This document shows, in pieces, positions 1-35,621 of a stretch of DNA of 35,621 nt (the stretch's first letter is position 1; every line of letters starts with the position of its first letter). A model generated the notes under the pieces. That model worked only from the letters and a program-made list of their open reading frames with translations. It did not search any database and was not told the DNA's origin. The stretch is from Muribaculaceae bacterium Zag1 (lineage in GTDB: Bacteria; Bacteroidota; Bacteroidia; Bacteroidales; Muribaculaceae), in contig NWBJ01000113.1 in NCBI GenBank assembly GCA_002633115.1, positions 1 to 35,621 of the forward strand, given 5' to 3'. Made by a program: the position numbers and the translations under genes.

Positions 1-146
1 TGGATATAGTCCGTTTTTTGCACCTGCTCATTAAGCAGCTTTTCTTCCAACTCCAAGGGCCCAATAAGGGTATCTCCATATACCGTGTCTATTACACGAC
101 ACTTATATCGCTGGCCAGCATACTCTACATAGTCAATGTAATACAT
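1..146 (-). CDS. Hypothetical protein, N-terminal part only (cut by window edge)
   Basis: An open frame begins at an ATG at 146 and runs off the window after about 48 codons; it starts MYYIDYVEYAGQRYK. It reads in the same direction as the restriction-modification operon and begins 71 bp past the stop of the nuclease gene, so it could be the next gene of that operon or an unrelated neighbour. I recognise no family. The visible part is polar, with no signal peptide or membrane segment. Whether the frame is complete cannot be judged here. Confidence 0.55.
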   Translation of the reverse strand, partial: MYYIDYVEYAGQRYKCRVIDTVYGDTLIGPLELEEKLLNEQVQKTDYI

Positions 147-217
147 ATCAAATGTATTTTAATTTGTTTATTGATGGAGAACGAAGTAAGATAAGCATTG
201 GGAAAGACATACTCTGT

Positions 218-2431
218 CTATGACCCCGCTAACAAATCTATAGTAGTATATTGAGAATCATAACGAGTTTTGGGATTATAAGAGATAAGCTTACTGTGTA
301 TATTGTTGGCCATCAATTCAAAATCGTTATTGAAATTGACTATTATATATTTTATACCAGTTTTGACATTAGGATAGACCTCTCCTATCTCAGAGAGTAA
401 CATGGGCCTACTTACCTGCATCACTGAGAATAGATGCTGACCCTCATCCTTTCGAGTATGAAAAAGGAGGTAGCCTATTGAAGATAGATTATCTATAATT
501 AGTTGTGAATCTTCGCTATCCTTTAGACCGATGGCAATTACTCCACTACCTAAAAAGAATTTGTGTCGATCTTTATAATTTTCCATCATAACCATAAGAA
601 CACCCTTCTTGCTTTCACGCTTTGTGATATATGACGGAAGTATAGAATACTGAGCCAACTTTTCTGTTGGATTTTCGCCCAATTTAATCGACTCAACATA
701 GAAAACTTCTTCCAGCCTATACCGCAAAGCATCGTTGGCAGCTCGCTTTTCTGCCTTCGTTGCTTTTACCGTCTCACTGTCATCGGGTTCATCGACATAC
801 TGTTCCAACGCTAAGGAATAGCATTGCTCATCGAGATATGGTCGGCTGACTTTACCCAAGACATCTTGGAAATTTTCTTTGAGGAAAGTTTCGGCCTCAC
901 CTATTCTTTTGGGCTTCATTGCGTAGAAGCTAAATCGAGCCTGGAGCATATTACGGATTTGCTCTCTAAACATTGCCCTAACCTTGGTTTTCCACTCAGC
1001 CTTTTCTGCATCGTTATCCCGAGAATAGAGGGAGATGATATATAGAAAGTTTACATCATAGTGAGATATGAGCAACGTGTCACGATCAAAGAGACGATTT
1101 TCGAAATGGCACTGCATGTGTGTCTTGACGCGCTTTGCGGTCTCAAAGATATTATCATCATAACTGAGATTTGGAGCCATACGAGCCGATATGAAAAAAT
1201 TTGGTACAATGTTGTAGCCTTCAGTTTTCATATCTATCGATTTCTCTATCTCCTGTTGCCAATGTAATTCATCTGGTTTTGGGTTTCGGAAGATATCCAT
1301 ATTCCATTGGATTAGATTGCGGGCATAAGTATATTGCTTATAGACCGAATCGTCGGGTATCTCATTGAGCAGCTGGTAGTATTTAGAGTCGCCAATGTAG
1401 AAAATCTTTTTAGCATCCGTATTGGGCTCGCCATATACCGTGAGAGCATCGTCTTTATACAGATGGTCTACTCGCTTGCCATCCCTTTGGTTTTTCAGAT
1501 TCTTGGGCAGTGCAGCCTCTGGATCCCCTATTAAGTCATCGATAATGCCTTCAAACACAATCTCAAAATCGCTGGCGATGAGATATTCGTTCATCTCACT
1601 CGCAATGGACACATTATGAGAATGTTGGAAGAATGCATGGCATAGTTCCCAAAGATACAGGGCCTTGTCAGAGAAATACTTGTACTTTATCTGTCGAAGC
1701 CTGACCTCGCCAAAGCCATCAAGGTAGCGCTGAAACTGCTCGCCCTTGATCAGTTCAAATCCAAGGGGTATTCTCACTGGGAATCCGTACTTAGCGTTAA
1801 CATGATTGAGGATGGAGAAAAACAATATCAGCAGTTCCTCATCAAAGTTGATTTGGCGTTTCTTGTTGACTGGGTTAAGATAGACAGGGTGTTGATTCTG
1901 GATGATGGCAGTAGATGTAGAGATGGTTCGATTCCAATTGATTTTATTGAAACCGCTATGCTGGTTCTTCACTATCTGCATGAAGAAATCCTGGTTCTTA
2001 CGGTTGAAATCCACAAGAGCCATGATCACCTCCAAGAATGTATTGGCCATGTGCCTATGGTCAGCCCCGATTGTAGTGTTGCGCTTGTGCAGCACAATCT
2101 CATTGTCTGGATGGGTCTGATTGAATACGTAAATGGTGCGGTATATCCACACTGCGAACTCATATATGAAGCCGCGCTGCGCATCATCCAATCCCAAACC
2201 CTCCTGATCCATGTTTATGAGATCGTGGGGGTCTTTTCCAAACACAAGATTCTTGTCATCAAGCAGCACCTTGGGCAAAATGAAGACGCAATCACCGATA
2301 TGCGGGTTGTATAGATAGCCCACATACCTCACCACCACCTCATGGTTGATGCTCTCAAAGTATTCGATTCCTTTGAGAGCTCCCTTTACGGCATCGCTGC
2401 GATACTTATATCCTTCCACTAAGAGCTTCAT
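218..2431 (-). CDS. LlaJI/McrC-like restriction endonuclease subunit
   Basis: Fourth gene of the restriction-modification operon, 737 aa. The middle contains a PD-(D/E)XK-type nuclease signature as in McrC/LlaJI-family subunits: FEGIIDDL near residues 293-300 supplies the acidic residues (E294, D298/D299) and IGDSKYY near 346-352 supplies the D348-x-K350 pair. In this family the McrC-like subunit cuts DNA when bound to and driven by the McrB-like motor, which here is the gene directly upstream. The start codon overlaps the stop of that gene by 4 bp, which argues for coupled translation and a fixed subunit ratio. The roughly 380 residues after the nuclease core have no motif I can name. Assignment to the LlaJI group rests mainly on the four-gene context (two m5C methyltransferases, McrB-like, McrC-like). 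Confidence 0.8.
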   Translation of the reverse strand: MKLLVEGYKYRSDAVKGALKGIEYFESINHEVVVRYVGYLYNPHIGDCVFILPKVLLDDKNLVFGKDPHDLINMDQEGLGLDDAQRGFIYEFAVWIYRTIYVFNQTHPDNEIVLHKRNTTIGADHRHMANTFLEVIMALVDFNRKNQDFFMQIVKNQHSGFNKINWNRTISTSTAIIQNQHPVYLNPVNKKRQINFDEELLILFFSILNHVNAKYGFPVRIPLGFELIKGEQFQRYLDGFGEVRLRQIKYKYFSDKALYLWELCHAFFQHSHNVSIASEMNEYLIASDFEIVFEGIIDDLIGDPEAALPKNLKNQRDGKRVDHLYKDDALTVYGEPNTDAKKIFYIGDSKYYQLLNEIPDDSVYKQYTYARNLIQWNMDIFRNPKPDELHWQQEIEKSIDMKTEGYNIVPNFFISARMAPNLSYDDNIFETAKRVKTHMQCHFENRLFDRDTLLISHYDVNFLYIISLYSRDNDAEKAEWKTKVRAMFREQIRNMLQARFSFYAMKPKRIGEAETFLKENFQDVLGKVSRPYLDEQCYSLALEQYVDEPDDSETVKATKAEKRAANDALRYRLEEVFYVESIKLGENPTEKLAQYSILPSYITKRESKKGVLMVMMENYKDRHKFFLGSGVIAIGLKDSEDSQLIIDNLSSIGYLLFHTRKDEGQHLFSVMQVSRPMLLSEIGEVYPNVKTGIKYIIVNFNNDFELMANNIHSKLISYNPKTRYDSQYTTIDLLAGS

Positions 2432-3966
2432 GCCTTAGCCTCATCTTGCTTGGTATCTTCTTTATCTTTTTTGTATGCCTTCAGCACATTGTCTACAAAC
2501 TTGCGAAGCTTGTCTTCATTAGGCGAGCTATCAGAGTTGTAAAATTCATGATATCTAATTGCCTTGCCCGAACCATCTATCTTGAATATAGATTCAGTAA
2601 ATCCATAGTCGCGGAATACATCATTCCAGAGGTAGAAGATGACCTTTGACAAGAACATCTTTGCTGATATCTTGCCATTTCTTGCTCGGCAGAAGAAATA
2701 CCCAAGCTTCTTATCCTCGCTATGGATTTTGTTCTCTATCACTTCATTGATAGCTTGGACAAACTCCCACCAGTCCACCGGCTCTCCCTCGGTGAATTCT
2801 ATCTTCCACCCCATGGGAGTGCCATCAGCATTCTTTCCCTCGGCAATGGGCTCATACTGCCAATCCCAGCGGCGCTTAAAAGCCGAGTCAATTGGGAAAA
2901 GGCTCTGGTCACTTGTATTCATGGTGGCTAAGATATAGAGATTCGAAGGGAGCTTAATTGTTTCACCGTTGCGAATCTTATCGGGAACGGCTATCGAATC
3001 CTCATTCTTGAAGCCTTCCACATCGTATTTGAGGAATTTAGCAATGTCTTTGTCTGGATTCACTTCATAACTTGACTCCCCATTGTCATCGCGATCCAAC
3101 AACTGGAAGAGATCTCCGAAAATCTGGGCGCAATTTCCTCGGTTTATTTCCTCTATCACCAAGAAATATGGCTCAGGAGCCTCCGGGTTGCGTGCCCAGC
3201 GTTTCCAAGCGCCCACATAGGCTTTGAGGAAAGCCTGAGGAATGAAGGAGTATTCAATCCGATTCTCCATTACAATCTCACTGGTGCCATGCTTGGTGAC
3301 GGCATGTCCGCTGTCCGATATTCGTTCCGATTCCCGCATAGTCGGTTTATAGGCCCCAACAAAAGTGGAGTAGTCAGAATCTGGATGGAAAGTGGTTCTT
3401 ACACAATTCTCCTCATCGGGGTTAGCTTGGGCTTGTTTGGCAGCAAGAACCATACCATTGGCACGATAGCTTTTACCAGTACCCGGTGCCCCATAGAAAA
3501 TGGTTTGTAGGGTTTCTAACATTCCATTTTCTATCAACATATCTTCACCATACTTTTTTGAGAAATAAAAGGATTGTGGAAAGATAGTAATTTCTCCTTT
3601 CTTATAGAAAGTGATGTAATAATTGGATTTACCTTTTTCTTCTCTACGTTCTATACATACTACATCACCCTCCTCAACATTATTGTCACGAAAAAGATTA
3701 CCCAAGCTTGGTATACGCTTTTCATGACTTGCACTATTCACATAATATACAAATCGCAAGGGGATTACTTTTCCTTTATTGACCCCGGGTGTCAAATTAA
3801 GGAAATCTACAGTACACTCTATTACGGTTCCTTGTGTTTTAGGATTATGATTAAAGAACTCATCATAATCAAAAGTATTAGGGAACCGTATATAGGTTTC
3901 ATGGGTATTTGTATGTCCAACCTCAGCTGGAGTAAGTTCTTTGTAAAAGAATATAGAGGATTTCAT
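2428..3966 (-). CDS. McrB-like AAA+ NTPase, restriction motor subunit
   Basis: 512 aa AAA+ protein of the McrB family, whose members use GTP. Walker A is GAPGTGKS (159-166), Walker B FLVIEEINRGN (268-278), and the NTSD segment (350-353) followed by SAFKRRWDW gives sensor 1 and arginine-finger-type residues; McrB proteins usually read NTAD. Residues 1-150 form a separate domain, partly beta-rich by eye (GDVVCIERR), in the place where McrB-type proteins carry their DNA-recognition module; that role is inferred. It should form the ring that binds DNA and translocates for the nuclease encoded next. It overlaps the upstream methyltransferase and the downstream nuclease gene by 4 bp each. Confidence 0.87.
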   Translation of the reverse strand: MKSSIFFYKELTPAEVGHTNTHETYIRFPNTFDYDEFFNHNPKTQGTVIECTVDFLNLTPGVNKGKVIPLRFVYYVNSASHEKRIPSLGNLFRDNNVEEGDVVCIERREEKGKSNYYITFYKKGEITIFPQSFYFSKKYGEDMLIENGMLETLQTIFYGAPGTGKSYRANGMVLAAKQAQANPDEENCVRTTFHPDSDYSTFVGAYKPTMRESERISDSGHAVTKHGTSEIVMENRIEYSFIPQAFLKAYVGAWKRWARNPEAPEPYFLVIEEINRGNCAQIFGDLFQLLDRDDNGESSYEVNPDKDIAKFLKYDVEGFKNEDSIAVPDKIRNGETIKLPSNLYILATMNTSDQSLFPIDSAFKRRWDWQYEPIAEGKNADGTPMGWKIEFTEGEPVDWWEFVQAINEVIENKIHSEDKKLGYFFCRARNGKISAKMFLSKVIFYLWNDVFRDYGFTESIFKIDGSGKAIRYHEFYNSDSSPNEDKLRKFVDNVLKAYKKDKEDTKQDEAKA

Positions 3967-5486
3967 ATGAAATTTTTTATTGTTTCAGCAATATTATAGG
4001 CCAAAAGCACTGGTACTGCATTTCCTATCTGCATATAAGTCTTGAGATAAGAACCCATAAAAATATAATCATCAGGAAATGATTGGATTCTAGCAGCCTC
4101 TCGAGGCGTAATTGTACGCGTCTGAGTAGGATGAATATGAGACAAGCAGTCCATTCTTAAATGAGCCGTGATAGTTCTACATGGTTTGTTTTCTTCTAAT
4201 CTAAAATATTTATCTTTAAAACAATGAAGACGGTGTTCATAAGGCATGATACCTTTAATTTTATAATTGGAGGCATCCTCTCCTTGACCTAACAGAGAAA
4301 ATATTTTATAATTCGTATCACTGGCATATCTAGCTTTATGATTAAATGTCAATGGAATTTGACGATGATCATTAATCAGGTCTAAATACTCATTAGATGT
4401 AGAATATGGATTAATATCAACTTTTTTTCCTGTTGCCTCATCATCAGTTTCTGTAAGGCCTTTGATTCTAGGAGATTCTAAAGGTTTTATATATTCCAAA
4501 GCATCCTTTAATATGTAATGCTGTGGTTTTTTCCTTTTGTTTAAGCCCTCAAAAATATTCTCTGGGGTAATATTTCTGGCTCTCACTATATCGCTTCGAA
4601 CAGCTATATAAATCAACCTAATTCGATTTTGGGCAACATCGAAATCAGCTGAGTTAACCAATTGATAGCTAACCTCATAATGAACTATTTGATTCTTTAC
4701 TTTAGATTTTATATTTCTATAGTCCTCTACCACTTGTTGGGCAACCGATAGCATCCCTTTAACGTTCTCCATAACTACAATTTTTGGAGCTATTTCTTCA
4801 ACAGCCTTCAAAAAATACTTGTAGAGCTCGTTACGAGGATCGTCAATGATTCTTTGCTGATTTGCCGAACTGAAACCTTGACAGGGAGGGCCACCTATTA
4901 CAACATCAACAGGATAAGGAAGAAAATTTGTAACCTTATTACATAATTCTCTTATGTCCATATTGATGATAGAACTTTGAGGAATCTCCGGATGATTGAG
5001 GGTATAGGTTGCCAAACATTCCTCAACTATATCATTAGCCAAAAGAATATTATATCCAGATTTTGAAAATCCTAGACTCATACCTCCCGCTCCACAGAAG
5101 AAATCCACTACAGTAGGAGAGAAGGTAAGTATATTTTTTCTACATTCTATCCTGGATCTATTACGAAGTTTGTTAATCCATGGATTATAGATTTCGGGAT
5201 TGCTTAAGAATAATTCAACCGAAGATATAAAACGAACGAATAAGGTAGGAGTTAGAATTTTTTTTAAACAAGGTAAATCTTTCCTCGTCTCAATTACTCC
5301 TATATTCTTCAATTCTTCCACGACCCCATTAGATATATCCTTAGGAATTAGGAAAATTTCTTCAGGAGAGGTATCCATTACTTCAGCCGACAGACATTCA
5401 ATAATACGAATGTACAAAAGAACTTTTTCTGTAAAGAAGTCCTTCTCTCTCTTATTTTTTATATCAGATACCGACTGAAATATCAT
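3963..5486 (-). CDS. DNA (cytosine-5) methyltransferase, second of the pair
   Basis: 507 aa m5C methyltransferase. Motif I DFFCGAGGMS (about 128-137), catalytic motif IV PPCQGFSS with Cys202, motif VI ENV (240-242), motif VIII QNRIR (286-290), motif IX REAARIQSFP (462-471) and motif X QIGNAVP (486-492) are all present, so the enzyme looks intact. About 125 residues precede motif I, an extension not seen in the first methyltransferase. The long stretch between motifs VIII and IX is the expected target-recognition domain. Two different m5C methyltransferases in one operon fit LlaJI-like systems, whose recognition site is asymmetric so that each enzyme protects one strand. Start and stop each overlap a neighbour by 4 bp. 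Confidence 0.92.
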   Translation of the reverse strand: MIFQSVSDIKNKREKDFFTEKVLLYIRIIECLSAEVMDTSPEEIFLIPKDISNGVVEELKNIGVIETRKDLPCLKKILTPTLFVRFISSVELFLSNPEIYNPWINKLRNRSRIECRKNILTFSPTVVDFFCGAGGMSLGFSKSGYNILLANDIVEECLATYTLNHPEIPQSSIINMDIRELCNKVTNFLPYPVDVVIGGPPCQGFSSANQQRIIDDPRNELYKYFLKAVEEIAPKIVVMENVKGMLSVAQQVVEDYRNIKSKVKNQIVHYEVSYQLVNSADFDVAQNRIRLIYIAVRSDIVRARNITPENIFEGLNKRKKPQHYILKDALEYIKPLESPRIKGLTETDDEATGKKVDINPYSTSNEYLDLINDHRQIPLTFNHKARYASDTNYKIFSLLGQGEDASNYKIKGIMPYEHRLHCFKDKYFRLEENKPCRTITAHLRMDCLSHIHPTQTRTITPREAARIQSFPDDYIFMGSYLKTYMQIGNAVPVLLAYNIAETIKNFI

Positions 5487-6700
5487 ATTAAATCTTCTAA
5501 TGTAGTTTTTATAGCTTTAGCCAATGCTTCAGCAAACAGACAAGGAACAGCGTTTCCAATCTGTTTGAATTTATCGCCACGTGAACCTTTAAATACAAAA
5601 TCGTCTGGGAAAGATTGTATTCGAGCCGCTTCCCGAACTGTAAATGATCGCGCTTGCTTAAAATCTGGATGAATAAATTGGAATCCATCCTTATGTATAT
5701 GAGCTAATATAGTCTTACTCGGTAAGTTCCACCATTGGACTACATAACTATTGTCAAATACCCGCGCATGTTCATGTTCAAGATCTGGTCTATTGTTACG
5801 CAAGTCCCTAAATGACCATTCATGAGCAATCATCTCTCGAAAGCGTTCTCTATCTTTTTCATTATGCTTCCTACAAATATGATCCCTCAAAGGATGAACT
5901 CCTTTTTTTCCAATTGCCTTCAAGAAATCATTATTACAAACATAATTAAAGGAATCTGTTGAGGCATCTTCACCAGGCGCAACTGGAGGTAAGTCTCCAA
6001 TAGCCTCTTTTACATCAACAAATTTTTTTAGACCCTTTTGATCTTCTGGGGCCATAGAGGGATCAAAATGAGTTTTGGTAATCCTCCTATACAAATCCCT
6101 TATATCTACGCCTTTTAAATCCTTTCTTATACCCATAATTATGAGTCTCTTCCTTATTTGAGGCACTCCATAATTAGCTGTATTGAAAAGAATAATCTCA
6201 GTGTCATCTACCACACAATACTTCTTACTTAAGGCTTCAATAATTTGGGGGAAGATTCGATTTCCTCCTACTCTTGCTGTAAGAAGACCAGTAACATTTT
6301 CAAAAACAAATACTTTTGGGAGGTAGTGTTCTAGAATGGAAACATAACTTTCAAACAAAAAGTTTCGAGCATCTTTCTCCATACCTACCCTATCTCGAAC
6401 TCTACCAGCAGTAGAATAGGCTTGACAAGGTGGACCTCCTATTATCACATCTACTTCCCTTTTATCTATAGCTTTGTCCATTTTAGCCAAGATATCAGGA
6501 GATTTTATGTCTTCTTCTATTACATCGTTTTCTGGAGAAGGATAGTTATAGTATCTCAACCGTTCCCTTAGTGTTTCACAAGCAGCATGGTCTATCTCGA
6601 CATGAGCCAAAGCTTTGAACCCTTGCCTATAAAACCCTTCGCTCAGGCCTCCGCATCCTGCGAAAAGGTCAACAAATGTATATGAGGTACTTTCTGACAA
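5483..6700 (-). CDS. DNA (cytosine-5) methyltransferase, first of the pair
   Basis: 405 aa m5C methyltransferase and first gene of the restriction-modification operon. Motif I DLFAGCGGLS (11-20), catalytic PPCQAYST (Cys92), ENV (134-136), QIRKR (181-185) and the C-terminal REAARIQSFP plus QIGNAVP motifs are intact. Motif I lies almost at the N-terminus, so little can be missing there. The only usable start in frame is the TTG at 6698-6700: no ATG occurs in frame between the upstream terminator and motif I. A TTG start would keep expression low. No clear promoter lies in the roughly 30 bp between the tRNA terminator and this start. Confidence 0.9.
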   Translation of the reverse strand: MSESTSYTFVDLFAGCGGLSEGFYRQGFKALAHVEIDHAACETLRERLRYYNYPSPENDVIEEDIKSPDILAKMDKAIDKREVDVIIGGPPCQAYSTAGRVRDRVGMEKDARNFLFESYVSILEHYLPKVFVFENVTGLLTARVGGNRIFPQIIEALSKKYCVVDDTEIILFNTANYGVPQIRKRLIIMGIRKDLKGVDIRDLYRRITKTHFDPSMAPEDQKGLKKFVDVKEAIGDLPPVAPGEDASTDSFNYVCNNDFLKAIGKKGVHPLRDHICRKHNEKDRERFREMIAHEWSFRDLRNNRPDLEHEHARVFDNSYVVQWWNLPSKTILAHIHKDGFQFIHPDFKQARSFTVREAARIQSFPDDFVFKGSRGDKFKQIGNAVPCLFAEALAKAIKTTLEDLI

Positions 6701-6729
6701 AATTTGTGAAACCGATGGGTGTAGTCTAT

Positions 6730-6771
6730 AAAAACACCCGGCTTCACATCAAGAGGTGTAAAGCCGGGTGT
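6730..6771 (-). terminator. Rho-independent terminator after tRNA-Ser
   Basis: Read on the minus strand, a GC-rich hairpin (arms starting ACACCCGGCTT and ending AGCCGGGTGT, with a few mismatches near a short AAGA loop) is followed by five T. It lies about 35 bp past the tRNA-Ser 3' end and about 30 bp before the start of the first methyltransferase. It therefore ends the tRNA transcript and separates it from the restriction-modification operon. Confidence 0.8.
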
Positions 6772-6804
6772 AAATTTCTCAACTTACTGACGGGCAGTAG
6801 TTAG

Positions 6805-6891
6805 CGGAGAGGACGAGATTCGAACTCGTGGTAGGATTGCTCCTACGTCAGTTTAGCAAACTGGTGGTTTCAGCCACTCACCCACCTCTCC
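6805..6891 (-). tRNA. tRNA-Ser (anticodon GCT)
   Basis: 87 nt with a full cloverleaf on the minus strand. The acceptor is GGAGAGG paired with CCTCTCC plus discriminator G. The anticodon loop TTGCTAA carries GCT, reading AGC/AGT serine codons. The long variable arm (GTAGGAGCAATCCTAC) is typical of serine tRNAs, and the T-arm is ACGAG-TTCGAAT-CTCGT. The CCA end is not encoded. The gene stands alone between the acyl-CoA ligase and the restriction-modification operon. A consensus promoter lies about 50 nt upstream and a hairpin terminator follows. Confidence 0.97.
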
Positions 6892-6941
6892 GGGATGCTG
6901 AAATTGCAGGGGATTGAGGCCCTCTGGCCGTTTCTGCGTTG

Positions 6942-6973
6942 CAAAGGTAGGGACTATTTTTGAATCTACCAAA
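6942..6973 (-). promoter_or_regulatory. Bacteroidota-type promoter for tRNA-Ser
   Basis: On the minus strand TTTG (6970-6973), 20 nt, then TACCTTTG (6942-6949) match the Bacteroidota -33/-7 consensus. It leaves a leader of about 45 nt before the mature tRNA. Confidence 0.75.
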
Positions 6974-7017
6974 TTTTTCACCGTTTTTTTGTGCAAAAAC
7001 TTATTTCAACCCATATT

Positions 7018-8673
7018 TTACTTTTTGCCGCGGATGGCTACGCGGCGGATTTTGCCGGAGATGGTCTTGGGAAGCTCATCAACAAACTCGATGATGCGCG
7101 GATACTTGTAGGGAGCCGTGACGCGCTTCACATGGTTTTGGATTTCCTTCACCAGGGCCTCATCGGCGCGGTCGCGGTATTCCTTGACCAGGACGATGGT
7201 GGCCTTAACCACCTGACCGCGTATCTCATCTGGCACCCCGGTGATGGCGCACTCTACCACTGCAGGATGGGTCATCAGCGCGCTCTCTACCTCAAACGGG
7301 CCAATCCTATAGCCAGAGCTCTTGATCACATCATCAGTGCGCCCTACAAACCACAGATACCCATCCTCGTCGCGCCAAGCCACATCGCCAGTATGGTATA
7401 GGCCATCGTGCATAGCCTCGGCCGTGAGCTTGGGGTCATGTAGGTATTCGCGGAACAGGCCCAGCGGACGCTTACCGCCTTCGGGCAACCGCACCACAAT
7501 CTCGCCATGCTCGCCATCTTCCACTGACTCATCGTTTTCATCCACCAGGTCGATGTCATACTCCGGCCCCGGCTTGCCCATCGACCCTGGCTTTGGCTCT
7601 AGCCAGGGATAAGTGGCTATGGTTAGCGTAGTCTCTGTCTGGCCAAATCCCTCCATCAGCTTGATGCCGGTAAGGCGCAACCATTCCTCATACACATTAG
7701 GATTAAGGGCTTCGCCAGCGATAGTGCAATATTTCAGAGTTGAGAGGTCGTATTTGGTGAGGTCCTCTCGAATCAAGAAGCGAAACACCGTGGGCGGAGC
7801 GCAGAACGATGTGATGCCATAATCCTGAATCTTATGCAGCACATCCACTGGCTCAAACTTCTCAAAATCATACACAAACACATTCGCCCCAGCAATCCAC
7901 TGCCCATAGAGCTTGCCCCACACGGCCTTGCCCCAGCCAGTGTCGGCCAGCGTAAGGTGTAGGCTATCTTCGTGCAGATTGTGCCAATAGCTGCCAGTGA
8001 TGATATGGCCCAAGGGATAGGTAAAATCATGGGCCACCATCTTGGGTTCGCCAGTAGTGCCAGAGGTGAAATAAAGCAGGGAGATGTCCTCATTCTTATT
8101 CACCTGCTCTGGGCGCACAAACGGGGCAGCCTCCTTGATGCCTTTGTTGAAATCATACCATCCGGCAGGCACCACTGGCCCGGTTGAAATCAGCACCTTC
8201 AGCGAAGGACATTCTGGCTTTGCGGCTTCGATATGGTCCACGATCAGTTGGTCGCCCGTGCTGACGATGGCCTTGATGTCGGCCATGTGGCAGCGGTAAA
8301 TGATATCCTTAGGAGTGAGCAGATGCGAGGCGGGAATCACTGTTGCCCCAAGCTTATGCAGGGCTATGATTGAGAACCAGAATTGATAATGACGCTTCAA
8401 GATAAGCATCACCATGTCGCCTCGGCCAATGCCAAGGCTCTGGAAGAACGAAGCAGTTTGATCTGAATATTTCTTTATCTCGCCAAATGTGAACTGCCGA
8501 CATTCGCCCTTGTCATTAGTCCATAGAAGGGCTGGCTTGTCTGGAGCCTCAGCGGCCCATTGGTCTACAACATCGTATCCGAAATTGAAATTCTCTGGCA
8601 CATTCACATGGAAATTGGCCATAAAGTCATCGTACGACTCAAAAGTCGTGCGATCCAAAAAACGCTCTAACAT
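7018..8673 (-). CDS. AMP-forming acyl-CoA ligase (acetyl/medium-chain type)
   Basis: 551 aa ANL-superfamily ligase that should activate a carboxylic acid to acyl-AMP and then acyl-CoA. The P-loop TSGTTGEPK is at 203-211, EGFGQTE at 341-347, YHTGD at 426-430, the hinge [16 protein letters not shown] at 444-459, and [10 protein letters not shown] at 535-544 carries the catalytic Lys541. Length and motifs fit the acetyl-CoA synthetase-like/ACSM medium-chain group; the substrate cannot be read from sequence. It lies 19 bp behind the XRE-cupin regulator and is surely cotranscribed with it, a pairing that recurs in Bacteroidales. No strong terminator is visible before the tRNA-Ser promoter. Confidence 0.9.
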
Positions 8674-8692
8674 AGGTCAGTCTCTCTGAGAT

Positions 8693-9253
8693 TCAATTAG
8701 TAATAATGGCAATGAAGCGGGCCGGCTTGTCGCCCATCACGCGGAAACCATGGGGCAGCTGAGCATCAAACATGATGCTGTCGCCAGTGCGGAGGGTCAT
8801 CACCTTGCCACCCACAGTCATCTCAAGCTCGCCATCCACGATGTAGTTAAACTCCTGGCCCTGATGAGTGTTGAGCGTAAGTTCCTGGTGCTCCTTGGGT
8901 TCAACTGTGACCATAAAGGGAGCCATAATGCGATTGCGGAATCCGGCAGCCAGGTCCTGATAGCTGTAAGCCTTTGTTCGCTCCACTTTTACGCCTTTAC
9001 CAGCGCGTGTCACCGAGTATGTGCTCATCTTGGGCTCGGAGCCGAACATCAGGGCTGTGAGTTCTACGCCGTAGGTCGAAGCCAGGCCGTGAAGAAAGCT
9101 CACCGGGATGTCGGCAGTGCCGCTTTCATAATTTCTCAGGAGGTCAGGGCTGATGTGGCACTCGCGTGCCATTTCTTCCACTGTCAGGTCGAGTGCATCA
9201 CGCAAGCCGGCCAGGCGGGCTGCCACCTCCATCATTGGATTGTCGTTTGTCAT
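8693..9253 (-). CDS. XRE-family regulator with cupin sensor domain
   Basis: 186 aa two-domain protein. Residues about 12-66 form an XRE-type helix-turn-helix (VEEMARECHISPDLLRNYES), and residues about 115-184 form a single cupin barrel (HQGQEFNYIVDGELE, then TGDSIMFDAQLPHGF) with His130, Glu134 and His168 in metal- or ligand-binding positions. Such proteins bind DNA through the HTH and sense a small ligand through the cupin. As first gene of a two-gene operon with an acyl-CoA ligase, it probably controls its own operon in response to the ligase substrate or product; that is inference. Translation starts at the ATG at 9253, about 56 nt below a consensus promoter. Confidence 0.88.
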   Translation of the reverse strand: MTNDNPMMEVAARLAGLRDALDLTVEEMARECHISPDLLRNYESGTADIPVSFLHGLASTYGVELTALMFGSEPKMSTYSVTRAGKGVKVERTKAYSYQDLAAGFRNRIMAPFMVTVEPKEHQELTLNTHQGQEFNYIVDGELEMTVGGKVMTLRTGDSIMFDAQLPHGFRVMGDKPARFIAIITN

Positions 9254-9308
9254 TTTCTGTCACTATTTTCTGAGAATGGGTACATCCTCAGTCGGTTGTA
9301 AATTTCCG

Positions 9309-9340
9309 CAAAAGTACGAATAATTTACATCACGACCAAA
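9309..9340 (-). promoter_or_regulatory. Promoter of the regulator-ligase operon
   Basis: On the minus strand TTTG (9337-9340), 20 nt, TACTTTTG (9309-9316), a full match to the Bacteroidota consensus. It lies between the efflux operon end (9359) and the regulator start (9253). Confidence 0.8.
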
Positions 9341-9358
9341 TAGTGCACACTTTCCTAA

Positions 9359-10555
9359 TTACTGTGCAGTAGCGGGGGAAGATGTGAATTTGGCGCGCTC
9401 TTTGGTGACCATGTATTTCCAGACCATGGCGGCGAGGAAGCTATAGACCAGCACTTGCAGCCACAGAGCGATGTAGCAGCGGGCATTCTCGGCCAGGGTA
9501 GCGGCGTTGCTGTTGATGCGGATAAAGCCCTCTATGCCCCATGTTGCGGGCACAAAGTCGCCAATGGTGAGCCAGAAAGGTGACATCGAATAGCGCGGCC
9601 ACGTCAGACCAGAGAGGAACAAGAAGATCAGCGAGGTAAACACTACTACGAGGAACACAAACTCCCTCTCCCATATCATTATCACTGCCAACTGGCCCAA
9701 GAAGGCCGAGGCCAACAGCAACGGGAACATCAGCAACAGATAATCCACCGGGTTGCCGTAGTGGGGCAAATGGAAAAACTCAGGCACATAGTGCAATATG
9801 TAGATGGCGACTGGTATGTAAAATATCGTATAGGCCAACGCCTTGCCCCACACCTGGGCCAAAGCCCCGGCATCGTTGACCCCCAGAGGGTCGTACCCGA
9901 AATTCTTGCGCCGACGCTCGCGGGCAGTGCCGCCAAGCAATCCCACACCGAGTATCAAGCTCTGCTGCATAATCAGCACCACAATGCCCGGAATCACAAA
10001 CGATGCGAAGCCCTGTTGCGTGTCGCCCAAGAAATGGCTGACAGTCTGTACTGGCATACCCACACCGAGCGATTCTGCCCCAAGAGCCTGTATGCGCTCA
10101 GTGGTGATGTCTGAGGCCAGCTTCATCTGAATTGATGACATGGCGCTCATCAATGCGCGATAGCGCAGCAGCAAGCTCATATCAGTGTACATAGTGGCAT
10201 GCGCTTGCTCCATCTGATTGATCTTCTTGCCATAATCATAAGGGATATGCAAGATGGCGTAGACCTTCTGCTCTGCCCACCAATCCTTAGCCTCTGACAT
10301 ATTCGAGGCGTATCCATACAGCGCAAACGCCGGCGAGGCCGAAGCTTGGCGCACCAGCTCGCGCGACTCCTGCGAACGGCAGTCGTCGACCACAGCCACC
10401 TCGATCTTTCTCACCTGCTCGGGATTGTAGATGAGCGTATACACGATAGGATACATCAACGGCAGAGCCACGAAAAAGAGGATTAGGCCGGGGTCGGTCA
10501 GCATCACCTTCCACTCCTGCCTAAATACTCGGGCCGTATTTCTAAACCATTTCAT
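9359..10555 (-). CDS. ABC-2 type permease, last gene of efflux operon
   Basis: 398 aa membrane protein of the ABC-2 permease family (YhhJ/YbhR-like). It has one membrane helix near residues 24-43, a large extracytoplasmic domain to about residue 180, then five hydrophobic segments in the C-terminal half (for example FASFVIPGIVVLIMQQSLI). This is the usual half-transporter layout of drug-efflux ABC-2 exporters. It follows a second permease by 13 bp, and the two probably form a heterodimer. The partner ATPase is not encoded in this window. No terminator is evident before the next promoter on the same strand. Confidence 0.85.
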   Translation of the reverse strand: MKWFRNTARVFRQEWKVMLTDPGLILFFVALPLMYPIVYTLIYNPEQVRKIEVAVVDDCRSQESRELVRQASASPAFALYGYASNMSEAKDWWAEQKVYAILHIPYDYGKKINQMEQAHATMYTDMSLLLRYRALMSAMSSIQMKLASDITTERIQALGAESLGVGMPVQTVSHFLGDTQQGFASFVIPGIVVLIMQQSLILGVGLLGGTARERRRKNFGYDPLGVNDAGALAQVWGKALAYTIFYIPVAIYILHYVPEFFHLPHYGNPVDYLLLMFPLLLASAFLGQLAVIMIWEREFVFLVVVFTSLIFLFLSGLTWPRYSMSPFWLTIGDFVPATWGIEGFIRINSNAATLAENARCYIALWLQVLVYSFLAAMVWKYMVTKERAKFTSSPATAQ

Positions 10556-10568
10556 GGGTTATGGAGAA

Positions 10569-11732
10569 TCATGGGATATAAACGGGATGCAGGCAAGCCT
10601 TCTTGAGTTTCCACAGGAAAGCCATGCCCAGATAGGGGAATATCAACAGCGCCACAAAGTAGAAGCGCACAAAGTAGACATCAAAACCGTTGAGGGCGAT
10701 ATTGACGTATATCAAGAACCAATATCTGATTGGCACAATATAACTGAACGCTGCGATAGCACCGTACATCTTCTCGACCGGGAACGAAAAGCCGCCAAAC
10801 GAGAACGTAAGCACGCCTATCAGCGACACCACGCTCAGAGCAAAGCGAGGATTAGGCAGAATCGATGCCACCATAACCGCAAACGACTGCGTAGCAATCA
10901 CAAACAGCACCGTGGCCACAAGCATCCACCATAGACTGCCATTCATAGGGAAATGCAAGAAACCGAACATAACAGCCTCGAGCAAGAAGCATACTATTAT
11001 GCCCAATATCGTCTGCGGCAACAGTTTGCCAAAGACAGCCACGGCTATATTTCCCTTAGCAGTCATCAGCCATTGCGGCGAGGTGCTGTGCTTGATCTCG
11101 ACAGTGATTGAAAACACTGTGAACAGCATCATCAGGAGCGCCACCGTAGCGAAGGTGAACGATGGAGACAGATAGTAGCTGTAGTTGGTCCACGGATTGC
11201 CAATTCCATGGATGTCAATATCGACTGGCACCGACAGAGCGGTTATCTGGTCAGGCGTGAGGCCCACGGCCGCAAGTTTGGCCGCTGCCAACCCTCCCGT
11301 TGTGCTTACAGCGACCAACTTGAACCCTTTGAAGGCAAATGTGCCAGGCACAAAGTAAGTCATGTTGCTGTACAGGTCAATAGTCGGTTTCTTGCCCGCC
11401 AAGGCATCCTTCTCAAAGTCGCGCGATATGATGAAAAAGCCAAAGATTTTGCCCTCGCGCACATAAGCCAGAGCGTCAGAATAACTCTCGAACTTGTATT
11501 GCACGTCGACCAGCTCGTTGCTATTGAGATTGCGAATGACCTGACGCGATAGCTCGGAATGGTCAAGGTCGACCACCGCAGCCGGGGTGCGCAGCGGCAA
11601 GCCGGCGTTGAGCAGACTCATGAAGATAAGTCCGCACCCGATGGGGCACAACACCATGAACACCAAGTACATCGGCATTGTCACCATCCTGCGCAACTCG
11701 CGCTTGACACTATCTACGATACCTATATTCAC
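10569..11732 (-). CDS. ABC-2 type permease, third gene of efflux operon
   Basis: 387 aa, with the same layout as the next permease: a first membrane helix at about 20-42, a periplasmic domain containing DLDHSELSRQVIRNLNSNE (an ABC-2 efflux-permease feature), then five to six membrane helices from about residue 190. It is expected to export a hydrophobic compound through the HlyD-TolC conduit encoded upstream. A 130-bp gap rich in GAAAAATG repeats separates it from the HlyD gene, so expression of the permeases may be tuned separately. It lacks any Walker motif. Confidence 0.85.
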   Translation of the reverse strand: MNIGIVDSVKRELRRMVTMPMYLVFMVLCPIGCGLIFMSLLNAGLPLRTPAAVVDLDHSELSRQVIRNLNSNELVDVQYKFESYSDALAYVREGKIFGFFIISRDFEKDALAGKKPTIDLYSNMTYFVPGTFAFKGFKLVAVSTTGGLAAAKLAAVGLTPDQITALSVPVDIDIHGIGNPWTNYSYYLSPSFTFATVALLMMLFTVFSITVEIKHSTSPQWLMTAKGNIAVAVFGKLLPQTILGIIVCFLLEAVMFGFLHFPMNGSLWWMLVATVLFVIATQSFAVMVASILPNPRFALSVVSLIGVLTFSFGGFSFPVEKMYGAIAAFSYIVPIRYWFLIYVNIALNGFDVYFVRFYFVALLIFPYLGMAFLWKLKKACLHPVYIP

Positions 11733-11736
11733 TTTA

Positions 11737-11867
11737 TAAATGAAAAATGAATAATGAAAAATGAAAAATTAAGATTGTGGAATGAAAAACAAAGAGTGAA
11801 GAGTGAAAGCTGAAGAATCTGGATAGCCCATTTTTCATTTTTCACTTTTCATTTTTCATTTTTTACT
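11737..11867. repeat. AT-rich inverted tandem repeat between HlyD and permease genes
   Basis: Several copies of a GAAAAATG-like unit (about 11737-11772) face several copies of its complement TTTTTCAT (about 11828-11866) across roughly 55 bp. The two blocks could pair in RNA or DNA. The right block touches the HlyD stop codon and the left block touches the permease start region. Confidence 0.7.
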
Positions 11868-12861
11868 TTTTGTATATGACTGTCATGCCGGGGCGGAGGT
11901 TGGGCACATGCTGGGTGGGGCGAGCCTTGATTTGGAATGTGCGGCTGTCCCAATCGCCAGTCGACTTGGTAGATTCCCAAGTGGCATACGAGCCCATATC
12001 ACGGATATAATAGATATCCACATCGATATCCTTCTTGCCCAGCCCGGGCACCATCACCTTGATGGTCTTGCCCATGGTGAGGTCAGCGAGCAACTCTTCG
12101 CGCACATTAAATGTCACATAGCGGTCATCAAGCTTAAGCAGACTCATGATAGGCGAGCCCAGAGCTACCAACTCGCTGGCTTCGGGATAGATCTGATCAA
12201 TTACGCCATCGTAGGGAGCTACGAGATAACTGTCCTCGAGCACAGCCTTGACTTGCTCAACTCCGCCATCAGCGGCAGCCACCATAGCGGCGGCCGATTC
12301 TTTATCCTCGCTTTGAGCGCCAGCGAGAGCCAAATCATATTGGCTGGTAGCGGCACCCTCGGCAGCCACGGCAGCATCATAAGCAGCCTTGGCCTCATCG
12401 CGCTTTTGCTCTGACACTACGCCCTCGCTGTAGAGATTCTCCATGCGCTCGTAGGTCTTGCGAGTAATGGTTGTGGCAGCCTTAGCCTGTTGCATCAGGT
12501 CGTAGGCGGCTTGGATAATCTGTTTGCGGGTGCCCACATCCACCTTCTTATCTTGCGACTTAGCCACCTCTTGCATAGCCTCGGCCTGAGTGAGCTGAGC
12601 CTCTGCTATCGACGAGTGGATGCGCACCAGGGTATCGCCAGCCAATACGGTGTCGCCCTCTTGCACATAAAATTCCTTGATGCGCCCCGAGAGTTTGCCG
12701 GAGATGCGAATCGTCGTGCCCTCGACCTGGCCCTCGACCAGCTCTGGGGGCTTATTTAGGCATAAAAATCCAAAAATTGCCAAAGCTATCGACACCAGCA
12801 CTACCACTGCCAGCGTGAGCATCAATGATTTGTTGGCTTTTGCTTCTTCTTGATTTTCCAT
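11863..12861 (-). CDS. HlyD-family periplasmic adaptor (membrane fusion protein)
   Basis: 332 aa from the ATG at 12861 (MENQEEAKANKS). One membrane anchor follows at about residues 12-34. A biotinyl-lipoyl half-motif comes next (SGKLSGRIKEFYVQEGDTVLAGD), then a long alpha-helical hairpin of about 110 residues, the second lipoyl half (VAPYDGVIDQIYPEASELVALG) and a beta-barrel tail. It links the inner-membrane permeases to the TolC protein encoded upstream. The frame is open 36 codons further up, but that stretch lies inside hairpins and REP-like repeat sequence, so the shorter start is preferred. It is most like YhiI/YbhG adaptors of ABC-2 efflux pumps. Confidence 0.9.
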   Translation of the reverse strand: MENQEEAKANKSLMLTLAVVVLVSIALAIFGFLCLNKPPELVEGQVEGTTIRISGKLSGRIKEFYVQEGDTVLAGDTLVRIHSSIAEAQLTQAEAMQEVAKSQDKKVDVGTRKQIIQAAYDLMQQAKAATTITRKTYERMENLYSEGVVSEQKRDEAKAAYDAAVAAEGAATSQYDLALAGAQSEDKESAAAMVAAADGGVEQVKAVLEDSYLVAPYDGVIDQIYPEASELVALGSPIMSLLKLDDRYVTFNVREELLADLTMGKTIKVMVPGLGKKDIDVDIYYIRDMGSYATWESTKSTGDWDSRTFQIKARPTQHVPNLRPGMTVIYKK

Positions 12862-12890
12862 ATTGAGTGTTTGTTTTTTATCGATATTGA

Positions 12891-12911
12891 CGGGCTCACA
12901 AACTGAGCCCG
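12891..12911. repeat. Perfect hairpin in the TolC-HlyD gap
   Basis: Arms CGGGCTCA and TGAGCCCG with loop CAAAC. A smaller hairpin (AGCCG-CCATA-CGGCT) follows near 12917-12931. Neither is followed by a T-run on the minus strand, so these are more likely processing or attenuation structures inside the operon than strong terminators. Confidence 0.65.
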
Positions 12912-12956
12912 AACAGTAGCCGCCATACGGCTCCCTATATTGGTGATACTTTTGAC

Positions 12957-13046
12957 CTATCTGAAACAACCCCTACGGGGTAGCCTCTTTGGTCCTTATT
13001 ACTATCTGAAACAACCCCTACGGGGTAGCCTCTTTGGTCCTCATTA
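12957..13046. repeat. Tandem dimer of a 45-bp REP-like unit
   Basis: Two nearly identical 45-bp units begin at 12957 and 13002. Each contains a palindromic core CCCCTACGGGG. The same core in the opposite orientation occurs at 22772-22795, 22829-22848 and, shortened, at 25002-25019. All copies are intergenic. Confidence 0.8.
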
Positions 13047-13070
13047 CTCATTACTCATTACTTATTACTT
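13041..13070. repeat. Short TCATTAC tandem repeat
   Basis: Four imperfect copies of a 7-bp TCATTAC unit run into the last codons and stop of the TolC-type gene. A simple slippage-prone tract with no function visible. Confidence 0.55.
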
Positions 13071-14516
13071 ATACAGTGTGCCCAACACCTTGCTGAGGTA
13101 GGTGTCGCATAGATGGACATCTATCATGGCATCGATGTTTTCAGAATTGGCCTTGAGCCAGGCGGTCTGCGCCTCCATCACATTGTCGGTGGTGGCCATG
13201 CCCTCCTTGAAGCTGAGGGTAGCGCAACGCAAATTCTCATTGGCCTTAGCCAAGTTGGTCTCAGTCATATTGTAAGTCTTGACCGACTCTTCGGCTCTGA
13301 ATGCGGCTTGGCTCACTTGCAGCGACACCATTTCCTCGGCATCCTGGAGTTCGAGCTTCTTGATTACCACATCGCTCTCGGCAGCCTTGTATTTCGAGTA
13401 GTCGCCTCCCCAGTGCCACAAGGGTATCGTCACCATGGCGCCGACTGAGAATGCTCCGCTGAAACGCTTCTTGAAGCCGTCAAACATATTGGGATTTGAG
13501 AATGAATAAGCGCCCACCAACGCCACATTGGGGAGCATCGTCGATAGAGCAACCTTTTGCTGCTGCTCGGCCACATCGATGCTCAGGCGCAGAGCCTCGA
13601 GGTCGTGGCGGCGCTGATATACCTGCTCCATATCATAATGAGCAGCCGGAGGCGTAGTCTTGGAGATGTCGTTGAGATCCTCATCCTCAAGCGGGAATAC
13701 TGTGTTGACCGGCAAGCCGCACACCTGAGCAAGAGCCATGCGCGAGAGGGTAAGGCCATTCTCCACCTTGGTCATATCCACCTGGGCAGAGTTGAGCTTG
13801 ACATCCACGCTGAGCTTGTCGGCGCGAGTGGCCACGCCTTGCTCAAGCATCAGAGCCACATCGCGATCGAGCGATTCGAGGAGAGCCAAATAGCTTTGCG
13901 CAAGTTTGTACTTTGCTTTGAGCGACACCACCTGCCAATAGGCGGCATCGACGGCATAGATTACATTTTCTGCCTCGCTAAGGTGCAAAGCCTGGGCAGC
14001 CTCTTCTGCAAATTTGGTTATCTTATTCATAGCCACAATCTTGCCGCCCATATAAATGGGTTGGGTAAGGGTCACAGCTCCGAAAAACACATTGTGTATA
14101 TCATAAGTCAGAGCTTCCTTGGGCATCAGAGCCACCTGCTCGGGTATGTATTCGCCAGTGGCCGGATTCTTGACCAATTCGCCAGTGAGAGGATTCTTCA
14201 CCAGATTGAAGTCGTAGGTCTCTGTCTCAAGATTGAAAGTCTTGACCGGGAGCAACTGGTCAGAGTCAAACACCGAGAGCTTTTTCTGGTTGTAGAGATA
14301 CCCCCCGGCAAAGTCGATGGCGGGGAGATAAGCCGAAAAAGCCTCCTTATTCTGATATTTGGCTGTGACAATGCGTTGTCGACTCATCATCAGCTGCTTG
14401 TTGTTGGCCAGAGCCATAGCCCGACACGAATCGAGCGACACGGCCCCCTGAGCCCAGCTTCCGATGGCAGCACTCACGGCGAGTATGATAGCAAATAGTC
14501 GCTTTGGTGACATCAT
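13065..14516 (-). CDS. TolC-family outer-membrane efflux protein
   Basis: 483 aa from the ATG at 14516. A Sec signal peptide (MMSPKRLFAIILAVSAAIGSWAQG) is followed by AVSLDSCRAMALANNKQL, the usual first repeat of TolC-type outer-membrane factors, and by two long helical stretches typical of the trimeric tunnel. The frame is open for 40 codons more, but those would precede the signal peptide and overlap the likely promoter or operator, so they are rejected. This is the first gene of the operon and provides the outer-membrane exit for the HlyD-permease pump behind it. An AACGTT-N3-AACGTT inverted repeat lies 41-55 bp upstream. Confidence 0.88.
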   Translation of the reverse strand: MMSPKRLFAIILAVSAAIGSWAQGAVSLDSCRAMALANNKQLMMSRQRIVTAKYQNKEAFSAYLPAIDFAGGYLYNQKKLSVFDSDQLLPVKTFNLETETYDFNLVKNPLTGELVKNPATGEYIPEQVALMPKEALTYDIHNVFFGAVTLTQPIYMGGKIVAMNKITKFAEEAAQALHLSEAENVIYAVDAAYWQVVSLKAKYKLAQSYLALLESLDRDVALMLEQGVATRADKLSVDVKLNSAQVDMTKVENGLTLSRMALAQVCGLPVNTVFPLEDEDLNDISKTTPPAAHYDMEQVYQRRHDLEALRLSIDVAEQQQKVALSTMLPNVALVGAYSFSNPNMFDGFKKRFSGAFSVGAMVTIPLWHWGGDYSKYKAAESDVVIKKLELQDAEEMVSLQVSQAAFRAEESVKTYNMTETNLAKANENLRCATLSFKEGMATTDNVMEAQTAWLKANSENIDAMIDVHLCDTYLSKVLGTLYK

Positions 14517-14556
14517 TAGTATTATTGTTTTTGATGGTCTGTTAAGCTTAAAAAGA

Positions 14557-14571
14557 AACGTTGCAAACGTT
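14557..14571. promoter_or_regulatory. Possible operator upstream of the efflux operon
   Basis: AACGTT-GCA-AACGTT, an inverted repeat with 6-bp arms placed 41-55 bp before the TolC start. LacI- and TetR-family sites often look like this, but no regulator gene is adjacent. I did not find an exact TAnnTTTG -7 box here; TAACGTTTG on the minus strand comes closest. Confidence 0.4.
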
Positions 14572-14731
14572 ACACAATTATATTGAAGAAACGTACAAAA
14601 CAAGAACACAAAAATTGTATATTTAGTTCCCCTCACCAGAGAAATGTTACAATTTTATCCTCAATGTCGACCAAAATAACCATCATCAGCAATAATACCA
14701 ATCCCGTGACCAAGGATTGAATAAAAATTCG

Positions 14732-14739
14732 TACCTTTG
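14732..14739 (+). promoter_or_regulatory. -7 element for the MFS exporter
   Basis: TACCTTTG, 61 bp upstream of the MFS start. No good TTTG lies at the right distance, so only the -7 box is supported. Confidence 0.5.
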
Positions 14740-14800
14740 CGCCGAGATTTTTTAAGGTAAAAGAAGATTTAAAGGACGCTGTTCATTTTTTCACAAAGCT

Positions 14801-15952
14801 ATGAAAAGAGAGAGCTGGGTGCCATGCATAGCATTGGCCACCTCGACATTTATTTTCCACACATCCGAGTTTGTGCCAGTGGCGCTGCTCACCGATATTG
14901 CCGATGCCTTTGGTGCCACCGAGGCCCAGGTGGGCATGATCATCTCAGTCTACGCCTGGGTCGTGGGCCTGATGTCGCTGCCACTGATGGTAGCAGTGGC
15001 CAAGATGGATTGGCGCAAAATCATGCTATGGGTGCTGGGCCTGTTCTCATTGTTCCAACTCGCCTCAGCTCTCGCTCCGACCTACGGGGCTCTGATATGC
15101 GCTCGCGTGGGGGTAGCTTGTTGCCATGCGGTGTTTTGGGGCATTGTGCCTCCCTACGCTGTGGCTACGGCTCCGCAAGGAGGCAGTGCCAAGGCCCTGA
15201 GTTTCATCATCACCGGTTCGTCGATTGGCACTATCCTGGGTTTGCCACTTGGCCGCATGGTGGGTTTGTGGCTCAGCTGGCGAGCTACCTTTGCAGCAGT
15301 AGCGGCAGTGAGCGCATTGGTTACCATTGCTTGCTTTATCTATCTCCCTCGCCACCGGTCAAGCGAAGAATTCTCGCTGCGCGATGTGCCGCACATGCTC
15401 ACCAATCCGATGGTAATGCGCATCTACGTGTTCATACTCGCAATCGTCACCAGCTATTTCATGATATACAGTTACATCGAGCCATTCCTGGCCCAAGTGG
15501 CGCAGATGTCGGCTATGATGATTACCCTCACCTTGTCGCTGATGGGCGCGGCTGGGATTGTGGCTGGCTGGGCATTCGCTCGTTGGTTTGCCGGATGGCC
15601 TCGTTGGTTTTTCACTGGCGCACCGATTGCCATAGCCATCTACGGTCTGGCCATTAACGCACTGGCACCTTGGGCCATAGGCGTGATGGTCTTCTGCTTT
15701 TTCGGGTCGATGGGTTGCACATGCTTCAACCTCGGCTGCCAAGACATGCTCATCAAGCGCGGACCCCAGCCATCGACCATACCTGTTGCCACCTATTCGG
15801 GCATCTTCAATATCGGCATTGGCAGCGGGGCCCTGCTCGGCGGTCTGGTTGCCACCCATTTGGGCCTTGGTTGGATCGGTGTCCTGGCCTTTTTGCCGGC
15901 CATATTAGGGGTATTGCTCTCGCTGCCTCTCACCCGCTATGCAAGAGCGTAG
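14801..15952 (+). CDS. MFS transporter, SotB-like sugar/drug exporter
   Basis: 383 aa with about 12 membrane helices, the size of the DHA1/SotB (YdeA) subfamily. Family-like features are the N-terminal STFIFHTSEFVPVALLTDIA, the cytoplasmic loop MDWRKIML after helix 2, and ALSFIITGSSIGTILGLPLG near residue 130-150, which closely follows SotB-type exporters. Likely role is proton-driven efflux of a sugar or small drug; the substrate is unknown. It is the only plus-strand gene between two minus-strand blocks and runs tail to tail with cbiB, whose stop lies a few bases away. Confidence 0.85.
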   Translation: MKRESWVPCIALATSTFIFHTSEFVPVALLTDIADAFGATEAQVGMIISVYAWVVGLMSLPLMVAVAKMDWRKIMLWVLGLFSLFQLASALAPTYGALICARVGVACCHAVFWGIVPPYAVATAPQGGSAKALSFIITGSSIGTILGLPLGRMVGLWLSWRATFAAVAAVSALVTIACFIYLPRHRSSEEFSLRDVPHMLTNPMVMRIYVFILAIVTSYFMIYSYIEPFLAQVAQMSAMMITLTLSLMGAAGIVAGWAFARWFAGWPRWFFTGAPIAIAIYGLAINALAPWAIGVMVFCFFGSMGCTCFNLGCQDMLIKRGPQPSTIPVATYSGIFNIGIGSGALLGGLVATHLGLGWIGVLAFLPAILGVLLSLPLTRYARA

Positions 15953-15955
15953 CGG

Positions 15956-16885
15956 TCAGATCAGCAGTCGGCACGCTGCCGTCAAGATTATCATAACCAA
16001 CTCGGCAGCGCGATTCACATATACTGCTGTTTTGATGTCAGCGCTCACAAGCGCTCGCTCGTTCGAGCCTATATATGGTTTAGGCACAAGCTCGCCGAAA
16101 TAGTCGTGCGGACCACCGAATCGGCAATCGAGTATGCCAGCCAATGCGGCTTCGGGATACCCAGAATTAGGGCTAAGATGCTCACGACCATAGCGATGCA
16201 CAAAGCTCAGCAGACCCCAGCGACCGCTCACCAGCACCATCAACAGAGCTGTTAGGCGCGCCGGGATGTAATTTGCCGCATCATCGATGCGAGCGGCCCA
16301 GCTGCCAAACTCGCGATAGCGCTCGTTGCGATATCCAATCATCGAATCCAAGGTATTGACCATCTTGTACGCCACCATGCCCGGCACGCCCAGCAACGCA
16401 AACCAGAAAAGCGGAGCTATCACCCCATCGCTGAGATTCTCGGCAAGAGTCTCTAAGGCTGCAGTGCGCACCTCATGATCAGAGAGGGAAGCAGTGTCGC
16501 GCCCCACGATTCGTCCTACCTGTTTCCGACCCTGCTCTAGCCCCAAGTCGGCGGCTCTAAACACTCCCCTCACTTCCCGTATCAATGTAGTGCCAGCCAA
16601 GCAATAGAATATCAAAATTGTCTCTACCCCAAATTTCACCCACTCGCCTAAAAGTTCAGCCGTCCAAACCACTAACCAAGCCAAAGCCCCAGCAATCGCT
16701 ATCAGTCCCACAGCGCACACTGCTCCTTTGGCCTTACGGTGCTGACCATGGTTGAAACAATGCTCACACGCGCTGATAGCCTGGCCCATCCACACAATCG
16801 GATGCGGCCAGCCCTCCGGGTCGCCTATGCTCCAGTCCAGGATCATTGCCGCCACAAGCGGCCCTATCGCCCATATTGCATCCAT
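15956..16885 (-). CDS. cbiB: Adenosylcobinamide-phosphate synthase
   Basis: 309 aa integral membrane enzyme that joins the aminopropanol side chain to adenosylcobyric acid late in cobalamin biosynthesis. Family marks are DWSIGDPEGWPHPIVWMG near the start, ETLAENLSDGVIAPLFW in the middle and NTLDSMIGYRNERYREFG followed by ARIDDAANYIPAR, with several hydrophobic helices. It overlaps the upstream cobD by 22 bp, so the pair is translationally coupled. cobD makes its aminopropanol-phosphate substrate. Both look intact although the neighbouring cbiA is broken, so the cell may salvage cobinamide or hold the other genes elsewhere. Confidence 0.93.
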   Translation of the reverse strand: MDAIWAIGPLVAAMILDWSIGDPEGWPHPIVWMGQAISACEHCFNHGQHRKAKGAVCAVGLIAIAGALAWLVVWTAELLGEWVKFGVETILIFYCLAGTTLIREVRGVFRAADLGLEQGRKQVGRIVGRDTASLSDHEVRTAALETLAENLSDGVIAPLFWFALLGVPGMVAYKMVNTLDSMIGYRNERYREFGSWAARIDDAANYIPARLTALLMVLVSGRWGLLSFVHRYGREHLSPNSGYPEAALAGILDCRFGGPHDYFGELVPKPYIGSNERALVSADIKTAVYVNRAAELVMIILTAACRLLI

Positions 16886-17883
16886 TCCTTTATCTTTTTC
16901 ACCAACAATGCGTCAGCCTCTGCGCCTATTGAGGCTACGCGGAAGTATGGTCGGTCGAGTGGGCGCATATTCCCGGCGGCTCTAATCAAGATGTCGGCTT
17001 TGTCAATCAGATATTGCTTAAGCGAATAGGCATCGGCCAAGTCGGGGAGTTCGCACAGCATAAACGGCGTAGTTGATGGCTCTACCTTGATGCCAATTTC
17101 CTCCAGACCCTGCTTTAGCCGTTGAGCTTGCGCCAGCATATCTTCAAGCGGCATGGCATAGTCAGCCTCATGGTCGAGCAGGTAATGCGCGGCTTTGAGT
17201 GCCGGAGTGCTCATTGCCCAAGGCATGCGTCCCGAGCGCATACGCGCAATGATATGCGGATTGCCAACTGCATAACCGATTCTTAGGCCTGGCACCGAGT
17301 AATCCTTTGTCATTGAATAGATAAGCAGCACATTGTTGCGCAACACCGCCTCATGGGGCTCAATCGCTGGGAAGGGCGTATAGCGATGGTAAGCCTGATC
17401 CACAACCATCAGAGTATAGGGCAGAGCATCGGCAATCTCCAATATCTCCTGCGCTGGGATCATGCGGCCAGTGGGATTGTTGGGATTGCAAATCCAAGCC
17501 ATATCATAATCCTTGCTCAGACTCAATATCGATGGCATATTCCTCACCTCATGGCCAGCGGCAGCGGCCGCATCGGCGTATTCGGCAAATGTCGGGGTCA
17601 ACACTGCGCTGCGAGCATCAATCTTGAGCGTGGCAGCCAGATATATGGCCTCGGTGGCTCCGTTGGTGACCATCACGCAATTTGACTTCACCCCTAATGC
17701 CTCGCTGATTTTCTCCTCGAGACTCACAGGCGCCGGTTCCGGATAGTTTGACAGCAGCGTCAGGTCCTCCCACAGATGCAACATCAGCCCAGAATGGTCC
17801 ACCCCTTGGCGCACATTGCTGCTGAAATTGTAGCGTATAGGGCGCGAGTGCCCGTGTATATCATCGCCGTGACCGTAAATCAT
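16864..17883 (-). CDS. cobD: L-threonine-O-3-phosphate decarboxylase
   Basis: 339 aa PLP enzyme of the histidinol-phosphate aminotransferase fold. It carries NPNNPTG (133-139), D162-x-A-Y, the PLP lysine in SMTKDYSVPG (Lys193) and Arg201 in GLRIGY. The short length, the N-terminal GHGDDIHGHS-type start and the position beside cbiB point to the threonine-phosphate decarboxylase of cobalamin synthesis rather than HisC. It yields (R)-1-amino-2-propanol phosphate for cbiB. Its start overlaps the stop of the truncated cbiA by 4 bp. Confidence 0.88.
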   Translation of the reverse strand: MIYGHGDDIHGHSRPIRYNFSSNVRQGVDHSGLMLHLWEDLTLLSNYPEPAPVSLEEKISEALGVKSNCVMVTNGATEAIYLAATLKIDARSAVLTPTFAEYADAAAAAGHEVRNMPSILSLSKDYDMAWICNPNNPTGRMIPAQEILEIADALPYTLMVVDQAYHRYTPFPAIEPHEAVLRNNVLLIYSMTKDYSVPGLRIGYAVGNPHIIARMRSGRMPWAMSTPALKAAHYLLDHEADYAMPLEDMLAQAQRLKQGLEEIGIKVEPSTTPFMLCELPDLADAYSLKQYLIDKADILIRAAGNMRPLDRPYFRVASIGAEADALLVKKIKEWMQYGR

Positions 17884-18176
17884 ATCTTACTCATAATGTT
17901 ATAGATGAGAGGAATATCAAGATGGCGCCTCAATTCTTGAGCCCATTGGCTATAACTTTGACGCAAATACGGCTCTGAGGCCATAAAGAGGTCAAGGTTT
18001 AGCGACGGCTCTCCAACCGCTGCTCGATGGAATTGAGTATCGATATAATCAGGCCCGCATTTGCATGGCTTTACCCTCAGGCCTCGCTTGCGCAGGGTCC
18101 GCATCAAGCCCACAGCAATGGTAGTTTTACCGCTGCCAGAGTTGGCTGCCGCTATCAGTAATTGAGGAATTTTCAT
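17880..18176 (-). pseudogene. cbiA: Truncated cobyrinate a,c-diamide synthase (cbiA fragment)
   Basis: 98 aa only, against roughly 430-460 aa for the family. The N-terminus is clear: Walker A AANSGSGKTT (10-19) and PCKCGPDYIDTQFHR (37-51) are cbiA/cobB hallmarks, followed by PSLNLDLFMASEPY. After about residue 80 the sequence jumps to a short tail that does not continue the family, as expected from a large internal deletion. The glutaminase domain is missing, so the protein cannot carry out amidation. The remaining frame still ends in a 4-bp overlap with cobD, so the fragment may persist as a leader that keeps cobD translated. Confidence 0.82.
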
Positions 18177-18196
18177 GATTGGTCATAATCCCTATA

Positions 18197-18204
18197 CAAA
18201 GGTA
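18197..18204 (-). promoter_or_regulatory. -7 element before the cbiA fragment-cobD-cbiB operon
   Basis: TACCTTTG on the minus strand about 20 bp above the cbiA ATG, giving a very short leader. No good -33 box is at the right spacing. I see no cobalamin riboswitch. Confidence 0.45.
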
Positions 18205-18248
18205 AGAATTTTTCTCCAAACAGAGGGAAAAACTTGTAGAAAATTGAG

Positions 18249-18476
18249 AAAATCCGTACCGCGGCAGCATTGGCCGACTTTGTCACTGCCATCTACAACC
18301 CCAAGAGCCACGAGCGCTATTGGCAACTATATCGCCTCAAGATGGCTGATATGTTCACTGTGGTGATTATCGGCAACTCTCAGACATATATCTCGGGTGA
18401 TAAGATGATTACGCCTCGGGGAGGCGGTACTTTGCTTCTTATCAAGTACCGCCTCTCCGAGGCGAATAGGAGATAA
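18249..18476 (+). pseudogene. Relic of precorrin-3B C17-methyltransferase (cobJ/cbiH)
   Basis: A plus-strand frame with no proper start reads LADFVTAIYNPKSHERYW and then TVVIIGNSQTYISGDKM-ITPRG, both conserved near the C-terminus of CobJ. In the family these two blocks are separated by some 30-45 residues; here they are almost fused, so there is an internal deletion as well as loss of the whole N-terminal part. An in-frame stop lies just upstream (18237). The end of the frame runs into a large hairpin. This stretch is most of the 340-bp gap between cbiA and the next gene and shows that a larger cobalamin cluster has decayed here. Confidence 0.8.
18412..18464. repeat. Large hairpin (19-bp arms, one mismatch)
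   Basis: Arms 18412-18430 and 18446-18464 (CGCCTCGG...GCGGTAC and its complement) enclose a 15-nt loop. It starts within the last codons of the cobJ relic. It could serve as a two-way terminator between that relic and the BspA-like gene that ends at 18516, though a clear T-run is missing on either side. Confidence 0.75.
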
Positions 18477-18515
18477 TTTAATTTGAAATTGCTTTTTGTT
18501 GCCTTTGGGCCAATG

Positions 18516-21050
18516 TTACTTCACTGTAATCTTGATGGTGCGCTGCGGGGTGCGCATGATGTAGATGCCCGGGGCGAGACGGCCCATGTCACCCTTTAGG
18601 CCCTCGTAGAGGAGGATGCCAGAGGTAGAGAATACCTGGCACTCTGTATCAGCAGAAATGTCGGTCAAGCCAAGCTCTGTTTCCTTAATCTCTATAGTCC
18701 AATCGGAGAAGCAGGGGGCATATTTGCCTTCCTCGCCATCATCATAAGCGCGCACAACTACAATACCAGGGGATAGGGCCAGAAGCTCACTGCCATTCAA
18801 CTCAGCATGCTCTGCGCCTTCAATTATGGTATAATTTACCCCACGTCCAGTGGTAGTATAAGCATAAAGATAGGTGAGGTATCCAACCTCCATTTCGGTT
18901 GTTGTAAAACTTGGCCAATATATTTCCTGTGGGAGGATATTGACAATGATAGTGCATTCAATCGGCTCGGCAGCTTCATACTCGTCATTGCCAACTTGTA
19001 CAGCCTTCAGCACAACTGTTCCGGCCTCAACGCCCTGGATATAGTAGAAGCCAAATCTGCTGAACAAGGTGATGCAATTATTATCCCATTCATATTCCAC
19101 ACTCAAGCCCGATGTTGAATAAGCTGAAAGCTCGATCACATCGTCAACATAGATGCCCTCCATATCGGCATAGATGCTCTGGAAGTCTTGCTCCCACACT
19201 ATTTCTTGGGTGCGCTTCGATACGGTCACCGTGCATTCAGCAGTAGCATTCCAAGGAGAGGTGGCAGTGATGGTGACTTCGCCGGCTTTATGAGCCGTAA
19301 CCACGCCACTGGCATTAACCGTAGCAATTGAGTTGTTGCTCGATGTCCAGGTGAAGACAGCGCCATCAATAGCGCTTTGAGGAGTAATGGTAAATGTTTC
19401 ATTCACATAGAGAGCCACTTCCTCAGCGTCGATGCTGACGGGGAAGGCCTCGAGAGGATAGATGTTGGTGAAATCTTCCCATAGCTCTGTTGTGCTATAG
19501 GTTTCGACTGATTCAGCAGGCACAAAGAGGTAGATAAGATCCTTATCAAGCATTCCAGTGAAGGAATTATCGGAATAGCCTTTGTAAAGGCTTGGAGGAG
19601 TGACAGCTTTGCAAATGATACCTTTCAGACTGGTGCAGTCATAGAAGACACATCCTTGCTCTTCCCCAATTCGTTCGATGGATGCAGGAAGTTCAATGGT
19701 TGAAATCGGATCCCAGGCAAGAGCTAAATCGCCCAATACTTTAAGATCTTCTGGTAGGACTACTTTAGTGAGCCTGGTGCAAGAAGATAGAGCATAGCGG
19801 TCTATTTCCTCTACGCTCTTAGGCAAGATGACCGTCTGTAGGAGCTTGCTTCCAGAAAGGCTTTCGTTCCACAAGGTGGTAGTGCCATCGAGTTCTGCCT
19901 CAGAAAGATCGAGATAGCTGAGGGTGTAAGGATCAGTGGATAGCGTATAGTAGACGCTCGGATTGCAGATATATTTAATGTATTGAGTGTCATCCCAGTT
20001 GATAGTACCCCTCACGGTAAGGCTATACATATCATATATTGTAGCGTTTGCTTCTGCAACAGCCGCTTTCACCGTCTCTTCAAGAGTACCAGGCTCGGCC
20101 ACATTGATTTCTATTGCCACCGGAGTGGGATCTTCCATCTCCTCATAATTGAAGTCGTAGCCCCAATATTGTTGGAACGTCTGCACCGCAGAGGAATAGA
20201 CATGGAGAGTGATGTTGGAAAGCTCTACTCCGTAGAACGCAGCATTATCGCCTGACCTCGATATTGAAGGCACAATCAGCGTAGGATAATATATGTCGGT
20301 AAGCGATGTGCAACCGGCGAAAGATTTATTTCCTACCTCAGCGAAAGCGCGTGGCAGCTTTACCACCTTCAGCTTATCGCAGCCAGCAAAGGCGTTGGGC
20401 TCGCTGCCGGTACAGTTGTCGGCCAATTCAAACTCTTCAGCATCAAGCGGAGCAGCCATTAGGCCGTAATCGTAATTATAGACTGGGATGTAGGCGCGAA
20501 GGTCTGTTGTTCTTGTAGACACTACCATAATGTCACACGACTTCACACTGCGCGGAAGCTGGAGAATAGGGAGATTGTCACATGACCAGAACCCACATTG
20601 TCCCACGATTTCGAGGCCCTCTGCGATAGTCACCTCAGTGAGGGTGTTGATGTAACTAAAAGCATCATCCTTGATTTCACGCACTGATGATGGGATAGAC
20701 AGCGTAGTGATAGAAGATTGAGAGAAAGCCTCGGCTCCTATTTCCACCACATCGTATTCTACACCATCGCAAGTGACGGTAGCGGGGATGACTAAGTCGC
20801 CTACATATTCTTTGTTGCCCTTGACGCTCACCTCGGTCTCAGAAATGATTTTGTAGGTCACATCGTCGACTACAAACGCATTGTTAGCATCGATTGCGGC
20901 AGCGAGCACTGTGCCCAGAGTGCCAGGGGTGGCGACATCTACCTCGACCACATCTTCTGCCGAGGCCATGAGACCGGGAAGGAGGCATGACAGCACTCCC
21001 ATCCATCTCCACCCGCGTTTAATACTTTTTCCAGTAAAATTCGGGTTCAT
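18516..21050 (-). CDS. BspA-like leucine-rich-repeat surface protein with Ig-like domain
   Basis: 844 aa secreted protein. A signal peptide (GVLSCLLPGLMASA) ends near residue 31. Several LRR_5/BspA-type repeats follow at about 75-300 and 385-520 (for example IGAEAFSQSSITTLSIPSS). A BIG2-type bacterial Ig domain lies near 540-615 (ALYVNETFTITP, then GVVTAHKAGEVTITAT). The last 55 residues (VFSTSGILLYEG...LAPGIYIMRT...KITVK) look like the C-terminal sorting-type domain of Bacteroidota secreted proteins, suggesting type IX-like export and surface anchoring. Likely an adhesin or host-interaction protein. The gene is monocistronic with its own -7 box. Confidence 0.85.
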   Translation of the reverse strand: MNPNFTGKSIKRGWRWMGVLSCLLPGLMASAEDVVEVDVATPGTLGTVLAAAIDANNAFVVDDVTYKIISETEVSVKGNKEYVGDLVIPATVTCDGVEYDVVEIGAEAFSQSSITTLSIPSSVREIKDDAFSYINTLTEVTIAEGLEIVGQCGFWSCDNLPILQLPRSVKSCDIMVVSTRTTDLRAYIPVYNYDYGLMAAPLDAEEFELADNCTGSEPNAFAGCDKLKVVKLPRAFAEVGNKSFAGCTSLTDIYYPTLIVPSISRSGDNAAFYGVELSNITLHVYSSAVQTFQQYWGYDFNYEEMEDPTPVAIEINVAEPGTLEETVKAAVAEANATIYDMYSLTVRGTINWDDTQYIKYICNPSVYYTLSTDPYTLSYLDLSEAELDGTTTLWNESLSGSKLLQTVILPKSVEEIDRYALSSCTRLTKVVLPEDLKVLGDLALAWDPISTIELPASIERIGEEQGCVFYDCTSLKGIICKAVTPPSLYKGYSDNSFTGMLDKDLIYLFVPAESVETYSTTELWEDFTNIYPLEAFPVSIDAEEVALYVNETFTITPQSAIDGAVFTWTSSNNSIATVNASGVVTAHKAGEVTITATSPWNATAECTVTVSKRTQEIVWEQDFQSIYADMEGIYVDDVIELSAYSTSGLSVEYEWDNNCITLFSRFGFYYIQGVEAGTVVLKAVQVGNDEYEAAEPIECTIIVNILPQEIYWPSFTTTEMEVGYLTYLYAYTTTGRGVNYTIIEGAEHAELNGSELLALSPGIVVVRAYDDGEEGKYAPCFSDWTIEIKETELGLTDISADTECQVFSTSGILLYEGLKGDMGRLAPGIYIMRTPQRTIKITVK

Positions 21051-21085
21051 AAATTTATGTGTTAATTATTGGATTAATTTATCCG

Positions 21086-21093
21086 CAAATTTA
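21086..21093 (-). promoter_or_regulatory. -7 element for the BspA-like gene
   Basis: TAAATTTG on the minus strand, about 36 bp before the ATG at 21050. No convincing -33 box. Confidence 0.45.
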
Positions 21094-21203
21094 CACATTA
21101 ATTTACAATTACCCCCCTATTAGTTAAACTATGTTAACAATCCAAAATTTAACATATCCTCCCCAAAGCGAAAAACATTTCGCTCTAACTCGCGCAATTC
21201 CGA

Positions 21204-21234
21204 TTTGAAAATTGGCGAAAAGTTGCTATCTTTG
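21204..21234 (+). promoter_or_regulatory. Promoter of the DUF234 ATPase gene
   Basis: TTTG (21204-21207), 19 nt, TATCTTTG (21227-21234): a full Bacteroidota consensus. It places the transcript start near 21240 and so decides that translation begins at 21268, not at the earlier ATG at 21205 inside the promoter. Confidence 0.85.
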
Positions 21235-21267
21235 CAGTCGAGATTGTCAAATAAGAATTGTCAAGCT

Positions 21268-22698
21268 ATGGCGGAAATAATAGGAAGAACTCGAGAGAAG
21301 GAGGCTTTGCTGCGGTGCTACGCTTCAGGAAAGCCAGAGATGGCTATTGTGTACGGGAGAAGACGCATTGGCAAGACCTTCTTGATTCGCGAAACCTTCA
21401 ACAACCGATTTGATTTTTATCTTACTGGCCTCTACAATAAGAATACCAGAAAGCAATTGGAGAACTTCGCCAATGTCCTCTCTGAGACGAGTGGGGAAGA
21501 TTTGAATACTCCCGCCAACTGGTTTGAAGCATTCGGATTGTTGAAAAAATATCTGCTGGGCCTAAATAAAGAAGGCAGGAAGTTGGTGTTTCTTGATGAA
21601 GTGCCATGGATGGATAGCCAGCGGTCAGACTTTGTCAGTGCCTTAGAGAATTTCTGGAACGCCTGGGGCTCTGGCCAAGACGACTTGATGCTCGTGCTAT
21701 GTGGGTCTGCCACAGCTTGGATGATGGATAAGATTTTGGGCGATAAGGGCGGTCTTTTCAATCGGGATACGGAAAGAATCTACTTGGAGCAATTCTCTCT
21801 CCATGACACTGAGCAGTATCTGCTTAGCAATGGCATACGCCTCAACCGATACGAGATTGCTGAATGTTACATGGTAATGGGAGGAGTGCCCTATTATCTC
21901 TCAAAACTTCGTCCTGGTCTGAGCTTGGCTCAAAATGTTGACAACATATTCTTCAAAAAGAATTCCTTGCTGAAAGGAGAGTTCCAGCATCTCTATAAGG
22001 CTTTATTCAAGTCGTCAGATGCCTATGTGAAAATTGTTGAGGCATTGAGCAAAAAGAAAATGGGTCTGACTCGTAGCGAAATCTCAAAGGCTACGGGCCA
22101 GGCTGACGGTGGCAGCCTCACTAAAAAGTTGGAGAATCTTATCAACAGCGATTTGGTGAGGGTTGACAATCATTTCGGGCGAAAGAAGAAAGAGGCGGTG
22201 TATCAACTGTGCGACTTCTTCACAATGTTCTACTTCACTTATCTGCTCAATCAGCCCAACGATGAGAACTATTGGAGCAATTCAATAGATCATCGGGCTC
22301 ATACGTCGTGGACTGGTTTGGCTTTTGAGCAGATTTGTATGGCACATATTCCTCAGATAAAGAAGAGATTGCAAATCACCGGTACCCTATCAGAATATTA
22401 CGCTTGGCGTTATTTCCCTTCTGATCAAGAAAAGGAGAGCGGTGCTCAAATAGATTTGGTGATAGATCGGCGAGATGAGGTGGTGAATCTCTGCGAGATG
22501 AAGTTCGCGAGGAAACCTTTTGTCATAACCAAAGAGGTAGCCATGGGACTTGAGAAGAAGGAAAATAAATTTTCCTCCACCAATAGAGTGGAAAAGTCTA
22601 TCCACTCGGTTCTCATCACCACCTATCCTTTGGCCCCAGGCAAATATAATGCCTCCGTGCAATGCGTAATCACCCTCGACGACCTCTTCGCAGAATAG
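21268..22698 (+). CDS. AAA+ ATPase with C-terminal DUF234 nuclease-like domain
   Basis: 476 aa from the ATG at 21268. It belongs to the archaeal-type ATPase_2/DUF234 family common in Bacteroidales. Walker A is GRRRIGKT (30-37), Walker B LVFLDEVPW (106-114), a sensor-like LVLCGSAT follows, then a winged-helix region around 262-300. The C-terminal domain carries IDLVID (394-399) and CEMKFA (409-414), matching the D...ExK pattern of PD-(D/E)XK folds. The cellular role of the family is unknown; proposals include DNA-linked functions. It stands alone between intergenic repeats and has a strong promoter. Confidence 0.87.
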   Translation: MAEIIGRTREKEALLRCYASGKPEMAIVYGRRRIGKTFLIRETFNNRFDFYLTGLYNKNTRKQLENFANVLSETSGEDLNTPANWFEAFGLLKKYLLGLNKEGRKLVFLDEVPWMDSQRSDFVSALENFWNAWGSGQDDLMLVLCGSATAWMMDKILGDKGGLFNRDTERIYLEQFSLHDTEQYLLSNGIRLNRYEIAECYMVMGGVPYYLSKLRPGLSLAQNVDNIFFKKNSLLKGEFQHLYKALFKSSDAYVKIVEALSKKKMGLTRSEISKATGQADGGSLTKKLENLINSDLVRVDNHFGRKKKEAVYQLCDFFTMFYFTYLLNQPNDENYWSNSIDHRAHTSWTGLAFEQICMAHIPQIKKRLQITGTLSEYYAWRYFPSDQEKESGAQIDLVIDRRDEVVNLCEMKFARKPFVITKEVAMGLEKKENKFSSTNRVEKSIHSVLITTYPLAPGKYNASVQCVITLDDLFAE

Positions 22699-22771
22699 AA
22701 TTCTATTCCCAGTGGCCTATAAGTAGGTTTTCAATATGAAATTAACCTTCATTCTTGGGTTGTATCCAGAT

Positions 22772-22848
22772 GGCTATCCCGTAGGGGTTGTTTCATCTAG
22801 CTATTGGCACATATCCCTCCCCCCTACTACCCCGTAGGGGTTGTTTCA
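22772..22848. repeat. Two REP-like palindromes (CCCGTAGGGG)
   Basis: Two copies of a CCCGTAGGGGTTGTTTCA unit at about 22778-22795 and 22831-22848, opposite in orientation to the dimer at 12957-13046. They fill much of the 267-bp gap between the DUF234 gene and pyrC. Confidence 0.8.
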
Positions 22849-22928
22849 CTAATCCTCTGAGAACTAGAAAAATTATCAGAGTATAAAAAGTTTGGATTTC
22901 TGACACCCTATTATTGGCCAAAAATTTG

Positions 22929-22936
22929 TAAATTTG
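22929..22936 (+). promoter_or_regulatory. -7 element for pyrC
   Basis: TAAATTTG, 29 bp before the ATG at 22966. The -33 box is not clear. The position excludes the longer frame that would begin with GTG at 22936. Confidence 0.45.
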
Positions 22937-22965
22937 TGGCCTGGTATAAAACAAGAAGCAGGAAT

Positions 22966-24291
22966 ATGACTACGCTTATATATAATGTGCGCTTTCCGGG
23001 ACAGCCAATGGCTGATGGGTGGATTGCAATAAAGGGAGAAAGGATTGAGGCCGTTGGCACGGAGCTGATGGGGCGACCCAAGGCTGACGAGGTATTCGAT
23101 GGCGAGGGAGCCCTGCTGATGCCAGGCGTAATTGACTGCCATGTGCATTTCCGCGAGCCCGGCTTGGAGCATAAGGCTGACATTGCCGCCGAGAGCCGCG
23201 CCGCAGTGGCGAGCGGAGTTACCTCCTATTTGGATATGCCCAATTGCAAACCCCCGACGACCACTGTCGCATTGTGGGCCGATAAGATGGAGCGAGCCAA
23301 AGGCCGCTCTTTGACCAACTACGGCTTCTTCATCGGCGCCACCAACTCTAATATCGACCAACTGAAAGAGGCAGATTACACTCGAGTGCCAGGCGTGAAG
23401 CTGTTTATGGGGTCATCGACGGGAAATATGCTTGTTGATGACGCTCGCGCTATCCACCTAATATTCAGCGAGGTAGATGCCATCGTGGCAGTCCATGCCG
23501 AAGAACAATCTATCATAGCCGCAAACACACAAGTAGCTAAGCAGCAGTATCCGCAAGGCCAGATACCGCTGGCCGAACATTCGCGCATACGCAGCGTTGA
23601 GGCATGCTTCGCCTCAACAGCTCGCGCTGTGGAACTCGCCAAACAGTCGCGCCATCGCTTGCATATCTGCCACCTCACCACTGAGCGCGAACTTGGCCTG
23701 CTCGAGCGCGGACCAATACAAGACAAACTGATCACCTCAGAGGTTTCGCCTCACCATCTGCTGTGGTGCGATGAGGACTATGGCGCCAAGGGCGCTCGCA
23801 TCAAGATGAATCCAGCGGTCAAGAGCCGCGCCGACCGCGACGCTTTGCTTCGCGCCCTCAAGGATGGCCTAATCGATATGGTCGCTACCGACCATGCTCC
23901 TCATGAATGGGCAGCCAAAGAGGGAGATGCCTTGACGGCTGCCTCCGGTGCGCCAATGGTGCAATTCTCGCTCCCGGCCATGCTGGGACTGCTTGATGAG
24001 GCCACGGTGGCGCGAGTGATGTGCTCCAATCCGGCCTTGGTCTATGGCATTGAGGATCGGGGCACTCTGTTGCCGGGCTGCTATGCCGACCTGGTGCTGG
24101 TGCGCGAGACCACGCCATATAAAGTGACGGATGCAGAGGTGCTGAGCCGCTGCGGCTGGACCCCCATGGCTGGGTATACCTTGCGCCACCGGGTAGAGAA
24201 GACTTGGGTCAATGGCCAGCTTGTCTACGATGATGGCAAATTCTCTGACACTATTCACTCGCAACCCCTACGATTCAATGCAAGAAGATAA
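22966..24291 (+). CDS. pyrC: Dihydroorotase
   Basis: 441 aa amidohydrolase for the third step of de novo pyrimidine synthesis (carbamoyl-aspartate to dihydroorotate). Metal ligands are visible: HVH (59-61) in DCHVHFREPG, Lys145 in VKLFMG as the likely carboxylated lysine region, His177 in VHAEE, His236 in ICHLTT and Asp309 in VATDHAPH. Length and motifs fit the long, class I type common in Bacteroidota. Translation starts at the ATG 30 bp inside the longest open frame. Its 3' end overlaps the next gene by 14 bp, so the pair is coupled. Confidence 0.93.
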   Translation: MTTLIYNVRFPGQPMADGWIAIKGERIEAVGTELMGRPKADEVFDGEGALLMPGVIDCHVHFREPGLEHKADIAAESRAAVASGVTSYLDMPNCKPPTTTVALWADKMERAKGRSLTNYGFFIGATNSNIDQLKEADYTRVPGVKLFMGSSTGNMLVDDARAIHLIFSEVDAIVAVHAEEQSIIAANTQVAKQQYPQGQIPLAEHSRIRSVEACFASTARAVELAKQSRHRLHICHLTTERELGLLERGPIQDKLITSEVSPHHLLWCDEDYGAKGARIKMNPAVKSRADRDALLRALKDGLIDMVATDHAPHEWAAKEGDALTAASGAPMVQFSLPAMLGLLDEATVARVMCSNPALVYGIEDRGTLLPGCYADLVLVRETTPYKVTDAEVLSRCGWTPMAGYTLRHRVEKTWVNGQLVYDDGKFSDTIHSQPLRFNARR

Positions 24292-24943
24292 CCTGACATC
24301 AACCGTTGTGGTTGAGAAAGCTGCCGCCTCAAAATCGGCTGATTTGAGTCTCATGTTTCGCCAAGCCATGTTGGCTGGCATCTCAATATCGATTGGCTGC
24401 GTGGTGTTCCTCAGAGTGGGCGGCGTAGCCGGAGCCGTGCTGTTCGCGCTTGGGCTGCTGACAGTGGTACATTTCAAATTGCCTCTCTATACTGGCACTG
24501 CTGGATTCGTGATGAATCGGGCCGAACTTAATCGCCTTTGGCTGATACTCGCTGGTAACATTGCCGGCTGCTTGCTCATGGCGTGGGCCATGGCCTATGC
24601 CGAGCCAGATTTGGCCGAAAAGGCTGGAGCCATCGCTGCCAAGCGCATGGCTCTTGGGCCCGGGCAGACCTGCGTACTGGCTTTGCTCTGCGGTTTTTTG
24701 ATGACAGTGGCGGTGAAATTCGCTCGCGAAAAGTCTTTCCTGCCCCTTCTTTTCGCGGTGCCGGTGTTTATCCTCAGCGGATTTATCCACAGCATCGCCG
24801 ATGCTTTTTATCTCCTCGCCTCACCCTTGTCGCTGCTTGCCGAGGCCCCAGCCATAGTTCTCCTCAACTATCTAATGGCAGTTATCGGCAACTTCATCGG
24901 CTGCAACCTCTGGCGCCTCTTCTCTTGGAAACTCAGCTACTGA
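24278..24943 (+). CDS. Formate/nitrite transporter (FNT) family channel
   Basis: 221 aa with six hydrophobic segments. FNT marks are ILSGFIHSIADAFYL (about 165-179), with the channel histidine His171, and LMAVIGNFIGCNLW (199-212), the usual last-helix glycine pattern. It should form a pentameric channel for formate, nitrite or a similar small anion; the substrate is open. The family is about 250-280 aa, so this is slightly short at the C-terminus. The start (ATG 24278) lies 14 bp inside pyrC, implying coupled translation with a gene of unrelated pathway. Confidence 0.85.
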   Translation: MQEDNLTSTVVVEKAAASKSADLSLMFRQAMLAGISISIGCVVFLRVGGVAGAVLFALGLLTVVHFKLPLYTGTAGFVMNRAELNRLWLILAGNIAGCLLMAWAMAYAEPDLAEKAGAIAAKRMALGPGQTCVLALLCGFLMTVAVKFAREKSFLPLLFAVPVFILSGFIHSIADAFYLLASPLSLLAEAPAIVLLNYLMAVIGNFIGCNLWRLFSWKLSY

Positions 24944-25001
24944 TCCAGTCTTTAAGTAAGTCGTCATTATGAATTAAGCTTCTGTATCGGATGCACCCGG
25001 A

Positions 25002-25056
25002 TGGCTACCCGTAGGGGTAAAGTTGATTCACAAACGAGTCAACTATTTTCAGGGAA
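25002..25056. repeat. Shortened REP-like palindrome plus one copy of the GATTCACAAA repeat
   Basis: ACCCGTAGGGGT (25007-25018) is a shortened member of the family at 12957 and 22772. Directly after it, 25021-25056 holds a copy of the hairpin repeat (core GATTCACAAA, then TCAACTATTTTCAGGGAA) found again at 28653 and 30919. The stretch lies between the convergent FNT and M60 genes. Confidence 0.7.
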
Positions 25057-25065
25057 GAATCATCA

Positions 25066-27510
25066 TTAGATATTTGGAATTTCTATGTCTGATCCATCGG
25101 CTTGCGAGGCGAAGACTTGGAATTTGGTGCCTACGTATTTCTGAGGGATATCAAATACATATCTGTTGCTCAGACAAATAATACGCCCTGAGGCATCCTT
25201 GAGCTTAAAACCCACTGCGCCAGAGCCAGCTGAGATATGCACTTTATCCCCTTGCACAGAACAAGTATATCCTTGGGCCCTTTGGGACGCATCTAAAAAA
25301 TCAGTATATTGCCCCACATCACCTACAGCAGACCCTATCAACCCCGGATTATATGCTTTGCGGTACTGGCTTAACTGGCATCCGGCGCCTGCTGTCGGTT
25401 GATGCGTATCCAAGCGATCCTCAATAAAACAGATATTGGGATTGGCTTTCGGATATTGCCTCATATAGGCCTTAGCTTTATTAATGTCATCCGTCGTGGT
25501 TACGAATTCTTGCACCCTATCAACATTGATTCCAGTCAGATGTATCGGTACAAAAAATCCATACGCCTCAAAAAAGTCAGACAAATCCATTTGAGCCGCA
25601 TCACAGGCCTTGCAAGCGAACTTCAGGTAATCAGTACTGCCTGATATCACGCCTCTCGTTGGCTCTTTCATTCGGTCGGAACGCAAAAGCGAGGCTAATC
25701 GAGAATAAAAGTCCTTGTCACCAAGTACCTTTGAAAAATACATTTCGAGCTGAGAATACATACGCATCCTCACCTCCAATGGCAGTTCAGGCCAACTTCC
25801 GCCATTGGCAATTAAGTTGAAACAATCGTTTTGGAGAGTGCAATTGCCACGGGTCACAGTTTGGCCCATGTCCCAAATATAGGCATTGCTGAACAGCCCG
25901 TTTGAAGCTTCGGTACAGGTAGCCATATTGATTAGCCCTTGATGCAAATGCCCAAGCTCATGAGTTAAGCCCCAGCATTTATCAAGATTTACCAGCATGT
26001 TCCGATAATTAAGCATCTCACTGAGCGCATCCTCTCGGAAATAAGCGCCCCAATCATAAGCATACATCCAATAATCGGTGCGAGTGAAAGAAAAACAATT
26101 AAGCTTACAATTGAACCTCTGCGACAATTCTGGTATGTACTTATCTGTCATAGCCATCATTGCGGTCTGGCCCTCAACAATTTTGTCCCAGAGATTCAGA
26201 ATTTCCACCATTTCCCCGCCACACGCATCAATTACCTTGCGAGAGTTCATGTGAAATACCAAATGCGGAGTACGCATATTTATAATGGGCGCAAAGAAAA
26301 GGCCATCGGCCAGCATCGCTTTCCAGTCTGCATTAGTGTCACCACGGGTCAAATCAAAGTATCCATTAATCTTTCCTCCTTCAATCCTAATGGTTATATC
26401 AGGGTATGCCGTCAGATAACGAGTGGGTTTAAACGTCTTTGCTTGATAATTAATGAAAAGATTTCCATCACTCTCAACTTTAATGATGTTATGACCTCGA
26501 TTCAGAGTGTGATGGTATGATAAGCTGGGAGAATACTGAGTGTCTGGGATTGAGCCATAACTCTCTAAGGATAATTGCGCTCCCGTTCCGGGTTGGCTGC
26601 CCACATAGATATACAGCACTTCTCCAGCCTGGGCGTAAATCCCCGTTGGGGCTGTAATGCAACCGTATTTGACCGTAAGCCCCAAAGGTTGACACCATTC
26701 TACATTATCTGAGAATGGCTGGTATTTATTGATTCGAAAACGTTTCTCCCAATTATTGCCGCTCTGATACTTGGCCCAATTCTGATTCTTTATCTTTATG
26801 GCTTGTTGAATGATAGTTTGATTCAAATTTGACCTCTGCATTTCTTGGGCCAATTGCTCATCGCTCATCGCTTGATACTTGTCTCTCAGGGCTGTGGCGG
26901 AGAAATCGGCATAGAATTTTGTAAGAACCTCATTATATTGCCTCATATATTGCACATCATATTCGGGGGTTGAGATTGCCAAGGGGAGAGGAGTATCTAA
27001 ATCATCCGTATCAGTGATTATCTCCTCAAATGTCCACGCACCATTCAGGTTATCCTTCCCATCATACACTGTCCAATTGACTAAGTAGGAATCTGGAGCG
27101 CAATTCAAGGTCCAACCATCAATCAATATATCGTAGGCCCGAGAAGACTCAATCTTAGGGTTTTGGCGCAGCACAAACGGGAATGGCGTAGCCGAGAGCG
27201 GATGGCGCTGCCCTCTGGCTGATGCCCCTATGTAGAGACCATTGGCAACATTCTGAATGTAGCATGACTTGTGGTCGCCAGCGTCGACCAATTTCCATAG
27301 ATTGAGCTTTTCCCTCCCGTCCCCGGTAACGCACTTAATGTTGCTCTCCGAGGGATTAGCTGCCATCACAGTCTTAAAATAGCAATTACGTATAGCATAG
27401 ACCTTCCCCAAAGCAGGCACATCCTCCGCCGCATAGCCATTTTGGCCAAATGCAAGGAGAACAACTGAATATATAAGGGTAAGAAATCTTTTCATCTGTA
27501 TTTTATCCAT
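25066..27510 (-). CDS. Secreted M60 (enhancin-like) metallopeptidase
   Basis: 814 aa. A signal peptide ends near residue 28 (LLAFGQNGYAAED). Residues about 35-165 look like a beta-trefoil or ricin-like carbohydrate-binding region. The zinc site is THELGHLHQ (His517, Glu518, His521), followed after 12 residues by Glu534 in TCTEASN, which fits the HExxH-x(8-28)-E rule of peptidase family M60/M60-like. Members from gut Bacteroidetes cleave mucin-type O-glycoproteins, so this is a likely mucin-degrading surface or secreted enzyme. Start could be the ATG at 27510 or at 27495; both leave a workable signal peptide. Confidence 0.87.
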   Translation of the reverse strand: MDKIQMKRFLTLIYSVVLLAFGQNGYAAEDVPALGKVYAIRNCYFKTVMAANPSESNIKCVTGDGREKLNLWKLVDAGDHKSCYIQNVANGLYIGASARGQRHPLSATPFPFVLRQNPKIESSRAYDILIDGWTLNCAPDSYLVNWTVYDGKDNLNGAWTFEEIITDTDDLDTPLPLAISTPEYDVQYMRQYNEVLTKFYADFSATALRDKYQAMSDEQLAQEMQRSNLNQTIIQQAIKIKNQNWAKYQSGNNWEKRFRINKYQPFSDNVEWCQPLGLTVKYGCITAPTGIYAQAGEVLYIYVGSQPGTGAQLSLESYGSIPDTQYSPSLSYHHTLNRGHNIIKVESDGNLFINYQAKTFKPTRYLTAYPDITIRIEGGKINGYFDLTRGDTNADWKAMLADGLFFAPIINMRTPHLVFHMNSRKVIDACGGEMVEILNLWDKIVEGQTAMMAMTDKYIPELSQRFNCKLNCFSFTRTDYWMYAYDWGAYFREDALSEMLNYRNMLVNLDKCWGLTHELGHLHQGLINMATCTEASNGLFSNAYIWDMGQTVTRGNCTLQNDCFNLIANGGSWPELPLEVRMRMYSQLEMYFSKVLGDKDFYSRLASLLRSDRMKEPTRGVISGSTDYLKFACKACDAAQMDLSDFFEAYGFFVPIHLTGINVDRVQEFVTTTDDINKAKAYMRQYPKANPNICFIEDRLDTHQPTAGAGCQLSQYRKAYNPGLIGSAVGDVGQYTDFLDASQRAQGYTCSVQGDKVHISAGSGAVGFKLKDASGRIICLSNRYVFDIPQKYVGTKFQVFASQADGSDIEIPNI

Positions 27511-27680
27511 TGTATGTTATGTTTAACCATCCTCTGATTTTTACCCTGACTGAAAAATATGAGGGTAAGAGCTTACCAATGACTGCAATGTCAGGAGGGT
27601 GCCGACCGCATCTTCCTCGCCAAGGAATTGAAATGACATCAGTTCCCCTGCACCGTATGGAATATCTCGCTATCCTTTCC

Positions 27681-27707
27681 AATTCGGCGGACAGTGACCG
27701 CCGAATT
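27681..27707. repeat. Palindromic hairpin, copy 1 of a pair
   Basis: Arms AATTCGGCGG and CCGCCGAATT with a 7-nt loop ACAGTGA. The preceding bases and left arm (ATCCTTTCCAATTCGGCGG) recur at 29757-29775. The 262-bp gap 27511-27772 holds nothing else I can support. Confidence 0.7.
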
Positions 27708-27772
27708 TCCACATTGCTAATCAAATAGTTATGAATTGGAAATGGTAACCACCGCTTACCTTTTTCAACACC

Positions 27773-28138
27773 CTAAACTCCTAATACGATTGAGGCATCA
27801 ACATTTAGTTTGGTACTGATGGCACGGCCAACTTTCAATGTGGGCTCGCTTTTGCCGCTCAAATAATCGCTAATACGTGAGGCACTCACTCCAATCAGCT
27901 TGCCTAATTGAGCTTGAGTTAGCCCCATTTCGTACATGCGCAGTTTAAGCACGTCAATCAGCGAGGGGAGACCTAAGGCATAATGCTCCTCTGAGTAATC
28001 TGCCACAAGGTTGGAGAGGAGTTCCAGCTCTATCGCATTTGGATCATCCGGCAGGGCATCCTCTGGCACTGTATTCAACAATTCCTCCACACGGGCCACA
28101 GCCCATTCATATTGTTTTTCGTTCTCAATCTTTGTCAT
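27773..28138 (-). CDS. higA: HigA-type antitoxin (XRE helix-turn-helix)
   Basis: 121 aa. Residues about 70-100 are a canonical XRE HTH (LTQAQLGKLIGVSASRISDYLSG). The N-terminal half (EKQYEWAVARVEELLNTVP) is the helical part typical of HigA proteins of this long type. It follows the HigB toxin gene by 11 bp, the toxin-first order usual for hig modules. It should neutralise HigB and repress the operon. A truncated near-copy lies at 35322-35489 and a decayed relative at 32911-33100. Confidence 0.85.
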   Translation of the reverse strand: MTKIENEKQYEWAVARVEELLNTVPEDALPDDPNAIELELLSNLVADYSEEHYALGLPSLIDVLKLRMYEMGLTQAQLGKLIGVSASRISDYLSGKSEPTLKVGRAISTKLNVDASIVLGV

Positions 28139-28149
28139 AACTATTAGGC

Positions 28150-28446
28150 TTAAATTATACTGCAGTCCTTTATCTTGTCGTATTCTGCATGAGTTCCGAT
28201 AAATCGAATGTACACAAATTGTATCGTAAATCTAATGATCACTATTACTCGATATGAGTTACCCTTAATGTTGAATACATAACGCTGATTCCCAACAGAA
28301 TCAACGCTATTAAACGTCGCTTTGATGTCAGCATAGCTATGCCATTCCGATCGCTTCACAATCGTGGTCCATTCTTGTAAGGCAGCCTTAGCCTCTGGAT
28401 GAGCTTCGCTGTATTCCTTTAGGGCTTTCTCAGTGAATATCCTCAT
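28150..28446 (-). CDS. higB: HigB-type mRNA interferase toxin
   Basis: 98 aa from the ATG at 28446 (MRIFTEKALKEYSE). It fits the HigB family (RelE-like fold): an N-terminal HPEAKAALQEW helix, WHSYADIKATF, the RYVFNIKGNSYRVI strand pair and the closing IRFIGTHAEYDKI, which contains the His-Tyr-Lys residues of the family's active region. It should cleave mRNA on ribosomes when free of HigA. The longer frame to 28467 would start inside the -7 promoter box, so the inner ATG is preferred. Confidence 0.87.
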   Translation of the reverse strand: MRIFTEKALKEYSEAHPEAKAALQEWTTIVKRSEWHSYADIKATFNSVDSVGNQRYVFNIKGNSYRVIVIIRFTIQFVYIRFIGTHAEYDKIKDCSII

Positions 28447-28464
28447 GACTTCAAAAATATAACG

Positions 28465-28495
28465 CAAAGTTAATCATTAGGTTCCAATTTTCAAA
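28465..28495 (-). promoter_or_regulatory. Promoter of the higBA operon
   Basis: On the minus strand TTTG (28492-28495), 19 nt, TAACTTTG (28465-28472). Full consensus; the leader before the higB ATG at 28446 is very short. Confidence 0.85.
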
Positions 28496-28552
28496 ATAAA
28501 ATTATATATTTCACAAGAAATTATTTCCTCCTAAAGACAGAGCCTCTCTTCC

Positions 28553-28606
28553 AAGACCTCGACCCCGCCATGCGCAAATTCATGTAGTCCCTCAAAGGAC
28601 AGCACT
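28553..28606 (+). pseudogene. Relic of a gene 3' end, copy 1
   Basis: 54 bp nearly identical to 30854-30907. The plus frame reads LFQDLDPAMRKFM and then meets a TAG; in copy 2 the same frame continues to QSLKGQH and a stop. The parent protein is not recognised. It sits in the 530-bp stretch without a protein gene between higB and the gene at 28976, upstream of the hairpin repeat, promoter and tRNA-like RNAs. Confidence 0.65.
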
Positions 28607-28652
28607 GATCTCACTGAGGGTCTTTGATTCACCAGCTTTCTTTCCCAAAAAT

Positions 28653-28686
28653 TTGATTCACAAAAGAGTCAACTATTTTCAGGGAA
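28653..28686. repeat. GATTCACAAA hairpin repeat, copy near RNA 1
   Basis: TTGATTCACAAAAGAGTCAA followed by CTATTTTCAGGGAA. With TTTCCC at 28641-28646 it still shows the outline of the perfect hairpin found at 30919-30961. It lies between the gene relic and the promoter of the first tRNA-like RNA. Confidence 0.75.
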
Positions 28687-28701
28687 AAAATCTGGAATCT
28701 C

Positions 28702-28733
28702 TTTGGTATTCTCAATTAGAATTCGTAATTTTG
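28702..28733 (+). promoter_or_regulatory. Promoter of tRNA-like RNAs 1 and 2
   Basis: TTTG (28702-28705), 20 nt, TAATTTTG (28726-28733). Transcription should begin about 7 nt later, close to the first base of the closing stem of RNA 1 at 28745. Confidence 0.85.
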
Positions 28734-28744
28734 TACACATTTTA

Positions 28745-28835
28745 GTAGGTGATGGTAGAGCCATGATGTCGGAACGGAGGCTCCTCTAAGATTGGAGGAT
28801 GATGAGTGGGTTCGAGTCCCACCGCCATCACCTGC
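28745..28835 (+). ncRNA. tRNA-like structured RNA, copy 1
   Basis: 91 nt. A 12-bp closing stem (GTAGGTGATGGT with GCCATCACCTGC, two G-U pairs) encloses three arms: GAGCC...GGCTC around a constant loop containing TGATGTCGGAACGGA, a variable hairpin (CTCT-AAGATT-GGAG), and a T-arm-like hairpin GTGGG-TTCGAGT-CCCAC. The order recalls a tRNA cloverleaf, but the closing stem is 12 rather than 7 bp and no 7-nt anticodon loop is present. A consensus promoter ends 12 nt upstream. Copies 3 and 4 keep the stem pairing with different bases, which supports a real RNA structure. Confidence 0.75.
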
Positions 28836-28850
28836 ATTAGGAATTTATAT

Positions 28851-28935
28851 GGCAATGGTAGAGACGTGATGCCGGAACGGAGGCGTTACCATTAGTGGTG
28901 GCGTAGGAGTGGGTTCGAGTCCCACCGCCATTACC
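28851..28935 (+). ncRNA. tRNA-like structured RNA, copy 2
   Basis: 85 nt, 15 nt behind copy 1 and without its own promoter, so probably cotranscribed with it. The closing stem GGCAATGGT/GCCATTACC is shorter (9 positions, one C-A mismatch). The core reads TGATGCCGGAACGGAGG, the variable hairpin is ACCA-TTAG-TGGT and the T-arm-like hairpin is identical to copy 1. Gene 28976 begins 41 nt further on, so the tandem RNAs form its leader. Confidence 0.7.
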
Positions 28936-28975
28936 CTATTTAAGGCATTTCGGATACTTTAGTCCCGACATAATT

Positions 28976-29389
28976 ATGAAACCAAGGAAAACAAAGAATG
29001 ACTTTGTGGCCATTGGGGTGGATGAGGCCACAATGGCCAAAGCCTCAACAGGCGCTCCAATGCAGATTGCCATTGATCTTAACGATGACACCTACCGGGA
29101 AATAGTTGAAAACATTGACGGTAACCTCATACTGTCATGTGACCTGCCAGACTATTTCCACGGGGTATATTATTGGAATAAGGGGCAATTCCCTTATATC
29201 ATCAAGCCTGAGCTGAAGCGTGTGATGCTGGTAAATGATGGCAAGGCGTTGCCCATGACAATACAGTCGATTGAGCCATCAGCAGGATTAAGATTTCGTT
29301 TTGACCATGAAAACAAACGCACCGTCGAAGACCCCGATGGCGACAGCTGCGTCTGGCAAATCAACTTCACCATCCGACTTGAGCACTAA
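28976..29389 (+). CDS. Hypothetical protein of a duplicated pair, copy A
   Basis: 137 aa, no signal peptide or membrane helix. I do not recognise the family. The N-terminus is basic (MKPRKTKNDF); the rest is mixed and acidic (MQIAIDLNDDTYREIVENID, then DHENKRTVEDPDGDSC). From 29013 to 29361 the DNA differs at only three positions in 349 from copy B at 32521-32869, and only one change alters an amino acid. Copy A is expressed, if at all, from the promoter in front of the two tRNA-like RNAs; copy B has its own promoter and no RNA. Confidence 0.75.
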   Translation: MKPRKTKNDFVAIGVDEATMAKASTGAPMQIAIDLNDDTYREIVENIDGNLILSCDLPDYFHGVYYWNKGQFPYIIKPELKRVMLVNDGKALPMTIQSIEPSAGLRFRFDHENKRTVEDPDGDSCVWQINFTIRLEH

Positions 29390-29434
29390 CCTAAAAGGAT
29401 GAGAAAAGATTATGGCCCCCAGGGCCTATAGAGG

Positions 29435-29766
29435 CTATTTGCCGCAGCAGTGTTTATACTTTTTGCCACTGCCACAGGGACAAGGATCATTGCGGCCTAC
29501 TTTTGCCCCACTTTGCCATGGTTGAGCTTGGGACGGGAATTGCCACGCAATCTCCAGTAGGGTACGGTGTTGAAAAACTCCATGATTACTTCCAATGAGG
29601 ACTGTAAGTCCTTTAAATTCTCGAATAGGAAGTTCTCACTACAGTTGGGAATGGCCGAAGCGCGCGACTCATCTTGCTTCTCTATCCATAACTGACGGAC
29701 TATACATTCCAGTGTCCCGACTTCAGGGTCACCGTACTTTTCAGCCACCTTCTTCATCCTTTCCAA
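29435..29766 (-). pseudogene. SEC-C motif protein with frameshift
   Basis: The frame from 29766 reads ERMKKVAEKYGDPEVGTLECIVRQ... and stops at 29497. One base out of frame, the DNA goes on directly with [21 protein letters not shown] and a stop at 29435. This is the zinc-binding SEC-C motif that normally ends such proteins, so a single missing base (near the GGGG and AAAA runs around 29500-29510) has split the gene. The 5' end begins within a palindromic repeat at 29757-29787, so the N-terminus may also be lost. Function of the parent unknown; SEC-C is a small zinc ribbon. Confidence 0.8.
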
Positions 29767-29787
29767 TTCGGCGGTCAGTGACCGCCG
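29757..29787. repeat. Palindromic hairpin, copy 2 of a pair
   Basis: ATCCTTTCCAATT followed by arms CGGCGGTCA and TGACCGCCG with one base between them. It matches copy 1 (27671-27703) over about 30 bases. Here it sits between the SEC-C relic and the end of the antitoxin gene. Confidence 0.7.
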
Positions 29788-29794
29788 TTTTACT

Positions 29795-30175
29795 TTATGC
29801 TGGCATCAGCTTGGATTCATGTGAATCACACATTGCCTTATTAAGAGAATTAGAAATTGTTGAGGAATCTGAACATACCGTAATCAGGGTAACGTCCAAA
29901 GCTTTCTCCAATCTCCAGAGAGTTTCAAGGGTGAAATTTGTGTTGCCAGAAAGCATTTTGCTTACTGAAGATTTGGTAAGCCCTAATCGCTGGGCCAAAT
30001 CGTTTTGACTCATTTTCTTCTCTCGAAGCACTTTATGTACCCTTATAGCTATCTCTCCTGAAAGAATGAGCCAACTTTTGTCTTTCTTCAATGACTCAAT
30101 CTGCTCCTTTTCCTGAGGAGTATTAGGCGCTACAAATTCCTTGAATTTGTCTAAGTTAAAAGTAAGCGTGTTCAT
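29795..30175 (-). CDS. XRE antitoxin of second toxin-antitoxin pair
   Basis: 126 aa. An XRE helix-turn-helix occupies about residues 53-77 (MSQNDLAQRLGLTKSSVSKMLSG), preceded by a charged helix region (QEKEQIESLKKDKSW) as in HigA-like antitoxins. The start overlaps the stop of the upstream 187-aa gene by 4 bp, so the two are made together. It is the expected antitoxin and autorepressor of the pair. A 26-bp stretch near its 3' end (29848-29873) recurs exactly at 34265-34290 inside an antitoxin relic. Confidence 0.78.
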   Translation of the reverse strand: MNTLTFNLDKFKEFVAPNTPQEKEQIESLKKDKSWLILSGEIAIRVHKVLREKKMSQNDLAQRLGLTKSSVSKMLSGNTNFTLETLWRLEKALDVTLITVCSDSSTISNSLNKAMCDSHESKLMPA

Positions 30176-30735
30176 AACAAGTCAATTTTTTCAATTATGC
30201 CATTACTTTTGAAAAACTCTAATACATTGTCGATCTTCTTAGTCACTGTCTCATGTAGTTTCGGGGTATCTTTCATTTTCTTGGTGAGTTTTAATCCACC
30301 ATGAACGATAACATAAGTACCATCAGCCAGTTTTATTGCATATAAACGTAACATAGATGGGTAATTTAAACCGTAAGCCTTTTGAGGCACTAATTCCGTC
30401 ACAAAAACATATTCCCCATCCAGTGGTTTAAACCATCCATTTAATCTGCTTTTGGCTTCAGTGTCACTTACTAAAGATAAATCTTCAATGTACTCATTTA
30501 GTACGATTGCCTCTTTTCTGGTGAAGGAAGCGCAATCAATGGGATCCGTTACTGGATAACCTTGATTAATCCAAAAGGGAGTATTAATCAATTCAAAATT
30601 CTCAGTGAAGAAGTCTATTAAATAGTTAAGGTCTAACCAAGAGGCTAACGCTTGGTTATACTCTGACATAGTCTTCCCTTCCAACCTTACGCTGAAGAGG
30701 AGATCACTGCTTAATGGTGTAAATGTCATTTCCAT
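30172..30735 (-). CDS. Putative toxin partner of the XRE antitoxin
   Basis: 187 aa, larger than common RelE/HigB toxins. The C-terminal part (MLRLYAIKLADGTYVIVHGGLKLTKKMKD followed by a final helix) resembles the strand-rich half of RelE/HigB-like toxins in XRE-linked pairs. The N-terminal 100 residues are not recognised. The 4-bp overlap with an XRE antitoxin and the toxin-first order support the role. A consensus promoter ends 8 bp before the ATG at 30735, so the second ATG at 30729 may be the true start. An inverted repeat upstream (30788-30809) could be the operator. Confidence 0.55.
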   Translation of the reverse strand: MEMTFTPLSSDLLFSVRLEGKTMSEYNQALASWLDLNYLIDFFTENFELINTPFWINQGYPVTDPIDCASFTRKEAIVLNEYIEDLSLVSDTEAKSRLNGWFKPLDGEYVFVTELVPQKAYGLNYPSMLRLYAIKLADGTYVIVHGGLKLTKKMKDTPKLHETVTKKIDNVLEFFKSNGIIEKIDLL

Positions 30736-30742
30736 CTCAACG

Positions 30743-30774
30743 CAAAGTTAAGTAGAATTTATTATATAAACAAG
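30743..30774 (-). promoter_or_regulatory. Promoter of the second toxin-antitoxin operon
   Basis: On the minus strand CTTG (30771-30774), 20 nt, TAACTTTG (30743-30750). Confidence 0.75.
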
Positions 30775-30787
30775 AAAATCCTAGAAA

Positions 30788-30809
30788 AAGTTGAATTAAA
30801 GTTCAACTT
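30788..30809. promoter_or_regulatory. Inverted repeat, possible autoregulatory operator
   Basis: AAGTTGAA-TTAAAG-TTCAACTT, 8-bp arms just upstream of the -33 box of the toxin-antitoxin operon. The position suits binding by the XRE antitoxin; not proven. Confidence 0.5.
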
Positions 30810-30853
30810 ACAATTTTAATATCCTATCAAAATAATGTTAAATCTTTTTTTGA

Positions 30854-30909
30854 AAGACCTCGACCCCGCCATGCGCAAATTCATGCAGTCCCTCAAAGGA
30901 CAACACTAA
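30854..30909 (+). pseudogene. Relic of a gene 3' end, copy 2
   Basis: The plus frame reads KDLDPAMRKFMQSLKGQH and ends in TAA at 30907-30909. It is nearly identical to 28553-28606. A perfect 14-bp hairpin follows 9 bp after the stop, as a terminator would. No start or upstream coding sequence remains. The parent gene is not recognised. Confidence 0.65.
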
Positions 30910-30918
30910 CTGTCTTTC

Positions 30919-30996
30919 CCTGAAAAAAGTTTGATTCACAAAGGGGTAAACTTTTTTCAGGACAAGACATTCACAAAGTAGCAAACTTTTTCCTGG
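30919..30996. repeat. Perfect hairpin repeat with a second half-copy
   Basis: Arms CCTGAAAAAAGTTT (30919-30932) and AAACTTTTTTCAGG (30948-30961) enclose a 15-nt loop containing GATTCACAAA. A second, partial unit follows at 30965-30996 (ATTCACAAAGTAGCAAACTT, then TTTCCTGG). This is the best-preserved copy of the repeat also seen at 25021 and 28653. Before the relic decayed it could have acted as its terminator. Confidence 0.8.
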
Positions 30997-31029
30997 AGAA
31001 AGAGGCGCCAATAAATATTTGGTATTTCT

Positions 31030-31060
31030 TTTGGGGTGCCAACTAAATTTCGTAACTTTG
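31030..31060 (+). promoter_or_regulatory. Promoter of tRNA-like RNA 3
   Basis: TTTG (31030-31033), 19 nt, TAACTTTG (31053-31060), ending 11 nt before the RNA at 31072. Confidence 0.85.
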
Positions 31061-31071
31061 TACACCCTTTA

Positions 31072-31165
31072 GCAGATGATGGGAGAGACATGATATTGGA
31101 ACGGAGGGGTTGTCATCTTAGATGACAGCATAGGAGTGGGTTCGAGTCCCACCCCCATCATCTGC
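31072..31165 (+). ncRNA. tRNA-like structured RNA, copy 3
   Basis: 94 nt. The closing stem is a perfect 12 bp, GCAGATGATGGG with CCCATCATCTGC, although several bases differ from copies 1 and 4: both sides have changed together. The core reads TGATATTGGAACGGAGG. The variable hairpin is TGTCATC-TTA-GATGACA. The T-arm-like hairpin is GTGGG-TTCGAGT-CCCAC. The last base overlaps the stop codon of the convergent gene at 31165, so this copy does not lead into a plus-strand gene. Confidence 0.75.
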
Positions 31166-31680
31166 TATTTTATTCTAATAAATTCATTGGGGTCATCAAA
31201 ATTTGTCTTACTGTCAAATTTAGACCCAGTGACAATAATTACATGTTTCCCATTCTTCTTTATTTTTTTGTTAGGATTTACATAGAATTTAGTATTGTTC
31301 GATCTATCTACGTAGATAAAGCCTCTATCTTTTTTCTCAAAATATAGCTCCATCTTTTTATACTTTATCGGGAAGTCAATCAAGTCTTGATGACTAACAG
31401 TCTTTCCATCCTTGGCTTTGCTGTCCCTAAGAGCATGTTGTATTTGAAAAGGAGACATCATTAAGTCCTGGCCCGCAAGCTCGATATTATTCTTCCTACA
31501 GAAATCGATCATTACTTTTTCCACGTTTCCAATCTTAAAGGGCGTTTTGGGAAGTTCCCTGTTTGGTTGGATGGATAAAATTTGAGCCTTGATAAATCTT
31601 TGAGCCTCCGTGATAATCGCTTGCGGGCTTGAACTACCTCTGCGCCGTGAGCATCTCACGCCACCGCTGCTCTTAGCCAT
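31165..31680 (-). CDS. Small DUF4417-linked protein, possible phage-type nuclease domain
   Basis: 171 aa. The N-terminus MAKSSGGVRCSRRRGSSS is a short basic leader like that of small proteins found next to DUF4417 genes in phages and integrative elements. The C-terminal half alternates strands (MELYFEKKDRGFIYVD, KHVIIVTGSKFD) and resembles, by eye, the Barnase-EndoU-ColicinE5/D-RelE-like (PBECR) nuclease group; this match is weak. It starts 6 bp after the DUF4417 gene, so the two form an operon. Its stop codon overlaps the 3' end of tRNA-like RNA 3 on the other strand by one base. Confidence 0.5.
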   Translation of the reverse strand: MAKSSGGVRCSRRRGSSSPQAIITEAQRFIKAQILSIQPNRELPKTPFKIGNVEKVMIDFCRKNNIELAGQDLMMSPFQIQHALRDSKAKDGKTVSHQDLIDFPIKYKKMELYFEKKDRGFIYVDRSNNTKFYVNPNKKIKKNGKHVIIVTGSKFDSKTNFDDPNEFIRIK

Positions 31681-31686
31681 TACAGA

Positions 31687-32298
31687 CTAATTCTTAGGCT
31701 TTATGTTAGGCACGTGAGACTCAACATAGAGCAAATCATGGCTCTGACACCAACTTTTGATTTTTCTGCCTCCGCCGTATACAATCAGATTTGGCATTTC
31801 CACGCCTGATATCTCTTTGGCAATTTGCAGCTCTTGGGCCAAAACTTCTTCTTGGTTCTCATGCCCCACAGTGAAGAAGGCATTGTATCCCTCAGGAATA
31901 CCCATGCGGTTGTACTCTTGGAATTTGGGCGCCACATTAAGGTCTGCCCATACTCGTACGCCACATTCCTGCAGCCATCTGGCAATCCATCTCTTTCTGT
32001 AAATCTGGTGGATGCCAAAAGCAATTGGTGTTGTCTGGAACAGGGAGAAGTTGGGCTCAACCACTTCACTGCTTCCAGTCATAACCACCTTGGCAGGATC
32101 TTTCCATATCGCCTCAAAGCGATAATCGTCGACATAGAAGTGGTAGGTTGACACCTTGGTTTTGCTGCGGCTCATAGTGCCCCAGCCAGCGAATGGGAGT
32201 AGCAACCCCGATTTGGGCTGCATATCCAGAAGGAGAGTTGGAATCTCCATCGGATTGTTGCTCGCAAAAATGCGATCTTGCACAAAAGGTCTTTGCAT
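31687..32298 (-). CDS. DUF4417 family protein
   Basis: 203 aa from the ATG at 32298. Features of DUF4417 are present: LLPFAGWGT near the start, YHFYVDDYRFEAIW, VVEPNFSLFQTTPIAFGIHQIYRKRWI and FFTVGHENQEEV, then LIVYGGGRKIKSW. The family is common in phages and mobile elements and its function is unknown. It heads a two-gene operon with the SSGG-leader protein. A -7 box at 32323-32330 lies upstream, which excludes the longer frame starting at 32325. Confidence 0.8.
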   Translation of the reverse strand: MQRPFVQDRIFASNNPMEIPTLLLDMQPKSGLLLPFAGWGTMSRSKTKVSTYHFYVDDYRFEAIWKDPAKVVMTGSSEVVEPNFSLFQTTPIAFGIHQIYRKRWIARWLQECGVRVWADLNVAPKFQEYNRMGIPEGYNAFFTVGHENQEEVLAQELQIAKEISGVEMPNLIVYGGGRKIKSWCQSHDLLYVESHVPNIKPKN

Positions 32299-32322
32299 TG
32301 TTATGGTCTTAGGATTACAATG

Positions 32323-32330
32323 CAAAGTTA
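32323..32330 (-). promoter_or_regulatory. -7 element for the DUF4417 operon
   Basis: TAACTTTG on the minus strand, 24 bp before the ATG at 32298. No clear -33 box. Confidence 0.5.
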
Positions 32331-32422
32331 CACCCTTCCACCCTGGACATCTCTATATTCTCATAATCACGAAACCATTAATAGGATTAACAGGGTGAAA
32401 GGGATTCAAAATTAAAGGTATT

Positions 32423-32454
32423 TTTGGGATTATCCTGGAGAATTTGTAATTTTG
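32423..32454 (+). promoter_or_regulatory. Promoter of duplicated gene copy B
   Basis: TTTG (32423-32426), 20 nt, TAATTTTG (32447-32454). It excludes the longer frame that begins at 32424, so translation starts at 32478. Confidence 0.85.
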
Positions 32455-32477
32455 CCATAGATTTGACAAGAATAATT

Positions 32478-32894
32478 ATGAAACCGAGGAAAAAACAAAT
32501 ACAGAATGACTTTTTGGCCGTTGGGGTGGATGAGGCCACAATGGCCAAAGCCTCAACAGGAGCTCCAATGCAGATTGCCATTGATCTTAACGATGATACC
32601 TACCGGGAAATAGTTGAAAACATTGACGGTAACCTCATACTGTCATGTGACCTGCCAGACTATTTCCACGGGGTATATTATTGGAATAAGGGGCAATTCC
32701 CTTATATCATCAAGCCTGAGCTGAAGCGTGTGATGCTGGTAAATGATGGCAAGGCGTTGCCCATGGCAATACAGTCGATTGAGCCATCAGCAGGATTAAG
32801 ATTTCGTTTTGACCATGAAAACAAACGCACCGTCGAAGACCCCGATGGCGACAGCTGCGTCTGGCAAATAACCTTTACCATCCAGTTTGAATAA
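32478..32894 (+). CDS. Hypothetical protein of a duplicated pair, copy B
   Basis: 138 aa from the ATG at 32478 (MKPRKKQIQNDFLAVGVDEA). Family not recognised. It is nearly identical to copy A (28976-29389): over 349 aligned bases only three differ, while the first 40 and last 30 bases and the flanks are clearly different. That pattern suits recent gene conversion or duplication of the middle part only. Unlike copy A it lies directly behind a consensus promoter with no tRNA-like RNA in its leader. No membrane segment or signal peptide. Confidence 0.78.
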   Translation: MKPRKKQIQNDFLAVGVDEATMAKASTGAPMQIAIDLNDDTYREIVENIDGNLILSCDLPDYFHGVYYWNKGQFPYIIKPELKRVMLVNDGKALPMAIQSIEPSAGLRFRFDHENKRTVEDPDGDSCVWQITFTIQFE

Positions 32895-32910
32895 CGATTC
32901 GGATAAATTC

Positions 32911-33100
32911 ATGGAGATAAAAAGAACAGTACGAATACGCCCTCCAAAGAATCGAAGAGCTCTTTCCTGTAGTTACCGACGAAATGCCAACCTCTGATTC
33001 AAGAGTGGTTGAGCTTTCATTGGTGTCAGACATAGTGGAGGCTTAAGAGAAGAAGCATTATCCAATTGACAAGTCTTCAATAGCCGACATCATACGATAG
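32911..33100 (+). pseudogene. Decayed HigA-type antitoxin
   Basis: From 32927 the plus strand reads QYEYALQRIEELFPVV...VVELSLVSDIVEA, stop, EKKHYPIDKSSIADIIR, stop. It follows the N-terminal half of HigA (compare QYEWAVARVEELLNTV and EHYALGLPSLIDVL in the intact protein at 27773). A start codon at 32911 is one base out of frame. With one frameshift and two stops and no HTH part left, it is a relic. It is more diverged from the intact copy than the fragment at 35322. The rest of the 362-bp gap, 33101-33256, shows nothing I can support. Confidence 0.75.
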
Positions 33101-33256
33101 GTCGCGGGCATCCTTATTCCGTGCTGGGCATCGCTCCAGCCGTAATGTGAGGCCTATAGAATTATTCTGATCCCCTACAATTTACAAAATCATTACTGAT
33201 GATTAGCCAAAATGCGAATTTGACAACTAAAAGGTTTGTTCCAATCATCAGAATGC

Positions 33257-34180
33257 TTATCTAAGGAGTGTAAGAGCATTATAGTTGCGAACGGCTGACT
33301 GCGGGGAATTGTTGGCATAGCAGTAAAGGCAGCCATGGGGGCAGGTGTTGTAGGCGCCAATATCCTTGCTTAGGATGCAGCCGCAGGCTTTGCGCTGCCC
33401 TTTGTCTTTGCTTGCTCCGAATAGCCACAGCTGTAAAGCTGGGTCATCAGGGGCAAGCCGTCCGATTAGAGCCGGGTCGATGCAACGATTGTGCTGGATG
33501 CCGAATTGCTCCAAGCTGACTGATTCCGCGCAGGTCGCAAGCTCCAGGTGAAGCTCTGCATCATTAAGCTTCGACAAGCCATCAGCAAAATCTTTCATTT
33601 GTGATTCGGTCCATTCGTAAAAGCTAACGCCAGCATTCCTTAGGTTAGCTCCGACTTTCCTGTAACCAGCTATGTCGGCGTAGCTGAACACCAACTTCTC
33701 AGTGTAGCCGCAAAGTTGCAACCCGATTTTACGGATCTTTCCCAATAACCCATCCATGTCGATTTTATCGGTCAGAATCAGCGGATCGAAGCGCCAAACA
33801 ACGCGCCCCACGCCATATTGATCAACAATTCTTCTGAACGTGTCTATCCTATCTTGAATTGGGGGCACATTCGGCTCCAACTCTTCCTCCTCATAATCGT
33901 TGAGGGTGAATTGGATATAGAACCCTATCCCCCTATCCTTTAGTCGCGGGAGATAGGGCAATAGAGGCTTGGGATTCTTTGACCAAAACACCATAAAACG
34001 GGTGTTGGCATAACTAACATAAGAGGGCTTCCCATTGTAGGGATTTACCCACAGAGTGTAGCCTCTGTCCAACCCCCTGAAAAATGAATCCGCATAGAAG
34101 GCAGGTATGTCAGTGGCTCGGCTTGCCGACACTATCACTGGCGCAAGGGCTTTAACCCATTCTCCAGATTCACTCTTCAT
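33257..34180 (-). CDS. DUF1848 radical-SAM-like protein
   Basis: 307 aa from the ATG at 34180 (MKSESGEWVKALAPVIVSASRATDIPAFY). The opening SASRATDIPAFYADSFFRGLDRGY and ARxMVFWSKNPKPLLPYL-type segments are typical of DUF1848. A cysteine cluster near the C-terminus (Cys266, Cys268, then Cys280-x3-Cys284-x2-Cys287 in NTCPHGCLYCYAN) has the CxxxCxxC spacing that binds a 4Fe-4S cluster in radical SAM enzymes, unusual in lying at the C-terminal end. The reaction is unknown. Two earlier ATGs are excluded or doubtful because the -7 box lies at 34217-34224. Confidence 0.85.
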   Translation of the reverse strand: MKSESGEWVKALAPVIVSASRATDIPAFYADSFFRGLDRGYTLWVNPYNGKPSYVSYANTRFMVFWSKNPKPLLPYLPRLKDRGIGFYIQFTLNDYEEEELEPNVPPIQDRIDTFRRIVDQYGVGRVVWRFDPLILTDKIDMDGLLGKIRKIGLQLCGYTEKLVFSYADIAGYRKVGANLRNAGVSFYEWTESQMKDFADGLSKLNDAELHLELATCAESVSLEQFGIQHNRCIDPALIGRLAPDDPALQLWLFGASKDKGQRKACGCILSKDIGAYNTCPHGCLYCYANNSPQSAVRNYNALTLLR

Positions 34181-34216
34181 TTCTATATGTGTATTAGTCC
34201 TCATGCGCTTTTTCTG

Positions 34217-34251
34217 CAAAGTTAGCTATTCTACGAGGCAATATTATTGCC
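34217..34251 (-). promoter_or_regulatory. Promoter -7 box and palindrome of the DUF1848 gene
   Basis: TAACTTTG on the minus strand (34217-34224). A 15-bp palindrome GGCAATA-T-TATTGCC (34237-34251) covers the place where the -33 box should be, so a bound repressor there would block transcription. Confidence 0.55.
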
Positions 34252-34259
34252 CATTAGTG

Positions 34260-34361
34260 TTAAAAATTAGAAATTGTTGAGGAATCTGAATAGCCTATTT
34301 CTTTTATTTCAAGAGTCGTGCTGTTGACGCCCCCTCTGAACCATGGTTGTATAGTTTTCAT
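34260..34361 (-). pseudogene. Antitoxin 3'-end relic with a short open frame
   Basis: A 33-codon frame from an ATG at 34361 ends YSDSSTISNF, stop. Its last part contains 26 bases (34265-34290) identical to the 3' region of the antitoxin gene at 29848-29873, where the protein reads CSDSSTISNS. The first 20 codons are unlike that antitoxin. Probably a deletion remnant of a second copy of that toxin-antitoxin pair. Confidence 0.6.
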
Positions 34362-34396
34362 AATTGCTCCATTCAATCGTAAAGATAGTGATTTTG

Positions 34397-34414
34397 TTTC
34401 ACATATATGTGAAA
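34397..34414. promoter_or_regulatory. Perfect 18-bp palindrome, likely operator
   Basis: TTTCACATATATGTGAAA, fully self-complementary. It lies 36-53 bp above the start of the relic frame at 34361, with TATCTTTA (one base from the -7 consensus) in between on the minus strand. It may be the orphan operator of the lost toxin-antitoxin operon. Confidence 0.55.
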
Positions 34415-34501
34415 TTTAATAGATAATTTTCAAATCTTGATTGTTCTTTATCAAGCAATTTACTACTCAGTACAACCCAATAGGATTCAAACCAAATAAC
34501 T

Positions 34502-34534
34502 GAATTGGAAATCACAAAGTGTGATATCCAATTC
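34502..34534. repeat. Hairpin with 15-bp arms, one mismatch
   Basis: GAATTGGAAATCACA (34502-34516) and TGTGATATCCAATTC (34520-34534) with a 3-nt loop. It lies in the 470-bp stretch without a protein gene between the antitoxin relic and the PH-domain gene. A smaller hairpin CTTGAT...ATCAAG precedes it near 34437-34456. Function unknown. Confidence 0.65.
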
Positions 34535-34660
34535 TGTCTTTACTTCAAATCAAAGGAAATCCGCATCGCTGCTTATACCCCAACACAAATGGTATATTTA
34601 CCTCGAACACTCAAGGAGTTCAGGAATCTTACGTCCTTGATCAACTAAATCTGGAATTCC

Positions 34661-34692
34661 TTTGGTATTATCGATTAGAATTTATAACTTTG
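34661..34692 (+). promoter_or_regulatory. Promoter of tRNA-like RNA 4
   Basis: TTTG (34661-34664), 20 nt, TAACTTTG (34685-34692), ending 11 nt before the RNA. The whole promoter region is closely similar to that of RNA 1 from about 34649 on. Confidence 0.85.
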
Positions 34693-34703
34693 TACACACT
34701 TTA

Positions 34704-34794
34704 GTAGGTGATGGTAGAGCCATGATGTCGGAACGGAGGCTCTGCTCATACGAGCAGAAGAGGAGTGGGTTCGATTCCCACCGCCATCGCCTAC
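34704..34794 (+). ncRNA. tRNA-like structured RNA, copy 4
   Basis: 91 nt, the same length as copy 1. The closing stem is GTAGGTGATGGT with GCCATCGCCTAC: compared with copy 1, a G-U pair has become A-U and an A-U pair has become G-U, and pairing is kept. The first 40 bases equal copy 1, but the variable hairpin is entirely different (TCTGCTC-ATAC-GAGCAGA) and still perfectly paired. The T-arm-like hairpin is GTGGG-TTCGATT-CCCAC. The PH-domain gene starts 38 nt later, so this RNA is in its leader. Confidence 0.75.
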
Positions 34795-34831
34795 TTCCAA
34801 TGTTGAATTTCTAAATCAGAGGTTGATAACC

Positions 34832-35296
34832 ATGGTAAGCAAAGGAAGGACTGTGAAATACAAATCAAAGATAGACTGGTGGATTGGCGCCATATTATGG
34901 GTGCCAGCACTCGTATTGGTAGCCATTTGGATCAATGCCGCGATTAGCTTCTCAAGTCAGGACTTATTGATACTGGTGTTGGTGTCTCTCCCCACCATAT
35001 TTTCTTTCTGGCTGGTAGGAAGCGTCTTTTTTAACACGTATTATATCATAAACGGTGCTGCCCTCACAGTGAGATGCGGCGTAATGATGAACACCAAGAT
35101 AAAAATCGATGAGGTTGCCTCCATCATGCCTACAAAGACAAAGCTTTCATCCCCGGCTCTTTCTACCGACCGCCTTGAGATCCGCTATGGCAAATACGGC
35201 AAAGTGGTAATCTCGCCTGAAAACAAGGAGGCTTTCATAGCGCAATGCAAAGCCCTCAACCCAGCAATTGAGACAATAGAATGTGAAGCCGGATGA
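34832..35296 (+). CDS. Small membrane protein with bacterial PH domain
   Basis: 154 aa from the ATG at 34832; a TTG nine bases earlier is in frame but less likely. Two membrane helices (about 16-34, WWIGAILWVPALVLVAIW, and 45-67) are followed by a bacterial PH-like domain (YYIINGAALTVRCGVMMNTKIKIDEVASI, then GKVVISPENKEAFIAQCKAL). This is the layout of bPH-domain proteins of the PF06713 type. Role unknown. It is the only gene behind tRNA-like RNA 4 and probably shares its transcript. Confidence 0.8.
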   Translation: MVSKGRTVKYKSKIDWWIGAILWVPALVLVAIWINAAISFSSQDLLILVLVSLPTIFSFWLVGSVFFNTYYIINGAALTVRCGVMMNTKIKIDEVASIMPTKTKLSSPALSTDRLEIRYGKYGKVVISPENKEAFIAQCKALNPAIETIECEAG

Positions 35297-35321
35297 GATG
35301 GAAAGAATTCTCTCCTAAATT

Positions 35322-35489
35322 TCATAAGGCATAATGCTCCTCTGAGTAATCTGCCACAAGGTTGGATAGGAGTTCCAGTTCGATGGCTCTTGGATGATCC
35401 GGCAGGGCATCCTCTGGCACTGTATTCAACAATTCCTCCACACGGGCCACAGCCCATTCATATTGCTTTTCGTTCTCAATCTTCGTCAT
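35322..35489 (-). pseudogene. Truncated HigA antitoxin copy
   Basis: 55 codons from the ATG at 35489, almost identical to the N-terminus of the antitoxin at 27773-28138 (DDPNAI became DHPRAI). Identity ends abruptly after EEHYAL, where a stop follows, so the whole HTH half is missing. No toxin gene precedes it in this window. Confidence 0.85.
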
Positions 35490-35509
35490 AAGTAAGTGGT
35501 CACTTAAAC

Positions 35510-35621
35510 AAAAACACGGAGGGCGCGGAGATTCACGGAGGCCACGGAGACTTTTCTTTCTCTGCTTTATTTGCGATCTGGAATCGGTCACGGAGACCGC
35601 TGAAGCGGTGCCAGAGGTCGC
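35510..35621. repeat. CACGGAG-type repeats at the window end
   Basis: Several copies of an ACGGAGG-like unit lie at 35515-35550 and 35588-35595, followed by the small hairpin ACCGCT-GA-AGCGGT (35596-35609). Intergenic repeat sequence; no gene seen. Confidence 0.55.

Follow-up and report, generated by a model that had tools for sequence, protein, structure and literature searches.

The four tRNA-like elements of this Muribaculaceae contig belong to a real family of structured RNAs, and one of them, t3, converges with a protein gene that recurs beside related RNAs at other loci. The window analysed is the whole 35,621-nt contig NWBJ01000113.1 of Muribaculaceae bacterium Zag1 (GCA_002633115.1). 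All four elements (t1 to t4) are present where an earlier note had located them and share the constant core it had described, with GGAACGGAGG, GAGnCnTGAT, and GTGGGTTCGAnTCCCAC common to t1–t4. The pattern GGAACGGAGGN{10,40}GTGGGTTCGANTCCCAC matches four times in the 4.46-Mb genome, always inside the window, and its reversed control gives no match. The family is small, with 12 loci and 11 distinct sequences in total, and ranges over the window, a genome of the same genus, MAGs (labeled as Bacteroidales or Paludibacteraceae in three cases and as Alphaproteobacteria in one), and two viral contigs (L030 and L047). Pattern scans of viral contigs mostly matched unrelated coding sequence and true tRNAs; 32 of the pattern-scan loci were taken into the R1 scan and the remainder were judged from their sequences. 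Two weak candidates, L009 and L010 (R1 32.5 and 26.7 bits), were dropped because the core motif is absent from both. Among 393 genomes of the order searched with the pattern, A3, and R2, the RNA was found only in G000, one order-wide scan having used stricter Infernal filters that are prone to losing weak matches. The L030 and L078 RNAs have no match in the phage collection.

The RNAs are 91–108 nt long and follow a cloverleaf plan in which the T-arm is intact, the core resembles a D-arm, and a variable hairpin replaces the tRNA anticodon arm. In t3 (31070..31166, + strand), delineated by fold, alignment, and covariation, the closing stem (31070–31083 / 31154–31167) encloses the core (31085–31107), the middle hairpin (31109–31129), and the T-arm (31136–31152). 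A closing stem of 12 bp had been proposed for three copies; this length applies to t1, with 14 bp in t3, 13 in t4, and 11 with 2 mismatches in t2, and it is not fixed, ranging from 10 to 22 bp across the family. Covariation in a larger alignment, whose absence the earlier note had named as one part of a refutation, is strong in the closing stem and the middle hairpin. Indeed, 18 of 29 pairs have changed on both sides among the 11 distinct RNAs (9 of 12 in the closing helix and 9 of 9 in the middle hairpin), and the covariation score is 0.516, against 0.168 when shuffled and at most 0.172 in slid controls. The T-stem (5 bp, with a TTCRANY-type loop) is paired in 100% of alignment cells; in L078, whose RNA structure was read by eye, it reads as 4 bp. 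Folded as single sequences, t1, t3, and t4 each adopt the cloverleaf, and their hairpin loops measure 4, 3, and 4 nt, respectively; they therefore have no 7-nt anticodon loop, as had been noticed. The minimum-energy fold of t2 alone is not a cloverleaf, and its hairpin appears only in the joint fold. Folding energy z-scores are −3.77, −1.58, −5.33, and −4.49 for t1 to t4. Loops of 3–5 nt are seen wherever the hairpin forms alone (t1, t3, t4, L030/L047, L057, and L058), and the middle region of G006, L062, and L059 takes another structure when folded alone.

The RNA has a Bacteroidetes-type promoter-like site, and a TAnnTTTG box adjoins the stem in 10 of the 11 distinct elements. In the window, TTTG-N19/20-TAnnTTTG boxes are present at t1 (TTTG-N20-TAATTTTG, 28702..28733, +), at t3 (TTTG-N19-TAACTTTG, 31030..31060, +, read from the sequence), and at t4 (TTTG-N20-TAACTTTG, 34661..34692, +), and none is found at t2. 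The three promoter boxes described earlier are thus in place; from the end of the TAnnTTTG box to the stem, the distance is 11 nt at t1, 9 nt at t3, and 10 nt at t4.

Three of the window copies are orphans. The first, t1 (28743..28836, +), shares homology with t3 in its upstream flank and is followed in tandem by t2 (28846..28939, +), which has no promoter box of its own and a decayed stem. An uncharacterised 137-aa gene (28976..29389, +) starts 37 nt past the end of t2. The third orphan, t4 (34702..34795, +), lies 37 nt before a bPH_4 protein gene (34832..35296, +; ATG at 34832 by eye), an arrangement repeated at L063. The list of open reading frames places the start of the bPH_4 gene at a TTG, 34823.

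Several lines of evidence separate these elements from tRNAs. ARAGORN calls no tRNA on t1–t4, and in the Rfam scan of the window at gathering score t1–t4 reach no family, nor is there a match to bacterial Y RNA over the cut-off; permissive Rfam scans of t3 and, as the only other relative, L030 gave nothing over the cut-off either. As regards a nearby Ro gene, the analysis covered Pfam scans of some neighbouring ORFs. Within this scope, the statement that no known family matches is upheld. The tRNA model RF00005 gives the four window copies 18.8–22.8 bits for a gathering score of 29, and the stem of 10–22 bp exceeds the 7-bp acceptor, in agreement with the view that they cannot be normal tRNAs. 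An ordinary or decayed tRNA is rejected on the score, the stem length, and the missing 7-nt loop on a 5-bp stem. The earlier reading of a promoter-driven family of tRNA-like RNAs is therefore supported by the negative Rfam and tRNA results, the covariation, and the frequency of the promoter-like box. The nearest true tRNAs encountered are phage tRNA-Cys and a phage tRNA-Arg carrying the same GGAACGGAGG, which score 28.5–38.7 bits with R2; across the 38 sources scanned, nothing else exceeds 21.8 bits. Since it was through the motif in common that these phage tRNAs had been retrieved, an origin of the RNA from tRNA-Cys is only suggestive; the tRNA-Cys of the host itself is not conspicuous in the comparison.

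The partner gene lies tail-to-tail with the RNA, with a gap of at most 12 nt, in 8 of the 12 loci, corresponding to six distinct modules. In the window module, t3 converges with an ORF of 171 aa (31165..31680, −) encoding a putative BECR-type RNase toxin with an H/R/K helix motif and a C-terminal T. Its relatives occur at L057, L058, L059, L062, L047/L030, and L078, and these proteins of 115–187 aa form one otherwise unrecognised family. At all eight module loci the two genes are convergent with a single RNA per module, the orphans t1–t2 being the only tandem RNAs. It was by way of the RNA that all partner loci came to light, apart from L078 and the viral pair, the latter being recovered again by protein. 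A protein-first search retrieved two loci in viral contigs, both with the RNA, and, in the order sample, G000 and one weak partial match (G400). No RNA is found at the G400 locus (1,824 bases), and its partial match resembles what we take to be the end of UvrB. L078 was located by its protein, and R1 then found a convergent RNA at the predicted place (E 5.7e-7), the genome itself having been reached through another RNA copy. The RNA occurs without the protein at 4 of the 12 loci and no convincing protein match occurs without the RNA, an asymmetry that resembles that of toxin-antitoxin pairs. One of these four, G006, keeps the RNA, with a decayed stem, and the downstream gene, and the partner protein was not found there. 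The window, L062, and L078 proteins have no match in the phage collection, nor has the window protein in the plasmid collection. The RNA family and the pairing are well supported, and RNA and protein very probably form a true module. The earlier reading had missed the convergent protein gene that is the family's usual neighbour and that t1, t2, and t4 lack. The settings of the modules, namely viral contigs (L030 and L047), a restriction locus (L059), and a HigB-type toxin-antitoxin system in the window, suit toxin-antitoxin-like modules. A DUF4417 gene (31687..32325, −) ends 6 nt before the start of the partner gene on the same strand, and both may possibly share a transcript.

The nature of the partner protein is suggested by its conserved residues. 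Of the 7 aligned proteins, 6 retain His, Arg, and Thr, in the pattern described for phage BECR ribonucleases in PMC5512222 and PMC3482391, which set out the BECR/PBECR residue layout. The exception, L057, encodes a protein in which the H..R stretch and the C-terminal Thr strand are missing; the RNA there is intact, and a degraded protein with an intact RNA counts as support for the toxin-antitoxin-like reading. At L030/L047, the reading frame is interrupted upstream of the core domain. Placement of the His on a helix and of the Thr on a strand rests on low-confidence AlphaFold models (pLDDT 43.7 and 42.0), with which Foldseek against PDB and BFVD, and VIA-align, returned nothing usable. No model of Pfam, PHROG, NCBIfam, or PADLOC names the protein. 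The PBECR Pfam models (PF18812 and PF18813) match none of the seven proteins up to E 10, in searches where most weak matches are removed by the HMMER filters; the profile comparison with three PBECR3 proteins by hhalign is not significant (P 0.19), and no PBECR4 was found in 149 genomes at E 1e-5. From its residue pattern, we think it reasonably probable that the partner protein is a BECR-type RNase.

For the module as a whole, we infer toxicity, neutralisation, and a mechanism as follows. The module would consist of two genes, with the element as its RNA component, and is found on viral contigs and in accessory regions, chiefly of Bacteroidales. The partner protein would be a BECR-type endoribonuclease that needs no metal and acts on tRNA or on a different RNA possessing a tRNA-like elbow. 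The D/T elbow of the RNA would fill the substrate site of the RNase while offering no anticodon loop to cut; with the site occupied and nothing cuttable in it, the RNA would therefore act as a non-cleavable competitor, that is, as an antitoxin. If RNA synthesis ceased, as when a phage takes over or the element is lost, the RNase would be released, and t1, t2, t4, and the G006 copy may be RNAs remaining after loss of the protein gene. The chances that a tRNA-mimic RNA restrains a putative RNase in a toxin-antitoxin-like module are, in our estimation, about even, and we are equally divided on whether the RNA neutralises its partner as a tRNA mimic.

Another function, which we consider unlikely, is that of a cis-acting leader or substrate, whose tRNA-like fold would be bound or cut by the partner protein, or by RNase P/Z, to control the transcript in which this fold lies. 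In that case the protein would be a regulator or a processing enzyme rather than a toxin, and t1/t2 and t4 would bring two more genes under its control. This would fit the position of t2, t4, and the G006 copy, which sit 5' of other genes and have a codirectional gene starting 36–37 nt downstream without an intervening U-rich tail, as well as the near-copy of the 28976 gene at ~32478–32894, which has a similar promoter and no RNA. An RNase cutting its own partner RNA would also resemble the processing of ToxI by ToxN, as described in the available text of PMC5086642. However, the module RNA is free-standing, is aimed at the end of the protein gene, and ends in a U-rich, terminator-like tail, and at G006 the leader and its gene would persist without the protein. 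The meeting of the two genes brings to mind a type I-like antisense pair, in which the RNA, opposing the 3' end of the protein gene, would pair with its mRNA and lower expression; indeed, in L030, L062, and L078 the U-rich tail runs antisense to the final codons of the protein (...IKIK stop). Such pairing has no need for a conserved T-arm, a D-like core, or covarying stems that keep their pairs, the modelled RNA stops 12 nt before the gene in L058 and L059, and the partner is not a small hydrophobic peptide, which makes this explanation improbable. There is likewise little to recommend a phage-derived tRNA serving as decoy against host tRNA-cutting defences, with the adjacent protein as separate cargo. 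Phages do evade tRNA-targeting defences with tRNAs, according to the available parts of PMC10264068 and PMC11555353, and the closest true tRNAs are the phage ones mentioned above, but this likeness is partly chosen because they were retrieved by that very motif; the RNA lacks the anticodon loop that anticodon nucleases target, and one protein family stands at its end in six distinct modules. Finally, a DNA-level hairpin (terminator or mobile-element end) with no RNA function, suggested by long inverted arms with T-rich tails at the modules and by an ORF near the L059 module that is presumably transposase-like (no Pfam match), is very improbable in view of the promoter box in 10 of 11 elements, the conservation of T-loop and core at unpaired positions, and the independent covariation of the inner hairpin.

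Should the toxin-antitoxin-like reading be true, RNA antitoxins would extend beyond operon-encoded repeat or antisense RNAs, and a mobile element would make an RNase toxin safe by means of a counterfeit tRNA, thereby offering a natural means of probing which features tRNA-cutting toxins recognise. It would assign a testable function both to a protein family that has no name and to an RNA family without an Rfam model in the scans made, and the two genes, of ~100 and ~500 bp, make the module inexpensive to test. This layout, with other RNAs, may also apply to solo PBECR3 genes in the order, in which case the module could be a branch of a wider class.

Among the open-licence literature matches listed, none describes a tRNA-like RNA antitoxin or such an RNA-protein pairing. 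We tentatively propose, with somewhat more doubt than confidence, a new type of RNA antitoxin, a free-standing tRNA-elbow mimic with a lengthened acceptor-like stem and no anticodon loop, which is convergent with a BECR-type RNase and acts as an uncuttable substrate analogue. The T-arm with its TTCGAnT loop and the cloverleaf plan recall tRNA (RF00005) and mascRNA-like mimics (RF01684), from which the elements differ by the 10–22-bp stem, the lack of a 7-nt anticodon loop, an extra 5' segment, and scores below gathering. Phage tRNAs that evade defence are also tRNA-shaped RNAs of phage genomes with a possible decoy role; as far as PMC10264068 describes them, they are real tRNAs with an altered anticodon loop, a loop that the present RNAs do not have. 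PBECR domains likewise occur as solo small phage proteins with a His in a helix and a C-terminal Thr/Ser, whereas the partner protein matches no PBECR model, and the available part of their account (PMC5512222) mentions no RNA partner. AbiF/RCd22 of a Clostridioides difficile prophage associates a phage-borne toxin with a neutralising ncRNA; in the accessible text of PMC12373285, RCd22 is ~100–130 nt long, has its own promoter and a predicted terminator, and binds and neutralises AbiF, and it differs in lying upstream of abiF, in having two abiF motifs, and in its Abi_2-type toxin. In type III systems (ToxIN, CptIN, and TenpIN), a small structured RNA gene also stands beside a gene for a small RNase toxin, which is putative here, and the RNA would block the protein directly. 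Type III RNAs, as presented in PMC5086642, are pseudoknots encoded by tandem repeats that precede a terminator, upstream of the toxin gene within a single operon. The present modules have neither an RNA upstream under one promoter with a terminator between nor a tandem-repeat antitoxin; their RNA is convergent, has its own promoter-like site, is single-copy in each module, and is tRNA-like.

The four tRNA-like elements of the window (t1 to t4), which lie where the earlier note had placed them, belong to a structured RNA family that carries a promoter-like site, pairs convergently with one protein family and is in places retained without the protein. A pattern combining their core and T-arm occurs four times on the forward strand of the whole 4.46-Mb genome, always within the window, and never on the reverse strand or in the control. 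The proposal that they are neither ordinary tRNAs nor members of a known family agrees with ARAGORN and with Rfam at gathering score, which leave t1 to t4 uncalled and report only a tRNA-Ser (6804-6891) in the window. Folded jointly with RNAalifold, the four share a closing stem, a middle hairpin and a T-stem; of the 29 pairs, 11 differ on both sides in one or more of the sequences. Folded by itself, t2 does not form the proposed cloverleaf.

The covariance model suggested for the four copies (R1) found one further strong match among 61 genomes, at 93.3 bits in the same-genus genome G006; two weak matches (G029, G019) were dropped from the family. Viral and genome collections, scanned by pattern, gave 42 and 11 stretches, among which family members, accepted by score, reach 55.9-93.3 bits: loci from a goat omasum MAG of Bacteroidales (L057), red deer (L058, Bacteroidales; L059, labelled Alphaproteobacteria) and roe deer rumen (L062, Paludibacteraceae), the Bacteroidales G006 copy (L063), and two viral contigs identical in RNA sequence (L030, L047). 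L078, which a protein search added from the same genome as L057, brings the family to 12 loci with 11 distinct RNAs. Under a second model, R2, every member scores 64.3 bits or more, and the next match in the eight genomes or records concerned has 23.5; when 38 sources that include host and phage tRNAs were scanned, the phage tRNA-Cys and tRNA-Arg genes having GGAACGGAGG reached 28.5-38.7 and all else at most 21.8. The family is rare, since R2 matched only the host's genome (G000) among 393 genomes of the host's order, which L063 indicates to be Bacteroidales. The unusual GGAACGGAGG stretch is common to the elements and to tRNA-Arg(ACG) and tRNA-Cys(GCA) of phage tRNA clusters (L005 508-589, L015 2400-2473, L051 8470-8543). 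Two other tRNA-like oddities were seen: a cloverleaf-like element between tRNA-Gln and tRNA-Leu genes (L009 1501-1591; G029:C3:63857-63947), which has a T-arm and a middle hairpin of 9 bp, goes uncalled by ARAGORN, scores 32.5 bits with R1 and lacks the core motif; and a host gene (L111; G000:C62:105322-105400, minus strand) to which ARAGORN gives no definite type (Ser or Leu, 'agag') and Rfam a score of 39.9 bits.

A TAnnTTTG box, part of the promoter claimed for three of the four copies, stands 1-12 nt 5' of the stem in 10 of the 11 distinct elements, t2 being the exception. The closing stem spans 10-22 bp and is perfect in t1 and t4. Its 5' strand is followed by an AGAGnCnTGAT segment and GGAACGGAGG (GGAACGGTGG in L078), then by a middle hairpin whose sequence varies among most elements while its pairing is kept, a GAG spacer, a T-arm (GTGGG-TTCGAnT-CCCAC, slightly altered in L030 and L078) and the 3' stem strand. 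Because the middle-hairpin loop is short and unconserved, ordinary decoding is very unlikely. T-rich sequence, found 3' of the stem in all seven distinct module RNAs, is absent in the four orphans. Covariation, one of the features by which the earlier note would have its family judged, is present in a larger alignment (A5, from a structure-blind MAFFT run on rows cut at R1 match ends): 89% of cells are paired, 18 of 29 pairs change on both sides, and the score is 0.516 versus 0.168 shuffled (sd 0.024; 0/500 shuffles, which is no probability because the sequences are related). Sliding the partners by 1-3 columns gives at most 0.172. The signal sits in the closing helix (9/12 pairs) and the middle hairpin (9/9; 75.3% of cells paired), and the T-stem hardly varies; a 3-bp D-like stem, with 84.8% of cells paired and zero double changes, is weakly supported.

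At eight loci (L057, L058, L059, L062, L047, L030, L078 and t3, at 31070-31166 on the plus strand with its partner gene at 31165-31680 on the minus strand), the RNA points at the 3' end of a gene from one protein family, lying within 12 nt of it or overlapping it. These partner proteins, 31-55% identical to the L062 member, match no Pfam, PHROG, NCBIfam or PADLOC family. Searches starting from the protein returned the same two viral loci in two runs, both with the RNA (zero with the L078 protein as query), one match with RNA in the 61 genomes, and two in the 393 genomes of the order, namely G000 with RNA and a weak, partial one in G400 without. The seven genomes or records behind the loci gave seven matches in six, all with RNA; as these had been picked via the RNA, L078 is the sole new locus predicted by the protein, and there R1 found the RNA (E 5.7e-7) with orientation and gene end as in other modules. 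In L143 (950-1429, L030/L047 type), a stop interrupts the partner-gene frame upstream of the core domain.

The gene order of L062 and L047 is phage-like, with a ParB-like gene (Pfam matches below cut-off) and, judged from ORFs by eye, genes for a terminase and a portal protein in L062 and for a tape measure in L047. L059 adjoins an EcoRI-like methylase and a GmrSD/HNH gene. The window contains an HTH gene next to a HigB toxin gene (27773-28138 / 28150-28467), part of the HTH gene being repeated, 94% identical, at the region's other end (35325-35494), and a second HTH gene adjoining an unnamed gene. Its accessory stretch also contains DUF1848 (33257-34219) and DUF4417 (31687-32325) genes, both on the minus strand, and two near-identical copies (98% over 300 nt) of a 137-aa gene, at 28976-29389 behind t1-t2 and at ~32478-32894 with a similar promoter and no RNA.

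The RNA stands without the partner protein at t1, t2, t4 and G006. As the upstream flanks of t1 and t3 are homologous (repeat pairs D8 and D10), t1 looks like a duplicated module whose protein has since been lost. In the G006 RNA the 5' half is like that of t3 and the 3' half like that of t4, and the stem has three mismatches, as if this RNA had arisen by recombination. The main rival reading, that the RNA is a leader or a substrate, finds support here: t2, t4 and the G006 copy each end 36-37 nt upstream of a gene start.

The partner protein is likely a BECR-type RNase. PBECR domains are described as combining a helix, which carries a His, with four or five strands and a Thr/Ser towards the C terminus, and as occurring solo in phages too (PMC5512222). 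The layout of conserved residues in the partner protein fits this: in 6 of 7 aligned proteins an H..R..K stretch keeps its His and Arg, and a V..(I/V)T strand its Thr. We keep this short of a membership, since hhalign against PBECR3 aligned His on His but with P 0.19, and both structure models were too poor for use. The L057 gene (5012-5575, plus strand) lacks both regions and its frame continues through the RNA antisense; it looks inactive while its RNA is intact. Three solo PBECR3 genes (L123 1387-1794, plus; L124 1495-1956 and L127 172-606, minus), among five PBECR3 matches in 149 genomes, have in their convergent 3' flanks a TAnnTTTG box and, no more than ~100-120 nt further on, a strong terminator-like hairpin (shuffle chance per locus 0.11-0.17). 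R2 matched none of the three, and a fourth, multidomain viral locus (L145) has no box; the three may possibly share the module layout with other RNAs.

Under the toxin-antitoxin-like reading the RNA would be transcribed and would neutralise a toxic RNase by tRNA mimicry; its tRNA-like elbow, lacking an anticodon loop, has the shape expected of a competitor that a tRNA-cutting enzyme could not cleave. The literature matches listed include no description of this RNA-protein pairing. Type III toxin-antitoxins and AbiF/RCd22 are among the nearest known systems; in the parts of their descriptions consulted, the RNA of each precedes the toxin gene and is not called tRNA-like. The pair is best filed as a variant of RNA-antitoxin modules, previously undescribed among the matches listed, with a real chance that it represents a new type of RNA-antitoxin system.
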